A stretch of DNA of 64,000 bases from positions 4,518,001 through 4,582,000 of the forward strand of contig NZ_CP041614.1 of the NCBI RefSeq assembly GCF_007197555.1. The letters are read 5' to 3'. Shown here in pieces: positions 1-64,000 of the stretch (position 1 is its first letter; each line of letters begins with the position of its first letter). This DNA is from Shewanella psychropiezotolerans (GTDB lineage: Bacteria; Pseudomonadota; Gammaproteobacteria; Enterobacterales; Shewanellaceae). A program made the position numbers and the translations under genes. The notes beneath the pieces were generated by a model, which saw only the letters and a list, made by a program, of their open reading frames with translations, ran no database searches and had not been told where the DNA came from.

Positions 1-1
1 T

Positions 2-1597
2 TATTATGAGCCTCATCCTCTGTGTCTGTTGGCCGCAAGCGAGTTGCAGCAACACCTAGAAAACCAGACTGATTGGCAACATAACTTTGGTCTGGAAAGC
101 GACAATACTGATAGCTTAGGCAAGATGTTCGGTGTGCTGTTGGTGAAAAATCAGCAAGGTGAGCTAGGTTACCTGTCGGCTTTTTCCGGCAAGGTAGCGG
201 ATCAAAACCTGCTGCCACACTTCGTCCCTCCAGTATTTGATATGTTGGCTAAAGACGGCTTCTTTATTCCCGAGCAAGACAAGATAAACCTGATAAACGC
301 TGAGATCACAGAACGTAAACGCGATCCAGAACTGGCGCATTTGCAATCTATGTTAGCCGATGAAACTCAACTCGCTGAAACGCAGATAGCCACCCATCGT
401 GCATCTATGATTGAGAATCGTAAACAGAGAAAGGCGCAGCGTTTGGCGGGTGAATCCCTCGATGAAGACGCCCTCAAACTACTCGGTATTCAGATGAGTA
501 GAGAGAGCGTGCAAGATAAGAACCGCTTAAAGGAGCTAAACGTCTATTGGGATGAACGACTGGCTGCCGCTAAGCTAGCCCATGGCCAAGTGAATAAACG
601 CCTGTCGGCCTTAAAGCTTCAACGTAAAACCATGTCCGCCGCCCTGCAACAACGTCTGTTTGATGAGTATGGATTTTTAAACATAGAGGGTAAGCAGAGA
701 AGCTTAGGTGATATCTTTAAAGGCACCATACATAAGGTCCCACCAGCAGGCTCAGGCGAGTGCGCCGCGCCTAAACTGTTACATTACGCCTTTAAACATG
801 GAATGACCCCACTCGCCATGGCCGAGTTTTGGTGGGGAGTCGCCCCAAAATCGGAAATAAGACAACATAAGAACTACTATGGGGCTTGTCAGGGAAAATG
901 TCAGCCAATCTTGGGGCATATGCTTGAGGGTCTAGCTACCGATGAAAACCCGCTACTGACCAATCCTGCCGAGGGTAAACAGCTCGAAATTATCTATCAA
1001 GATAGAGACATGTTAGTGGTCAACAAGCCCGCAGAATTCTTGTCTGTTCCGGGTCGAAACATAGATGATTCTGTATATTCACGAATTAAACTGCTTTATC
1101 CTGAGGCTACGGGCCCACTTATCGTCCACAGACTCGACATGTCCACCTCAGGCTTGATGGTAATAGCCCTCAACAAGGCGGCCAATAAGAGCTTGCAGAA
1201 GCAATTTATCACTCGCACCGTTAAGAAGCGTTATGTCGCCCTGCTAACCGGTGAATTAACCCAAGATGATGGTATCATCAGTTTACCGCTTCGCGGCGAT
1301 TTCGATGATAGACCCAGGCAACTGGTATGCTTCGAACATGGTAAGCCAGCAGAAACCAAATGGCAGGTCATTTCTCGGCGCGATGGACGCACTAAAGTGC
1401 ACCTATATCCCAAAACGGGGCGCACCCATCAACTTAGGGTTCATAGCGCTCACCCCCAAGGCCTTAACATGCCAATCGTCGGTGACGATCTGTATGGCAA
1501 GAAGAGCCAGCGATTACATCTCCATGCCGAGTTATTGGAACTCAATCATCCTACAACACGTGAAGCTATGAGTTTTAGCGTGGAGGCAGATTTTTAA
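2..1597 (+). CDS. RluA-family rRNA/tRNA pseudouridine synthase, 5' end outside window
   Basis: This gene is cut by the window edge: the reading frame is open from base 2 and an upstream start is expected, so the TTG at 29 is probably not the real start. The C-terminal ~220 residues form an RluA-type catalytic domain. The signature HRLDMSTSGL is at about 1127-1156, and its Asp is the family's catalytic nucleophile; GRTHQLRVH follows near 1420. The family isomerises uridine to pseudouridine in 23S rRNA or tRNA. Ahead of the catalytic domain lie ~300 residues with a charged, Gln/Lys/Arg-rich stretch (about 290-660) that looks helical or coiled-coil. Standard RluA and RluD lack this extension, so the RNA target cannot be assigned. 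The gene converges on gnd and shares a bidirectional terminator with it. Confidence 0.88.
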   Translation, partial: YYEPHPLCLLAASELQQHLENQTDWQHNFGLESDNTDSLGKMFGVLLVKNQQGELGYLSAFSGKVADQNLLPHFVPPVFDMLAKDGFFIPEQDKINLINAEITERKRDPELAHLQSMLADETQLAETQIATHRASMIENRKQRKAQRLAGESLDEDALKLLGIQMSRESVQDKNRLKELNVYWDERLAAAKLAHGQVNKRLSALKLQRKTMSAALQQRLFDEYGFLNIEGKQRSLGDIFKGTIHKVPPAGSGECAAPKLLHYAFKHGMTPLAMAEFWWGVAPKSEIRQHKNYYGACQGKCQPILGHMLEGLATDENPLLTNPAEGKQLEIIYQDRDMLVVNKPAEFLSVPGRNIDDSVYSRIKLLYPEATGPLIVHRLDMSTSGLMVIALNKAANKSLQKQFITRTVKKRYVALLTGELTQDDGIISLPLRGDFDDRPRQLVCFEHGKPAETKWQVISRRDGRTKVHLYPKTGRTHQLRVHSAHPQGLNMPIVGDDLYGKKSQRLHLHAELLELNHPTTREAMSFSVEADF

Positions 1598-1624
1598 TCG
1601 TCATTGCTATGAGCTAACACGCAC

Positions 1625-1653
1625 AAAAAAGGCTTCCCATGGAAGCCTTTTTT
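1625..1653. terminator. Bidirectional rho-independent terminator
   Basis: A perfect 7-bp stem (GGCTTCC/GGAAGCC) with a CAT loop is flanked by six A on the left and six T on the right, so it can end transcription from either side. It lies between the convergent pseudouridine synthase gene and gnd. Confidence 0.9.
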
Positions 1654-1688
1654 ACGCTTTGCAATAATTAGCAAGGAGATACCAAGAG

Positions 1689-3242
1689 TCAGACCTTAAT
1701 CAAGTCTCTGGCAGCATGGCTCCAGTTGAGGTGATACTTCTCACCCGCAGGCTTATCGGTGCGCTCAAACGTGTGGGCACCGAAGAAGTCTCTCTGTCCC
1801 TGTAACAGGCTAGCTGGCAAGGTTTCACAGCGATAACTGTCGTAATAGGCCAGAGCCGAACTGATACAAGGCACAGGAATACCTTTTAGTACCGCCGCCG
1901 ATACAGCCTTACGCCAATCCAGTTGTTTCTCAGACAGGGCAATGCTGAAATCATCGGCCATCAACAAGTTGTCCAACTCAATGCCATCATTCGCTGCAGC
2001 TTGATAGGCTTGAGTGATAGATTGCAGGAACCTGGCTCTGATAATACAGCCAGCACGCCAGATTTTAGCAATTTCGGCGAAATTTAACGTCCAACCTCTG
2101 TCTTTCGCCGCCATGGCCATCAGCTGGAAGCCTTGTGCATAACAGGCAATCTTGGCGCAATAGAGGGCATTTTCAAGCTGGTCAATAAAAGCATCACGCT
2201 CATCAGCGGTTGGCTTTTCAGCCGCTGGACCTTTTAGCAGATGACTCAATGTCTGTCTCTGCTCTTTTTGGGTACTGACGGCGCGGGCATAGACGGCTTC
2301 GGCAATCGTTGGGGCGGGGCAACCTATCTGCAAGCTGCTAACCGCAGTCCAGAGTCCTGTGCCCTTCTGCCCTGCCTTATCGAGGATCATCGAAACCAGA
2401 GGCTTACCAGTAATAGGATCGGCCTGTCTCAAGACTTCCGCGCTGATCTCCATCAAGTAGCTATTCAGGCTGCCTTGGTTCCATTTATCAAACAGATCCG
2501 CAATCTCAGTCGTCGTCATGGCAAAGCCATCACTGAGTAACTGATAGGCTTCACAGATAAGCTGCATGTCAGCATATTCGATGCCGTTATGAACCATCTT
2601 CACATAATGACCAGAACCTGCCGGGCCAATATAGGTGGTACATGGCTCGCCTTCAGTGACCGGGTTTCCCGGCTCCTGACGCTCTATGGGCAAGCCGGTT
2701 TCGGCATCCACTTTAGCCGCAATCGCTTCCCAGATAGGTTTAATTCTATCCCAGGCCTTGATGTCACCGCTTGGCATCAATGATGGGCCGAAACGCGCGC
2801 CCATCTCACCGCCGGATACGGCGCAGCTGAAGAAGACAAATTTCTTCGAGTAACGCGCTTCGCGCTCGACAGTGTCGGTCCACAAGCTATTACCCGTATC
2901 GATAACGATATCATCAGACTCGATACCCGCGTCGATGAGTGCATTACACACACCATCTACAGGGGCCCCCGCTGGCACTGAAAGCACCAAGATACGCGGT
3001 TTTTCGAGGCTAGATAACATTTCAGAAAGATTATTACAGCCATTGATACGCAAAGGTACTTGGGCTTGCTTGCTGGCGGCGTGCTCAGATTTCTCTTGTT
3101 GCACAACACCTTGCACCTTGTCTGAATCTAGGTCAAACGCAGCGACGCTGTATTGGTTATCGGCAATATTAAGTGCAAGATTCTTGCCCATAACACCCAG
3201 TCCAATAACGCCGATATCATGTAATTTGGTGTGGTTTTGCAT
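1689..3242 (-). CDS. gnd: 6-phosphogluconate dehydrogenase, decarboxylating
   Basis: Cytosolic pentose-phosphate enzyme that oxidises and decarboxylates 6-phosphogluconate to ribulose 5-phosphate with NADP+. The protein is 517 aa, slightly longer than the usual ~470-510. The N-terminus carries the Rossmann motif GLGVMG (residues 14-19). The substrate signature SGGEMGARFGP and the catalytic-lysine segment KMVHNGIEY are both present. The C-terminus keeps the QRDFFGAHTFER segment that completes the partner's active site in the dimer. The gene is alone on the minus strand; its 3' end faces a shared terminator and ~300 bp separate it from the prpE-like gene. Identification is firm. Confidence 0.97.
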   Translation of the reverse strand: MQNHTKLHDIGVIGLGVMGKNLALNIADNQYSVAAFDLDSDKVQGVVQQEKSEHAASKQAQVPLRINGCNNLSEMLSSLEKPRILVLSVPAGAPVDGVCNALIDAGIESDDIVIDTGNSLWTDTVEREARYSKKFVFFSCAVSGGEMGARFGPSLMPSGDIKAWDRIKPIWEAIAAKVDAETGLPIERQEPGNPVTEGEPCTTYIGPAGSGHYVKMVHNGIEYADMQLICEAYQLLSDGFAMTTTEIADLFDKWNQGSLNSYLMEISAEVLRQADPITGKPLVSMILDKAGQKGTGLWTAVSSLQIGCPAPTIAEAVYARAVSTQKEQRQTLSHLLKGPAAEKPTADERDAFIDQLENALYCAKIACYAQGFQLMAMAAKDRGWTLNFAEIAKIWRAGCIIRARFLQSITQAYQAAANDGIELDNLLMADDFSIALSEKQLDWRKAVSAAVLKGIPVPCISSALAYYDSYRCETLPASLLQGQRDFFGAHTFERTDKPAGEKYHLNWSHAARDLIKV

Positions 3243-3465
3243 TGATTATATTCCGCAGGTCACAGAGATAATTTACCCTATCTTGTTATTGACTAAAACT
3301 CATTCCAGTCCAGAGGAAAGGCAAGAATATTAGCCCCTCTTTTATAAGAGGCTGCTCATCTAAGGAGCATAGACGATAGGTTATATTTTGGCGGAGATTA
3401 TACAGACTTTGGTAAGTTAATTACTAGGCTTTACGCTTGAATGGCGAATTAGTTTCATGTTTATC

Positions 3466-3503
3466 AAAAAAACCTACAATGCTAAACACGTTAGCATTGT
3501 AGG
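3466..3503 (-). terminator. Terminator downstream of the prpE-like gene
   Basis: A perfect 13-bp inverted repeat (CCTACAATGCTAA, 5-base loop, TTAGCATTGTAGG) is followed on the minus strand by a seven-T run (A run at 3466-3472 on the plus strand). It lies 38 bp past the synthetase stop codon. Confidence 0.9.
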
Positions 3504-3540
3504 ATTTCCCCTCAGATTAGCAGGCTCACGCTTAAGCAGA

Positions 3541-5511
3541 TCACACTAGGGAGTCCGCATAGCCCATGCGTGTAAGCGTATTGCGAACCAGGTCTAAAGT
3601 GTGGGGATCTTCGATAGTCGCCGGCATCTTATAACTCTGGTTATCGGCTATTTTCCTCATGGTCCCTCGCAGTACTTTGCCCGAGCGCGTCTTAGGCAGT
3701 TTTTGAATGACACTGACCAGACGAAAAGAAGCCACCGGACCGATCTGCGCTCTCACCAAGGCTATTAACTCTCGATGCAAGTCCTCATCACTTAAGTTTA
3801 CGCCCTTCTTTAATACTACTAAACCCAGAGGCAACTGGCCCTTTAATTTATCCTCGACGCCGATGACGGCAACTTCGGCAACCGCCTCATGTTGACACAA
3901 GACCTCTTCGAAACGCCCGGTAGAGAGTCTATGACCGGCGACATTGATGATGTCATCGATGCGACTCATGATATAGAGATAAGCGTCTTCATCCATATAG
4001 CCTGCATCTCCGGTAAGGTAGTAGCCAGGATACATGGATAAATAGCTGTCGAGATATCGGGCTTCATTGTGCCAAAGCGTGGTAAGAGCCCCGGGTGGCA
4101 GAGGTAACTTGATCACCACATTTCCCGATTGGCCTGCAGGCACTATTTCCCCCTGCTCATCGAGCACTTCGACCCTAAAGCCTGGCACAGCCAGTGCCGG
4201 TGAGCCAGGTTTTACTTGAACCGGCGCAGTCCCCATCAAGTTAGCCGCTACGGGCCAGCCGGTTTCAGTCTGCCACCAGTGATCGATCACTGGTTTTTTC
4301 AGCCGCGCTTCGGCCCAGTGTAAGGTATCGGGATCGCAGCGCTCTCCCGCCAGAAACAGGTTTTTTAAGCAAGACAGGTCGACGTCCCTTAAGAAGTCAC
4401 CATCTGGATCGTCACGTTTTATGGCGCGTATGGCGGTCGGAGCGGTAAAGAAACTTTTCACCTTGTACTTTTCAATTGTGCGCCAAAATATGCCGGGATC
4501 CGGCGTACCAATAGGTTTGCCTTCGAACAGGAGTGTGGTGGCGCCCATCAGCAAGGGACCATAGACAATGTAGGAGTGCCCCACGACCCAACCGACATCC
4601 GATGCGGCCCAGAAGGTATCGCCGGGAGCAATATCATAGATATGTTGCATCGACCACATGAGTGCGACGCTATGACCGCCGTTATCACGCACCACGCCTT
4701 TAGGCTGACCCGTGGTTCCCGACGTATAGAGCACATAGAGAGGATCGGTAGCGGCGACAGTCTGACAAGCTATGGCGTCAGCAGAAGCTACCGCAGTCTG
4801 CCAATCGCTATCCCGTCCCTCAACGAGCTCGGCGCTATATTGGCTGCGATTTAAAATGATACATTGCTCGACCTTATGCTGAGACTGAGCAATAGCGGTA
4901 TCGAGCAAAGGCTTATAGGGCACCACGCCGGATGGCTCGACGCCACATGATGCGGATAAAATGAGCTTAGGTTTAGCATCATCGATACGAGCAGCCAACT
5001 CACTGGCCGCAAATCCACCGAAGACCACAGAGTGGATAGCGCCTAAACGAGCACAGGCCAACATGGCATAAGCCGTCTCCGGGATCATGGGCATATAGAT
5101 GATCACCCTATCGCCCTTTTTAACACCATTTGCATGCATATAGCCAGCAAGACGACTCACTTGAGCCAACAACTCATCATAAGTAATGCCATACTCTGTA
5201 TCCGTCACAGGGCTGACATACTGAATAGCGACCTGCATGCCCCGGCCTTGCTCCACATGACGGTCGACAGCGTTGTAACAGGTATTGCACTGGGCTCCAG
5301 AAAACCAAGAGTAAAGCGGCGCATGGCTCTCATCGAGCACCTTATCCCAAGGCTTATCCCAATGGACAGCCTTTGCCGCATCGCCCCAGAAAGACTCTGG
5401 CTCAGCGAGAGATCTGGCATGTAAGGCTCGATGAAGGTCTTGATTAGCTTGCGACTCTACTGCTTCTTTAGGTAACATTTCGCTACCTGACGTACGTTCC
5501 GACATCTCCAT
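3541..5511 (-). CDS. prpE: PrpE-like acyl-CoA synthetase (propionate/short-chain acid--CoA ligase)
   Basis: An AMP-forming acyl-CoA synthetase of 656 aa that activates a short carboxylic acid through an acyl-adenylate. The phosphate-binding motif YTSGTTGQPKG is at residues 262-271. The HWWQTETGWP block follows in the middle of the chain. The C-terminal KTRSGKVLRG holds the conserved lysine that is acetylated in this family. The overall pattern matches propionyl-CoA synthetase PrpE better than acetyl-CoA synthetase. It is divergent from liuR and the leucine-degradation operon, so isovalerate, propionate or acetoacetate are all plausible substrates. The family is clear; the exact substrate is inferred. 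It starts at ATG 5511 with a GGGAGAGC stretch just upstream. Confidence 0.85.
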   Translation of the reverse strand: MEMSERTSGSEMLPKEAVESQANQDLHRALHARSLAEPESFWGDAAKAVHWDKPWDKVLDESHAPLYSWFSGAQCNTCYNAVDRHVEQGRGMQVAIQYVSPVTDTEYGITYDELLAQVSRLAGYMHANGVKKGDRVIIYMPMIPETAYAMLACARLGAIHSVVFGGFAASELAARIDDAKPKLILSASCGVEPSGVVPYKPLLDTAIAQSQHKVEQCIILNRSQYSAELVEGRDSDWQTAVASADAIACQTVAATDPLYVLYTSGTTGQPKGVVRDNGGHSVALMWSMQHIYDIAPGDTFWAASDVGWVVGHSYIVYGPLLMGATTLLFEGKPIGTPDPGIFWRTIEKYKVKSFFTAPTAIRAIKRDDPDGDFLRDVDLSCLKNLFLAGERCDPDTLHWAEARLKKPVIDHWWQTETGWPVAANLMGTAPVQVKPGSPALAVPGFRVEVLDEQGEIVPAGQSGNVVIKLPLPPGALTTLWHNEARYLDSYLSMYPGYYLTGDAGYMDEDAYLYIMSRIDDIINVAGHRLSTGRFEEVLCQHEAVAEVAVIGVEDKLKGQLPLGLVVLKKGVNLSDEDLHRELIALVRAQIGPVASFRLVSVIQKLPKTRSGKVLRGTMRKIADNQSYKMPATIEDPHTLDLVRNTLTRMGYADSLV

Positions 5512-5842
5512 TGCTCTCCCCTAATACTGATCGGTATGAATCGCTGATATATTAATATTCTTACCTTGAATCCTTAGCCGATTTCTATACACATCTCTTA
5601 CCGATACTCTGTATATAAAACAGCCAAACCAAATTCCATTATGCTGGCAGCTGCACCGATTCCCATTAGACCTTGGGATAAGCTTTAAGCTGTAAATCAA
5701 CGAGTACCTAGTCCTAGATGTAGACTCCATGCGCTTAGGGACTCGCACCTCAAGCCTAGCCTCTCTAGTTAAGTGGCACATTTGCTTGACGCTCACCCGC
5801 GCAATTGAGATTAAAAATTCAATGTTCAAAATGGCCATTACC
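5512..5842. other. Intergenic spacer between prpE-like gene and liuR
   Basis: Divergent spacer with the prpE-like promoter at the left and the liuR promoter at the right. A 105-codon minus-strand frame (5521-5838) has no recognisable domain or convincing ribosome-binding site, and I regard it as non-coding. Apart from the candidate operator near 5843 I see no other structured element. Confidence 0.5.
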
Positions 5843-5871
5843 TTTACCTTTACGTAAACTTCATATATCGT
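5843..5871 (+). promoter_or_regulatory. Candidate LiuR operator/promoter of liuR-liu operon
   Basis: A 16-bp imperfect palindrome (TTTACCTTTACGTAAA, 5843-5858) lies 32 bp before the liuR ATG. Twelve of its 16 bases match a site at 24807-24822 in the etfBA promoter. Its first six bases could act as the -35 element, with a weak -10 (TATCGT) 17 bp further on. An operator at the -35/spacer is usual for MerR-family regulators. The assignment to LiuR is inferred from position and the shared site. Confidence 0.6.
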
Positions 5872-5890
5872 TCTGGAAAAGTTAAATATT

Positions 5891-6301
5891 ATGGTGTTTT
5901 TTATGAGTGAAAATCAGAGCCCCCAGACAACTTACTCTATTAGTGATCTTTCGAAAGAGTTTGATATTACGACGCGTAGTATCCGTTTCTATGAAGATCA
6001 GGGCTTACTTAAGCCTAAGCGTCGTGGGCAAACTCGCATCTATGGGCTAAAAGATAGGGTGCGTCTTAAACTGATCCTCAGAGGAAAACGTCTGGGCTTT
6101 TCACTCGCTGAGACTCGCCGTCTATTCGAACTCTACGATGCCGATAAGAACAGCAGCTCACAACTTCAAACCATGTTAGATCTCGTCGAAGACAAGAAAT
6201 CGTCTCTACAGCAGCAGATGGATGACATCAAGGTCGTCTTGATGGAGCTAAATTCTGCCGAGCAGCAATGTAGGACGGCACTGGCACTCCAAGAAAAATA
6301 A
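5891..6301 (+). CDS. liuR: LiuR, MerR-family regulator of leucine/isovalerate catabolism
   Basis: A MerR-type transcription factor of 136 aa. The N-terminal winged-helix segment reads YSISDLSKEFDITTRSIRFYEDQGLL, the usual MerR DNA-recognition block, and is followed by RRGQTRIY. The C-terminal third (from about residue 85) is a coiled coil rich in Gln and Leu for dimerisation. No metal-binding cysteines are seen, as expected for LiuR-type sensors of acyl-CoA intermediates. The start ATG 5891 has GGAAAAG nine bases upstream; ATG 5903 is an alternative. The gene directly precedes liuA, and a palindromic candidate operator precedes it, so autoregulation is likely. Confidence 0.9.
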   Translation: MVFFMSENQSPQTTYSISDLSKEFDITTRSIRFYEDQGLLKPKRRGQTRIYGLKDRVRLKLILRGKRLGFSLAETRRLFELYDADKNSSSQLQTMLDLVEDKKSSLQQQMDDIKVVLMELNSAEQQCRTALALQEK

Positions 6302-6422
6302 ACACCAGCAATGACAAACCCAAGTTATAAAGATTAGTGACCAACTAAAGTTACTAAGCAGAATACAAACAATAATAAAAATCTACTCATTAAAGATTTA
6401 AGAAATTGACAGGACACAAGCA

Positions 6423-7592
6423 ATGACTCAACTCTACTCATCTCTTAATTTCGGCCTAGGCGAAGATGTCGACATGCTGCGTGATGCAGTACAGAACTTT
6501 GCCGCCAATGAAATTGCCCCCATCGCAGCAAAGACAGATGCAGACAACGCATTTCCTAATGATCTCTGGCCAGTGCTGGGTGATATGGGTCTGCTGGGTG
6601 TGACTGTATCTGAAGAATATGGCGGCGCCGAAATGGGCTATCTGGCCCACGTGGTTGCCATGGAAGAAATTTCCCGCGCATCTGCCTCGATTGGTCTGAG
6701 CTACGGCGCCCACTCTAACTTGTGCGTTAACCAAATTAACCGCAACGGTAATGCCGAGCAAAAAGCCAAGTATCTGCCTAAATTAGTCACAGGTGAGCAC
6801 ATAGGTGCCCTCGCCATGAGTGAGCCTAATGCAGGCTCAGATGTAGTATCCATGAAGCTGCACGCTCGCAAAGAGGGCGACAGATACATCTTAAACGGCA
6901 ACAAGATGTGGATCACTAACGGTCCCGACGCTCAAACCTATGTCATCTATGCTAAGACAGATCTGGACAAGGGTGCCCATGGCATCACGGCATTTATCGT
7001 CGATCGTGACTCTAAGGGTTTTAGCACGGCGCAGAAACTCGACAAACTAGGCATGCGTGGCTCTAACACCTGTGAACTGGTTTTCCAAGATTGCGAAGTG
7101 CCGGCAGAAAATATACTCGGTGGCCTGAACAACGGCATTAAAGTATTGATGAGCGGCCTGGATTACGAACGTGTGGTGCTATCCGGTGGCCCCCTGGGAA
7201 TTATGAACGCCTGTATGGATATCGTCATTCCTTACATTCATGAGCGTGAGCAATTTGGTAAGTCCATCGGACAATTCCAGTTGGTACAGGGCAAGCTTGC
7301 CGACATGTATACCGGCATGAACGCAGCTAAGTCTTATGTCTACAATGTGGCCAAGTCTTGTGACCGAGGCGAAACCACACGTAAAGATGCCGCCGGTGCC
7401 ATTCTCTACTCCGCCGAGCTCGCCACTAAGATGGCACTGGATGCGATTCAGTTACTGGGCGGTAACGGTTACGTCAACGAATATGCTACGGGCCGACTCC
7501 TGCGTGATGCCAAGCTCTATGAAATTGGCGCCGGTACCTCGGAGATCCGCCGTATGTTAATCGGCCGAGAGCTGTTCAACGAATCTAAGTAG
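6423..7592 (+). CDS. liuA: Isovaleryl-CoA dehydrogenase
   Basis: An FAD acyl-CoA dehydrogenase of 389 aa that oxidises isovaleryl-CoA to 3-methylcrotonyl-CoA in leucine breakdown. The family signatures [13 protein letters not shown] and [12 protein letters not shown] are present. The segment [15 protein letters not shown] carries the glutamate in the position typical of isovaleryl-CoA dehydrogenases rather than of straight-chain enzymes. Electrons should pass to the EtfBA pair encoded at 23-24.7 kb. The gene follows liuR after 121 bp. The start ATG 6423 is preceded by GACAGGACAC as a ribosome-binding site. Confidence 0.96.
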
Positions 7593-7672
7593 CTCCGCCA
7601 CACACAGAGACGATGCCAATGTTCATTTGGCATCGTCATTTGACCTCAGTTTTGCTCAAAAGGATTGAAACC

Positions 7673-9280
7673 GTGACGCAACTTAGCAGTCGTATAAATT
7701 CCCGCAGCGATGAATTCAAGGCAAAACATGAAGACATGGCAGCCCTTGTTGAAGATCTTAAACTCAAGCTGCAACAGATTGAACAGGGCGGCGGCGAGGT
7801 TGCTCGTCAGCGCCATCTATCCCGCGGTAAGATGTTACCCAGACAAAGGGTCGAGAAGCTACTCGATCCCGGCTCGCCGTTTCTTGAGCTCTCTCAGTTC
7901 GCTGCCTATGAGTTATATGAAGATGTCATCCCAGCTGCCGGCGTTATTGCCGGAATAGGTCGTGTTAGCGGTGTCGAATGTATGATCATCGCCAACGATG
8001 CCACGGTTAAGGGCGGCACTTACTATCCTGTCACTGTTAAGAAACACTTACGAGCGCAGGAGATTGCCAGTCGCTGTCATCTGCCTTGTATCTATCTGGT
8101 CGATTCAGGCGGAGCCTACCTGCCCCGCCAAGATGAGGTCTTCCCCGACAGAGACCATTTCGGCCGCATCTTCTACAACCAGGCACAAATGTCAGCCAAA
8201 GGCATTCCTCAAATTGCCGTGGTCATGGGCCTATGTACCGCAGGTGGCGCCTATGTGCCTGCCATGGCGGATGAGTCCATTATCGTCAAAGAGCAAGGCA
8301 CCATCTTCCTCGCTGGACCACCTCTGGTAAAGGCGGCAACCGGTGAAGAGGTCACGGCTGAAGAGCTCGGCGGCGCCGAGGTGCACACTAAGATCTCTGG
8401 GGTTGCCGATCATTTGGCGCAAAACGATGACCATGCATTAGAGCTGGCACGTAAAGCTGTGACTCGTTTAAATCATCAAAAGACAATTGCAGCCCAGCTC
8501 AGTCCGGTAAAACCGCCTAAGTTCGATATCAATGAGCTCTACGGCATAGTCGGCACAGATCTTAAGAAGCCATATGATGTCAGGGAAGTGATTGCCCGTG
8601 TGGTCGATGACTCAGATTTTGATGAATTTAAGGCCAACTACGGCAACACCTTAGTCTGTGGTTTCGCCCGTATTCACGGCTATCCCATAGGTATCGTTGC
8701 CAACAACGGCATACTTTTCTCTGAGTCGGCCCAGAAAGGCGCCCACTTTATCGAGCTCTGTTGTCAGCGCAAGATCCCTCTCTTGTTCCTGCAAAATATT
8801 ACCGGCTTCATGGTGGGTAAAAAATACGAGCATGAAGGCATAGCTAAGCATGGTGCCAAGATGGTCACCGCAGTGTCTTGTGCCAATGTGCCTAAATTTA
8901 CCGTCATCATAGGTGGCAGTTATGGCGCGGGTAACTATGGCATGTGTGGCCGCGCATTTGAACCTACCATGATGTGGATGTGGCCCAATGCACGCATTTC
9001 TGTGATGGGCGGCGAGCAGGCTGCCGGCGTGTTAGCCACGGTGAAACGTGATGGTTTAGCCCGTAAGGGTGTCGAATGGTCAGATGATGAAGAGCAAAAG
9101 TTCCGTGCGCCTATCGTCGAGCAATACGACAAAGAGGGTCACCCCTACCATGCCAGTGCCCGCTTGTGGGATGACGGCATTATCGATCCGGCACAAACCC
9201 GGGATGTGGTGGGTTTAGCTTTATCTGCTGCGCTCAATGCGCCGATAGAAGAGACTAAATTTGGTGTGTTCCGTATGTAA
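7673..9280 (+). CDS. liuB: Methylcrotonyl-CoA carboxylase, carboxyltransferase (beta) subunit
   Basis: Transfers the carboxyl group from biotin (carried on LiuD) to 3-methylcrotonyl-CoA, giving 3-methylglutaconyl-CoA. The protein is a two-lobed crotonase-fold carboxyltransferase, with [12 protein letters not shown] and [16 protein letters not shown] in the N lobe and [15 protein letters not shown] plus [18 protein letters not shown] in the C lobe. I chose GTG 7673 as the start because AAAAGGA lies eight bases upstream and the resulting 535 aa is the normal family length. The frame opens at 7613, but those extra 20 residues lack a good ribosome-binding site. The subunit works as a heteromultimer with LiuD. 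Confidence 0.95.
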
Positions 9281-9337
9281 TGGCCTTGGCCATACTGACC
9301 GACAAGCCTGTATTGACTAAGCTGTGAGTGCTGAACC

Positions 9338-10177
9338 ATGACGACACAATTGATAGAAGATTTTAAATACGTTTCATGCCAACTAACTAATGGCGTGGGA
9401 CAGATGATCCTCAACCGAGCCGATAAGCATAATGCCTTCGATGAGGTGATGATCGGCGAAATGATCCAGACCCTCGAACATTTTGCTAGCAATAGCGAAT
9501 GTCAGGTACTGGTGCTGAAAGCCAATGGCAAAAACTTCAGTGCAGGCGCCGATCTCAATTGGATGCGTAAGCAGGCCAAGATGGATTTCGAGCAAAACTT
9601 GTGTGATGCCAATGAGCTTGCCAAGTTGATGTCGACCTTAGATAAATTCCCCAAACCCACAATTGCCTTAGTCCAGGGGGCAGCATTTGGTGGCGCATTA
9701 GGGCTTATCTGTTGTTGTGATATCGCCATTGCCAATGAGCGAGCCAGTTTTTGCTTAAGTGAAGTCAAACTCGGACTCATCCCGGCGGTTATCAGCCCTT
9801 ATGTGGTACGCGCCATGGGTCAACGTGCCTCGCGTCGCTACATGTTGACTGCCGAACGATTTACTGCCGAAAAGGCACTGGGTCTACAAGTCATTCACGA
9901 GATTAATGACGATCTAGAGGCCGCCGCCGAGCCGATTATCCAAGCCCTGCTCGCTAACAGCCCACAAGGCATGACATGGGTGAAAACCTTGCTGTCTCGC
10001 CTCGAAGATGGCGTTATCGATGACGCGACTCTAGAGCATACCAGTGAACGAATCGCAAAAATTCGGGTATCAAATGAAGGTCAGGAAGGCTTAAATGCCT
10101 TCTTCGACAAGCGCAAGCCAAGCTGGAGCAGCACTCAAATCGATTCAAAAAATATCAGTGCGCAAGGAGCCAAATAA
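9338..10177 (+). CDS. liuC: 3-methylglutaconyl-CoA hydratase
   Basis: An enoyl-CoA hydratase-fold protein of 279 aa. By operon position it hydrates 3-methylglutaconyl-CoA to HMG-CoA. The oxyanion segment NFSAGADLNWM and the second loop GAAFGGALGLICCCDIAIA are conserved, followed by FCLSEVKLGLIPAVISPYV. Its stop codon overlaps the liuD start by one base (TAATG), which points to translational coupling. The fold is certain; the substrate comes from position among liuABDE. Confidence 0.92.
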   Translation: MTTQLIEDFKYVSCQLTNGVGQMILNRADKHNAFDEVMIGEMIQTLEHFASNSECQVLVLKANGKNFSAGADLNWMRKQAKMDFEQNLCDANELAKLMSTLDKFPKPTIALVQGAAFGGALGLICCCDIAIANERASFCLSEVKLGLIPAVISPYVVRAMGQRASRRYMLTAERFTAEKALGLQVIHEINDDLEAAAEPIIQALLANSPQGMTWVKTLLSRLEDGVIDDATLEHTSERIAKIRVSNEGQEGLNAFFDKRKPSWSSTQIDSKNISAQGAK

Positions 10178-12279
10178 TGTTTAGCCAATCCTTAATAAAA
10201 AAACTATTAATTGCTAACCGTGGTGAAATCGCCTGTCGTATCATCAAAACAGCCAAGGCTATGGGCGTTCGCACCGTGGCTTTATACAGCGACGCCGACG
10301 TCAATGCCCGCCATGTGGCATTAGCCGATGAATCCTTTTACTTAGGTGGCAGCGCGCCGGCAGACTCTTATCTTAAAGCCGATCTGATCATAGATATCGC
10401 CAAGAAGTCTGGTGCACAAGCCATACACCCGGGATACGGTTTCCTCTCAGAAAATGCCGAATTTGCACGAAAATGTGAGCAAGCAGGCATCATTTTCGTC
10501 GGCCCTACTGCCGATGCCATCGACTCCATGGGCAGCAAGAGCGCCGCAAAAGATATCATGGGGGCGGCAAATGTGCCGCTAGTGCCTGGTTATCATGGTG
10601 ATGCCCAAGATGATGCCCTGCTCGTCAAGGAAGCCAACAAGATGGGCTTCCCCTTACTGATCAAGGCAACCTATGGCGGTGGCGGTAAAGGCATGCGTAT
10701 CGTCGAGACTAGTGCTGAAGTATTGGAAAACATTCACTCTGCCAGACGTGAAGCCAGCTCCTCTTTCGGTAACGACAAACTCCTGATGGAGCGCTACTTG
10801 CGCCAACCTCGTCATGTAGAAGTACAAGTCTTCGCCGACAACTATGGCAACTGCATCTATTTGTCAGATCGCGACTGTTCAATTCAGCGTCGCCATCAAA
10901 AAGTCGTCGAAGAAGCCCCAGCCCCAGGCCTGAGTGACGAACTCAGAGTCGAGATGGGTGAAGCAGCTGTCGCGGCAGCCAAAGCCATCGACTATCGCGG
11001 CGCAGGCACCATAGAATTTCTACTCGATACCGATAACAGCTTCTATTTTATGGAGATGAATACTCGTTTGCAGGTTGAGCATCCGGTAACTGAGATGGTC
11101 ACAGGTCAAGATCTGGTTAAATGGCAGTTAATGATAGCCAGCGGTAGTCACTTACCCTTGAAACAAGATGAAGTGCGTATTCATGGTCACTCATTCGAAG
11201 TACGTATCTACGCCGAAGACCCGCAAAATGACTTCCTGCCCGCCAGCGGAAAGCTTAACTTCCTGCGTGAACCAGAGCAGAGTAAGTTTGTACGAATCGA
11301 CTCGGGCATTCGTGAAAACGATGTGATCAGTAACTTCTACGATCCTATGATCTCTAAGCTTATTGTGTGGGACGAGACTCGCCCACGAGCATTACAACGT
11401 ATGGTCCACTCCCTGGAGTCATACCAGATCAGTGGCTTGAAACACAATATCGAGTTCCTGGCTAACATCACCGAGCATAAAGCCTTCAGCGATGCTAATT
11501 TCAGCACCGACTTTATCGAGCGCTACGGCGATGAACTTATCGGCCGTAGCTTATCTGCGTCGAACGATGAACAAAATTCCTTAGCCTTAGCGGCGCTCTA
11601 CCAACTCTGCGCCTGTAAAGTCGCCGCTAAAGAATGTGCGGTGAACAGTCATGATCCTTACTCTCCTTGGGGTACTGTGAGTGGATTTAGGCTCAATAGC
11701 AACAGTATCCACCAGGTCTCACTGCTGGACGATAAGCATCAAGTTCAACATTTAGAAGTCAGTGAAATGATGATTGCTGGTCAGTCTGTCTATCAGGTTC
11801 AAATCGATGACAAGGCTTACGTGCTAAAGGGCGAGCTCATCGATGAAATGCTTCACGCTGAGATTGCCGTTAAAGACGAGCATGACAAGGCTCTAGCTAT
11901 CAAGACATCCGGTCATAAAGTGAAAGTGCCGGTCAGCCAGGTTGAAGAAGACTTCACCCTCTTTATCAATGCCACCAGCTATCATTACCGTGCGATTCAG
12001 ACTGAGCTTGTTGAAGAGCAAGAGTGTCTCGAAGATAAGCTCAAGGCGCCGATGAATGGCACTATCGTGACTCACCTAGTCAACAAAGGTGATGCCGTAA
12101 CAGCGGGTCAAGGGCTGATGGTGATGGAAGCGATGAAGATGGAATACACAATTGAATCTCCCTTTGATGGCGTAGTTAATGCGTTCTTCTTCGAGCCAGG
12201 CGAATTAGTCACTGATGGCACCATATTAGTAGAAGTCGAGCCAGCTGAGACTGAAGAGAAAGTAGAAGGGAAAGCATGA
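10177..12279 (+). CDS. liuD: Methylcrotonyl-CoA carboxylase, biotin carboxylase/carrier (alpha) subunit
   Basis: A 700-aa subunit that carboxylates its own biotin using ATP and bicarbonate and delivers it to LiuB. The N-terminal ~450 residues are a biotin carboxylase with the glycine-rich ATP loop YGGGGKGMR, the RDCSIQRRHQK segment and FMEMNTRLQVEHPVTE. The C-terminus is a biotinyl carrier domain with the motif VMEAMKMEYT; Lys654 is the biotinylation site. AAGGAG lies seven bases before the ATG. The length fits a methylcrotonyl-CoA rather than a propionyl-CoA carboxylase context, and the neighbours agree. Confidence 0.96.
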   Translation: MFSQSLIKKLLIANRGEIACRIIKTAKAMGVRTVALYSDADVNARHVALADESFYLGGSAPADSYLKADLIIDIAKKSGAQAIHPGYGFLSENAEFARKCEQAGIIFVGPTADAIDSMGSKSAAKDIMGAANVPLVPGYHGDAQDDALLVKEANKMGFPLLIKATYGGGGKGMRIVETSAEVLENIHSARREASSSFGNDKLLMERYLRQPRHVEVQVFADNYGNCIYLSDRDCSIQRRHQKVVEEAPAPGLSDELRVEMGEAAVAAAKAIDYRGAGTIEFLLDTDNSFYFMEMNTRLQVEHPVTEMVTGQDLVKWQLMIASGSHLPLKQDEVRIHGHSFEVRIYAEDPQNDFLPASGKLNFLREPEQSKFVRIDSGIRENDVISNFYDPMISKLIVWDETRPRALQRMVHSLESYQISGLKHNIEFLANITEHKAFSDANFSTDFIERYGDELIGRSLSASNDEQNSLALAALYQLCACKVAAKECAVNSHDPYSPWGTVSGFRLNSNSIHQVSLLDDKHQVQHLEVSEMMIAGQSVYQVQIDDKAYVLKGELIDEMLHAEIAVKDEHDKALAIKTSGHKVKVPVSQVEEDFTLFINATSYHYRAIQTELVEEQECLEDKLKAPMNGTIVTHLVNKGDAVTAGQGLMVMEAMKMEYTIESPFDGVVNAFFFEPGELVTDGTILVEVEPAETEEKVEGKA

Positions 12280-12325
12280 AGATGACTCATGTAATACATG
12301 CAACTGATAAGCGGAGAGCCTAATA

Positions 12326-13216
12326 ATGTTCCCTAAACAGGTCAGCATATTTGAAGTCGGCGCTCGCGACGGCCTGCAAAACGAAAAGACAGTCAGTACT
12401 CAGGACAAGATAATCTTGATACAAGACTTAGCCAAAGCAGGCATTAAACGCATCGAAGCGGCGAGCTTAGTATCACCCAAATGGGTACCACAGATGGCCG
12501 ATTCAGGTGAAGTATTACGCAATATTAAGCGTGAAGCGGATGTGACCTATAGTGCGCTGACCCCGAACCTGAAAGGTCTGGAACTCGCGCTTGACGCAAA
12601 AGCCGATGAAGTTGCCATCTTTGGCGCGGCGTCCGAGAGTTTCTCTCAGCGTAATATTAACTGCTCAATCCAAGAGTCCATTGTGCGTTTTAAGCCACTG
12701 ATGGAGCGTGCTAAGGCCGAAAACATTCGGGTACGAGGCTATGTGTCCTGCGTCTTAGGTTGCCCCTATGAAGGTGAGATTGACGTGAATGAAGTGGCTC
12801 GCGTGTCTGAAATCCTTTACAAGATGGGCTGCTATGAGATCTCACTCGGTGACACCATAGGCGTTGGCACGCCAAATAATGCCCGTAAAATGGTGCAAGC
12901 AGTCAGCCAAGTCGTGCCAGTGGATAAACTCGCACTACACTTTCATGATACCTATGGACAAGCACTGGCGAATATTCTGGCCTGTCTTGAAACCGGCGTC
13001 AGTGTCGTTGACTCATCGGTAGCTGGACTCGGTGGATGTCCCTATGCCAAAGGTGCATCGGGTAACTTAGCCACCGAAGATCTAGTCTACATGTTACATG
13101 GACTCGGAATAGACACAGGCATAGATCTCACTTTACTTGCCCAGGCAGGTAACAAGATAAGCCAGGCCCTTGGCAGACAGACAGGCTCTAAAGTTGCCCA
13201 AGCCTTACTCAGTTAA
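12326..13216 (+). CDS. liuE: Hydroxymethylglutaryl-CoA lyase
   Basis: A TIM-barrel lyase of 296 aa that cleaves HMG-CoA to acetyl-CoA and acetoacetate, the last carbon-carbon cleavage in leucine breakdown. The start shows [12 protein letters not shown], holding the catalytic Arg and the metal-binding Asp. The C-terminal half has [13 protein letters not shown] (metal-binding His pair) and the [14 protein letters not shown] loop with the active-site Cys. It follows liuD after 46 bp and precedes scoA by 82 bp, consistent with one operon. The liuE/mvaB name reflects context; the activity is clear. Confidence 0.96.
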
Positions 13217-13298
13217 GAGCCATCAGCGAGTAAAAAGCAGCGCGAACCTAGAACCTACAGAATTAACACTCGACCCTTCTACAAAGGAGATAAGAATA

Positions 13299-14005
13299 AT
13301 GGCAGGACTGAATAAAGTCGTACACAGTTATGAAGAAGCCCTTAAGGGCCTTTCCAATGACATGACTGTGATGGTAGGCGGATTTGGCCTTTGTGGTATC
13401 CCCGAAGGCTTGATCTCACATATGGTCAAAATCGGCGTAACAGGATTGACGGCCATCTCTAATAACGCCGGAGTCGATGATTTCGGCTTAGGCTTACTGC
13501 TCAAGAGCCGCCAAATCGATACCATGATAGCCTCCTATGTCGGTGAAAACGCCACTTTCGAGAAGCAGATGTTATCCGGCGAGCTCAATGTGATCTTGAC
13601 CCCCAGGGCACACTCGCCGAGAAAATACGTGCAGGCGGCGCAGGCATCCCCGCCTTCTTCACCGCAACGGGTTACGGTACCCCCATTGCTGAAGGCAAGG
13701 AAACCCGTGAGATAGAGGGGCGCCATTACGTACTTGAGCCATCACTCACCGCAGACTTTGCCTTAATTCGCGCCTGGAAAGCCGATACCATGGGTAACTT
13801 GGTCTTTCGTAAAACCGCCGCTAACTTCAACCCTATGATGGCAACGGCCGGTAAAATTACCGTAGTCGAAGCCGAGCATATCGTTCAACCCGGCGAATTA
13901 GACCCAGATCATATCCACACCCCGGGGATTTACGTTAATCGTGTCATCCAAGGCACATTCGAGAAACGCATCGAGCAACGTACTGTAAAGCCAGCTGAAG
14001 CATAA
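13299..14005 (+). CDS. scoA: 3-oxoacid CoA-transferase subunit A, interrupted by one-base deletion
   Basis: Alpha subunit of the CoA-transferase that converts acetoacetate from LiuE to acetoacetyl-CoA, with succinyl-CoA as the usual donor. It starts at ATG 13299 with AAAGGAGA upstream. The first ~100 residues ([36 protein letters not shown]) read normally. At 13600-13604 the run is five C where the family needs six; the frame then leaves the family sequence. Adding one C restores [18 protein letters not shown] and continues to the stop at 14005. The restored protein is ~235 aa, the normal length. I annotate it as one gene with a frameshift; a sequencing error is the likeliest cause. Confidence 0.85.
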
Positions 14006-14021
14006 GCAGGAGGGAGAGATA

Positions 14022-14678
14022 ATGGCATTAACAAGAGATCAACTCGCACAACGTGTAGCGGCAGAGCTAAAAGATGGCTTCTACGTTAATTTAGGCATAG
14101 GTATTCCAACCTTAGTGGCTAACTATATTCCACAGGGAATAGATGTAATGCTGCAGTCGGAAAATGGCCTACTTGGCATGGGAGAGTTCCCCACTGAAGA
14201 GACCATAGATGCCGATCTTATCAACGCAGGTAAGCAAACTGTCACCGCCGTCGACGGCGCTTCATTCTTCTCATCGGCTGAAAGTTTTGCCATGATCCGT
14301 GGCGGTCATGTAGACCTTACCGTACTCGGTGCCTTCGAGGTTGATGAGCAAGGCTCTATCGCCTCCTGGATGATCCCTGGTAAGCTCATCAAGGGCATGG
14401 GCGGCGCTATGGACTTGGTCGCTGGTGCTGACAATATTATCGTCACCATGATGCATGCAGACAAGCGCGGAAACTCTAAACTGCTCGCTAAGTGTGAACT
14501 GCCGCTAACTGGCTTTGGCTGCATCAAACGTGTGCTGACCGATCTGGCCTTTATGGAGATTAAAGATGGTGCCTTCCACCTGCTAGAGCGTGCTCCGGGT
14601 GTCTCTGTCGAAGAGATAGTTGAGAAAACGGCGGGTAAGTTAGTTGTTCCTGAGCATGTACCAGAGATGAGCCTATAG
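14022..14678 (+). CDS. scoB: 3-oxoacid CoA-transferase subunit B
   Basis: Beta subunit of the same CoA-transferase, 218 aa. The motif SENGLLGMGE contains the glutamate that forms the covalent acyl and CoA thioester intermediates. NLGIGIPTLVANY near the N-terminus and GGAMDLV in the middle are typical of the family. The start ATG 14022 has a strong GGAGGGAGAG ribosome-binding site. It is the last gene of the liu operon and a strong terminator follows within 40 bp. It needs ScoA, so the frameshift upstream matters for function if it is real. Confidence 0.95.
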   Translation: MALTRDQLAQRVAAELKDGFYVNLGIGIPTLVANYIPQGIDVMLQSENGLLGMGEFPTEETIDADLINAGKQTVTAVDGASFFSSAESFAMIRGGHVDLTVLGAFEVDEQGSIASWMIPGKLIKGMGGAMDLVAGADNIIVTMMHADKRGNSKLLAKCELPLTGFGCIKRVLTDLAFMEIKDGAFHLLERAPGVSVEEIVEKTAGKLVVPEHVPEMSL

Positions 14679-14714
14679 CTATTCGCTAATTCCAGGACAA
14701 GACATACAAGTATT

Positions 14715-14745
14715 AAAGGCCAGTGAGAAATCACTGGCCTTTTTT
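14715..14745 (+). terminator. Terminator of the liu-sco operon
   Basis: A 9-bp GC-containing stem (GGCCAGTGA/TCACTGGCC) extended by AAA/TTT pairs, with a GAAA tetraloop and a six-T run. It lies 36 bp after the scoB stop. Confidence 0.95.
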
Positions 14746-14932
14746 CATTTTAAAAATCGACTAAAATTAATCTTTACGCAACATACGTCAAACAAATGGC
14801 ATGTAACAACTTTCAATACAAGTAAATTTTGTATATCTTATACGAACAGTTTGATAACAACATACTAGATGTGATGGATCACTTTGCAATGCATGAGCAT
14901 TGCTCATTATGTTCTCATTTGAGGAAGGTAAA

Positions 14933-17900
14933 GTGGCCATATTTAGTCAAATTAACAAGGGTTATCTAGATTCAGCTTTACAGTTGCTAGCTGTAAACTT
15001 TCGCTTTTTAAGCCTGATGATCACTGCCACATTGTTAACAGCTTGTGGTGGTGACGACGATGGCTTTCCAAGTTATGAAACCTTCTCGCCACCAACAGCC
15101 ACACAGCTATCGACCTCCCCTCAAGCTGAGGTCGATACCATTTTATCCCTAGATTACCAGTTTAATGATGCCGCTAACCGCCCGGAAGGTGGCAGTAAAG
15201 TAAGTTGGTATCTTGATAATCAACTGCAAAACCATGATAGTCAGTTTACACCGAGCAAACTTCATGAGGGGCAATGGCTCCACTTCTGTGTCACCCCTAT
15301 CGCAGCTTACGGAAACAACAACACTGGCTCACAAGTTTGTTCTATCGCAGAACTTATTTTACCAACATCAGGTAGTGTTCCTGTTGCTGAAAATATCCTC
15401 ATAATATCCCCATTGCAGCCAGGTTCTAAGATTGAAGGGTCATACTTATACACGGATGCGGATGATGATGCCGAAGCTGCTAGCCAGTTAATCTGGCGCT
15501 TAAACTCCTCAGAAGTCGCACAAGGGCTGCATTATTTGCTTCCAGTGAATTCAGAAGGTGCAATACTTAGCTTTTGTGTCACGCCAAAGTCTTTAACTGG
15601 TGAGCCAAACATAGGTGCAGAAGCTTGCGATACTAAAACTGTCATTGGTAGTTATACGCCCCCAACAGCTAGCAAGTTGCTGATCAGCCCGACTCCCGTG
15701 ATAGGCAACCTGCTCAATGGCAGTTACCTGTATAATGACGCTAACAACCGCCCCGAGGGAGATAGCTTACTGAGCTGGGAAGTAGATGGCACCGAAGTCG
15801 CCACAGGCTCAACAGTAACACTCGTCGTCGCTGATGAAGGTAAAGATATTAGTTTCTGTGTTACTCCATTAGCAACTTATGGCCAGAATGCAATAGGGCT
15901 CCAAGTCTGCTCAGCCCCCTCTAACATAGATCCAAAAGCTGGTAGTGCTCCTGTTGCTAGCAGCTTAGCTATCTCATCGCCACTGCAACCCGGGCAAAGT
16001 GTCACAGCCAGTTATTTCTATAGCGATGCCGATGGTGATATTGAAGCCAGCAGTCTGACTCAATGGCGAATCGATAACCTGGCTAGCGGCACAGGCTTAA
16101 GCCTCACTTTACCCATAGACAGCGAAGGGAAAACTCTGCAATTGTGTGTCACCCCGATTGCGCAAACTGGCTCCCCTAAACAAGGGCTACAGGTGTGTTT
16201 CTCACAAAATATCACTGGGACCTATACCGCTCCGACTGCAACCATTTTGTTAATCAGCCCAGCTCCGGTGGTAGGTACCTTACTCACTGGCAGCTACCTG
16301 TATAATGACGCTAACAGCCGCCCCGAGGGAGCTAGCTTACTGACCTGGAAGCTAGATGGTACTGAGGTTTCAGCAGGAGAGACACTCACTCTCGCCGCCA
16401 CCGATGAAGGTAAAATCCTAACGTTTTGTGTTACCCCTGTGGCAGCCTATGGCATCAATGCCACCGGTACGCAAGTGTGCTCGACGCCAGCGAGCATTTT
16501 CCCCAAAGCAGGCAGCGCCCCTGAAGCAAGCGGCTTAACCATCTCATCGCCACTGCAACCCGGGCAAAGTGTCACAGCCAGTTATCTCTATAGCGATGCC
16601 AATGGTGATATTGAAGCCAGCAGTCTGACTCAATGGCTAATCGATAACCTAGCTAGCGGCACAGGCTTAAGCCTCACTTTACCCATAGACAGCGAAGGGA
16701 AAACTCTGCAATTGTGTGTCACCCCGATTGCGCAAACTGGCTCCCCTAAACAAGGGCTACAGGTGTGTTTCTCACAAAATATCACTGGGACCTATACCGC
16801 TCCGACTGCAACCATTTTGTTAATCAGCCCAACTCCCGTGGTAGGCACCTTACTCACTGGCAGCTACCTGTATAATGACGCTAACAGCCGCCCCGAGGGA
16901 GCTAGCTTACTAAGCTGGCAGGTTGATGGCACCGAAATCGCCACAGGCTCAACAGTAACACTCGTCGTCGCTGATGAAGGTAAAGATATTAGTTTCTGTG
17001 TTACTCCATTAGCAACTTATGGTCAGAATGCAACTGGAGATCAGGTTTGTACTCTTGCCGCTAACATTAATCCAAAAGCAGGCAGCGCACCAAGCACAAC
17101 TAACTTAAGTTGGGATACTTTCGTCAAACCCAGTACCTTTTTAACTGTTAGCTATGACTTTATCGATTCTGATGGCGATGCTGAAGGGGTTAGTCTGTTC
17201 AGTTGGAAACTGGATAATGTAGAAGTCAGCCAAAACATCTCATACACACCGTTAGCAGACAGTGGCGGTAAAAGCCTAAGTTTTTGTGTTACAGCTGTCG
17301 CCGTGAGTGGTACACCAAAAATAGGTTCACAAGCCTGCATCACCACAGACATAGCGGCTATCTTGCTCACCGGTGAATTAAAACTCAATCAAACTTTAAC
17401 CTTAGATGTGAAAGGCTATAGCGAAACTGGCGTCACCTGGAAGTCGACCAACCCGGCTGACAATGCAGTAAGATCCACCAGCAACACCAGCTATACTATA
17501 TCCCGCTTACCCATTACTCAGTCAGCATTCAGACTGGTAGGCTACGATGTGGAGGTCTGTGTGACCACTGTTGAGGAGGGAGAGATATGTAACTTAGTAT
17601 CCCAATATCCTGTAACGAGTGTCACTGGCGGACTGCCTATGACACTCGATGGTAGCAACCAGATAACCAGCAGGGCCATAGCGTCGGTTGATTATATCGA
17701 GCTGACCATAGCGACGGTCACCAAACGATTACATCGACCACTTAGCATAATCGAGTCGGTCCTGCTTAATGCGGCAATACCAGCATCGCCACTTCATGAT
17801 GGTCAAGACTCTGAAATTGGCAGCAATGTACTCTGGGGGTTATACACTTGGCCCAATGCCGATGCTTTGTGCACCGCTCGTGGAATGACACTCGCCGTAG

Positions 17901-18151
17901 AGGGTAACACTGATGTCTCAAACCCCTTCGGCTTGAAGCAGTTTTATGATGCTGCAGAAGCCAGTTACCCTGAATTTGCCAGCGCTCATGTGGGTAATGC
18001 CCTAGGCTGGGGAGTGGATAACGAATATTACTGGAGCAGCTCAGATATCGGCGGTGGCAGCCACAGAGACTTCTATATGGTGACCGGATCGCCAGGGAGC
18101 ATCGCCGACACGACTCCAGAATACGCTGCTTGTCTTGAGCTAGTGCCTTAG
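14933..18151 (+). CDS. Large repeat lipoprotein with eight C-x16-C modules
   Basis: A secreted or outer-membrane lipoprotein of 1072 aa with unknown function. I prefer GTG 14933 (GAGGAAGG five bases upstream) to the ATG at 14900; it gives a 37-residue signal peptide ending in a lipobox, LLTAC, with the lipidated Cys at residue 38. Asp and Gly follow. The body has eight ~95-residue modules, each with a PxGxY-type N-terminal part, a D(A/G)(N/D)xRxEG-like loop and a C-V-T-P...C pair spaced C-x16-C. Modules alternate between two types. The last ~110 residues differ and end with WGLYTWPNADALC, YYWSSSDIGGG and AACLELVP, which look like a lectin-like or carbohydrate-recognition fold. The short DNA-level repeats suggest recent duplication. 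The fold is likely immunoglobulin-like; the role (adhesion, sugar binding) is a guess. Confidence 0.8.
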   Translation: MAIFSQINKGYLDSALQLLAVNFRFLSLMITATLLTACGGDDDGFPSYETFSPPTATQLSTSPQAEVDTILSLDYQFNDAANRPEGGSKVSWYLDNQLQNHDSQFTPSKLHEGQWLHFCVTPIAAYGNNNTGSQVCSIAELILPTSGSVPVAENILIISPLQPGSKIEGSYLYTDADDDAEAASQLIWRLNSSEVAQGLHYLLPVNSEGAILSFCVTPKSLTGEPNIGAEACDTKTVIGSYTPPTASKLLISPTPVIGNLLNGSYLYNDANNRPEGDSLLSWEVDGTEVATGSTVTLVVADEGKDISFCVTPLATYGQNAIGLQVCSAPSNIDPKAGSAPVASSLAISSPLQPGQSVTASYFYSDADGDIEASSLTQWRIDNLASGTGLSLTLPIDSEGKTLQLCVTPIAQTGSPKQGLQVCFSQNITGTYTAPTATILLISPAPVVGTLLTGSYLYNDANSRPEGASLLTWKLDGTEVSAGETLTLAATDEGKILTFCVTPVAAYGINATGTQVCSTPASIFPKAGSAPEASGLTISSPLQPGQSVTASYLYSDANGDIEASSLTQWLIDNLASGTGLSLTLPIDSEGKTLQLCVTPIAQTGSPKQGLQVCFSQNITGTYTAPTATILLISPTPVVGTLLTGSYLYNDANSRPEGASLLSWQVDGTEIATGSTVTLVVADEGKDISFCVTPLATYGQNATGDQVCTLAANINPKAGSAPSTTNLSWDTFVKPSTFLTVSYDFIDSDGDAEGVSLFSWKLDNVEVSQNISYTPLADSGGKSLSFCVTAVAVSGTPKIGSQACITTDIAAILLTGELKLNQTLTLDVKGYSETGVTWKSTNPADNAVRSTSNTSYTISRLPITQSAFRLVGYDVEVCVTTVEEGEICNLVSQYPVTSVTGGLPMTLDGSNQITSRAIASVDYIELTIATVTKRLHRPLSIIESVLLNAAIPASPLHDGQDSEIGSNVLWGLYTWPNADALCTARGMTLAVEGNTDVSNPFGLKQFYDAAEASYPEFASAHVGNALGWGVDNEYYWSSSDIGGGSHRDFYMVTGSPGSIADTTPEYAACLELVP
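15089..17340 (+). repeat. Tandem 570-bp coding repeats inside the lipoprotein gene
   Basis: The coding sequence repeats with a period of 570 bp (190 codons), each period holding one A and one B module. 15971-16345 is nearly identical to 16541-16915, with an exact match of 180 bases (16082-16261 against 16652-16831). 15799-15882 matches 16939-17022 exactly, at twice the period. Such identity at synonymous sites points to recent duplication or gene conversion. Confidence 0.92.
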
Positions 18152-18351
18152 AAACCAGCAGCCAAACCAACCTAAGAACAACAAAATAAATCCAACCGAC
18201 ACAAGTTAAAAACAGAACCCGCACACAATAAATAAAACCAGCAACATATTAAAATAGTTCAGTTTTATTTATCGATTTGAGTGATACATTCTTGATAAGA
18301 AAGTTTAATCTAAGTATATTCCGCGCACAATTTGTTAGTGATATATATAAA

Positions 18352-18918
18352 GTGTCTTTAAACAAAAATCAAACTGGCTTTACCTTAATCGAGTTAGTGG
18401 TTGTCATCATAATCTTAGGCATACTCGCAGTTATTGCTACTCCTAAGTTTCTTTCGCTAGGCAGTGACGCTCAGAAAGCCAATCTTGAAGGGATAGCTGG
18501 TTCCATCGCCTCAATGAATCAACTTGTACACTCAAAAACCCAACTTGATGGCATTGCCGATAGAGAAGATTGCGATGGCACATGTAACAACAATCCAAAT
18601 TGGGATCGACAGGTAGGTTACTTCTACATAGATGTATCAGATACACGTCTGTATGTATCGAACGGCTATCCAAAAGCTACTGGTACCTCATCTTCAAATA
18701 CGCTAGTAGAAGATAACTATAAAAGTGTAATGGGATTATCTGATGATGATTTCGTGTTTGGAATAGGTTCATTTTCCTCTTTTGCTATTATCCCCAAAAA
18801 ATTTGCAGACAAGTTAGCAGACATTCGAAGTGGTAAGTTCAAATGCCACGTCGAATATCGCTCCCCAGTGCCAAAATTTGAATATTTTACCCGTGCTGTT
18901 ACTGATGATTGTTTTTAA
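18352..18918 (+). CDS. Type IV pilin-like protein
   Basis: A class-III-signal protein of 188 aa from GTG 18352. The sequence reads MSLNKNQTG then [24 protein letters not shown], the standard prepilin leader, cleavage site and N-methylated hydrophobic helix, with Glu at mature position 5. A start upstream (18277) would put ~25 extra residues before the leader, so the GTG is more likely despite a weak ribosome-binding site. The mature part has one close cysteine pair (DCDGTC) and one C-terminal pair (FKC...DDCF), as in MSHA-type pilins. It stands alone, with no pilus assembly genes nearby. It could be a minor pilin or pseudopilin. Confidence 0.8.
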
Positions 18919-18967
18919 TTAGCCACTCGCGCCTAGTTCTAGGCTGCATCTATCACTTAGTGGCTAA
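18919..18967. terminator. Possible structured convergent terminator
   Basis: A 9-bp inverted repeat (TTAGCCACT/AGTGGCTAA) encloses a second hairpin (GCCTAG-TT-CTAGGC, 18931-18944) between the convergent pilin-like and thioredoxin genes. No U-run is present, so intrinsic termination is uncertain. Confidence 0.35.
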
Positions 18968-19487
18968 GAATATAATCAACAGCTTGCTTCAACTTCTGGT
19001 TGTTAGGATCTGAAATATTTGTCACCCAGACAACCTCTCCACGGCGATTGATAAATACCGTCGTCGGGGTGCCGGGAACACCATAAGCTTTAGCGGCACT
19101 CTCCCCTTTCACTAAGGTTGGGAACTGAATACCTCGCTCCATTAACGTCTGGGCAGGATCGGCTCCCTCATCTTCATTGAAACTTATTCCTAAGATCTGC
19201 AAGTCGCTATCACTGTAGTCCACACGCAACTTCTCCAATCCTGGCTGCAGTTTCTTACAATAAGGGCACCAGGTCGCCCAGAAGTGTATGATAGTCGGCT
19301 TACCCTTATATTCTGACCATTGGTGAACCTTGCCTAGGGGATCGGCTAATGCGAAGTTAGGTGCCAGTTTCACATCCTCGCTGAACTCTAATGAGTTTAC
19401 ATCCGAGTTTATGAAAACAAAGGTTATTAAACCCAAGATAGTAAAAACTACAGCCGCTAAACCAAAAGCCTTGATGCCAAATTTCAT
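18957..19487 (-). CDS. TlpA/ResA-like membrane-anchored thioredoxin
   Basis: A periplasmic thiol-disulfide oxidoreductase of 176 aa. The N-terminus has a single membrane-spanning or uncleaved signal helix (about residues 8-27). The thioredoxin-like part follows with FWATWCPYC, where Cys74 and Cys77 form the redox pair, and the cis-proline loop GVPGTPTTVFI. GGGAGG lies ahead of the start codon. It is similar to ResA, TlpA and DsbE proteins that reduce apocytochrome c or other cysteines; no cytochrome maturation genes are nearby. The disulfide-rich lipoprotein and pilin next door are conceivable substrates, but that is only an inference from proximity. Confidence 0.88.
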   Translation of the reverse strand: MKFGIKAFGLAAVVFTILGLITFVFINSDVNSLEFSEDVKLAPNFALADPLGKVHQWSEYKGKPTIIHFWATWCPYCKKLQPGLEKLRVDYSDSDLQILGISFNEDEGADPAQTLMERGIQFPTLVKGESAAKAYGVPGTPTTVFINRRGEVVWVTNISDPNNQKLKQAVDYILSH

Positions 19488-19720
19488 TTGAATAAATCCT
19501 CCCTATAATATCAACTGGTGTAAGCCTCCAAACAATCACCGAAGGCAAACCGACTACTGGCAGTCCAAGCTATGAACTCACTTGCAGTTAATTCATAGCT
19601 ATAGACCGAATACTTAGCAATTAACATTCAGTAAAAATAAAATATGTTCAGCAGATAAAATGAAATTTTTATGGGCTTTACACTATCTTTGTTTATAAGC
19701 TAGGCAATGAAATTAACAAT

Positions 19721-20155
19721 ATGCAGCCGACATTTCCGAAGAGTAAAGAACACATTTTCCAAATAACCGCCATTTTTAGCATGGTATTTGCGCTTGTAGG
19801 ATTTAGCTACAACGTCTGGCGAATGGAGGTCACTGAATATAACTCAACAATGCGCTCGGCAAGCTTTGAGCTCTTGCTACAACTGTCTGAGCTGGAAGGG
19901 ATCATCTACGCGGCCTATTACGATAAAGATCAAATCGCCGGAAACCCGCGAAAAGGTTGGATTAAAGTAAACCTGATTGCAGACTTGAGCATGATCACAG
20001 AACCGGAATTGCAGCAAGCGACTCAACAACTAAAACAAGAATGGCAGCAAGATTGGGATTCGATAGGAGATGACGAAACGAGTGTAAAACAAATAATCGC
20101 CAAGATAGATAACACACGGGAAGAGGTAAGGCAGTTACTGTCCAAGTTGGATTAA
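19721..20155 (+). CDS. Small membrane protein of unknown function
   Basis: A protein of 144 aa that I do not recognise. One hydrophobic helix near the N-terminus (about residues 13-32, IFQITAIFSMVFALVGFSYN) is followed by a mostly charged, helical domain with several Gln/Glu-rich stretches, so the rest probably lies on one side of the inner membrane. No catalytic motif is visible. It stands alone between the TlpA-like gene (divergent) and tdk (convergent). Confidence 0.6.
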   Translation: MQPTFPKSKEHIFQITAIFSMVFALVGFSYNVWRMEVTEYNSTMRSASFELLLQLSELEGIIYAAYYDKDQIAGNPRKGWIKVNLIADLSMITEPELQQATQQLKQEWQQDWDSIGDDETSVKQIIAKIDNTREEVRQLLSKLD

Positions 20156-20159
20156 TGAG

Positions 20160-20187
20160 AGGTCCTAATACTTAGATACTAGGACCT
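20160..20187. terminator. Inverted repeat between convergent genes
   Basis: An 8-bp inverted repeat (AGGTCCTA/TAGGACCT) with a 12-base loop fills the 43-bp gap between the small membrane protein gene and tdk. It lacks a T-run, so it is only a weak terminator candidate. Confidence 0.35.
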
Positions 20188-20198
20188 AAACGCTGATG

Positions 20199-20777
20199 CT
20201 AATCCCACAAAAACTCTCTGAAATGCTTGCGGCAAACAGATTCATAGCTCTCGTTGCCACCTATGGCGACCTGCTCACCTTCACGCATAGGCTTGCCCTC
20301 ATCGTCTAATCTCACCACCATGTTCGCCTTGCGACCACAATGACAGATTGTTTTAAGCTCGACCAGTTTGTCTGACCAGGCCAGTAGATATTGGCTACCG
20401 GTAAATAACTCTCCCTGAAAGTCTGTTTTCAGGCCATAACAGAGCACAGGTATATCCAATATGTCGACGATATAGGTCAGCTGTTTGACCTGCTCTTTAC
20501 TCAAAAACTGAGATTCATCGATAAGGATACAATGCAGTTTCTGCTCTTCATGAGCCGTCGTTATCATCTTGGCAATATCATCGCTACTACCAAATACCTG
20601 CGCAGCGGTTTCGATACCAATGCGTGAAGACACTTTACCCACACCGTATCTGTCATCGATTGAGGCCGTCATCACTAAGGTGTTCATGCCACGTTCGCGA
20701 TAGTTATATGAAGACTGCAAGAGTGAAGTAGACTTACCGGCATTCATCGCCGAATAATAAAAATAGAGCTGTGCCAA
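20199..20777 (-). CDS. tdk: Thymidine kinase
   Basis: A cytosolic type II thymidine kinase of 192 aa that phosphorylates thymidine with ATP in nucleoside salvage. The P-loop SAMNAGKS is at residues 9-16, ILIDESQF is the Mg-binding block, and the C-terminal part has paired cysteines (CHCG and SVCRKH) that bind structural zinc. The lasso segment and the [12 protein letters not shown] stretch fit the family. It stands alone on the minus strand. The length is normal. Confidence 0.97.
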
Positions 20778-20910
20778 ACTGATATTCCTTATACGTGAAT
20801 TCGGCTACAGTTTAACAATTTTTATAACGAAAATCATGTGCCAGTGCTATTCAAGCCAATACTCACTAATTCTGATAAACAGCGACTGGATTACTGCGAA
20901 ACTCTAGACA

Positions 20911-20939
20911 AAAAAATACCGCTCATATGAGCGGTATTT
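20911..20939 (-). terminator. Terminator of the NhaC-family transporter gene
   Basis: A perfect palindrome (AAATACCGCTCATATGAGCGGTATTT, arms 20914-20939) follows the transporter stop by 46 bp and is followed on the minus strand by a seven-T run (A run 20910-20916). Confidence 0.9.
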
Positions 20940-20985
20940 CACTTGCTAGTCTTGCCTTAGGCTAGCAACAACATTGGTAGCATGG

Positions 20986-22554
20986 CTAGCTGGTAGACTG
21001 AGTAGATTTAACCTTCAAAACCAAGACGCTAATCACAAATAAGATGCTACAGGTAGCGAGTCCAGCCATCAGAGACTCGGTGAATCCCAGCACGATATAA
21101 CCGCCCAAGCTGATCCCCGCCACGATTAAGGCATAGGGCAGTTGAGTGACCACATGATCGATATGATGACAGTTAGCTCCCGTGGAGGAGAGGATCGTCG
21201 TATCTGAGATAGGTGAACAATGATCACCAAATACTGCACCAGCGAGCACTGCCGCAAGCATAGGTAACATCATATTGGTATGAGTACCCATCGCCATGTC
21301 CGCGGCAATAGGTAGCATGATACCAAACGTCCCCCAGCTGGTGCCGGTAGAGAACGCCGTCAGTCCTGCAAGCACGAATAAGACGGCGGGTAACAACGCA
21401 AACGGAATATTACCCGATGCCAGACTCGCCATGTACTTACCTGTCTCTAATTGACCAATCACGCCGGCAATCGTCCAGGCAAATAGCAAGATATAGATGG
21501 CTGGCAGCATAGAGCGAGCACCAGCAACCAGACCTTTAGTTAGGTATGACTTATCCAATCCTTGTATCAAGACTAAGGCCAGAGTCGCAATAAAACCGAC
21601 CAAGGCACCGAAGAACAAAGACGAAGCTACATCGGTATTTTCAAATGCACCAAGAATACTGAAAGGTTTTCCGTCTGCTGCTAAGACGTCTCCGCCGCTG
21701 CTCACCATGAAATAGAAGGTCGCAAGAACCAGTACGATAATGGGCAGAAATAATCCCAGAATCTTACCGTTATCGGCCTCAGGCAGATCTGAATTAGCTC
21801 CGGGGGGTAAGCCTTTAGCCTCATCATATAAGTTACCCTTCTGCGCATTGAGCTCATGCTGACGCATGGGGCCGACATTGAGATCCATGAAGGCGACACA
21901 AAACAAAAGTAGCAGTGCAAATATGGCATAGAAGTTCATCGGGATCATCTGGATAAAGATGCTCAGATGTCCTGAATCTGTGAAACCATGGGCGGTGAGA
22001 ATACCGCCGATCAAGGCGATGATATAAGCCCCCCAACTCGACACGGGAGAGATCACGCAGATTGGTGCAGCTGTCGAATCCAAAATATAGGCGAGCTTGC
22101 TGCGAGAGATATAATATCTGTCGGTCAGAGGTCTGGCGACACTGCCGACGACTAAGCTGTTGAAGTAATCGTCGATAAAGATCACGCAGCCTAAGAACAT
22201 GGTCATCAACTTGGCATCACGTTTACACTTTATGTGACCCCTTGCCCAATCGGCAAAAGCGTTAGCCGCACCGCTCACCGTAATAAGCGCGGTGATCATC
22301 CCCAATAGTACCAGGAAGCCTAGCAGATACATGTTCCAGGCATTGAGAGCACCATCATCCCAGAATAGGCCAGCAACTTGCTCGCCTAAGTATTGCCCAG
22401 ATGCTATGACAGAGAAATCGTTTATCAAAATAGCGCCGAGTAATATTCCCAGCCCTAAAGAGAGCAATACACGACGTGTAACAATCGCCATCAGAATCGC
22501 AACCACAGGTGGCAGCAATGAGAGCGCCGAATCGGCGTAACTTAAAGTTGTCAT
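20986..22554 (-). CDS. NhaC-family transporter, probable lysine transporter (LysW type)
   Basis: A multi-pass inner-membrane protein of 522 aa with ~11-13 hydrophobic segments. The FIDDYFNSLVVGSVARPLTDRY stretch and FGDHCSPISDTTILSSTGA are typical of the NhaC Na+/H+ antiporter superfamily. The gene alone would be called a sodium/proton antiporter. Its 5' leader, however, carries a lysine riboswitch (22699-22847). Riboswitch-linked NhaC-like genes have been proposed as lysine transporters (LysW) in gammaproteobacteria, so I infer lysine uptake coupled to Na+ or H+. No good ribosome-binding site is visible at ATG 22554. The transporter family is sure; the substrate rests on the riboswitch. Confidence 0.88.
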   Translation of the reverse strand: MTTLSYADSALSLLPPVVAILMAIVTRRVLLSLGLGILLGAILINDFSVIASGQYLGEQVAGLFWDDGALNAWNMYLLGFLVLLGMITALITVSGAANAFADWARGHIKCKRDAKLMTMFLGCVIFIDDYFNSLVVGSVARPLTDRYYISRSKLAYILDSTAAPICVISPVSSWGAYIIALIGGILTAHGFTDSGHLSIFIQMIPMNFYAIFALLLLFCVAFMDLNVGPMRQHELNAQKGNLYDEAKGLPPGANSDLPEADNGKILGLFLPIIVLVLATFYFMVSSGGDVLAADGKPFSILGAFENTDVASSLFFGALVGFIATLALVLIQGLDKSYLTKGLVAGARSMLPAIYILLFAWTIAGVIGQLETGKYMASLASGNIPFALLPAVLFVLAGLTAFSTGTSWGTFGIMLPIAADMAMGTHTNMMLPMLAAVLAGAVFGDHCSPISDTTILSSTGANCHHIDHVVTQLPYALIVAGISLGGYIVLGFTESLMAGLATCSILFVISVLVLKVKSTQSTS

Positions 22555-22680
22555 TTAATTATAATCTTAGTTTTAAGTACGAATGGAGGCTGCTGAACTG
22601 GTGGGATATTAAAGATATCTGAAAACACCTGTCCTATCAGTAGCGCTCCATAGTAATACCGTTAGTTAAAAGGTATAAAT

Positions 22681-22703
22681 TTTCTTATCATCCAGATAAG
22701 AAA
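22681..22703 (-). promoter_or_regulatory. Hairpin of the lysine riboswitch expression platform
   Basis: A perfect 9-bp hairpin (TTTCTTATC/GATAAGAAA, 5-base loop) starts inside the 3' strand of aptamer stem P1, so it and P1 cannot form together. The following bases are only moderately T-rich, so it may be an antiterminator-like switch element rather than the terminator itself. A further 8-base match (CCATAGTA with TACTATGG at about 22647-22654) offers another alternative pairing. Confidence 0.55.
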
Positions 22704-22847
22704 TACTATGGCAGTGCTGTACCTATTCGATACAGCCCCAGCAGTAAACCGTGATATGTATTACTACTTCGGCATCAAAGCCTTTCATGATAGATAAGCG
22801 GTATCACCCTGACTATCACTACTGATCTTTAATGCACCTCTACTTCT
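22699..22847 (-). ncRNA. Lysine riboswitch (L-box) aptamer
   Basis: On the minus strand the leader of the NhaC-family gene shows the L-box core elements in order: AGAGGTGC at 22841-22834, a middle part ending AGTCAGGGTGAT, GCCGAAG at 22773-22767, then GGGGCTG and the CTGTA/TACAG hairpin and ACTGC. Stem P1 pairs AGAAGTA (22847-22841) with TATTTCT (22705-22699). The order, spacing and total size (~150 nt) fit the family. In this class lysine binding turns the downstream gene off. The aptamer lies ~145 bp upstream of the transporter start codon. Confidence 0.87.
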
Positions 22848-22925
22848 CAGGACGTTTATCATGTGCCGAACTGATAGTACCAAACAGAGGTACTAAACTC
22901 AGGAAAACATGAAAACGTGAAGTTA

Positions 22926-22968
22926 ATAAAAACACAAGCGGCTTTGAGGATTCTACCCCAAAGCCGCT
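22926..22968 (-). terminator. Terminator of the etfBA operon
   Basis: A 10-bp stem (AGCGGCTTTG/CAAAGCCGCT) with two further G-C pairs inside the loop is followed on the minus strand by TGTGTTTTTATT. It lies ~87 bp after the etfA stop and just before the riboswitch-controlled leader. Confidence 0.85.
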
Positions 22969-23054
22969 CACTGTGACTAAGATCACGCTTATTTAGTGTA
23001 AATCAAAAGGGATTTCACCTAAAACTTACATTTACACAGCATATAATCGATAAG

Positions 23055-23978
23055 TTATAGCAAATCAGTTAGCTCGGGAACCGCTTCAAACAGATCCGCT
23101 TCCAAGCCGTAATCGGCAATCTGGAAAATAGGCGCTTCAGGATCCTTGTTGATGGCGACGATCACTTTAGAGTCTTTCATCCCAGCCAGATGCTGAATTG
23201 CCCCCGAGATACCCACGGCAATATACAAGTCAGGTGCCACAATCTTACCAGTTTGACCCACTTGAAGATCGTTAGACACAAAACCTGCATCGACCGCAGC
23301 GCGTGAAGCACCGAGTGCGCCACCTAGCTTATCGGCAAGCTTTTCTAAGATAGCAAAATTCTCACCGCTACCCAGACCACGACCACCCGATACCACAACA
23401 GATGCAGCGCCAAGTTCGGGGCGCTCAGATTCTGATAGGCTCTGAGAAATAAACTGAGTCACAGAATCGAATACCTTATCTATGGCAACAACATCCGCAG
23501 CTCCATCATTAGCGACCGCATCAAACGCACTTGAACGTACGGTTAATACCTTCTTAGCATCATGGCTCTGAACCGTGGCTAATGCATTACCTGCGTATAT
23601 TGGACGGACGAAGGTATCGGCACTAACGACTTCTACCACTTCAGATAACTGAGCGACATCTAAAAGCGCCGATACTCGTGGTAATGTGTCTTTACCTTGG
23701 CTAGTAGCTGCAGCCAAAATGTGTTCATAATCACCGGCAAGATCCACGATAAGCTGTGCCACATTATCGGCAAACCCGTGAGCATATTGCGCCGACTGTG
23801 CGACTAAAACATGCCTGACACCTGCAAGTTGCTTGGCGGCATCGACCACTGCGGCACATTCATGACCGGCAATCAAGACATCGATATCGCCACCAATGGC
23901 TTGACCACAAGCGACAACTTTGGCGGTGTCCAGCTTCAAGCTGGCATTATCATGTTCTGCTAATACTAAAATTGCCAT
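23055..23978 (-). CDS. etfA: Electron transfer flavoprotein alpha subunit
   Basis: The FAD-binding subunit of ETF, 307 aa. The C-terminal FAD domain has [52 protein letters not shown] and [10 protein letters not shown] in the usual order. ETF accepts electrons from acyl-CoA dehydrogenases such as LiuA and passes them to ETF-quinone oxidoreductase, which is not in the window. The start overlaps the etfB stop by one base, so the two are translationally coupled. Confidence 0.97.
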
Positions 23979-24727
23979 TAGATCACCTTCGCTTCATTCT
24001 TTAACTTATCGGCCAGTTCTGCAACGCTAGCCACCATAATTCCAGCCTTACGCTCGGCAGGTGGAGTCACTTTTAATACTGTTTGATGCTGCTTCAGACT
24101 TACACCTAAATCATCGATAGAAAGGGTCTCTAATGGCTTACGCTTTGCCTTCATGATGTTAGGTAACTTAGCGTATCTGGGTTCATTTAAACGCAAATCA
24201 ACCGTCACGACTGCTGGCAGCGAAATGGTGACACTCTGTAGGCCGCCGTCGACTTCACGTGTCACGGCAAGAGAGTCGCCCTCGACTTTAACTTCTGAAG
24301 CAAATGTCGCCTGAGGCATATTAGCCAGTGCCGACAGCATCTGTCCGGTCTGGTTATTATCACCATCGATAGTTTGCTTACCTAAGATAATCAGTTGTGC
24401 CTGCTCTTTTTCCTGAACTGCATTGAGCAGCTTAGCAATAGATAAAGGTACTAACGCCTCTTCAGTCTGGATATGAATACCACGATCGGCACCTAAAGCC
24501 ATTGCCGTGCGTAGTTGCTCTTGTGCGGCTTTAGGGCCCACGGTAACAACCACAATTTCAGAAGCTACACCAGCTTCTTTTAGGCGCACGGCTTCTTCTA
24601 CGGCAATCTCACAAAAAGGGTTAATCGCCATTTTCAAGTTAGCGGTATCGACATCGGTATTATCAGCATTCACTCTGACTTTAACATTGGCATCGACGAC
24701 GCGCTTAACAGGCACCAATACTTTCAT
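23978..24727 (-). CDS. etfB: Electron transfer flavoprotein beta subunit
   Basis: The AMP-binding subunit of ETF, 249 aa. It starts [18 protein letters not shown] and has the signature region [23 protein letters not shown] near residues 180-200, typical of bacterial EtfB. GAAGGAAG lies ahead of the start. It is the first gene of the etfBA operon; the promoter just upstream carries a site matching that of liuR, so co-regulation with leucine breakdown is likely. Confidence 0.97.
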
Positions 24728-24793
24728 AGGGCTTCCTTCTTACGTCATATTTAGAGGGTTGAGTATAGGTTAACACCTACACAAAGTAGCTCT

Positions 24794-24822
24794 ACTTTAC
24801 GTGCTGTTAACGTTAACGTCAA
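24794..24822 (-). promoter_or_regulatory. Candidate etfBA promoter with LiuR-like operator
   Basis: On the minus strand TTGACG (24822-24817) is followed after exactly 17 bp by TAAAGT (24799-24794), a good sigma70-type promoter 67 bp from the etfB start. The -35 and spacer contain a 16-bp imperfect palindrome (24807-24822) matching the liuR-promoter site at 12 of 16 bases. An operator over the -35 and spacer is the usual MerR-family arrangement. Confidence 0.65.
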
Positions 24823-25032
24823 TAAGGATTCAAACGCTTGTTTGTATTTTTTTTGATACATATCATATTCTGGTGATTTTTAACCGAATAAAATAACAAT
24901 AAACAGCAGATAATATGAATATAAATATATATTCATTAATTTAATTAAAATAACATTTGAAACTTGTTCTAATAATTCCTATTATTAGTCTGATATTTAA
25001 TAACTCACTTAATATAATTGGACCAAATAATT
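24823..25032. other. AT-rich divergent intergenic region upstream of H-NS
   Basis: The ~210 bp between the etfBA promoter and the hns-like start are strongly AT-rich with A/T tracts, as is usual for bent DNA near H-NS genes; self-binding would fit. I see no hairpin or additional gene. Confidence 0.45.
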
Positions 25033-25425
25033 ATGAGCGATTTTCTTGAAATACTAACTCATGGCCGCCGTTTTAAAGCCGCAGTAAAAGAACTATCGAT
25101 TGAAGACTTAAAAGAATTAGCGGTAAAACTTGATAAAGTTATCTCAGAAAGAGACTCTCAAGCAGAAGCTGAAGCAGAAGCTACGGCAGAAAGAAATGCC
25201 AAGATAGATGAAATCCGCAAACAGATGGAAGCCGTTGGCTTATCAATTGATGATCTGGGTGCATCGGCGGTAAAACCAGCACCTAAGAAGCGCGCTCCAC
25301 GTCCAGCTAAATATGCTATCGACGTGAATGGCGAGGCAATCACTTGGACTGGTCAAGGCCGTATGCCGACAGTATTTAAGACTGAGCTAGATAAAGGCCG
25401 TTCTATGGATGACTTCCTAATCTAA
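25033..25425 (+). CDS. hns: H-NS family nucleoid-associated protein
   Basis: A DNA-binding, bridging protein of 130 aa that silences AT-rich genes. The N-terminal ~65 residues are a coiled-coil oligomerisation domain (from MSDFLEILTHGRRFKAAVKEL). A Pro/Lys-rich linker (KPAPKKRAPRPAKYA) follows. The C-terminal domain has TWTGQGRMP, matching the TWxGxGRxP DNA-binding loop. I chose ATG 25033 over TTG 25018, since the H-NS family starts with MSDFL here. A terminator follows closely, so it is monocistronic. It is H-NS or an StpA-like paralogue; this cannot be settled from one copy. Confidence 0.92.
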   Translation: MSDFLEILTHGRRFKAAVKELSIEDLKELAVKLDKVISERDSQAEAEAEATAERNAKIDEIRKQMEAVGLSIDDLGASAVKPAPKKRAPRPAKYAIDVNGEAITWTGQGRMPTVFKTELDKGRSMDDFLI

Positions 25426-25457
25426 ATCACTTCTATCAAACAGAAGTAGTATATTAG

Positions 25458-25479
25458 ACCGGCTTATGCCGGTTTTTTT
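25458..25479 (+). terminator. Terminator of the H-NS gene
   Basis: A 6-bp GC-rich stem (ACCGGC/GCCGGT) with a TTAT loop and a seven-T run, 33 bp after the stop codon. Confidence 0.92.
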
Positions 25480-25582
25480 ATACTTTGGATTTAACACTAT
25501 TGATAAAAATCATTACAATTGCCACTTGGTATTTACACTAAAATTCAGATAACCTCTGGCTAGGTTTCACTATTCATAGTTA

Positions 25583-28500
25583 ATGTCTAAAATGCATCAC
25601 AAAATAAAAATAATAACGATAATCACGACATTATTGTCAATCAGTTCATTGCAAGCGCAGGCAAATGATCAACTCACTGATAACACCCCCAAATTAACCG
25701 CTCTCACTCATGCGACCTTAATGATTGAGCCAGGTAAAAAAATAATAAATGCCAGTTTACTCATTCAAAACAATAAGATTATAGAGGTCATAAAAAATAA
25801 TAAAGTGCCAGAGGATGCACTCATTATCGATCTGCATGGTTATACCATCTATCCGGGGTTTATCGACCCTTTTACCGACTACGCCATCGAATTTGAATAC
25901 CCACAAGATGAAGTGCGACCTCCTATCTATGAGATAAAACGTATAGGTGGAAATGCTGAAAATGGCGCTATTCACTCTGAAAAATCTTGGTTCAATTATG
26001 TTCACCCTAATAAAAATGATGCAGAACCTTGGATCAAAAATGGATTTACCAGTGTTCAGAGCAGTAATTTAGATGGCATCTTTCGTGGACGTGGGGTGAC
26101 ATTATCTTTAGCTGAAAAAAGTGCCAATGAAATTATCTATCGTGCTCATTCCGGTCATTTTTTAGCATTCGATAAGGGCAGTTCCCCCCAAGATTACCCA
26201 AGCTCTTTGATGGGCAGCATAGCGCTTATTAGACAAACTTTTGCCGATGCCAATTGGTATAAAGAAAATAAAGACAAGTCATTTTCAAAATCTGAAACTC
26301 AATTGATTGAATTTAATAGTGCACTCCTGGCTATAGCCAATATTGAGAGTGAACAGATTATTTTCGATACTAGCAACCTCAACAGTCAACTCAGGGCTGC
26401 CAGCTTATTAAATGAACATGAATATAAAGCAAGTTTACTGGGTAACGGTATGGAGTACACTCGGCTAGACGAACTGAAAACTTATGGTTATGGCTTAATT
26501 CTGCCATTAAACTTCCCTGCCGCCCCCTTAGTTGGCGATGACGACAGTGAGAGAGAGATAAGCCTGGCACAGATGCGACATTGGGAGCGAGCACCGGCTA
26601 ACTTGATGGCTGTTGAAGAGTCTCAGCTTCCCTTCTCACTGACTCAGCACGGCATCACAGCCGAAGACTTTTGGCCTAGACTCAAGCAGGCCGTAAAATA
26701 TGGCCTGAGTGAAGCAACGGCATTAGCCGCACTCACCACCGAAGCCGCAGAAATTGTCGGCACCAGTGAATTTAGCGGTCGATTGAAGCCCGGGTTTATT
26801 GCGGATCTAGTGATCACTAAAGGTAATATCTTCGAAGATGGCGTAATTTACAGCATCTGGTTACAAGGTGATGAACACCCACTTATCGATAGGGATACTG
26901 ATCTGTTGGATTCCAGCTATCAAATCCAGATAGGACAAGTCTCACTGGACCTGTCTATCTCTAACACCAATAAAGAAGATGACAAGATGTCAGGCACCTT
27001 AGCAAGCGGCGAACAAGAGTTGGTACTGTCTCAGGTGACCTATCTCAATAAGCGCTTAACCTTTAATGTCGATATGACAGAGGCTGGATTCGAGGGCATC
27101 AACCGTTTCACACTCTGGTTTGACGAACAAGGCATTCGTGGCCGCATGTCAGATAAGGATGGCGCACTCACCCCTGTAGCCGGAGTCTTGAGAGACGCCT
27201 TCGAAACGCCAAAAACTGAAGAAGATGAAACACCTGTCGAACTTATCTCTAAGTTAACCTTACCCAATATCGCCTATGGCAGAGACAGCTTAGCTAAAAC
27301 AGAGAAGCTACACATAAGTAACGCCACCATCTGGACCTCTGATGAACAAGGAGTGCTTGAAAACAGCGACGTGCTCATATCGCGCGGCAAGATAGAGAAG
27401 ATAGGCACAAACCTGAAAACACCTTCGGGTTATCGCCATATCGACGCCACAGGCAAGCATTTAACCGCAGGTATTATTGATGAGCACTCACATATTGCCA
27501 TCAATGGCGGTACCAATGAAGGTACAGATGCCATCACCTCAGAAGTGCGCATCGGCGATATCATCAATCCCAATGATATCGCTATTTACCGCGCCTTAGC
27601 CGGCGGCGTCACCACAGCGCAGCTATTACACGGCAGTGCGAACCCTATCGGTGGTCAGGCCCAGGTGATCCAAATGCGCTGGGGCGAGAATGCCAACACG
27701 CTTAAATATACTCAGGCGCCTCCCAGCATCAAGTTTGCCCTGGGCGAAAACGTGAAACAGAGTAACTGGGGTGATAATTTCGACAGACGCTTCCCACAAA
27801 GTCGCATGGGGGTTAAATCTCTGTTCATCGAGGCATTCAACGAAGCCAGCGCCTATCAAAAATCAATTTATGATTATCGTCGCCTCAGAGGCAGTGAGAA
27901 GCGCAAACGTATCGCGCCTAAACCCAACTATCGCTTAGCCGCTATCGCCGAAGTGCTAGAGCAAAAACGGGATATCCATATTCACTCCTATGTTCAATCT
28001 GAGATCTTGATGTTCCTGCGCCTGGCAGAAGCCTATAACTTCAAGGTAAAAACCTTCACCCATGTATTGGAAGGCTATAAAGTCGCAGAAGAGATGGCTA
28101 AACACGGCGCCTCGGCCTCAACCTTCTCTGATTGGTGGGCCTATAAATTTGAGGTCTATGATGCTATTCCCCAAAACACCTGCCTGATGCAGAGCAAGGG
28201 CGTGCTCACCAGCATCAACTCAGATGACTATGAGATGCAGCGAAGATTAAATCAGGAAGCCGCCAAGTCTATGATGTATTGTGATATGTCGGCAGAAGAT
28301 GCGTGGAAGATGGTCACCATCAACCCGGCGATTCAATTGGGCGTCGATCAATACATAGGCTCGATAACTAAAGGTAAGCAAGCGGATATCGTATTATGGG
28401 ATCACTCGCCATTATCTGTTTACGCAAAAGTTGATGCTACCTGGATAGAAGGCAAACGCTATTTTGACCGTCAAACAGACAAGCAGTTGCAAACTGATAT

Positions 28501-28666
28501 CGCTAAAGAAAGAGCGGCACTAATACAAAAGATACTGCTCAGTGAGTCCAAACCCAGCACGCTGCCTCCCGGAGAAGCGGTCATAGAGAGCAATGAGCCA
28601 GAATGGCACTGCGACACTCAATACGATGTTTGGCATCAAGCACACCAAATGAGAGCTGCGTTATGA
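25583..28666 (+). CDS. Exported tandem amidohydrolase; only the C-terminal half keeps metal ligands
   Basis: A 1027-aa protein with an N-terminal signal peptide (ends near residue 27, LQAQANDQ) and two amidohydrolase-like halves. The first half (to about residue 430) has GFIDPFTD where active enzymes have GxxDxHxH, so its metal site is lost. The second half has the full set: IIDEHSHI (His635 and His637), IHIHSYVQSE (~800), FTHVLEG (~825) and the metal-binding Asp in NSDDYE (~878), then the usual C-terminal KGKQADIVLW. The substrate is unknown; the family includes imidazolonepropionase-like and dipeptidase enzymes. The stop overlaps the start of the next gene (ATGA), so the two are coupled. 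Confidence 0.85.
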   Translation: MSKMHHKIKIITIITTLLSISSLQAQANDQLTDNTPKLTALTHATLMIEPGKKIINASLLIQNNKIIEVIKNNKVPEDALIIDLHGYTIYPGFIDPFTDYAIEFEYPQDEVRPPIYEIKRIGGNAENGAIHSEKSWFNYVHPNKNDAEPWIKNGFTSVQSSNLDGIFRGRGVTLSLAEKSANEIIYRAHSGHFLAFDKGSSPQDYPSSLMGSIALIRQTFADANWYKENKDKSFSKSETQLIEFNSALLAIANIESEQIIFDTSNLNSQLRAASLLNEHEYKASLLGNGMEYTRLDELKTYGYGLILPLNFPAAPLVGDDDSEREISLAQMRHWERAPANLMAVEESQLPFSLTQHGITAEDFWPRLKQAVKYGLSEATALAALTTEAAEIVGTSEFSGRLKPGFIADLVITKGNIFEDGVIYSIWLQGDEHPLIDRDTDLLDSSYQIQIGQVSLDLSISNTNKEDDKMSGTLASGEQELVLSQVTYLNKRLTFNVDMTEAGFEGINRFTLWFDEQGIRGRMSDKDGALTPVAGVLRDAFETPKTEEDETPVELISKLTLPNIAYGRDSLAKTEKLHISNATIWTSDEQGVLENSDVLISRGKIEKIGTNLKTPSGYRHIDATGKHLTAGIIDEHSHIAINGGTNEGTDAITSEVRIGDIINPNDIAIYRALAGGVTTAQLLHGSANPIGGQAQVIQMRWGENANTLKYTQAPPSIKFALGENVKQSNWGDNFDRRFPQSRMGVKSLFIEAFNEASAYQKSIYDYRRLRGSEKRKRIAPKPNYRLAAIAEVLEQKRDIHIHSYVQSEILMFLRLAEAYNFKVKTFTHVLEGYKVAEEMAKHGASASTFSDWWAYKFEVYDAIPQNTCLMQSKGVLTSINSDDYEMQRRLNQEAAKSMMYCDMSAEDAWKMVTINPAIQLGVDQYIGSITKGKQADIVLWDHSPLSVYAKVDATWIEGKRYFDRQTDKQLQTDIAKERAALIQKILLSESKPSTLPPGEAVIESNEPEWHCDTQYDVWHQAHQMRAAL

Positions 28667-30027
28667 AGCCTGTGACTCGAGTAACTAAAGAGCGAAATAA
28701 AGCGCTTGAACATGCACAAATACAACACATAGTGAGTAAGAAGATGTCTATGGCTGCCAAGCGAGTGCTGCTTTCTCTAGGCTTAGGCTGCATTGTCACC
28801 TTGCCCGTCCATGGCCACGATATGATCCCCGCCGAGGCACAGTCGACCGCGATATTATTTACCAATGCCAGCTTACATACCGCCGTAGATGGGGTGAAGC
28901 TAAACACAGATCTCTTAATAGAAGATGGCAAGATTATAGCCATAGGTCAAAATCTTATCGCTCCAGAAGCGATACATTTAGATATGACAGACAAGCACAT
29001 CTATCCTGGGCTCATCGCCCTAGATACCAGCCTAGGCCTTGTCGAAGTTGAGATGATGCGCCCCAGTAATGACAGTTATGAAGTTGGCGAGATCAACCCC
29101 CAACTCGAAGTCATCACCGCCTTCAACCCAGATTCGGAGATCATACCTACCATACGCGTCAATGGTATTACCCATGCCCAAGTCGTGCCTCAGGGGGATA
29201 GTTTAGCCGGGCAGTCTTCTCTGGTCTCTCTCGATAGCTGGACAGTGGAAGATGCGCTAGTGCCGACTCAAGCCGCTTTTCACCTCTATTGGCCCCAATT
29301 CGGTCGTCTTTCTCAAGATAAAGAGAAACGCCAGGAGCAGATAGATAAATATAATGATCAAATCGTCGATATCTCCTTAGCTATTTCTGACGGATACCGT
29401 TACTTTCTGGCAAGTAAGGTTAATAAAATCAACAAAGTCGATTTAAGATGGCAATCCTTGCTTCCCCTCTACGAGGGAGAAGCTCAGCTATTTGTACACG
29501 CCAACACCCAAAAGCAGATAGAGGAAGCGGCATCTCTGGCCAAGCAATACCATTTCAAACTGGTTATCGTCGGTGGTTACGATGCCTGGCGCTTAGGTGA
29601 ATTGCTCAACGAAATACAGGCTAAAGTGATTTATACTCGCACCTTAAGCCTGCCGATGAGAAAAGATGAGCCTATTGACCTGAGCTTTAAGATCCCCGCC
29701 CTACTCAAGCAAGCCGAAATCCCCTTCGCCTTAGGCTTCTCATCGGATTGGAATAGCCGTAACTTACCACTGGCTGCGGGTCAAACCGTGGCTTATGGAC
29801 TCACTCGGCAAGAAGCACTGAAAAGTGTCACCCTGAATGCCGCAAGAATCCTCGACGTAGATAATATGGGAGCGATAGCCGTAGGTTATAAAGCTAACTT
29901 GGTGGTGTCTAAAGGCGATATCTTAGATCCCATGGAAACCAAGATAGAAAAAGTCTATATCAATGGACGCGAGATAGATCTCAATAATCGTCAACAACAG
30001 CTTTATCAAAAGTATCTAAAGCGCTAG
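28663..30027 (+). CDS. Exported amidohydrolase-like protein lacking the HxH metal motif
   Basis: A 454-aa protein from ATG 28663, which overlaps the previous stop by four bases. A start at ATG 28744 would give a more usual signal peptide (MSMAAKRVLLSLGLGCIVTLPVHGHD) and is a real alternative. The fold matches the amidohydrolase superfamily at both ends: LIEDGKIIAIGQNL near the start and NAARILDVDNMGAIAVGYKANLVV near the end. At the metal-site position it reads GLIALDTSLGL instead of GxIDxHxH. This gene product is therefore probably not catalytic on its own and may be a partner of the large two-domain protein upstream. Confidence 0.8.
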   Translation: MKPVTRVTKERNKALEHAQIQHIVSKKMSMAAKRVLLSLGLGCIVTLPVHGHDMIPAEAQSTAILFTNASLHTAVDGVKLNTDLLIEDGKIIAIGQNLIAPEAIHLDMTDKHIYPGLIALDTSLGLVEVEMMRPSNDSYEVGEINPQLEVITAFNPDSEIIPTIRVNGITHAQVVPQGDSLAGQSSLVSLDSWTVEDALVPTQAAFHLYWPQFGRLSQDKEKRQEQIDKYNDQIVDISLAISDGYRYFLASKVNKINKVDLRWQSLLPLYEGEAQLFVHANTQKQIEEAASLAKQYHFKLVIVGGYDAWRLGELLNEIQAKVIYTRTLSLPMRKDEPIDLSFKIPALLKQAEIPFALGFSSDWNSRNLPLAAGQTVAYGLTRQEALKSVTLNAARILDVDNMGAIAVGYKANLVVSKGDILDPMETKIEKVYINGREIDLNNRQQQLYQKYLKR

Positions 30028-30110
30028 AATTCCTACTGTTAGGATCATAAAAATAAATTCCAATATCACGAATATGAGTACGTCAGTCACTCTAATAACA
30101 GGCCTGAATA

Positions 30111-30497
30111 ATGAAGACCCTATTAATCTCTGCACTAGTTTTACTGCTTAGCGCCTGTGCCGGCGAATATAAATTTAACAGTAACCTCAATGGTGAAGCC
30201 ATCGACGATTATTTCAAGGCATCGGATGTCACTGTCTATAATAATGCTACAGCACCAAAACTTCCTTATGAGATCATAGGTTTAGTTGAAGGCGAAACAT
30301 GCCAGGAGCAAGCCAATGATGCGCCGGCTGCGATAAGTGAAGCACGAACTCTAGCCCGCAGAGCTGCTGCCGATAAAGGGGCTAACGGACTGGTTATCAA
30401 GAAGTGTCTGGTATTTGAAGAGCAAGGCCAGGGCTGTTTCAGCCGCGCCATCTGTGTCGGCCAGGCAATCAAAACGCCAGTAACAGACAAGCAGTAA
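30111..30497 (+). CDS. rcsF: RcsF-like outer-membrane lipoprotein
   Basis: A 128-aa lipoprotein. The signal peptide ends in the lipobox LLSAC (Cys at residue 16). The mature part has four cysteines placed as in RcsF (GETC, KKC, GC, IC), with the VEGETCQEQANDAPAAISEAR segment close to the RcsF pattern; RcsF has two disulfides. RcsF senses envelope stress and signals to the Rcs phosphorelay. No Rcs kinase genes are in the window, so its role in this organism is open. rcsF-trmO-proS is also the order in enterobacteria. Confidence 0.85.
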   Translation: MKTLLISALVLLLSACAGEYKFNSNLNGEAIDDYFKASDVTVYNNATAPKLPYEIIGLVEGETCQEQANDAPAAISEARTLARRAAADKGANGLVIKKCLVFEEQGQGCFSRAICVGQAIKTPVTDKQ

Positions 30498-30537
30498 TCT
30501 GCTTAAATATTTAATCTCCACTTCAAAGTAGTCATCA

Positions 30538-31302
30538 ATGAGTTTTAGCAGTCAAATTCAAGCTGTGGCGTACTGTCGTACGCCCTATAAACAAAAATTT
30601 GGGATCCCCAGACAACCGGGACTCGTCAACGCCGCCCGCGGTTTTGTCGAACTCCAGGCCCCCTATAATGATATCGATACAGTCAGAGGCCTGGAGCAAT
30701 ACTCTCATCTCTGGTTAGTATTTTGCTTCCATCAAAACCTTGCCCAGGGCTGGAAAACTACGGTTCGCCCTCCCCGCTTAGGCGGCAACGAAAAGCTGGG
30801 TGTGTTCGCTACTCGCTCCACCTTCCGGCCCAACGGCTTAGGCCAGTCAGTAGTTAAGCTACATAAAATTCACCAGCGCAGAGGCTATCTGGCTTTAGAG
30901 ATCTCGGGAATGGATCTCCTAGATGGCACACCCATCATAGATATCAAACCCTATATTCCCTTCTCAGATTCGGTTCCTGATGCATTAGGCGGCATCGCCC
31001 ATGAAGCGCCAAAACTGACCAAGGTAGAATTTAGTCAAGATGCTAAGCAGCAGCTAGCAAGCTATGAGGGGCTCGAGCAATACCAACACCTCGAAGAGCT
31101 CATCATAGGTGTCCTTGCCCAAGACCCGCGTCCCGCCTATAAGAAAGCTAAAGCCGACCCTAAGATCTATCAAGTCGCCCTGTACGATCTCGATATTCTT
31201 TGGCACGTTGTCGAAGCTACTCATGCTCATGCTAAAAATAACGATAGTGATAGTGAAGACACCATTGTTGTGCAAGAGATTAAGACGGGGGTCAGTGTTT
31301 AA
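30538..31302 (+). CDS. trmO: tRNA m6t6A37 methyltransferase TrmO (TsaA-type)
   Basis: A 254-aa protein of the TrmO/YaeB beta-barrel family, which uses SAM to N6-methylate the threonylcarbamoyl-adenosine at position 37 of some tRNAs. The family core GLEQYSHLWLVFCFHQN, LGVFATRSTFRPNGLGQSVVKL and MDLLDGTPIIDIKPYIPFSD is present. It follows rcsF by 40 bp. In enterobacteria proS comes next; here 4.3 kb of accessory DNA intervene. The ATG start has only a poor ribosome-binding site. Confidence 0.93.
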   Translation: MSFSSQIQAVAYCRTPYKQKFGIPRQPGLVNAARGFVELQAPYNDIDTVRGLEQYSHLWLVFCFHQNLAQGWKTTVRPPRLGGNEKLGVFATRSTFRPNGLGQSVVKLHKIHQRRGYLALEISGMDLLDGTPIIDIKPYIPFSDSVPDALGGIAHEAPKLTKVEFSQDAKQQLASYEGLEQYQHLEELIIGVLAQDPRPAYKKAKADPKIYQVALYDLDILWHVVEATHAHAKNNDSDSEDTIVVQEIKTGVSV

Positions 31303-31317
31303 CTGACTGCATAATTG

Positions 31318-31932
31318 ATGACACAAGACGACTATCAAGCCCAGCATAAGAAACGCATGGCCTACATGCCTTGGCTCTACTTCAATCTCAAACCCAAGTT
31401 ACTGGCTTGGGCCGAGCCTTGGCAGCAGGAAGTACAAGCCAACTTGATAGCCTTAGAGACCATCAGCTTAGGTGCTAATTGTTTCATCGCCCCGGAGGCA
31501 AACCTGTTTGCCGAACCAAACCGAGGTATCACAATCGGTAATAAATGCATGATCGCCGCCGACAGCTTCCTCCACGGCCCGATAATAATGGGCAATGAAG
31601 TCGCGATAAACCATGGCTGCTCTTTCGATGGCGGCAGCGCAGGCATCACCATAGGCTCTCAGACCCGCATCGCCAATAACGTCACCATTTATGCCTTCAA
31701 CCATGGTATGCATCCTGACACAGCTATCTATCGGCAAAGCTCCGAATCTCAAGGTGTGATCATAGGCAAAGATGTGTGGATAGGTGCTCAAGCCGCCATA
31801 GTCGATGGCGTCACTATAGGCGACTGCGCCGTTATAGGCATGAATGCCACCGTCACTAAAGATGTACCAGACTATGCCATCGTTGCCGGTAACCCAGCGA
31901 GGGTGATTGGGGATAGAAGGGATAAGGTGTAG
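31318..31932 (+). CDS. Hexapeptide-repeat acetyltransferase (maltose/serine acetyltransferase-like)
   Basis: A 204-aa protein with a left-handed beta-helix. Hexapeptide turns such as GITIGNKCMIA, GPIIMGNEVAI, GITIGSQTRIA, GVIIGKDVWIG and GVTIGDCAVIG are seen, followed by VPDYAIVAGNPARVIG, the usual end of acetyl-CoA-dependent sugar or serine acetyltransferases. His at NHGMHP is in the position of the catalytic histidine in this group. ATG 31318 is 15 bp after trmO. The acceptor is unknown. It is the first of the genes that separate trmO from proS. Confidence 0.8.
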   Translation: MTQDDYQAQHKKRMAYMPWLYFNLKPKLLAWAEPWQQEVQANLIALETISLGANCFIAPEANLFAEPNRGITIGNKCMIAADSFLHGPIIMGNEVAINHGCSFDGGSAGITIGSQTRIANNVTIYAFNHGMHPDTAIYRQSSESQGVIIGKDVWIGAQAAIVDGVTIGDCAVIGMNATVTKDVPDYAIVAGNPARVIGDRRDKV

Positions 31933-32286
31933 GTGTGTGTTTATGTGTAGAGCAATTAAGTGACATGTCGGATTCCGTACTGATTTTCGCAGAGCGAGTA
32001 TATGCTACAACGGCCATTGCATTGATTTATTTTAATGTAGCTAAATTTACCTGTGCATCAAAATCATATGTGTAGGCGTTTACTTTATTGATAAGTAGAG
32101 AAAATGGACTGACTAAATGTGAAAGTAGAAATTCATGGTATTGCTTTACCATTGTTAACGTCATTTCGACATGCTCATTTATTATTACCTCGGCAATGAG
32201 AGTCACTCATTACTAATGAACAACATACATAATGCCATTGCTCAAAGTAGAAGTGCAGCGGCATTTTCGCCATCCGCAGCTTCACC
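31933..32286. other. Intergenic spacer with no recognisable feature
   Basis: About 350 bp of AT-rich sequence between the convergent acetyltransferase and methyltransferase-like genes. A minus-strand frame starting at 32441 runs into it, but that frame overlaps the methyltransferase-like gene and has no recognisable motif. I see no strong terminator hairpin. Confidence 0.4.
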
Positions 32287-32919
32287 TTATTCACATTCGC
32301 GCCTTTGATGGATCCATACTGAGCCGTAAAGGGAAATGTTATTGCCGAATGTCTCGTCAACGGCCTTGACCACACCAGGATGAGCAACCGTATAGTCATG
32401 ACCAGATATAACCGGACAACCGGTAGAAACGGCCCAATCAATGTCCTTCCTCACGGATTCGTAGTCATGTCCTGCATCAATGAAAATCAAACTTGGTTTG
32501 AGGGTCCCATTGGCCAAATAGAAATCCGCCGCATTACCATCAAAAACCTGGGTTGAACAATGTTTTAATGCGTAACGAAGTGTGCGCATTGTAAACTGAC
32601 GGTGTACCTCAGGAGGCAGAGAAAAAGGATTCCAAGTAAAATTTTCCACCGTAATAAGAATAACCCCAGTCCGCTTCATTGATGCGAGTAAATTCGTTGT
32701 GTGACCAAAAAGCGCCCCTATTTCAACAATTGGACCTTTATGCTTGCCTGATTGAACAACAGCATGTTTGATCCCCTGCTCATCATCCTCGGTGATCGAG
32801 CCCCACACCGACGTTTCGGTATTCTCGAAAAAATGTAAGTAGGATGTTAAAACAGGCTTTAGCTGTTTTCGATATTTTATGACTAAATTGAGTTCTGATA
32901 GTTTTTGCAAAACGCCCAT
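32287..32919 (-). CDS. SAM-dependent methyltransferase-like protein
   Basis: A 210-aa protein of the class I methyltransferase fold. It resembles the group annotated as Methyltransf_24 or cephalosporin-hydroxylase-like. VEIGALFGHTTNLLAS is a SAM-binding glycine loop, and SLIFIDAGHDYESVRKDIDWAV followed by GHDY is the usual metal/acceptor strand of the group. Such genes are often found with glycan or natural-product genes, but none is near. The acceptor is unknown. The gene lies in the trmO-proS insert, next to remnants. The context suggests horizontally acquired DNA. Confidence 0.7.
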   Translation of the reverse strand: MGVLQKLSELNLVIKYRKQLKPVLTSYLHFFENTETSVWGSITEDDEQGIKHAVVQSGKHKGPIVEIGALFGHTTNLLASMKRTGVILITVENFTWNPFSLPPEVHRQFTMRTLRYALKHCSTQVFDGNAADFYLANGTLKPSLIFIDAGHDYESVRKDIDWAVSTGCPVISGHDYTVAHPGVVKAVDETFGNNISLYGSVWIHQRRECE

Positions 32920-32955
32920 AGTTCGTATTCTCCTGCATGTGTGAAATATACAACC

Positions 32956-33123
32956 TCACTTTTTCAAAACAGTGGCAAACGATTGAATAAACAGGTCACT
33001 AAATGAATCAATATCAGAGTCAGCACCCAATCTATTTTGTAGGGTATCAAGAGCAAAATTTATACTCAGATTTTCCATCCCTAAGAGATATTCTAGTCCA
33101 TCTAGAATTTTTCTTGATCCATG
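32956..33123 (-). pseudogene. Possible truncated gene tail upstream of the methyltransferase-like gene
   Basis: A minus-strand frame of 55 codons, open from a stop at 33126, ends 36 bp before the methyltransferase-like start. It reads ILDGLEYLLGMENL, then ALDTLQNRLGADSDIDSFSD, then a Phe-rich end (LFIQSFATVLKK). The sequence is like natural protein (balanced composition, amphipathic). An ATG at 33078 would give a 40-aa peptide. It may be the C-terminal end of a gene whose 5' part was lost, since the neighbouring frame (SDSISNDMDQEKF) also reads protein-like just upstream. I cannot name a family. Confidence 0.35.
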
Positions 33124-33273
33124 TCATTTGAGATTGAATCAGAAACAAAGAGATCTTAGCTAAATGGTGAATTAAATGCGGGACTGCTGACCCAATAAAT
33201 AAATCGGTTAGTTGGAATCAGACATGTTTGAAAGTATCAGCTTGCTTGTAAATACTGACTGCATTGAGATGCT

Positions 33274-33489
33274 TTAACTAAGCAACTTGATGCCATCAAT
33301 GATCTCTCCCTTAACAAACTTCGGTGTCAGTTTAAGTATCCGCGCTTCTACCCAAGCTCGCCGATGGTCATAGCCTTTACCTGTATATTTGTCACCTCCA
33401 CAGAGATGGACGTGGCGGACAATGTGGCTACAACAGTGATATTAAGGTGTGTCTTCGAGGCTTATTTCAGTACTCCGGGGACCGGCCAT
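33274..33489 (-). pseudogene. Degenerate Y1/REP-associated tyrosine transposase fragment
   Basis: The minus-strand frame from ATG 33489 reads MAGPRSTEISLEDTP, then a TAA stop in codon 16 (33444-33442), then YHCCSHIVRHVHLCGGDKYT, GKGYDHRRAWVEARILKLT. This is the N-terminus of IS200-like Y1 or REP-associated tyrosine transposases, which begin with a Pro-Arg-rich start, ISLEDTPYYHC and later DHRRAWVE-like residues. The catalytic histidine pair and tyrosine that follow in intact copies are absent; the frame ends at 33274. The in-frame stop and loss of the catalytic part show it is dead. Confidence 0.75.
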
Positions 33490-33730
33490 AATAGCCTCCT
33501 AATTAAGCTTTTTATTAATATTTAGTAAGAAATTAAAATAACCCATAAATTATGACCGCCCGGATTTACACCTATATAAAACATTTACAAATTGTATTTT
33601 TAATGATCCCCCACAATAGATATTTTCATTTTATTGATCGATACGACATTTATTGTATAAAGATCTCTGTAGTTTATTGTGACTGTCAGTTGTAACTTAC
33701 GCTAAAATAAATTTCACTATAGGAAATGTA
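33490..33730. other. AT-rich spacer before the chemoreceptor pseudogene
   Basis: About 240 bp, strongly AT-rich, between the transposase relic and the chemoreceptor pseudogene. It presumably held the receptor's promoter. No clear hairpin or other gene is visible. Confidence 0.4.
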
Positions 33731-35463
33731 ATGGCAAACAAGTTATCATTCAAAGTAAAAATACTCTCTACCCTAGTACTCATATTTATAACTACCATTT
33801 TCACTTCATTCTTAAGTGCTAACTACTATGTCAGTAGCTATATTTTAGAAAACGAAGAGAGGAATATTAATGTTCTGATGGGGTTAGTAGATGCTCAGAC
33901 AACCGAAAATTTTAACAGTTGGATACTCTTGACCGAGAGCCTAAGATTAGAAGGTAACCCTCTGATTAAAACTACAAAAAACAGCGAATCCGCTTCGATA
34001 ATCAGAATAATTAACAATGAAGTGACTAGTGATAAAGGGCCAATTCCCGATGTAAGGCAAGCTAAGAAGGTTAGAGAGCAGTTAACTCAAGCTACAGGTA
34101 CAGAGTTAAGTAATATCTTCTACCAGAATAAAACACCGTTATTAAGTATTACCATCCCAAAGGGGCTGGGTAACGGTAATATATTCTATATAGACCTAAC
34201 AAAAACACCTATCACAAGTAAGCCTTAATGGGCAATACATTAAAATTAGCGATCCTCTCAACCAGATTTTACATTCCAATAAGGTCGATGGCGAGTTAAC
34301 CCCATTTGTCCACAATCTGAATATTGGCAATAAAACCTGGACGCTCACAGCCTTTCTAGATAACGAGCGTATAGTAAATAATACAAATAGCTTAAGTAGA
34401 ATATTACACTAGCCTTATTTATTGTCTCTATTATTACTTTTCCTGTCAGTTTCTTTATTATTTACGGCACATTTAAACACCTCAGTTCATTGCGTGATAT
34501 TATTGTTGGCCTCTCCAGAGGCGATGCAGACTTAACTCGCCGTCTTGATGTATACAGTCAAGATGATCTCGGCAAGATTGCAGGAGGGATCAATAGTTTC
34601 ATCGAAAATTTACAGAAAATAATGCTGGATGTGTCTCAGTCCAATCAAGGGATACAGCTCGAGATTAATGAGCTAACAGAATAAAACTGATTCAAATAAG
34701 GCCCTATTGAATGCACACACTAGAGATTGAGAAAGTCGTTACCGCCATCAATGAGATGAGCGCAACAGCAGAGTCTGTAGCACAAAACGGCGCAAGGGCT
34801 GCTGAATTTACTCAATCGACTAGCGATGAGGCTGAGCGTTAAAAAATCGTTGTTCAAGAGGCGACCGACAGCTTATCTAAACTGGCTCAGCAGGTCGACG
34901 GCATGACGCAATCGATTGGAACCATGAGCCAAGACTTTGAAAAAATAGATGCCGTACTCAGAGTTATCGATGAAATTGCCGAGCAGACCAACTTATTGGC
35001 ACTCAATGCTGCGATTGAAGCGGCAAGAGCTGGTGAGCAGGGGCGAGGCTTTGCGGTAGTTGCTGGTAAAGTCAGGGCGTTAGCCGCTCGTACTCAGCAG
35101 AGTACCTCAGAGGTTGATAGGATGCTGAGCGATTTACGTTCAGCTACGAGAGTAGTGGTCTCCTCGATGGATTCCACCCAAAAAAGCTGTAGCAAAACAG
35201 TAGACACCACCTCACGGGTAATGAGCTCCCTTGAAAATATGACCTCCTCAATCACTAGAATCAATGACCTAACTACAGAGATCGCATTTTCAGCAAAAGA
35301 GCAGAGTCTGATAACGGAAGATGTAAATATCAATATGATTGAAATTCACGAGATGATCCGCCAACTGAGTAGTAATGCTGTTGATACGGTCAAAAGCACA
35401 CAGAGATTAATACAGGCTAATGTGCAGCTAAACGACGTTGTTGGAGGCTTCAAACTCAGCTAG
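33731..35463 (+). pseudogene. Methyl-accepting chemotaxis protein, pseudogene
   Basis: A chemoreceptor broken in several places. The first 165 codons hold the N-terminal membrane helix (about residues 10-30) and a periplasmic sensor. The frame shifts near 34220 (continuing SLNGQYIKI), again near 34408 (continuing LALFIVSIITFPVSFFIIYG, the second membrane helix, then a HAMP-like segment), and twice more near 34682 and 34712. An in-frame TAA is at 34840-34842. The signalling tip ([35 protein letters not shown]) reads intact. The total span of ~577 codons is normal for the family. None of the breaks is in a long homopolymer, and there is a nonsense codon as well, so it is likely truly dead. Confidence 0.88.
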
Positions 35464-35592
35464 AGACAAAATAGCCAGAAGCTAAACCAGAAAATGAAAT
35501 AGCCCTTCATTCCAAGGGCCAATAAACTTGGTGACATCATATTCTCAGATGATAAAATGTCGGCCTATTTATTTCTGAACTGGATATCGGTA

Positions 35593-37302
35593 ATGCGCGT
35601 AAGCAAGTACCTGCTTTCAACACAAAAAGAGACCCCTGCAGATGCAGAGGTGGTCAGTCATCAATTAATGTTACGTGCGGGCATGGTCCGCCGTAATGCT
35701 TCGGGTCTATACAGCTGGTTACCGACAGGACTTCGCGTTCTGCGTAAGGTAGAGGCTATCGTCCGTGAAGAGATGAACAAGGCAGGTGCAGTAGAGATCT
35801 TAATGCCTATGGTTCAACCGGCAGACCTTTGGGTTGAGACGGGTCGTTGGGAGAAGTTCGGTCCCGAACTGCTGCGTTTCCAAGATCGTCACAACCGCGA
35901 CTTCGTATTGGGTCCGACCCACGAAGAGGTCATCACCGACATCATACGTAAAGAGATCAACTCCTATAAGCAGCTGCCTCTGACCTTGTATCAGATCCAG
36001 ACCAAATTCCGTGATGAGGTTCGTCCTCGCTTCGGTGTGATGCGTTCTCGTGAATTCCTGATGAAAGATGCTTACTCTTTCCATCTGGATCAAGAGTCTA
36101 TGGATGTCACCTATGACGCCATGTTCCAGGCTTATAACAACATATTCGAGCGTATGGGCCTGTCTTTTCGCCCGGTTTTAGCTGACACTGGCTCTATCGG
36201 TGGCAGCATGTCCCATGAGTTCCACGTCCTGGCCGATAGCGGTGAAGACTTGATCGCCTACTCGACCGAGAGCGATTACGCCGCAAACATCGAGAAAGCC
36301 GAAGCGCCGATGCCTACGGGTACCCGTGGAGCAGCAACCCAAAAGATGACTCTGGTCGATACGCCTAATGCTAAGACCATAGCCGAACTCGTCGAACAAC
36401 ACGATATCGCCATCGAGAACACAGTGAAGACCTTGATCGTTAAGGGCGCAACTGAAGAAGTACCTTTAGTCGCTATTGTGGTTCGTGGCGACCATGAGCT
36501 CAACGAAGTTAAGGCTGAAAAAATTGAAGCCGTACTGGCTCCATTTGAATTTGCCGATGAAGCCGATATTCGTAAGGCGATTGGTGCAGGACCTGGTTCT
36601 ATCGGCCCAGTCGGCCTGAACATCCCTGTGTATATCGATCACAGCGTTAATGTGATGAGTGATTTTGGCGCCGGCGCTAACCAGGACGACAAGCACTATT
36701 TCGGTATCAACTGGGAGCGCGATCTGCCTCAGGCAGAAGTAGCCGATCTACGTAATATCATCGAAGGTGAGCCGAGTCCTTGTGGTCAAGGCACTATCGC
36801 CCTACTTCGCGGTATCGAAGTCGGTCATATCTTCCAGCTAGGGACTAACTACTCTGAATCTATGCATGCCAATGTACTGGATCAAAATGGTAAGTCTAAG
36901 ACTCTTCTTATGGGTTGTTATGGTGTGGGCGTGAGCCGTATCGTGGCTGCTGCGATTGAGCAGAACCATGACGATCGCGGCATCATCTGGCCAAAAGCCA
37001 TTGCGCCGTTCACCGTAGGTATCTTACCGATGAACATGCATAAGTCTCATCGCGTTAAAGATATTGCCGAGCAGCTGTATCAAGATCTGAATGATGCAGG
37101 CATCGAAGTCCTATTTGACGATCGTAAAGAGCGTCCGGGCGTGATGTTTGCCGACATGGAACTTGTGGGTCTGCCACATGTTGTCGTTATCGGCGATCGC
37201 AATATCGATAATGGCGTGTTCGAGTATAAGAACCGTCGCACCGGTGAGAAGCAGGAGATCCCATTCGATCAACTGCTCGACTTCCTTAAGTCTGCCGAGT
37301 AA
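35593..37302 (+). CDS. proS: Prolyl-tRNA synthetase
   Basis: A class IIa aminoacyl-tRNA synthetase of 569 aa that charges tRNA-Pro. I chose ATG 35593 ([22 protein letters not shown]), the conserved start; the frame also opens at 35557, but the extra residues are not family-like. Motif 2 ([15 protein letters not shown]) and motif 3 (GCYGVGVSR) are both present. The large editing insertion of bacterial ProRS lies in the middle. Length matches E. coli ProS (572). A strong terminator follows. Confidence 0.98.
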
Positions 37303-37345
37303 TCGCCAACAATTAAGCCGCTAGCTTAGCTGGTGTTGACACCAG

Positions 37346-37376
37346 ACGCGCACTCCATCGGAGTGCGCGTTTTTTT
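37346..37376 (+). terminator. Terminator of proS
   Basis: An 11-bp GC-rich perfect stem (ACGCGCACTCC/GGAGTGCGCGT) with a 3-base ATC loop and a seven-T run, 43 bp after the proS stop. Confidence 0.97.
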
Positions 37377-37473
37377 ATGGAATCTTTGTAGAAAGCTGCC
37401 GAACAATTTTAATCCATTAATCTGCTTGATTTTCTTCCACATTAGAGGCTTTAATTAAACCAGAGACTTGTGA

Positions 37474-38613
37474 ATGGAGAAGGCTTTGCCAGAAAAAACA
37501 GCGATTGTGCTCGGCGGCGGCGGTGCAAGGGCCGCATATCAGGTGGGTGTACTCAAGGCCATCGTGCAATTTTACCCACGAAATCACGGTATTCCCTTCA
37601 AAATAATCTGCGGCACCTCAGCCGGGGCCATCAATGGTACCTCTATCGCCACTCATGCTTCCTGCTTTCATCTAGGGGTGCGTAAACTCGAATGGGTATG
37701 GCGTAACTTTCGAACCGAGAAGATATATAAGTCTTCGGCCAGGGGAATACTCGGGCACTTATGTAAGATGTTACTCATGAGCTTGCAAGATGACAGGATC
37801 AACACCAATGCCGGCAGCCTGTTTAACAGCGATCCCCTACGCGACATGCTCAATCAGCTTATCAACTTCATTCGTATCGACAGAAATATCGCCAGTGGTG
37901 CTCTCAACGCTTTGAGCATCGATGTCTCCTGCTATAACACATCGAGATCGGTCACCTTCTTCCAGGGCAGTCATGATATTACTGACTGGCATAGGGACAG
38001 GCGCAGCGGCCAACGCACTCAGCTCAACACAGACCATCTACTCGCCAGTTCGGCCATCCCGCTAATCTTCCCCTCAATTAAGCTCAATCAGGGCTATTAC
38101 GGCGATGGCTCAGTGCATCAACTCGCCCCCTTGAGCAGTCCGATTCATCTTGGGGCCAAGAAAATTTTGGTGATAAATTTAGAGAGCCCCCACAAGCAGC
38201 AGCCCCAAGAGCTAGCCCACCACCCTAAGACGGCGACCATTACCGGTCATCTGCTCGATACCATCTTCTCCGATACCTTAAATAGCGATCTGGAACGTCT
38301 GGAGCGGATCAATGCCACGCTAGAATTAATCCCTAAGGAGAAGAGAGAGTCGCTGCCTCTGACAAAGATAGAAACCTTAGTCATCAAGCCCAGTGAAGAC
38401 TTGAGTCAGCTGGCATCTTATTACTATCAGGAGATGCCGACGGCAGTAAAAGCTATGCTCAGACCTATCGGCATAAAACAAGATACCGACTCGAGTATCG
38501 TGTCCTACCTGTTATTCGAGCAGGCCTACTGCAGTGCCCTTATTGACTTAGGTTATCAGGATGCCATGTGTCAGATAGATGAGCTTCGTGATTTCTTCAT
38601 GATAACTAAATAG
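37474..38613 (+). CDS. Patatin-like phospholipase/acyl hydrolase
   Basis: A 379-aa protein of the patatin/RssA group. The oxyanion-hole motif GGGGARAAYQVGVL (residues 14-27) is followed by the nucleophile elbow GTSAG (serine near residue 51), and the catalytic Asp lies in YGDGS. This Ser-Asp dyad is the standard set. No signal peptide is seen, so it acts in the cytosol or at the inner membrane. Bacterial members hydrolyse phospholipids or lysophospholipids; the natural substrate is unknown. It follows proS but sits behind a strong terminator, so it has its own promoter. Confidence 0.9.
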   Translation: MEKALPEKTAIVLGGGGARAAYQVGVLKAIVQFYPRNHGIPFKIICGTSAGAINGTSIATHASCFHLGVRKLEWVWRNFRTEKIYKSSARGILGHLCKMLLMSLQDDRINTNAGSLFNSDPLRDMLNQLINFIRIDRNIASGALNALSIDVSCYNTSRSVTFFQGSHDITDWHRDRRSGQRTQLNTDHLLASSAIPLIFPSIKLNQGYYGDGSVHQLAPLSSPIHLGAKKILVINLESPHKQQPQELAHHPKTATITGHLLDTIFSDTLNSDLERLERINATLELIPKEKRESLPLTKIETLVIKPSEDLSQLASYYYQEMPTAVKAMLRPIGIKQDTDSSIVSYLLFEQAYCSALIDLGYQDAMCQIDELRDFFMITK

Positions 38614-38729
38614 AGAGCTAAATCGCGATAAGCGAGTCACAGGAGCTAGTCGCTAAAGGCTCTTCGTTAGGCTGAGGGCTTTTTATCAAACTGAAGGTTC
38701 CTATAAACTCTTGATGACGCTAAAGACTC

Positions 38730-39524
38730 TTAACGATGCAGAAGGCTCTCAATTCTCTTTTCGATGGCTTTAGCTGCCGTGCCTCCCCAGAGTCGATACA
38801 CTTTTGCGCTGGGATGAAAGCCATCACTGGCCATATCCGATGCTATCGGCATAAGGGGGATAATGACCAGCTCACACTCACTTTCAAGCTCGATAAGCGA
38901 CACTAGTTTACGGTTAAACTCCGACGCTCTCAGTCCCAGAAACCATCTTAATGGCTGGGGTAAGGCAGGGAAACAGTGCATAGGCGGGACGGCTGTCATC
39001 AAGATATGTTTGGCGGAAAATTTTGATTTAAGCAGTTTAATTAACCGTACCTGCTGAGCTATCCAATGACTCTCCCCTATCGGACTCAAGAGATCGTTGA
39101 CTCCAAGCGAGACCAATACCACATCGATATCAGGTGCGCTCCTTTTGTCTAACCAATTGTCATCAAGCACCTTGGCTGGCAAGCTGCCCACTGATAAGGA
39201 GTCGGTTTGAAAAGGGCGCCCTTGTAACGTCTCGATAAGATCTGCCGTCGTATTACCTGATTTCGCCACCAGAGACCAATCCACGCAATACTTCTGTGCC
39301 AGTTCCCGGGTCAAACAGCCACTGAGGGCATCATCTTGAGTCTCTACACCAACACCTGCCGCAGCAGAATCTCCAACGACCAGTAGACTCAGAGGTCTAC
39401 CCTCACCTAAGCGGCCACTGCGCCCTCCTGTGGCTTCAGCCAATATGGGTATATTCTTACGCACTAGCCTTCCCTGTATAAGTAACAAGGGTCCAAGTAT
39501 CAAAAACACGAAATAATAGAACAT
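38730..39524 (-). CDS. SGNH/GDSL-family esterase
   Basis: A 264-aa hydrolase with an N-terminal membrane anchor or signal helix (first ~20 residues). The GDS block (LLVVGDSAAAGVGVE) has the nucleophile serine. The Asn of the block III SLGVNDLL and the C-terminal DGFHPS (Asp and His) complete the catalytic set of SGNH hydrolases. The substrate (lipid, acyl-sugar or peptidoglycan O-acetyl) cannot be told. It is convergent with the patatin gene, with ~115 bp between and no strong terminator. Confidence 0.88.
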   Translation of the reverse strand: MFYYFVFLILGPLLLIQGRLVRKNIPILAEATGGRSGRLGEGRPLSLLVVGDSAAAGVGVETQDDALSGCLTRELAQKYCVDWSLVAKSGNTTADLIETLQGRPFQTDSLSVGSLPAKVLDDNWLDKRSAPDIDVVLVSLGVNDLLSPIGESHWIAQQVRLIKLLKSKFSAKHILMTAVPPMHCFPALPQPLRWFLGLRASEFNRKLVSLIELESECELVIIPLMPIASDMASDGFHPSAKVYRLWGGTAAKAIEKRIESLLHR

Positions 39525-39739
39525 GGCTTCTCCTTGCCTGGCAGGATGTAAACCTCAGGATATAAACCTTAGGGGGTCTGTTTATCTTTCGGGCTGAAAA
39601 TTAAACAGACCCTATTAGCCTAGTCTAAATTTTTGCGATAAGTGAATCTCCTATACCCAAACGACCTCGAAATACAGGATTCAGCATGTCGAGAAGTGAC
39701 AGAGTTTAAGGCATGAAATAGTAGTACTAGTTATACTAA
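39525..39739. other. Intergenic spacer between SGNH esterase and REP-like repeat
   Basis: About 215 bp upstream of the esterase gene. No open frame of note and no clear hairpin. It presumably holds the esterase promoter. Confidence 0.4.
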
Positions 39740-39890
39740 TTCAATATTTCATAACGTAGAAAAATGTTGCTTATCGCCTTGCCCTACGGGAGTTCCCGTA
39801 GAATACCTGCATTGCGTTAGTGATATTGAAAAGGGAGTAACCATTCTCTTAATCACTGCCTTGTCCAGCTATCCTACGGGAGCTCTGAAA
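39740..39890. repeat. REP/REPIN-like palindromic repeat pair
   Basis: A hairpin palindrome CTACGGGA-GT-TCCCGTAG (39784-39801) lies inside a unit bounded by imperfect inverted ends (TTCAATAT...TAACG at about 39740-39756 against CGTTA...ATATTGAA at 39815-39830). A second partial copy of the core (CCTACGGGAGCTC, about 39873-39885) and of the CAAGGC...GATTAAG tail lies to the right and runs into the last codons of the DUF885 gene. The form is that of REP-like elements, mobilised by Y1 transposases like the relic at 33.3 kb. Confidence 0.6.
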
Positions 39891-41723
39891 CGAGAATTTT
39901 GAAGTGGCTTGGGTATATATATACCGATCGACGAGTCTCTCTAGTATGTCTAAAGGGACAGCACCATTTTTCAACACCACATCGTGAAAGTCTCGTAAAT
40001 TAAACTTATCACCCAAAGCCAGCTTAGCTTTTTCACGCAGAGATAAGATCTTCATCATGCCGACCTTGTAAGAAGTTGCCTGACCTGGCATAACAATATA
40101 ACGCTCAATCTCAGACACCACATCGCTATCAGCCATACCGGTATTGAGCTTCATATACTCTATGGCCTCTTCTCTGGTCCAACGTTTATGGTGTATACCT
40201 GTATCCACCACCAGACGCACCCCGCGAAATAGCTCGGCTTGCAGCCTGCCAATATTATCGAAAGGATCGTCCTGAAAACCCAGCTCCCAAGCCACCTGCT
40301 CAGAGTAGAGTGCCCAACCTTCCGAGTAAGCGGTAAAGGGAGCCATCTTGCGAATAAACGGCATATTCTCCAACTCCATCGCTACCGCGACTTGAAAATG
40401 ATGCCCGGGTATTGCTTCATGATAGGCAAGAGTTCGCATACTGTATTTTGGCGTTGCCTTAATATCATAGAGGTTGGCGAAGAAACGGCCGGGACGACTA
40501 CCATCGAGCGCCGGCTGTTGATAATAAGCACCAGGAGCCGTTTTCTCTTTAAACTTTGGGATACGTACGACTTCCATGCCCGCTTGTGGGCGAATTCTAA
40601 ATGCATCATCCAGCCCCATATTTATCTCATCGAGGATTTTTTGATAATCCAATAAGATCTGCTCGCGACCTTCATCGCTGTCTTCATAATAAAACTTAGG
40701 ATCTGCTGCCATAGTTTCAATCGCAGCAAAGAAGCCATCATCGACCCCATAACCTTCAGATTCTAAGATAGCTAATATCTCAGACTGAAGTCGAGCAACC
40801 TCTGAGAGGCCCATTGTGTGAATCTCATCCGGGGTATAATCTGTGGTGGTAAAGAATTTGAGTGATAGCCGGTAAGCAGACTCGCCATCGGGGAGGTGCC
40901 AGATCCCGTCATCGGTTCCCGCCTTAGCCTCAAGCTCAGAAAAATAATCGATAAATAGTGCATAAGCTGGGTGAACATAGTCTCGAATACGTTCCTGCGC
41001 CGCCAATAAGATACGTGCCTGCTCTTGAATAGGGATATCCCCCACTTCGGCTAACTTGCTCTGCAATGACGTGTAGAGAATATTTTCTTTGATAGGTGTG
41101 TCGACAAACCCGTTCATCTCAGTCAGTACACGTTCGATAACGAAACGTGGGGGGATGATCCCCTTCTGTTCTCTGATCCTTAATCCCTGTAGGTTTTGCT
41201 CAAATTTCACTTTCACCTTTTGCAGGCGAGACAGGTAATGCTCGGCATCCTCAATTGAATTAACCTGATGCTGAGACTCCATAAAGCTAGGATAGCCATT
41301 TTGAATACCGAAAAGCTGATTCACCGGATAGTTATGATAACGGAAGGCTTTCGCATCATCAGAAAAACTCAGCAAATATAGGGCTATCTCCTTAGTCAGC
41401 AGCTCATTCTCATCGAGAGAGGCATCATCATATGTCAGCAAGATCCGCTGAATGCCCTCGAGTTGAGCAAAGAGCTCATCGGCCTTCTCTGGTCTATCAT
41501 CATCCAGCTCTGCGTTATGACCATTGATACCTACGGACTCGAGGAAGCCTAAGGATGTTAAGGTTTCCGGACTCTCGAATGCTATTTTTATCAAGGTGCG
41601 ATCTAAGAAGGCTCGAAACATGACAGGTTTCTTAGCGAACCATTCATGGGCCGCAAAAGCACTGGCTGATACCAAGATAATGAGCAGGACTAGCCCAGAA
41701 TATTTGAGGAGTTTTTTGAACAT
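39849..41723 (-). CDS. DUF885-family metallopeptidase-like protein
   Basis: A 624-aa exported or membrane-anchored protein; the first ~25 residues are one hydrophobic helix ending near SAFAAHEW. The zinc-type motif HEAIPGHH starts at His435, and EGWALYSEQVAWELG supplies further ligands, both diagnostic of DUF885 proteins, which have a thermolysin-like fold. The peptide substrate is unknown. The last ~15 residues (FSFQSSRRIAGQGSD) are encoded by a REP-like repeat and are unlike the rest, so the natural C-terminus may have been altered. A hairpin lies over the ribosome-binding site. Confidence 0.85.
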   Translation of the reverse strand: MFKKLLKYSGLVLLIILVSASAFAAHEWFAKKPVMFRAFLDRTLIKIAFESPETLTSLGFLESVGINGHNAELDDDRPEKADELFAQLEGIQRILLTYDDASLDENELLTKEIALYLLSFSDDAKAFRYHNYPVNQLFGIQNGYPSFMESQHQVNSIEDAEHYLSRLQKVKVKFEQNLQGLRIREQKGIIPPRFVIERVLTEMNGFVDTPIKENILYTSLQSKLAEVGDIPIQEQARILLAAQERIRDYVHPAYALFIDYFSELEAKAGTDDGIWHLPDGESAYRLSLKFFTTTDYTPDEIHTMGLSEVARLQSEILAILESEGYGVDDGFFAAIETMAADPKFYYEDSDEGREQILLDYQKILDEINMGLDDAFRIRPQAGMEVVRIPKFKEKTAPGAYYQQPALDGSRPGRFFANLYDIKATPKYSMRTLAYHEAIPGHHFQVAVAMELENMPFIRKMAPFTAYSEGWALYSEQVAWELGFQDDPFDNIGRLQAELFRGVRLVVDTGIHHKRWTREEAIEYMKLNTGMADSDVVSEIERYIVMPGQATSYKVGMMKILSLREKAKLALGDKFNLRDFHDVVLKNGAVPLDILERLVDRYIYTQATSKFSFQSSRRIAGQGSD

Positions 41724-41729
41724 GACATT

Positions 41730-41760
41730 CCCTGTTGTCTGATTATTGCCGACAACAGGG
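41730..41760 (-). promoter_or_regulatory. Hairpin covering the DUF885 ribosome-binding site
   Basis: A perfect 10-bp inverted repeat (CCCTGTTGTC/GACAACAGGG, 11-base loop) ends six bases before the start codon. On the minus strand the 3' arm contains AGGGA, the only Shine-Dalgarno-like sequence there. In RNA it would be hidden in the stem, so translation control is possible; an operator is an alternative. Confidence 0.5.
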
Positions 41761-41861
41761 TATCATTAGAGCTAAAAAATTAACAAGTTAGTAACTGTAA
41801 CACTAAATTATGCCCTATGAGTCCCTGACACTCAGGCACTCAAGTTGTCTTATTTTTAGAT

Positions 41862-43811
41862 TTATCCCTGTAGTAGATAAATTTCGGCTTTTTCGATGCG
41901 TCTTGGCTTACCCAGAATAATCAGGATATCGCCGGAGTGTATGCTCCAATCGAGTGCCGGGCTTTCGACTTCAGCCCCACTGCGCCTCACCGCCCTTAGC
42001 TCGACTCTAAGTTTCTCCCAGGGGATATCGGCTAAAGTCATGCCAACTGCGCTGGCGCCTTTAGGTAGAGCCACGGCGTGAAGATGCTCTAGGGTAAAAT
42101 CAGTCTCGGCGCCGGAGAAGAAGCCATGAAGATACTTGTAATGGTTACGACGCTCATACTCTAACCTCTTTAATATACGCGTAAGCGGGACTCCGCACTG
42201 ATACAAGACTTGGGAGACCAACATTAAGCTGCCTTCTAAGGTTTCAGGGATCACCTGACTCGCCCCGGCTTTTTCGAGCTCTTCCATGCCAGTGTCGTCT
42301 CGGGTACGCACTAAAATTTTAGCCTCGGGTGCCAGTTGACGACAAAGAGGTAATACTTCTTCCAAAATACGACTGCTACTGAAGGTCAATACGATTAACT
42401 TAGCCTCCCTGATCTTGGCCTGTTTGAGTATGCTCCTTTTACACACATCGCCAAAATACACAGGTTCACCAGCCTTTCGTGCTTCAGATACTCGGGTAGG
42501 ATCTAAGTCGAGCACTAAGAAGGGCACAGCCTCTGTCTTCATAAAGCGGGCGATAGTCTGACCAACCCGGCCATAACCTAATATCAACACCAGATCATTT
42601 TGATGTTCGATTTGGGGTTCTATTGTTAAGGTTTTCTCTCCCTTAGACTTCACCCCTTGCAGCCTGCGAGCGATATCCGGACTATGCCGCACCAGCCAGG
42701 GAGCAATGGCCATGGATAATACCGCCACCATCACCAGCTTAGTACTGAGCTCGATATCGAGCAGTTCATAATTCACCGCCAGTGCCAGCACCACAAAACT
42801 AAATTCACCCACCTGAGCCAGGCTCAAAGCCGTTGATACCGAGATCCTAAAGGACTCTTTAGCCAGTCTGAGTAAAGCAAATACCACTAAGGCTTTACCT
42901 ACTATCACGGCGATCAGGATGATTAAAATCTGCCACCAGAACTGTAATACTAAGGAGAAATCTATCAACATGCCGATAGAGATGAAAAACAACCCCATCA
43001 AGAGGTCTCTGAAGGGTCTAATATCCGCCTCTAACTGCCGCTTATATTGGCTTTCTCCTAACAACATACCCGCCATAAAGGCGCCTAACGCCATCGATAA
43101 GCCTAGCCATTGGGTTAATGCACCTGTCAACAAGGCCACAACCAGCGTCGATAGCATAAACAGCTCATTGGAGCGTGAACGAGCCACCTCATCGAATAAT
43201 CTGGGTAAACCCCACTTACCGAACGCCATCAGGGCGATAAAGGCTAATACCCCTTCCGCCAGAGCATAGCCTATACCCTGTATCGATAGGGTCTCACCAC
43301 CAGAGGCAAGTAGAGGCAACAAGATGAGCAGAGGGACAACCGCGAGATCTTGAAATAACAGCACGCTGACTGAGAGCTCGCCATGGCGGCGTCTGAGCCA
43401 ACCTTGCTCGTTGAGCAGCTTAAGCACTATGGCCGTCGACGAGAGCGCAATTGCAGAGCCCACGACCAGTGACTCCACTAGGCTCAGGGAACTGAGTAGT
43501 GAGATACAGGTCGCCAACAAGGTCGTCACCACAACTTGAGCACTACCGAGTCCAAATACCGTACGTCTCATGGCCCAGAGTCTTGGCAGAGAAAACTCTA
43601 AGCCAAGGCTAAACATCAATAAGACAACGCCCAGCTCCGCCACCGACTGCATCTGATGCTGACTGAACCAATTGAAACCTGAAGGACCACTTATCACCCC
43701 AGTGACCAGATATGCCAGGATAGCAGGTAAGCCAGCCCGCCTGAGCAAGGCTATTGAGATGATTGCGATGACAAGCATCGACAGAACCTGGATAAGAAAA
43801 CTATGTTCCAT
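41862..43811 (-). CDS. KefB/CPA2-family cation:proton antiporter with RCK domain
   Basis: A 649-aa inner-membrane protein. About 12-13 hydrophobic segments of the CPA2 type fill the first ~390 residues (ELGVVLLMFSLGLEFSLPRLW and FFISIGMLIDFSL are typical). A TrkA-N (RCK) domain follows, with LVLILGYGRVGQTIARFM as the nucleotide-binding glycine loop. The C-terminal ~90 residues look like a TrkA-C domain, ending in GDILIILG. It should exchange K+ or Na+ for H+ under nucleotide or glutathione control. The absence of a KefG-like partner gene nearby leaves it as KefB-like rather than KefB/C proper. Confidence 0.9.
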   Translation of the reverse strand: MEHSFLIQVLSMLVIAIISIALLRRAGLPAILAYLVTGVISGPSGFNWFSQHQMQSVAELGVVLLMFSLGLEFSLPRLWAMRRTVFGLGSAQVVVTTLLATCISLLSSLSLVESLVVGSAIALSSTAIVLKLLNEQGWLRRRHGELSVSVLLFQDLAVVPLLILLPLLASGGETLSIQGIGYALAEGVLAFIALMAFGKWGLPRLFDEVARSRSNELFMLSTLVVALLTGALTQWLGLSMALGAFMAGMLLGESQYKRQLEADIRPFRDLLMGLFFISIGMLIDFSLVLQFWWQILIILIAVIVGKALVVFALLRLAKESFRISVSTALSLAQVGEFSFVVLALAVNYELLDIELSTKLVMVAVLSMAIAPWLVRHSPDIARRLQGVKSKGEKTLTIEPQIEHQNDLVLILGYGRVGQTIARFMKTEAVPFLVLDLDPTRVSEARKAGEPVYFGDVCKRSILKQAKIREAKLIVLTFSSSRILEEVLPLCRQLAPEAKILVRTRDDTGMEELEKAGASQVIPETLEGSLMLVSQVLYQCGVPLTRILKRLEYERRNHYKYLHGFFSGAETDFTLEHLHAVALPKGASAVGMTLADIPWEKLRVELRAVRRSGAEVESPALDWSIHSGDILIILGKPRRIEKAEIYLLQG

Positions 43812-43992
43812 TCTAAATTCGAACTCCGAGTCAAAAAACTGGCATGGGTTTTATATCACTACCACTGAAAGATTAACTGAATGACAAATAAAGACAAATT
43901 TAATTAACATTATTTTAGGCACACTTTTTGCTAGTAATCTTATATGAGCGAGGAGAATTAACCTCAGCAATACAGCCATTGATGGAGCAATC

Positions 43993-44877
43993 ATGATGGA
44001 CTTAGGACTAGCGACAGATTTTTATTCTGATGAACCGAGATATCAACCTGAATTACTTGGCTCCCAGAGTCGGGATCCTGATCTCGTACAGATCATTCAG
44101 CAGCTACATGAAAGTTTAGATCCCAGGACAGTTTTTGCCTGCTTCGGCAAAGTAATGGGTCAAAACTTGCCTATCCTTGGTATAAAACTGAGATACAACA
44201 AACACCAGTTTACTTGGGGCACACACCAAGGGCTATCCATACAGCAGCAACTAGTGCACCAAGGTAAAACGGCGCGCCTCGAATACAGCTTAGCCGCTCC
44301 TTTGCTGCCTTCACAAGCAAAACAATTACAGTTGCTGCAAACCTTAGTAATTTTACCCTTATTTAATGCCACTCAATTTCAAGAGATGTCACAACAAGCC
44401 ATGTATGACTCACTCACTAGGCTGGGCAATCGTCATTACTATATCGAGAGTCTTAAGAAGGCCATTGCAACATCGACTCGACACGATAATGCATTGTCGA
44501 TTGTGATCTTAGATCTCGATAACTTTAAAATGCTAAATGATGTACATGGACATCAATTTGGTGACACTGTGCTTTCAGAGTTTGGTCACTTGCTCACTAA
44601 AGCCATCAGAAATACAGATCAGGCATTTCGTGTCGGTGGTGATGAATTTATTGTGGTGGTCCGCGGAGACCTGGCCGCTGCCGAAGTTTTATGTAGGCGT
44701 GTATTGCATGATATGTCTGGATTGCCACTGTTCGAAAAACATCAAGTGCAAACCAGCTTAGGCATCTCGCAATGGAAGAGCGATGAAACTGCCTGTTCAT
44801 TGTATGAGAGAGCCGATAAAGCACTATATCGTGCAAAAGCAGCGGGCCGTAGATGTTATAGAGCCGACTTGAGTTAA
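43993..44877 (+). CDS. Diguanylate cyclase (GGDEF) with uncharacterised N-terminal domain
   Basis: A 294-aa protein that should make cyclic di-GMP from two GTP. The C-terminal ~165 residues are a GGDEF domain: DSLTRLGNRHYY at the start, DLDNFKMLNDVHGHQFGD and the intact GGDEF at residues 215-219. The inhibitory I-site RxxD (RNTD, 206-209) is exactly five residues before it, so feedback inhibition is likely. The first ~125 residues have no membrane helix and no family I recognise; they may be a GAF-like sensor. GGAG lies five to eight bases before the two possible ATGs. It is divergent from the antiporter gene. Confidence 0.92.
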   Translation: MMDLGLATDFYSDEPRYQPELLGSQSRDPDLVQIIQQLHESLDPRTVFACFGKVMGQNLPILGIKLRYNKHQFTWGTHQGLSIQQQLVHQGKTARLEYSLAAPLLPSQAKQLQLLQTLVILPLFNATQFQEMSQQAMYDSLTRLGNRHYYIESLKKAIATSTRHDNALSIVILDLDNFKMLNDVHGHQFGDTVLSEFGHLLTKAIRNTDQAFRVGGDEFIVVVRGDLAAAEVLCRRVLHDMSGLPLFEKHQVQTSLGISQWKSDETACSLYERADKALYRAKAAGRRCYRADLS

Positions 44878-44955
44878 TCCAATACGGATACTAATACCGA
44901 ATACTTGAGCCGATAATGAAGTTAGACTTAGCTAATGCCGTTGGTACTGGATGTG

Positions 44956-46364
44956 TTAAACCTGATGTGAATTGAACACTAACCCGCGTTCCTCCTGTTC
45001 ACACAAGAATCCGGTTTCTATCCAATAACCCACGGCGCACACCAGTTGCTCACCGTAGAAAATACAGGGCACTCTTTCTCTCTCCCATGGCGGAATACCG
45101 TACTCCTGCCATAATTTTTTCAGCTCTCTGGCTTTATCTCTATTAACAGGATGACATCGGGTACTTCCCTTCACCGAAAAACGAATGCTAACAAGCTGCG
45201 ATCTATCGGGTAATCGAACTCTATCTGAGAGGCTAACTTTAATTATCGAGAGCCTGTTACGCTTGGATAGGGAGAGACTAACCTCTGCATCCTTATCCAA
45301 TAAACTGCTGGAGTCGACCTCGATACACGTCTGGATTGGTGACTCATTTTTTTCATCGATTAGCGACGAAAGAAAAGCAAGCCCTTGGTAACGTCTAATC
45401 AACAAGTCTCCCAATCTAAGCTCGACCTTAGCATCACGCCTTGCCGTCAGTAATTGTGACAATGCTTGAACTAATTGAATCTGAGATAGTGGCGCAAAAC
45501 CTAATTTTTCGATGAAGCCTCTGAAGAGCAATGATTGCCAGTGGACACTCTGCGCCGCGAGAAGCCCTAAGTCGAGAGGACCCCCTTCTTTTCTGGATGA
45601 GATAAAAGCCGGTAAGCGTTCACTCACCTCATCATCGATAACCGCTTGTTGCTGGGCACATAAAAATGCGCTACGACTCGCAGTCGTCGCTATGGCCCCC
45701 AGCGGGCTTTGAGCCTGGGGATGATCTCTAAGCGTAAAAAGTTTCGGTCATACTGAGCATCACTATTACTCTCATCGGTAATGTGAATCAGACCAAGAGC
45801 ACTGGCTTTCGCCTCAATTAATTCACGGCTGATAGATAAAAGAGGTCGAATTAATTGCTTATTGCCGTCGAAAACTTGCGTGCTTCCCATCGCCGATAGC
45901 CCCTTGGGACCTAAGCCTCGCTTTAATGCCAGCAGCACAGTTTCGAGCTGGTCATCCAGGTGATGTCCTGTCAACAATACATCGCCGGGCTCCATTTGGG
46001 ATTGAATCGCATCATAGCGTACGTTTCTCGCCTCGGCCTCTATGCTCTTACGCGGACCGGTATCCACTACGACCCGTTTGATACTAATGGGTAATCCATA
46101 AACGTTAGCCCTGGACTCACAATGTCTGACCCAAACATCGGCATTATCACTCAAACCATGGTGAACGTGAACCAACAGATATCGGTACTCACAGTGCTCA
46201 CGGGCAAACTCAGACAAACCTAGCGCTAACAGTTCGGAATCAACGCCGCCACTGTAAGCGAGGACTAACTTAGCCCCATCTTTAACTCCTGTTTGGTCGA
46301 CAAGCTCACCAATCAAACCGCTTGGATTAAATCCACTGACTGCAGAGTCTTTTATGGGAGACAT
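44956..46364 (-). CDS. tilS: tRNA(Ile)-lysidine synthase, interrupted by one-base deletion
   Basis: TilS converts C34 of tRNA-Ile2 (CAU anticodon) to lysidine and is essential in most bacteria. The N-terminal part (residues 1-224) has the PP-loop ATP motif SGGVDS (38-43) and LLTGHHLDDQLETVL. The frame stops at 45690, right after a run of five G on the minus strand (45696-45700). One added G restores KARWGAIATTASRSAFLC and continues into the C-terminal substrate-binding half to the stop at 44956. The rebuilt protein (~469 aa) has normal length. The start codon lies one base after the dnaE stop, so it is coupled to dnaE; accA, which separates the two in E. coli, is not between them. Confidence 0.9.
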
Positions 46365-46365
46365 A

Positions 46366-49300
46366 TTAAAACAAGATCCTCACCTTACCCGCTCCGGTTA
46401 AGGTTTCCAGCGCCAGCATGAGTTCGTCTGTCGGGTTCACCCTCCAGTTATCCCCCAACTTAAACTGGGCCTTAGCCTGTGGTTGAGCATAATTGACTAT
46501 GATAGGTACTGCGCCCTTTTTCCATGGTTCCACCACTTGTTTAAAGCTATCTAGCCAAGTTTCATCGACCGAATCACTGGTGATATCCACCTCTAAAGCA
46601 CTGGCAAAATGATTACGCGCCTCCCCCATATCTATGATGTTTCTGGCTGTCATACGGTTGCCACCGGAGAAGTCATCGAAACTCACCTCACCTTCGATGA
46701 TCAAGATGCGATCTTTCTCCAGCAGGTGGTTAAACTTCTCGAACGCCTCGGTGAATAGCATCACCTCCAAACGGGCACTCTTATCATCCAGAGTCACAAG
46801 CCCCATCTTAGAACCTCGCTTGGTCATCATCACCCGCGTCGCAATCACAAGACCCGCGGCTTTCATGGTCTTGCCGCGCTCGGTAGGATGCACATCTTTG
46901 AGTCGGCCTGATGTATAGTGTTTCAGTTCTTTGAGGTACTGATTGATAGGGTGACCAGTGAGATAAAGACCTAAGGTTTCACGCTCACCTTCAAGCCAGA
47001 CCTTATCCGGCCAAGGGGTGCACTGCACAAATTGCTGCTTAATATCTTCGGCGTCATTATTGAGTAAACCAAACATATCATGCTGGCCAATCGCTTCGGC
47101 CTTGGCATTTTGATCCGCGGCGCGAACAGCCTCGGGTAAGGTTGCCATCATGGCGGCGCGATGAGGCCCTAAGCTATCCAAGGCTCCGGCGCAGATGAGT
47201 TTTTCCATGATGCGCTTGTTTAACTTTTTAAGATCTACCCGGGCACAGAAATCGAATAGATCTTTGAACGGACCATCCTTACGCGCTGCCAGTATCGACT
47301 CCACAGGTCCATCACCGACCCCTTTGATGGCGCCAATACCATAAACGATGTTGCCTTCATCATCGACATTGAATTTAAGCAAACCCTTATTAACATCTGG
47401 TGGTAGCAGAGGCTGGCCCATGCGTTCACACTCATCCACCAGGATGACTATTTTGTCCGTGTTATCCATATCGGCAGACATTACCGCTGCCATAAACTCG
47501 GCCGGATAATGGGTCTTTAGCCAGAGTGTCTGATAGGAGACCAGCGCATAGGCGGCCGAGTGAGACTTGTTAAATCCGTAACCGGCAAATTTCTCCACCA
47601 GATCGAAAATTTTCATCGACAGTTCGCCGTCGATACCGTTATTGATGGCGCCCTCTTCGAAGGTACCACGCTGCTTGGCCATCTCTTCGGGTTTCTTCTT
47701 ACCCATGGCTCGACGCAGCATATCCGCGCCACCAAGTGAATAACCCGCGAGCACCTGAGCGATCTGCATCACCTGCTCTTGATACAAAATAATGCCATAG
47801 GTGGGTTCGAGTACCCACTTAAGAGACTCATGTTGATACTCGGCATCGGGGAAAGAGACTTCCTCTCGACCGTGCTTACGTTCGATAAAGTTATCTACCA
47901 TGCCGGACTGAAGTGGACCGGGACGGAACAGGGCCACCAGAGCGATCATATCTTCGAAGCTGTCTGGCTGAAGACGCTTGATCAAGTCTTTCATACCACG
48001 GGATTCCAGCTGGAATACCGCCGTAGTCTCATAACGCTGCAACAGTTTGAAACTCTTATGATCATCCAGGGGGATCGACTCGATACGCACAGGATCTTTA
48101 CCCAATTTTTTCCGTTTGGGATTGATCATCTGCAGTGCCCAGTCGATGATGGTTAAGGTTCTCAGCCCCAGGAAGTCAAACTTGACCAGGCCCGCGGTCT
48201 CGACATCATTCTTATCGAACTGGGTAACCGGGTTTTTCCCTTCCGAGTCACAGTAGATGGGGGCGAAATCGGTAATTGTGGTCGGCGATATCACCACGCC
48301 GCCCGCATGCTTACCCGCGTTACGCGTCACACCTTCTAATATTCGGCACATGTCGATGAGATCTTTGACCTCCTCATCGCCATCGTAAGACTCCTGCAGC
48401 GCAGGTTCGACCTCGAAGGCTTTAGCCAGGGTCATACCAGGTTCGGCAGGCACCATCTTAGAGATACGGTCGACGAAGCCATAGGGATGCCCTAATACCC
48501 GACCCACATCTCGAATAACGGCCTTGGCAGCCATGGTACCGAAGGTGATGATCTGCGATACCGCATCACGGCCATAAAGTTCGGCCACGTGATCGATCAC
48601 TTCATCTCGTCTGTCCATACAGAAATCGATATCGAAATCCGGCATGGAAACACGTTCTGGGTTAAGGAAACGCTCGAACAGGAGTTCATATTCCAGCGGG
48701 TCGAGATCGGTGATCTTGAGGGCATAAGCCACTAAGGACCCCGCTCCGGATCCACGACCCGGACCGATTGGAATATTTTGATCTTTTCCCCACTGAATAA
48801 ATTCCATCACGATAAGAAAGTAGCCAGGGAAACCCATCTGGTTAATCACCTTAAGCTCGATATCCAGACGTTCATCGTATGCAGGACGCTTCTGTGCCCT
48901 AACCTCAGGATCGGGAAATAGAAATTCTAAGCGATCCTCCAAGCCATCTTCTGACACTTTTACCAGGAAGTCTTCGATGCTAAGTTCACCCGTAGGGAAG
49001 TTCGGCAGAAAATACTCACCTAGGCGCACGGTGACATTACAGCGCTTGGCAATCTCCACCGTATTGGCTATGGCTTCGGGAATATCTTCGAACAGCGCAC
49101 ACATTTCTTCGCTGCTCTTAAAATACTGTTGATCACTGTATTTTTTCGGACGACGAGGATCGCCTAAGGTAAAACCGTCGGAGATAGCGACACGGATCTC
49201 ATGGGCGTCGAAGAAGTCAGGACTATTAAACACCACCTGATTAGTGGCCACCACAGGCAAGCCTTTCTCTTCTGCCAGCGCCACAGCCAGATGAAGATAG

Positions 49301-49839
49301 GTCTCTTCGTCTGGACGTCCAGTACGTAGCAGCTCCAGATAATATCGGTCGGGAAAATGAGTCTGATAAAACTCAACCAGTGAATCCACTTGAACCTGGT
49401 TGTCCTTTATCAGCGCCCTGCCAATATCTCCATGACGTCCACCCGAGAGCAGTAATAGTCCCTTGCTGTATTTAACCAACCAATCTTGGTCGATAACGGC
49501 CCTATCGTTTATATGGCCTCTCAGGTAGGCATCACTGATTAATAAGGTTAAATTCAGATATCCATCATTGTCCATGGCTAACACAGTGACCGAACACAGC
49601 TCTTTGTCAAAACCAGGGACTCTAACCCAAAAATCTGCACCTATGATGGGCTTGATACCCGCACCATGACAGGCACCATAAAATTTAACTAAACCACATA
49701 AGTTAGTCTGATCGGTTAACGCCACAGCTGGCATGCCTAGCTCCGACACCTTAGCTAAGATAGGTTTCACTTTGGCCAGGCCATCAGACATGGAAAAGTC
49801 GCTGTGGACGCGCAGATGCACAAAACTAGGATCAGACAT
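46366..49839 (-). CDS. dnaE: DNA polymerase III alpha subunit
   Basis: The catalytic subunit of the replicative polymerase, 1157 aa (E. coli 1160). The N-terminal PHP domain opens with [15 protein letters not shown]. The palm holds the [16 protein letters not shown] motif with the two catalytic aspartates (about residue 400), and the third Asp lies downstream near [17 protein letters not shown]. Fingers, the helix-hairpin-helix region and a C-terminal OB domain ([17 protein letters not shown]) follow. It starts at ATG 49839. tilS follows one base after the stop. Confidence 0.98.
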
Positions 49840-49961
49840 ATTTTTGAGTACTTAAATTAGTAAAACAAATTAGTAAAAAAGGGATGATGGAAGCCTGAGA
49901 AAGATTAACAGAGTCAGACAAACCAAGCCAGAACGGTAAGTAAAAGGAACAAAATGTGTAC

Positions 49962-50618
49962 CTAGCTTCTGGCTTCCAGATCCTTTGTTAATCTATCTCT
50001 TACCGGGCGGAAGCTCTTCCTATGTTCAGCTAGCACACCATGTTGCTCTAAGGCCTGAAAATGAGCCTTGGTTGGATAGCCTTTATGTTTAGCGAAACCA
50101 TATTGAGGATGCTCCATATCGAGCAGTTCCATCTCTCTGTCACGGATAACCTTGGCGACAATTGAAGCAGCGCTGATGCCTGCAATCAAACCATCACCTT
50201 TCACTATGGCATGAGCCTCTAAGACGAGCTCTGTGTTGTCGCCATGATGAAAAGTGGGGGTCCGGTTGCCATCGACTAACACTTTCACGGGTTTAATCTC
50301 TAACCCAGCAACGGCCCTCTGCATGGCTAACATGGTGGCATGTAAAATATTGAGTTCATCTATCTCTTCTGGCGTCGCATGACCAACACTAATGGAAAGC
50401 GCTTTTTCATGGATCTCGGTGAACAGAGACTCACGTTTCTTCTCGGTCAGCTTCTTAGAGTCATTGAGCCCTAAGATAGGATTCTTAGGATCCAAAATCA
50501 CCGCTGCGGTGACCACATTACCAACCAGTGGCCCACGACCGACTTCGTCAACGCCTGCGTATAACCCCAAACTCAAGATGTCTATCTGCTGGGGAGTAAT
50601 ACCTTTAAATACTGCCAT
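49962..50618 (-). CDS. rnhB: Ribonuclease HII
   Basis: Cleaves the RNA of RNA/DNA hybrids and starts removal of single ribonucleotides. The 218-aa protein has the Asp-Glu pair in [12 protein letters not shown] near residue 20, the central VDGNRTP and the Lys/Asp segment [16 protein letters not shown], all typical of the HII type. It lies between lpxB and dnaE, the order seen widely in gammaproteobacteria. Confidence 0.97.
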
Positions 50619-50661
50619 GCCTAATACCTGCTAACTGAGCGCTAAAACTGAAAATGTATAG

Positions 50662-51807
50662 CTAGTGGGAGATGAGCTTAACCACGGCCTCTGCGGCGCG
50701 AGCACTCGCGTTGCATCTCAACTGACTATGGAGTTCAAGAAACTTCTTCTCGAGTTTGCTAAAATCACCGTCGAGCTGCATAGAGACTGCCGATGCAATT
50801 TTCTCTGGAGTACAGTTTTCCTGAATGAGTTCGGTCACCAAATCCTCTCCAGCGAGCAGGTTCGGTAGAGAATACTTGTCAATCAGCATCAATGATTTTG
50901 CTATGCGATAAGTGATCGGGCTAACACGATAGGCAACGACCATGGGCCGTTTAACTAGCATGGCTTCCAGAGTCGCGGTCCCTGAAGCCAACAAGATGCA
51001 GTCACTTGCGGCCATCACCTCTCTCGAGTGGCCTTCTATGATATGGATTTCAAGATCCGGGGCATATGTTTTCAGTGCCGCTTCAAACTGAGCACGACGC
51101 TTAGCATTCACAACTGGAGTCACGAAACGAATATCGGGGTATTTCTGCTTGATTATCTTAGCCGCGCGAACGAAAGGCTCGGCTAACAGCTTAAGTTCAC
51201 CACCACGAGAACCGGGTAAAACCGCGAGATATTCCGCTTGAAGCGCTAACCCCAGCGCGGTGCGCGCCTCAATTTTATCACTGATAAGCGGAATATCATC
51301 CGCCAAGGTGTGGCCCACAAATGTACATGGTACTCGATGTTCATCGTAAAACGCTTTTTCAAAAGGCAGCAATGACAATACCATATCTGTCGCCTTGGCT
51401 ATTTTGAAAATGCGTTTCGGTCGCCAAGCCCACACCGAAGGACTGACATAATGCACCGTCTTGAGCCCCCGATTTTTTAGCTTGAGCTCGAGGCCAATAT
51501 TAAAGTCTGGGGCATCGATACCAATGAAACAATCGGGCTTAATAGCACAAATTTCATCGATCAAGGTTTTACGAACTTTCAATAATCGAGGAAGACGAGA
51601 CAAGACTTCAACTATGCCCATCACGGCAAGCTCTTCATAAGAAAACAGAGATTCAAAACCTAGGGCTTCCATACGAGGTCCGCCAATACCAATAAATCGA
51701 GCATTGGGGTAGCATTCTTGCAGCGCCTCGATTAAACCGGCGCCTAAAATATCACCGGAGATCTCTCCGGCAACCATAGCAAATATCATCTGTCTGTTTT
51801 CACTCAT
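50662..51807 (-). CDS. lpxB: Lipid-A-disaccharide synthase
   Basis: A membrane-associated glycosyltransferase (GT19) of 381 aa that joins UDP-2,3-diacylglucosamine and lipid X to the lipid A disaccharide. The start has [18 protein letters not shown] and [10 protein letters not shown], and the C-terminal UDP-binding region contains [23 protein letters not shown]. It is followed 43 bp later by rnhB and preceded by lpxA with 72 bp. Confidence 0.97.
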
Positions 51808-51845
51808 AGGATACGAGTCTTAAAATAGTAACGAATGGAGAATAG

Positions 51846-51867
51846 AGAGCCCTTAGTATAGGGCTCT
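51846..51867 (-). terminator. Possible attenuating hairpin between lpxA and lpxB
   Basis: A 7-bp stem (AGAGCCC/GGGCTCT, 8-base loop) sits in the lpxA-lpxB gap. The following minus-strand bases (TCTATTCTCC) are only weakly T-rich, so partial termination at most is expected. Confidence 0.4.
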
Positions 51868-51879
51868 TTAAAGAGAGGC

Positions 51880-52647
51880 CTAGCGGATGATGCCACGATT
51901 GGAATTAGAGACAAAATCAATCATAAACTTAACTTGCTCATCATCTGACTCTTCCGATAATGCAGCGATAGCCTCATCGATTGTCAAACCTTTACGATAG
52001 AGTGTCTTATAGGCCCGTCTAACCGCTATCTGACTCTCTTTCGAGAAGCCACGGCGTTTCATGCCTTCACTGTTCAATCCACGAGGAATACCAGGTTGAC
52101 CCGATGCCATCACGAAAGGTGGCACGTCTTGCAAGATCAATGAATAACCGGCTGTAAACGCATGGGCACCGATATGAACAAACTGATGCACACCTGTGAG
52201 TCCACCTAATATAGCCCAATCTCCGACATGGACATGACCGGCTATAGAAGCATTGTTCGACATGATCACATTATCACCCACCACACAATCATGGGCGATA
52301 TGTACATAAGCCATAAATAAGTTGTTTGACCCTATACGAGTCTCACCCTTATCTTGAGTGGTCCCCCTATGAATGGTCACAGATTCACGCACGATATTAT
52401 TATCGCCCATGATGAGTCGCGTTGCTTCACCCGAATATTTCTTGTCTTGGCAATCTTCACCTACAGAGGCGAATTGAAAGATTTTATTGCCTTTGCCGAT
52501 AACCGTTGGGCCTTTGACAACGACATGAGAGCTTAGCCAACAATCGTCGCCAATCTCCACATCGGCACCAATATAGGTCCAAGGACCTATGGTCACATTG
52601 TTACCAATTTTGGCATCGGGATGAATATACGCTAATTTATCTATCAC
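51880..52647 (-). CDS. lpxA: UDP-N-acetylglucosamine acyltransferase
   Basis: First enzyme of lipid A synthesis, 255 aa. Moves a 3-hydroxyacyl chain from ACP to UDP-GlcNAc O-3. The hexapeptide left-handed helix runs over most of the chain ([27 protein letters not shown] onward); the catalytic histidine is in [12 protein letters not shown]. The start overlaps the fabZ stop by four bases (ATGA). Confidence 0.97.
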
Positions 52648-53102
52648 TTTTTAATCTCTCTGCGAGCACACATGATTTGTGCCGAGCATACTAGCTCACC
52701 ATCAACTCGGACTTCACCAGCGAACACCCCAATCCCACGGCGCTCTTTAATCAAGTTAACAACAAAGTGTAGTTGATCACCAGGCTCAACCACACGCTTA
52801 AAACGCGCCTTATCTATGCCGGCGAAGTAGTAGAGAGACTCCTCTGCCGCAGCTTCCATAGATTTATAAGCCAACAGACCCGTTGCTTGGGCCATGGCTT
52901 CTAGAATTAATACACCTGGCATCACAGGTTGAACCGGGAAGTGTCCCTGAAAGAAAGGTTCATTGATTGTGACGTTCTTTATCGCGTGCAGAGACTCCCC
53001 CGGAGTATAATCCAAAACCCGATCGATCAATAAGAAAGGATATCTATGGGGCAGAGAATTCATTATCTCTTTGATATCCATGGTATTTAATTCATTTGAC
53101 AC
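52644..53102 (-). CDS. fabZ: 3-hydroxyacyl-ACP dehydratase
   Basis: Hotdog-fold enzyme of 152 aa that dehydrates 3-hydroxyacyl-ACP in fatty acid synthesis. [12 protein letters not shown], the catalytic His in [20 protein letters not shown] and [12 protein letters not shown] match FabZ. The start is GTG 53102, with AAGGAAAA about seven bases upstream; ATG at codon 8 would be an alternative. Being between lpxD and lpxA links the supply of 3-hydroxyacyl-ACP for lipid A and fatty acids. Confidence 0.96.
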
Positions 53103-53130
53103 ACATTTTCCTTAGGCTGCCGCTCGGCAG

Positions 53131-54155
53131 TTAATTTTCTGTTTGATTCGATTTCTCAAGCTTTTTAACTCGTTGAAAAAGTTCATCTAACTGTCTAAAT
53201 CTTACGGTATTCCTACGCCATAACTTATTTTCCATGGCGACAGTTGTAGATGTATACACCCAGGCTTGCGAATAATACTGGTGACATTAGTGCCACCTGA
53301 GATATGAGTACCATCGGCGATGCTTAAATGACCGGCAACGGCACTATTTCCACCTATGATGCAGAACTTACCAATCTGCGTGCTACCCGCAATTGTCGAG
53401 TTACCGGCAATTGCAGTGTTTTCACCGATTATATCGTTATGGGCTATCTGTACCTGATTATCCAGTATCACACCATCATGTATTTGGGTATGTTCGATAG
53501 CACCGCGATCCACCGTAGTGCTGGCACCTATCTCGACTCGATTGCCGATACGAACGCCGCCCGTTTGGGGGATCTTAATCCATAGACCACGTTCATTGGC
53601 GTAACCGAAGCCATCGGAGCCAATAACGGCAGCCGAATGTATGATGCAGTCTTGCCCCAGATGTACATCATGATACAGAGTAACATTCGCCCACAGACGA
53701 GTACCTGAACCTAAGATGCAGTCTTGGCCAATAACACAACCTGGGCCTACTTGAACGTTTTCAGAAAGGATAACGTTTTCACCGATCACCGCATTAGCGC
53801 CTATTGCAACACCTTCGGCTAACTTAACCGAAGGGTGAATCACCGCAGAGTCATGTATTCCAATAGCGGCTTTGGGTGTAGTGTCCAAGAGCTGAGAAAC
53901 TCGAGCGAAGCCGACATAGGGATCGTTTAATACCAGAGCATTACCGGTAAAACCTTCGACCTCTTGGGCTGAAATGAGCACTACGCTCGCCTGAGTATTC
54001 TCCAGCTGAGCGCGATATTTAGCATTAGCTAAAAAAGAGAGCTGACCTTGAGTCGCATTCTCCAGAGTCGCGACACTGGATATCTCCAATGCCTCATCAC
54101 CTCGAATCTCTGCGCCTAATATACTAGCTAGCTCTTTTAGGGTATAGCTTTTCAT
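53131..54155 (-). CDS. lpxD: UDP-3-O-acylglucosamine N-acyltransferase, interrupted by one-base deletion
   Basis: Third lipid A enzyme. Adds the N-linked 3-hydroxyacyl chain. The N-terminal UDP-binding domain, the hexapeptide helix and the catalytic His in VQIAHN all read normally to residue ~292. After SIIRKPG the frame leaves the family sequence at a run of three G on the minus strand (53259-53261) and stops at 53202. One extra G restores VYTSTTVAMENKLWRRNTVR, then FRQLDELFQRVKKLEK and a stop at 53133-53131. The rebuilt length of 341 aa equals that of E. coli LpxD. I annotate the full gene; a sequencing error is likely because lpxD is essential. Confidence 0.9.
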
Positions 54156-54174
54156 TTATGATTAGCCTTTACCA

Positions 54175-54678
54175 TTAACCTTTACTGAGTGCTTCGACAA
54201 CTTTACTGCTGATATCTGATGTTGGTTTAACATAGATCACCGCACCGCGCTGAAGCACCATATCAATGCTCTCTTTCTCTGCGATAGCATTGATTGCCTG
54301 CTGAACTTTAACCAGTAGCTTATTCTGCTCTTCACCTTGACGACGACGCATATCTTCGTCCAGCGCCTTGCCCTTAAGCTGCAACTCAGATTTCATCGAC
54401 TCCATCTTACGTACCATGTCAGTCTTCTGAGACTCGCTCATTAATGCGCCATCACGTTGCTGCTTCTCAAGCATGCCACGCAGCTCTTCCTGCATTTTCT
54501 GTACGCCAGCAACCCGATCACCAAATTCAGCCTTCAATGTCTTACTCACCTGCTCACGCTGAGGTAACTGCTCGAAAACAGCCTGCATATCTACCACTGC
54601 AATCTTCTCTGCCTGCGCCGCAATTGGTGCACTAAGAAGAACCAATACCATCATCGCGCGATTAAACATCTTTTTCAC
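54175..54678 (-). CDS. skp: Periplasmic chaperone Skp (OmpH)
   Basis: A periplasmic holdase that carries unfolded outer-membrane proteins toward BamA. I start at GTG 54678 (MKKMFNRAMMVLVLLSAPIAAQAEK) with AAGGAG six bases upstream; the frame also opens at ATG 54699, ahead of that ribosome-binding site. The signal peptide ends at AQA. The remainder is a highly charged coiled-coil arm (QREQVSKTLKAEFGDRV onward) as in Skp. The mature protein is ~144 aa. It lies directly after bamA, the standard order. Confidence 0.95.
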   Translation of the reverse strand: MKKMFNRAMMVLVLLSAPIAAQAEKIAVVDMQAVFEQLPQREQVSKTLKAEFGDRVAGVQKMQEELRGMLEKQQRDGALMSESQKTDMVRKMESMKSELQLKGKALDEDMRRRQGEEQNKLLVKVQQAINAIAEKESIDMVLQRGAVIYVKPTSDISSKVVEALSKG

Positions 54679-54750
54679 AATAAACTCCTTTTTCAGCAAA
54701 ACTTGCCGATTATTCTGTATGTAAACTATTTCATTTTTGAAAATGTTAGT

Positions 54751-57234
54751 TTAGAAAGTTTTACCAATGTTAAACGAGAAGATTTCAGTTTCATCATCCT
54801 CGTATTCCTTAACAGGCCACGCCAAGCTGAATACCATAGGTCCCATAGGAGATAACCACTGAACACTCATGCCCGCAGAAGCTCGAATTCTGCTGGGATC
54901 AGAATAATCTGCAAGTTTATCAAATTCATGAGCCGGAAGGTATCTATATGAATCATAATCAAACTCGGTATCCCACACGTTACCCGCATCGAAGAAGAAA
55001 CTGGTACGCACCGAGTTTGAATAAGCCTCATCCAAGAAAGGTGTAGGCACAATCACTTCAAAACTGGCAGTTGCAATCGCATTACCACCGATAGAGCGAC
55101 CATCACTCACCTGGATCTTGTTTGGATCCCCCGGCAGATAACATCCATCTCCTGAAGCATCAGGAGAGCAAGGCTCTAAGCCACGGCTCAAATAGAATGA
55201 ACGAGGCCCAACCGAATTAGACTTGAAACCACGCAGTGAACTGCTACCGCCTGAATAGTAGTTCTCCCAGAAAGGTAGGATTTGGTCGTTATCGTTAAAT
55301 TGTCCATAACCATTACCATAGCCAAAACGTGCTTTCGCTAAGACTACCCAGTTGTGACTGCGAGTGAGTGGGAAATAGAAACTAGTATCAAAATCTGCCT
55401 TAAAATACTGCAGATCTGAGCCTGGAATCGTCACCTTAGTACTTAAACGCTGAGATGAACCGTCCGACGGGAAGGTGCCTCGGTTCAATGTACTGCGATA
55501 CCAACCTAAATTAGCCTCGAAGTTATTGAAAGCCAGATCGGCATTAGGATCATCCGAATCCCGGTAGATGTTATAAAACCTAAGTGCCTGCTCATAGGCC
55601 GAAATTTCCGAGATGGTGTTATGACGGTAACCTATACCACCGTTGATACGGTTATATTCGTTGATCGGGAATCCCGAGTTAAGTGCAACACCATAGGAGC
55701 TGTTCTTGTATCGCTCAAGGTTAGCTTCGTGGGCGTCGAACTCGTTCCAGTAGATGCTGCCGCCTAAGCTGACCCCATCTTTGGTAAAGTAGGGGTCGGT
55801 AAAGGACAAGTTCACATTCTTAGAGTACTTGTTGGTATTGAGGTTAATACCCGCCTGGTTACCCGTGCCTAAGAAGTTGCTCTGTTGCACACCAAACTGC
55901 AGACTCATGCCAGACTCGGTACCATAACCCACACCGGCATTGAATGAACCCGAAGGTTGCTCCTTCACGTTGAACGCTATGTCTACCAGATCGTCGGTGC
56001 CGGGAACCTGTACCGTTTCGGTATCGACAGTTTCAAAGTAACCCAGACGATTCAGACGCGCCTTCGACTGTTCGACTTGAGCCGAGTTAAGCCAGGCACC
56101 TTCCATCTGACGCAGCTCACGGCGCAAGACTTCATCTTTAGTCACTTGGTTACCGGAAAAATTAATGCTCCGCACGTAGACGCGTTTACCCGGATTAATA
56201 TTGACATTGAGGCTCACCTCTTTTGTCTCATCATTAATTTCAGGGTAAGTCTGAACTTCTGGGTATGCGTAACCGAAACGACCTAGATACTTACCGTACA
56301 TCTCTTCGGCAAATGTCACGTCGGCACCATTATAAGTGTCACCAACCTTGATAGGCAGAATGGCCTTCATCACCTTCTCGCGCCCCATCAGGTCGCCGGT
56401 CAGGTTAACTTCAGTCACAGTGTACTGTTCACCCTCATCGACATTGATGGTGATATACAAGCCTTTGCGATCTGGGGTCATAGCGACCTGAGTCGAAGTC
56501 ACGTCGAAGCGAATATAGCCGCGGTTATGATAGAAGCTCTTTACAGTCTCGAGATCCGCTTGAAGTTTCTGCTTCTGATAACGACGCTCACCAAACAGAT
56601 CCCACCAAGCGACATAATCTTTAAGTTCCAGCATGCCAATCAACTCGGCATCGGTGAAAACTTCGTTACCCACTACGTTGATCTGCTTGATTTCGGCGGC
56701 TAAACCTTCGGTGAAGTTAAATTGTAATTCGACTCGATTACGAGGCAAATTAACCACTTCTGCTTCCACTTTAGCGCCATATTTGCCAACACCATAATAG
56801 AAATCTTGTAGGCTCTTTTCGATACCGGCGAGCATGGTTCTGTCTAATGACTCACCCACCTTGACGCCAGAGCCATCTAGGCTCTCTTGAAGCTGTTCAT
56901 CCTTAATGTCCTTGTTACCTTCGAAGGTAACCGAACTGATGGTCGGACGTTCTTTGACTGTAACAATCAGAACACCGCCATCTCGACTGACTTCGATATG
57001 TTCGAAGTTTGTCGAGGCATATAAGCTTTTAATCGCTTGTTGAAGTTTAAGTTCATCGACAGTATCACCTACCTTGACTGGAATGGTCAGTAAGGCAGCA
57101 CCTAGAGCTACGCGTTGTAGTCCTTGGACCTGAATATCTGTGACTTCAAATGGCTGGAATGTTTCTGCCCAACCGTTCCCTGATAAAGACGCACCGACTA
57201 ATACCATCGAGGCAAAAAGTTTATTAAATCTCAT
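54751..57234 (-). CDS. bamA: Outer-membrane protein assembly factor BamA
   Basis: An 827-aa protein that inserts beta-barrels into the outer membrane. The signal peptide ends near GNGWAETF. Five POTRA domains follow (to about residue 430) and then a 16-strand barrel that ends in FSFNIGKTF with the terminal Phe required for recognition. The barrel holds the usual SLRGF stretch (SSLRGFKSNSVGPR), which is the conserved VRGF/Y-like loop of the Omp85 family. Length and neighbours fit fully. Confidence 0.97.
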   Translation of the reverse strand: MRFNKLFASMVLVGASLSGNGWAETFQPFEVTDIQVQGLQRVALGAALLTIPVKVGDTVDELKLQQAIKSLYASTNFEHIEVSRDGGVLIVTVKERPTISSVTFEGNKDIKDEQLQESLDGSGVKVGESLDRTMLAGIEKSLQDFYYGVGKYGAKVEAEVVNLPRNRVELQFNFTEGLAAEIKQINVVGNEVFTDAELIGMLELKDYVAWWDLFGERRYQKQKLQADLETVKSFYHNRGYIRFDVTSTQVAMTPDRKGLYITINVDEGEQYTVTEVNLTGDLMGREKVMKAILPIKVGDTYNGADVTFAEEMYGKYLGRFGYAYPEVQTYPEINDETKEVSLNVNINPGKRVYVRSINFSGNQVTKDEVLRRELRQMEGAWLNSAQVEQSKARLNRLGYFETVDTETVQVPGTDDLVDIAFNVKEQPSGSFNAGVGYGTESGMSLQFGVQQSNFLGTGNQAGINLNTNKYSKNVNLSFTDPYFTKDGVSLGGSIYWNEFDAHEANLERYKNSSYGVALNSGFPINEYNRINGGIGYRHNTISEISAYEQALRFYNIYRDSDDPNADLAFNNFEANLGWYRSTLNRGTFPSDGSSQRLSTKVTIPGSDLQYFKADFDTSFYFPLTRSHNWVVLAKARFGYGNGYGQFNDNDQILPFWENYYSGGSSSLRGFKSNSVGPRSFYLSRGLEPCSPDASGDGCYLPGDPNKIQVSDGRSIGGNAIATASFEVIVPTPFLDEAYSNSVRTSFFFDAGNVWDTEFDYDSYRYLPAHEFDKLADYSDPSRIRASAGMSVQWLSPMGPMVFSLAWPVKEYEDDETEIFSFNIGKTF

Positions 57235-57265
57235 AGAGCACTTCTAATTATGTGTGTGTCCTTGC

Positions 57266-58639
57266 TCAGAGTCGGGAGAAATCGTTGAAAAGCGCGACGC
57301 TCATCAACATCAGCAGCATGGCTGCCCCAAATCTGAATCCAATTTCCTGTACCTTTTCTGGCACAGGCCTTCCTGTGATCACTTCTATGAAGTAATACAA
57401 CAAGTGTCCCCCATCTAGCACGGGCAAAGGCAGTAAATTGATAATACCTAAGTTAACGCTGATTAATGCGAGGAAACCTAAAAAGTAAACCAAACCATAA
57501 CTAGCACTGCTGCCAGCACCTTGTGCTATGGATATGGGTCCACTTAAATTTTTAACAGACAAATCGCCAGTGATCAGTTTGCCAATCATCTTAAAGCTGA
57601 CAGAGATAAGTTGCCACGTTTTATCCGCTGCCACGCCAAATGAATCGATGAAGCCATATTCGAGCTGTAACTTCATATTTTCAGGCCAATCTGCCTGAGT
57701 CGGCGCAACACCGATAACCCCTTCGATTTGACCTTGGGGCCCCTTGCGTTCACTAGGGATCACTTTTAGCTTAAATTGCTCACCGGCCCGTTTGACTGTA
57801 ATAAACAAAGTTTGGTTGGCCGATGCTTTTATCTTGCTGACAAAATCGTCCCACCCACCGTAGGGCGTGCCATTAACGGCAATTAAGGTATCTCCGACTT
57901 CCAGGCCTGCTGCCGCGGCGGCGCCATCAGGACTCACTAATCCTAAAACAGGTGTTATTTCTGGTCTATAGAAATCGAGTCCTAATGAAGCGATTGGCGA
58001 CTCTTTATCCGGATCGAACTTCCAAGATTCCGTGTTTAATCTATATTTAGTGCCTAGCGTTCCATCTGCACTATATTCCAGAGGAGTTAAGGTGATATCA
58101 ATATGTGGCTCACCAATCTCACTCACCAAGGCATAAGTCACTTCTTCCCAGTTGCGAACACGTTTACCTTCGACCGAAGTTATCAGCATAGGTTCATGAA
58201 TTTGAATTTGCGCCGCAGGGCTATCGATACGCGTAGCATCGATGACAGGCTTGAGTGCCGGTACGCCAATAAGATACATAAAATAGAGTGCAACAATGGC
58301 AAACATGAAGTTAGCCATTGGTCCAGCAGCAACAATAGCGATACGCTGCCATACTGTTTTTCGGTTAAACGCTTGATCTTTTAGTTCTTCCGGAACCTCA
58401 TCCACGCGTTCATCAAGCATTTTGACGTAGCCGCCAAGGGGAATAATGGCTAACACATATTCGGTGCCATCCTTACCGACTCTTCGCCATATCGCCTTAC
58501 CGAAGCCGATAGAAAAACGCTCTACTTTTACACCACAACGCCTGGCTACCCAAAAGTGGCCATATTCATGTGCGGCAATCAAGATACCTAATGCAATAAC
58601 GAAGGAACCTAAGTTCCATAGAAAGTCGATCATTCCCAT
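57266..58639 (-). CDS. rseP: Site-2 intramembrane protease RseP
   Basis: A zinc membrane protease of 457 aa that cleaves anti-sigma factor RseA in the sigma-E stress response. The zinc motif HEYGH is at residues 24-28. Two PDZ domains follow (segments starting near IDSPAAQIQ and LVSPDGAAAAAGLEVGDTLI). The C-terminal LLPLPVLDGGHLLYY contains the third ligand. Upstream of bamA, as is typical; envelope stress control and assembly are thus linked. Confidence 0.97.
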   Translation of the reverse strand: MGMIDFLWNLGSFVIALGILIAAHEYGHFWVARRCGVKVERFSIGFGKAIWRRVGKDGTEYVLAIIPLGGYVKMLDERVDEVPEELKDQAFNRKTVWQRIAIVAAGPMANFMFAIVALYFMYLIGVPALKPVIDATRIDSPAAQIQIHEPMLITSVEGKRVRNWEEVTYALVSEIGEPHIDITLTPLEYSADGTLGTKYRLNTESWKFDPDKESPIASLGLDFYRPEITPVLGLVSPDGAAAAAGLEVGDTLIAVNGTPYGGWDDFVSKIKASANQTLFITVKRAGEQFKLKVIPSERKGPQGQIEGVIGVAPTQADWPENMKLQLEYGFIDSFGVAADKTWQLISVSFKMIGKLITGDLSVKNLSGPISIAQGAGSSASYGLVYFLGFLALISVNLGIINLLPLPVLDGGHLLYYFIEVITGRPVPEKVQEIGFRFGAAMLLMLMSVALFNDFSRL

Positions 58640-58651
58640 CCTTTGAGGTAG

Positions 58652-59839
58652 TTAAATCTTTGCTACCAACTCTAAAGCAAATCTGCGTGTTTGTGTATCT
58701 AATGCGATGATATCATCCAGACTCTTTAAAGAGCTCATAGATACCTTACTTAAACACGTTTCATTTACTTTGACTATATCAGTAAACGTTAACTTATTTT
58801 CCAAAAATGCAGCAACCGAGATTTCATTTGCTGCATTTAACACCGTCGTCGCTTCCTGACCTTGCTTACAAGCCTCAATAGCAAGAGAAAGACAGGGGAA
58901 TCGTTCGAAATCCGGTTCAAGAAAGCTTAACTGTCCGACTTTGAAAAAGTCCAAAGGTTCAACTCCTGAGTTAATTCTTTGGGGATAAGACATACAATGA
59001 GCGATTGGCGTACGCATATCCGGGTTACCCAACTGAGCTAAAACTGAACCATCTCGATACTGAACCATAGAGTGAATCACACTCTGAGGATGAATGACGA
59101 CCTTCAGCTGCTCAGGAGTAGTATTAAACAACCAACGCGCTTCAATATACTCGAGCCCCTTGTTCATCATGCTGGCTGAATCGACAGATATCTTGCGGCC
59201 CATAGACCAATTAGGATGCTTACAAGCCTGCGCCGGTGTCATGGCGCTAAGGGAATCCAGAGGAGAAGTAAGAAAAGGGCCCCCAGAACCAGTCAATAAA
59301 ATATGCGATATTCCCGCACCATCTAGATCACAATAGCCAATATTGCTCTGAATCGACTCAGGTAAAGCCTGAAATATTGCATTATGCTCACTATCTACAG
59401 GCAATACTTGCGCACCAGAGGCCTTCATTGCTTCAATAAACAGCCTGCCAGACATCACCAGCGACTCTTTATTAGCAAGTAGGACTCGTTTACCCGCTTT
59501 AACAGCAGCTAAAGTCGGCAGTAAACCCGCGGCGCCAACAATTGCGGCCATAACGGTATCGACGCAAGGTGCACTGACAAGATCATCGAGTTCAGCAGCC
59601 CCTGTAGTGACTTCAACACCAGAACCTGCAGGTAACCGCTGATGCAAGAGCCTGGCGGAGTCTACATCGACCATATGGGCAATCGATGGCTTATGCTCTA
59701 TGCACAGAGCTAACATCTTATCTACATTGGTATTCGCCACCAAGGCATATATGGAATATGCCTCAGGGTTGTTGCCAATGACACTTAAGGTGCTCGCACC
59801 TATCGATCCTGTTGCACCAAGTATGACCATTTTTTGCAT
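58652..59839 (-). CDS. dxr: 1-deoxy-D-xylulose 5-phosphate reductoisomerase
   Basis: Second enzyme of the MEP pathway to isoprenoids, 395 aa. Converts DXP to MEP with NADPH. The N-terminal [15 protein letters not shown] is the NADPH loop; [10 protein letters not shown] holds the metal-binding Asp-Glu pair, and [23 protein letters not shown] is diagnostic. It feeds uppS upstream in the operon with precursors. It overlaps nothing, with four bases to cdsA. Confidence 0.97.
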
Positions 59840-59843
59840 TAGA

Positions 59844-60701
59844 TTACATCCAAAATGCGATATAAATAAGTGTAAATACAGGTAATGCAGCTGTCAGACT
59901 GTCTATTCGGTCGAGTATGCCACCATGCCCGGGCAAGATGGTGCCTGAATCTTTAATGTCGGCCACCCGCTTGAACATACTCTCTGACAAGTCTCCCACC
60001 GCCGAGACTAGGGCGATAAATAAAGTCACAGCAACGACCAAGCCTAGCTCCTGCTCTGGTGAAACCAGCATCACGCCGATCACAATAATCATGCTGGTTA
60101 TTAAACCGCCGACTAATCCTTCGATAGTCTTGGCCGGGCTCACGTTAGGCATCAACTTAGTACGCCCAAGGGCTTTGCCCGCAAAATAGGCTCCGCTATC
60201 GGTAGCCCAGACCACAAGCATAACCAGGAAGACTAAGATCCCACCGTAATAAGGGTCTGTTTCAGAACTTAGCCCCTTGAGCGCAATCAAGGCTGCAAAG
60301 CAAGGAATCAGGGTAAGCTGCCCAAACATAGACTTGAACATGTGGCTCTTTTGCCACAGAGCCGAACTCTTCGGAAAAGAGAGCACCAATAAGAGTGAGA
60401 TAGCCCACCACAAGGCTCCAATCAAGATGATAGCCAGGTAGACCGGATGCAGATGACCTTTAAACCAAAGCTCATCGCTAGGAACAAACAGGTTGAGTGC
60501 GATTAATAGCGCACCTATGGTGATGGTAAAGCTCCACTGCGTTATTTGACAGCGTTTATCGATGATCTGTCCCCACTCCTTGGCTGCAATCAGAAATACC
60601 GGCACTAATACCCATGCAAAGTATTCTGTAGGGAGGAAAAAAACCGCTCCCAAAACCAAGGGAATTAACCACATTGCTGTTATTATTCGTTGTTTTAGCA
60701 A
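59844..60701 (-). CDS. cdsA: Phosphatidate cytidylyltransferase
   Basis: Inner-membrane enzyme of 285 aa that makes CDP-diacylglycerol from CTP and phosphatidate. About eight hydrophobic segments are seen. The diagnostic motif [29 protein letters not shown] is at the C-terminal end. The sequence is followed four bases later by dxr. Length fits E. coli CdsA (285). Confidence 0.97.
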
Positions 60702-60720
60702 AAAAAAACCCTCAAAAAAA

Positions 60721-61515
60721 TTATGACTCGGACTGTATCGTCTCTATTTGGCAACCAGTCAGGCCGAACCTTCGTTGACGAGATGCAAAAGTTGCAACAG
60801 CCTGTTTAAAAGCATTTTCATCAAAATCAGGCCATAAAGTGTCAGTAAAAACCAACTCGGCATAGGCTGCCTGCCATAATATGAAATTACTGATACGATA
60901 GTCCCCGCCCGTTCGTATCATTAAATCAACTTCGGCTTGGTTTTGCATGCATAAATGCTGACTTAGGGCCTCTTCGGTGAACTGACTGCTGTTCATTTCA
61001 CCATTTTCCACTTTTTTAGCCAGTGCCTGTGCCGCCTGCATGATGTCCCAACGACCACCATAGTTAGCCGCAACATTGAGTATTAGCTCGCTATTACCGG
61101 CTGTTTTCGCTTCAGCTGCGGCAATTTGTTTCTGTAAACGGTCAGAAAAACGACTGATGTCGCCGATAATATTGAGCCTGACACCATTTTTATGCAGCAG
61201 CTTTATTTCTCGTTGCAACACTGTAAAGAAGAGTTCCATCAAGAGGGAAACCTCCTTATCGGGTCGGCGCCAGTTTTCACTCGAAAATGCAAATAACGTT
61301 AACGAGCCGATCCCCATCTCTCTGGCGGTACTCACTGCTCGTCTGACGGTTTTTACTCCCGCCTTGTGCCCCATTACTCTGGGTTTCCCCTGCGCCTGCG
61401 CCCAACGTCCGTTACCATCCATAATGATGGCGACGTGTTTAGGCTTAGACTGTTTAACAAGTTCTGCAATCTCCTCGGGAGAGAACTCAGAACCAGACTG
61501 GGAATCGATTGACAT
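60721..61515 (-). CDS. uppS: Undecaprenyl diphosphate synthase
   Basis: Cis-prenyltransferase of 264 aa that makes the C55 carrier lipid of peptidoglycan and O-antigen. The catalytic Asp and diphosphate loop are in [17 protein letters not shown] and NYGGRWDI follow, and the dimer-side [15 protein letters not shown]. It has a short N-terminal extension compared with E. coli (253 aa). A terminator-like hairpin lies between frr and this gene, so it may have its own promoter. Confidence 0.97.
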
Positions 61516-61529
61516 CTATTACAACCCTT

Positions 61530-61568
61530 AAAAAAGCAAACGCCGTGTAGTATACCGCTACACGGCGT
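61530..61568 (-). terminator. Terminator-like hairpin between frr and uppS
   Basis: An 11-bp perfect stem (ACGCCGTGTAG/CTACACGGCGT, 7-base loop) lies after the frr stop. On the minus strand it is followed by TTTGCTTTTTT, so it should end or reduce transcription from frr. Confidence 0.85.
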
Positions 61569-61594
61569 CTGAACTCTAGTTTCTTAGCCCTAGA

Positions 61595-62152
61595 TTAGAC
61601 TTCCATCAACTCTGCTTCTTTTGCAGACAAAAGATCATCGATCTGCTTAATATGCGCATCGGTGAATTTTTGAATCTCATCTTCGGTGCGGTGCACGTCA
61701 TCTTCGGTACACTCTTTCTCTTTCTCTAATGCTTTAACTTCCGAGTTAGCATCACGACGCACGTTACGAACAGAGATTCGGCTATTTTCAGCTTCGGCGC
61801 GAACAACCTTGATAAGGTCTTTACGACGCTCTTCTGTCAATGCTGGAAGTGGAATGCGTATGACGGCACCGGCAGACATAGGGTTCAGACCTAGATCTGA
61901 AGTCATAATTGCCTTCTCTACCGCTTTGATCATAGTCGCATCGAACACAGAAACAGCCAGAGTACGTGAATCTTCGATAGTCACGTTACCCACTTGCTTA
62001 AGCGGCGTCATTGAACCGTAATAAGAGACCTTAATCGAATCTAAAAGACTAGGATGAGCACGACCCGTACGAACCTTAGCCATCTGAGTCTTAGTGGCTT
62101 CTATACATTTAGCCATACGTGTTTGAGCATCTTGTTTGATTTCGTTTATCAC
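61595..62152 (-). CDS. frr: Ribosome recycling factor
   Basis: A 185-aa factor that splits the post-termination ribosome with EF-G. The N-terminus ([26 protein letters not shown]) and the [28 protein letters not shown] helix are diagnostic. The chain is a three-helix bundle with a small beta domain. Length equals E. coli RRF (185). It follows pyrH after ~98 bp. Confidence 0.98.
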
Positions 62153-62250
62153 GTTAAATATCCTTTAAATGAGTCACTAAATTCTTAGTCATAGGACTAG
62201 CCAGTCACACTAAGTCGATAACTTTTTGCTGACTGGATATTACAATAATT

Positions 62251-62991
62251 TTAGTTGGTTGTTGTCATTGATTTGATCATGGTGCCTTCCCGTTCACCCA
62301 TAATGACTCGACGCAGGGCACCAGGCTTGTTCATGTTAAATACCAATATAGGCATGTTGTGATCTCTTGCCATGGTAAATGCAGCAAGATCCATCACTTT
62401 TAATTCTTTCTCCAGAATTTCATCGTAACCCATTTCATCATACATTACTGCATCAGGGTTCTTCACTGGATCATCTGAGTAGACGCCATCTACCTTAGTG
62501 CCTTTAATCACGACTTCGGCTTCGATTTCGATACCCCGCAAACAAGCTGCTGAATCTGTGGTACAGAAAGGGTTACCCGTACCGGCAGCAAAAATGACGA
62601 CTCGACCGGACTTTAGCAAGCTAATGGCTTCGGCCCAATTATAATCATCGCAGACACCTTTGAGCGGGATAGCTGACATCAATCGAGCATTGACGTAAGC
62701 ACGATGTAGAGCATCACGCATCGCCAAACCATTCATTACTGTGGCTAGCATACCCATATGATCGCCAACGACGCGGTTCATACCCGCTTGTGCAAGCCCC
62801 TCACCACGGAACAAGTTACCGCCACCAATAACAACACCTACCTGAAGACCGAGCTCAACCAGTTCTTTAATCTCTTGAGCCATGCGATCTAAGACTTTAG
62901 GATCTATGCCAAAGCCTTCTTCGCCCATTAAGGCTTCACCACTGAGTTTGAGAAGAATACGTCGAAATGCAGGTTTAGGATTCGTGCTCAT
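62251..62991 (-). CDS. pyrH: UMP kinase
   Basis: An amino-acid-kinase-fold enzyme of 246 aa that phosphorylates UMP with [16 protein letters not shown] (N-terminal ATP loop), [12 protein letters not shown] and [17 protein letters not shown] (UMP site) are conserved. In E. coli the homologue is allosterically activated by GTP and inhibited by UTP. The order tsf-pyrH-frr is conserved. Confidence 0.98.
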
Positions 62992-63032
62992 TTTTATAGT
63001 CCCGATTGATGCCGATAGGTAAAATAATACAA

Positions 63033-63060
63033 TAAGACCGCAGCAAGTGCCGCGGTCTTA
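63033..63060 (-). terminator. Terminator-like hairpin after tsf
   Basis: A 9-bp stem (TAAGACCGC/GCGGTCTTA, 10-base loop) lies 21 bp past the tsf stop; the following minus-strand bases are TTGTATTATTTT, moderately T-rich. Confidence 0.75.
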
Positions 63061-63080
63061 GGAGTGCTTACAACAGGAGA

Positions 63081-63929
63081 TTAAGCCTTAGTAGCAGCTA
63101 TGGTAGCAGCAACTTCAGCAGCAAAATCTTCTTCTTTCTTCGCGATACCTTCGCCAACTTCTAAACGAACGAAGCCTGATACAGTAGCGCCTTTCTCTTT
63201 AAGAATTGCACCAACAGTTTTCTTAGGCTCCATGATGTAAGCTTGACCAGTAAGAGATATCTCACCAGTGAACTTCTTCATTCTACCGAAAACCATTTTC
63301 TCTGCAATCTCTGCAGGCTTGCCTTCGTTCATAGCGATTTCGATCTGAAGTGCTTTTTCTTTTTCCACTAGATCAGCTGGAACATCTTCAGGGTTAACGA
63401 ATTCAGGCTTAGAAGCAGCAACGTGCATTGCGACGTGCTTTAGCGTTTCTTCGTCAGCTTCACCGGCTACAACAACACCGATACGCTCACCGTGACGGTA
63501 AGAGGCAAGGTTTGCACCATCAATGTACTCAACGCGACGAACGTTGATGTTTTCACCGATTTGAGTCACTAATGCAACACGTGTTTCTTCGAACTGAGCT
63601 TTCAACTCTTCGATAGATACTTTAGATGCAGCTGCAACCTCTAGTACACCGTTAGCGAATGCTAGGAAGCTTGCATCTTTTGCCACGAAGTCTGTTTGAC
63701 AGTTAACTTCTAAAAGTGCAGCGAAACCTTCGCCATTTTTAATCAGGATAGTACCTTCAGCAGCTATGTTACCTGCTTTTTTAGCAGCTTTCGCAGCACC
63801 GCTCTTACGCATGTTATCAATCGCTAGTTCGATGTCACCATCGGTTTCAACCAACGCTTTCTTACAATCCATCATGCCAGCGCCAGTGCGTTGACGAAGT
63901 TCTTTAACTTGGGCAGCAGTAATTGCCAT
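63081..63929 (-). CDS. tsf: Elongation factor Ts
   Basis: The nucleotide-exchange factor for EF-Tu, 282 aa (E. coli 283). The N-terminal [17 protein letters not shown] and [12 protein letters not shown] match the signature where Asp-Phe contacts EF-Tu. The chain ends with the usual C-terminal module. rpsB should lie just beyond the window's right edge on the same strand. AGAGGAT precedes the start codon. Confidence 0.98.
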
Positions 63930-63970
63930 TGTTAAATCCTCTATAGATAAGTCTACAAATTCACTAGATA

Positions 63971-63995
63971 TAAAACAGGGGCCTTAAGGCCCCTG
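63971..63995 (-). terminator. Hairpin upstream of tsf, likely rpsB-tsf attenuator
   Basis: An 8-bp GC-rich stem (CAGGGGCC/GGCCCCTG, loop TTAA) followed on the minus strand by TTTTATATC. It is at the right place for the rpsB-tsf intergenic terminator known from other gammaproteobacteria; rpsB itself is outside the window. Confidence 0.8.
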
Positions 63996-64000
63996 CTCAC

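Follow-up and report, generated by a model that had tools for sequence, protein, structure and literature searches.

A lysine riboswitch with a putative anti-P1 switch helix upstream of the Shewanella transporter gene lysW, and the likely relation of LysW to Tet(35)

Introduction

The prediction that lysW encodes a lysine transporter reportedly originates in a 2003 paper on the L-box, and resistance from the cloned gene is said to have been reported for Tet(35) in 2002. In the excerpts of PMC5584792 drawn on here, lysW (COG1757, NhaC superfamily) is listed under lysine riboswitches and is placed, within the Gammaproteobacteria, in the Alteromonadales (Shewanella), Aeromonadales, Vibrionales and Pasteurellales. 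The pairing of this riboswitch with a PF03553 transporter is already in print there under the name lysW, and the same excerpts repeat a suggestion that lysW riboswitches serve cellular pH.

The literature on tet35, again as excerpted, runs separately. According to PMC11921324, the gene was present in all Vibrio species examined and in every isolate of the species that the paper tabulates, and the 62 southern sea otter isolates tested were tetracycline susceptible; the authors' explanation is instead weak efflux or poorly working variants. It was likewise present in all V. alginolyticus sequences examined in PMC7520990, where 116 of 116 Vibrio isolates were tetracycline susceptible, and V. harveyi strains with tet(35) show wide oxytetracycline zones (PMC9068760). 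Elsewhere tet35 is counted as a resistance gene of a V. parahaemolyticus strain (PMC7232470). PMC5584792 makes no mention of tet35 or tetracycline, nor PMC11921324 of lysine or a riboswitch. Among the titles and abstract openings of the literature searched, no link between tet35 and lysine or a riboswitch was found; the bracketed spelling of the gene name is unsearchable, so we claim no novelty for such a link.

The DNA analysed here is a 64,000-nucleotide stretch of Shewanella psychropiezotolerans contig NZ_CP041614.1 (the window), for which an original prediction, made by reading the sequence, had placed a lysine riboswitch upstream of an NhaC-type transporter gene.

Results

The Rfam covariance model of the lysine riboswitch (RF00168; gathering score 30 bits) matched positions 22850-22633 of the minus strand over its whole length (model positions 1-182) with 119.9 bits and an E-value of 1.8e-31. 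It was the only element in the 64-kb window above its gathering score in the Rfam scan. The lysine riboswitch of the original prediction was thereby confirmed with the very model proposed for checking it, and motif search recovered all four of its L-box motifs in the order claimed. The core motifs and the P1-P5 fold of RF00168 are present as judged by motif search and model alignment only; P1 pairs AAGTAG (5' strand, 22840..22845, minus) with CTACTG (3' strand, 22638..22643, minus) in that alignment. The segment 22530-22870 also folded better than every one of 100 dinucleotide shuffles (z -4.16). The element is a genuine lysine (L-box) riboswitch, the gene it precedes is of a known type, and the window copy is predicted to bind lysine. 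Its anatomy needed correction: the aptamer had been ended at 22681 but extends to 22633 (22633..22850, minus), because 42 nt are inserted in P5 compared with the Rfam model, forming two hairpins.

The gene downstream, lysW (20986..22554, minus), encodes a 522-aa PF03553 transporter, predicted to carry lysine. It shares its superfamily with the Na+/H+ antiporter NhaC, but scores 36.9 bits with the equivalog model TIGR00931 against a cut-off of 370. The best NCBIfam match of the protein is Tet(35) (NF000013), at 412.8 bits against a cut-off of 750, and no solved structure was matched by sequence up to E 1. Compared with LysW (COG1757) as excerpted from PMC5584792, the superfamily, the riboswitch and the genus are the same and no separating difference was found; the earlier reading of the NhaC-superfamily gene as a lysine transporter agrees with that published prediction. 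The combination of PF03553 with an upstream lysine riboswitch recurs across families, with the riboswitch absent at seven of eight loci of one family (see below). LysW is most likely a lysine transporter as predicted, and would most likely import it.

The protein had a match at E <= 0.001 in all 129 genomes of the genus that were searched, although only a weak one in a genome that is 52% complete. Leaders were collected from 138 loci, 125 of lysW1 (including the window, three copies that are split and one interrupted by an inner stop) and 13 of a paralogue, lysW2. The aptamer core pattern was present in 131 of the 138, that is, in 118 of 125 lysW1 and 13 of 13 lysW2 leaders; three further lysW1 leaders (genomes G025, G136 and G127) were matched by Rfam, giving an aptamer in 121 of 125. 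Outside the genus, RF00168 lay just upstream in eight of the nine NF000013-matching genomes searched with Rfam, G045 being the exception. The window genome has two lysine riboswitches, the second of which precedes pieces of a lysine-sensitive aspartokinase, present in this assembly as two overlapping ORFs (L169:2505-3880, minus). The genomes with a split lysW1 (three) or an inner stop (a fourth) are G001:C72, G106:C1, G120:C15 and G093:C1; G001 and G106 retain lysW2 with its own riboswitch.

The enlarged P5 (22648..22711, minus) is supported by covariation and has an outer helix (22711-22704 with 22655-22648) around two hairpins in a three-way junction. Folding and covariation place inner hairpin a at 22682..22702 and inner hairpin b at 22656..22677 (both minus). 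In 52 aligned sequences, this two-hairpin form was paired in 96.4% of cells and showed 77 double changes; shuffles averaged 22 and reached at most 42. Hairpin a is the hairpin (22681-22703) that had been thought to overlap the 3' strand of P1. It is the first of the two within P5, and therefore has no bases in common with that strand (22643-22638); its location within the covarying P5 rules it out as a competitor of P1. Among 89 unique P5 segments from lysW1 leaders, 53 have two inner hairpins and 36 have one, the latter measuring 46-51 nt (31 segments), 42 nt (four) or 28 nt (one, from G001, a genome with a broken lysW copy). In 31 one-hairpin sequences, in which the hairpin is poorly aligned, 80.2% of cells were paired; clear covariation was not found, the 16 double changes equalling the shuffled maximum and two slid versions scoring higher.

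The competitor of P1 is a different helix, anti-P1, between 22651-22626 and 22603-22583. Folding and comparative alignment define its 5' strand as ATGGAGCGCTACTGATAGGACAGGTG (22626..22651, minus), which includes the CTACTG strand common to P1 and anti-P1, and its 3' strand as CACCAGTTCAGCAGCCTCCAT (22583..22603, minus). In an alignment of the platform from 103 unique lysW1 leaders (three from split copies), 90.9% of the cells of the 19-pair helix were paired, compared with 29-44% when the strands were slid, and 50 cells carried a double change compared with 10.8 in shuffles, although these shuffle counts, like the p-values, overstate independence because the sequences are related. Two of five measures were unexceptional (pairs with a double change, 7 versus 5.7; further pair types, 23 versus 21.6), and the 13 compensated cells at columns 24 and 25 may represent one event because all are confined to one group of look-alike leaders. 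Unprompted, RNAalifold chose seven anti-P1 pairs in a weak consensus (-0.11 kcal/mol). In the window, no more than about 2 kcal/mol separates the P1 state from the anti-P1 state. On this comparative basis, an expression platform that excludes P1 is present, and the putative anti-P1 switch helix is well supported. In G136, the anti-P1 3' strand and the start codon are separated by an insertion, so that 379 nt lie between the riboswitch and the ORF.

Four genomes (G017, G142, G143 and G146) gave no RF00168 match in their lysW leaders up to E 1; each retains RF00168 elsewhere. Three of the four form one clade (100/100 in a tree without G143). Three stretches are each about 98% identical among the four, namely the sequence ahead of the aptamer, that from the 3' strand up to the start codon, and the beginning of the coding region, whereas the former aptamer region is 63.5% identical; identity at lysW fourfold sites is 0.41-0.72. 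In six intact sister genomes, fourfold-site identity is 0.34-0.58 and aptamer identity 0.875-0.985, compared with which 63.5% indicates that the aptamer is relaxed in the four. We prefer aptamer decay as the explanation. As a new structured RNA the four leaders were rejected, since, folded singly, they do no better than shuffles (z 1.76, -0.42, 0.42 and 0.22). Apparent pairing of P1 and P5 remnants was noticed in them by eye. Because the four keep the 3' strand without an aptamer, that strand has a function besides the switch, and these genomes offer a natural test of the platform alone.

A consensus scan found three terminator-like sites (1.9 expected in shuffles) and none between the end of the aptamer at 22633 and the ORF at 22554. 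The terminator hairpin that follows the aptamer of an intrinsic-terminator L-box is absent, and an intrinsic terminator readout is ruled out. Terminator-like hairpins lie after the upstream etf genes, before the lysW leader (22934..22971, minus), and after lysW (20913..20940, minus). The original prediction that the switch is not of the plain P1-then-terminator kind was right, albeit by a wrong argument: it holds because there is no terminator-like site and P1 competes with the downstream anti-P1 strand.

Next to anti-P1 lies a start-site hairpin (22567..22583, minus; from the alignment), TTCGT...ACGAA in most relatives. It is 92.8% paired, and in the window one pair is lost to a C.T mismatch; convincing covariation was looked for across the aligned leaders and not found. 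We compared the openness of the start site with P1 or anti-P1 forced in 109 unique leaders (L166 and L168 left out). Mean openness was 0.544 with P1 and 0.623 with anti-P1, the latter being more open in 92 of 109 leaders, and lysW2 leaders behaved similarly (0.349 versus 0.408; 9 of 13). However, openness was equal in the window (0.690 with P1, 0.683 with anti-P1) and did not differ in the Vibrionales (0.429 versus 0.432; 43 of 78), so the effect of the switch on translation is not settled. Plain sequestration of the start site finds weak support over the leaders and none in the window, and involves a hairpin with little covariation. Reading the lysW2 and Vibrio sequences, the strand that pairs with the 3' half of the aptamer can alternatively pair next to the start codon, which would be the usual OFF design.

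At E <= 1e-80, NF000013 matched 144 of 295 genomes of the order, only three of them over the cut-off. Among the 30 best loci, RF00168 was present at 22 of 22 in one family (Vibrionales, including the three over the cut-off) and at one of eight in a second. At the other seven loci of the second family a close relative of LysW/Tet(35) is present, but no lysine riboswitch exceeds the gathering score. In a named Vibrionales set (the best 80 of 266 relatives; titles Vibrio, Aliivibrio and, once, Vibrionales bacterium), a riboswitch was found at 80 of 80 loci: 59 of 59 by Rfam and 21 by the core pattern alone, since Rfam was run on 59 of the 80. The core pattern was present at 79 of 80, the sole miss, V. 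mytili, being an Rfam match.

The Tet(35) model match began at residue 165 in 10 of 10 Vibrionales proteins scanned, of which five passed the cut-off (V. harveyi NBRC 15634 with 836.8 bits). In V. harveyi the 369-position model, whose length we take to be the published length of Tet(35), starts at an internal Met165 and covers residues 165-533 of a 533-aa ORF. The window protein is 56% identical over its full length to this V. harveyi protein, and a lysine riboswitch lies upstream of both genes; they differ in that the window protein falls short of the NF000013 cut-off (412.8 versus 750 bits), and NF000013 itself spans only residues 165-533 of the V. harveyi ORF. The NCBI name Tet(35) is carried by 533-aa V. 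parahaemolyticus and V. vulnificus proteins, whilst most of the other Vibrio proteins listed are named NhaC family; among the 90 relatives listed, which are Shewanella wherever a source names the organism, a few are called tetracycline efflux or resistance pumps by JGI and UniRef. Plasmid copies of Tet(35) were sought and rejected: 68 matching records were all below 60% identity, and the best, at 54.2%, was on a chromosome-sized record.

Discussion

We think it highly probable that lysW, encoding an NhaC-superfamily lysine transporter and likely importer, is the one gene under the L-box, which would act at the level of translation and turn the gene off at high lysine. With lysine bound, P1 would form and the downstream strand 22603-22583 would stay unpaired; without lysine, this strand would capture the 3' halves of P5 and P1 in the anti-P1 helix. 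Translation start is the most likely point of readout, perhaps with Rho, and high lysine most likely turns lysW off. Of the inverted or translational logic proposed originally, the translational part stands as the most likely readout, whilst the inverted part gives way to OFF control, which we consider likely and favour.

An involvement of Rho overlaps with this explanation and is possible, though we think it less likely than not. The C-rich 3' strand, once freed, would be a Rho loading site: the 111 nt of the window that start at CCCACC and reach into the coding region hold 30 C versus 19 G, and there is no terminator-like site between aptamer and ORF. Against this, the 3' strand is conserved even where no aptamer controls it. 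We regard as unlikely an inverted logic in which lysine turns lysW on, LysW is an exporter, and anti-P1 stacks on the start-site hairpin to keep the gene shut without lysine. The two helices do abut and are nearly compatible, the four aptamer-less genomes with a free 3' strand still keep the 522-aa ORF, and the closest catalogue name is that of an efflux protein. However, anti-P1 leaves the start site a little more open across the 109 leaders, and pairing of the OFF type can be read in lysW2 and Vibrio, although the openness test shows no effect in Vibrio.

About equally improbable is a genuine riboswitch in front of a protein that transports Na+ and H+ for pH balance, as membership of the PF03553 superfamily and the suggestion reported for lysW in the excerpts of PMC5584792 would allow; the NhaC model score lies far below its cut-off, and a lysine sensor is retained upstream of the gene in several families. 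Chance resemblance, or a dead aptamer, has its bare possibility in its favour and is to our minds next to impossible; in that form it is already refuted by the E-value of the RF00168 match, by compensatory changes across the genus in anti-P1 and P5, and by the six intact sister aptamers, which are far more alike than the fourfold sites of the same genomes.

The window element is one more lysW riboswitch, in which P5 is enlarged and the switch helix is backed by covariation. The likely equivalence of Tet(35) and LysW and the aptamer loss in four genomes matter more, and the equivalence is the result most worth following up. Tet(35) is probably a housekeeping lysine transporter, LysW, governed by lysine through the riboswitch, with the resistance model describing the C-terminal 369 of 533 aa; this would explain the susceptible carriers. 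None of this evidence excludes weak efflux. If true, a gene of the resistance catalogues looks like a lysine-regulated nutrient transporter, and calling resistance from tet35 would therefore mislead.

Two features of the Vibrionales loci may be added. In V. mytili (L210:1042-1199) some 300 nt separate the riboswitch from the ORF, more than at the other loci, and at many loci a histidine operon leader (RF00514) is found just 3' of the Tet(35)/lysW gene.
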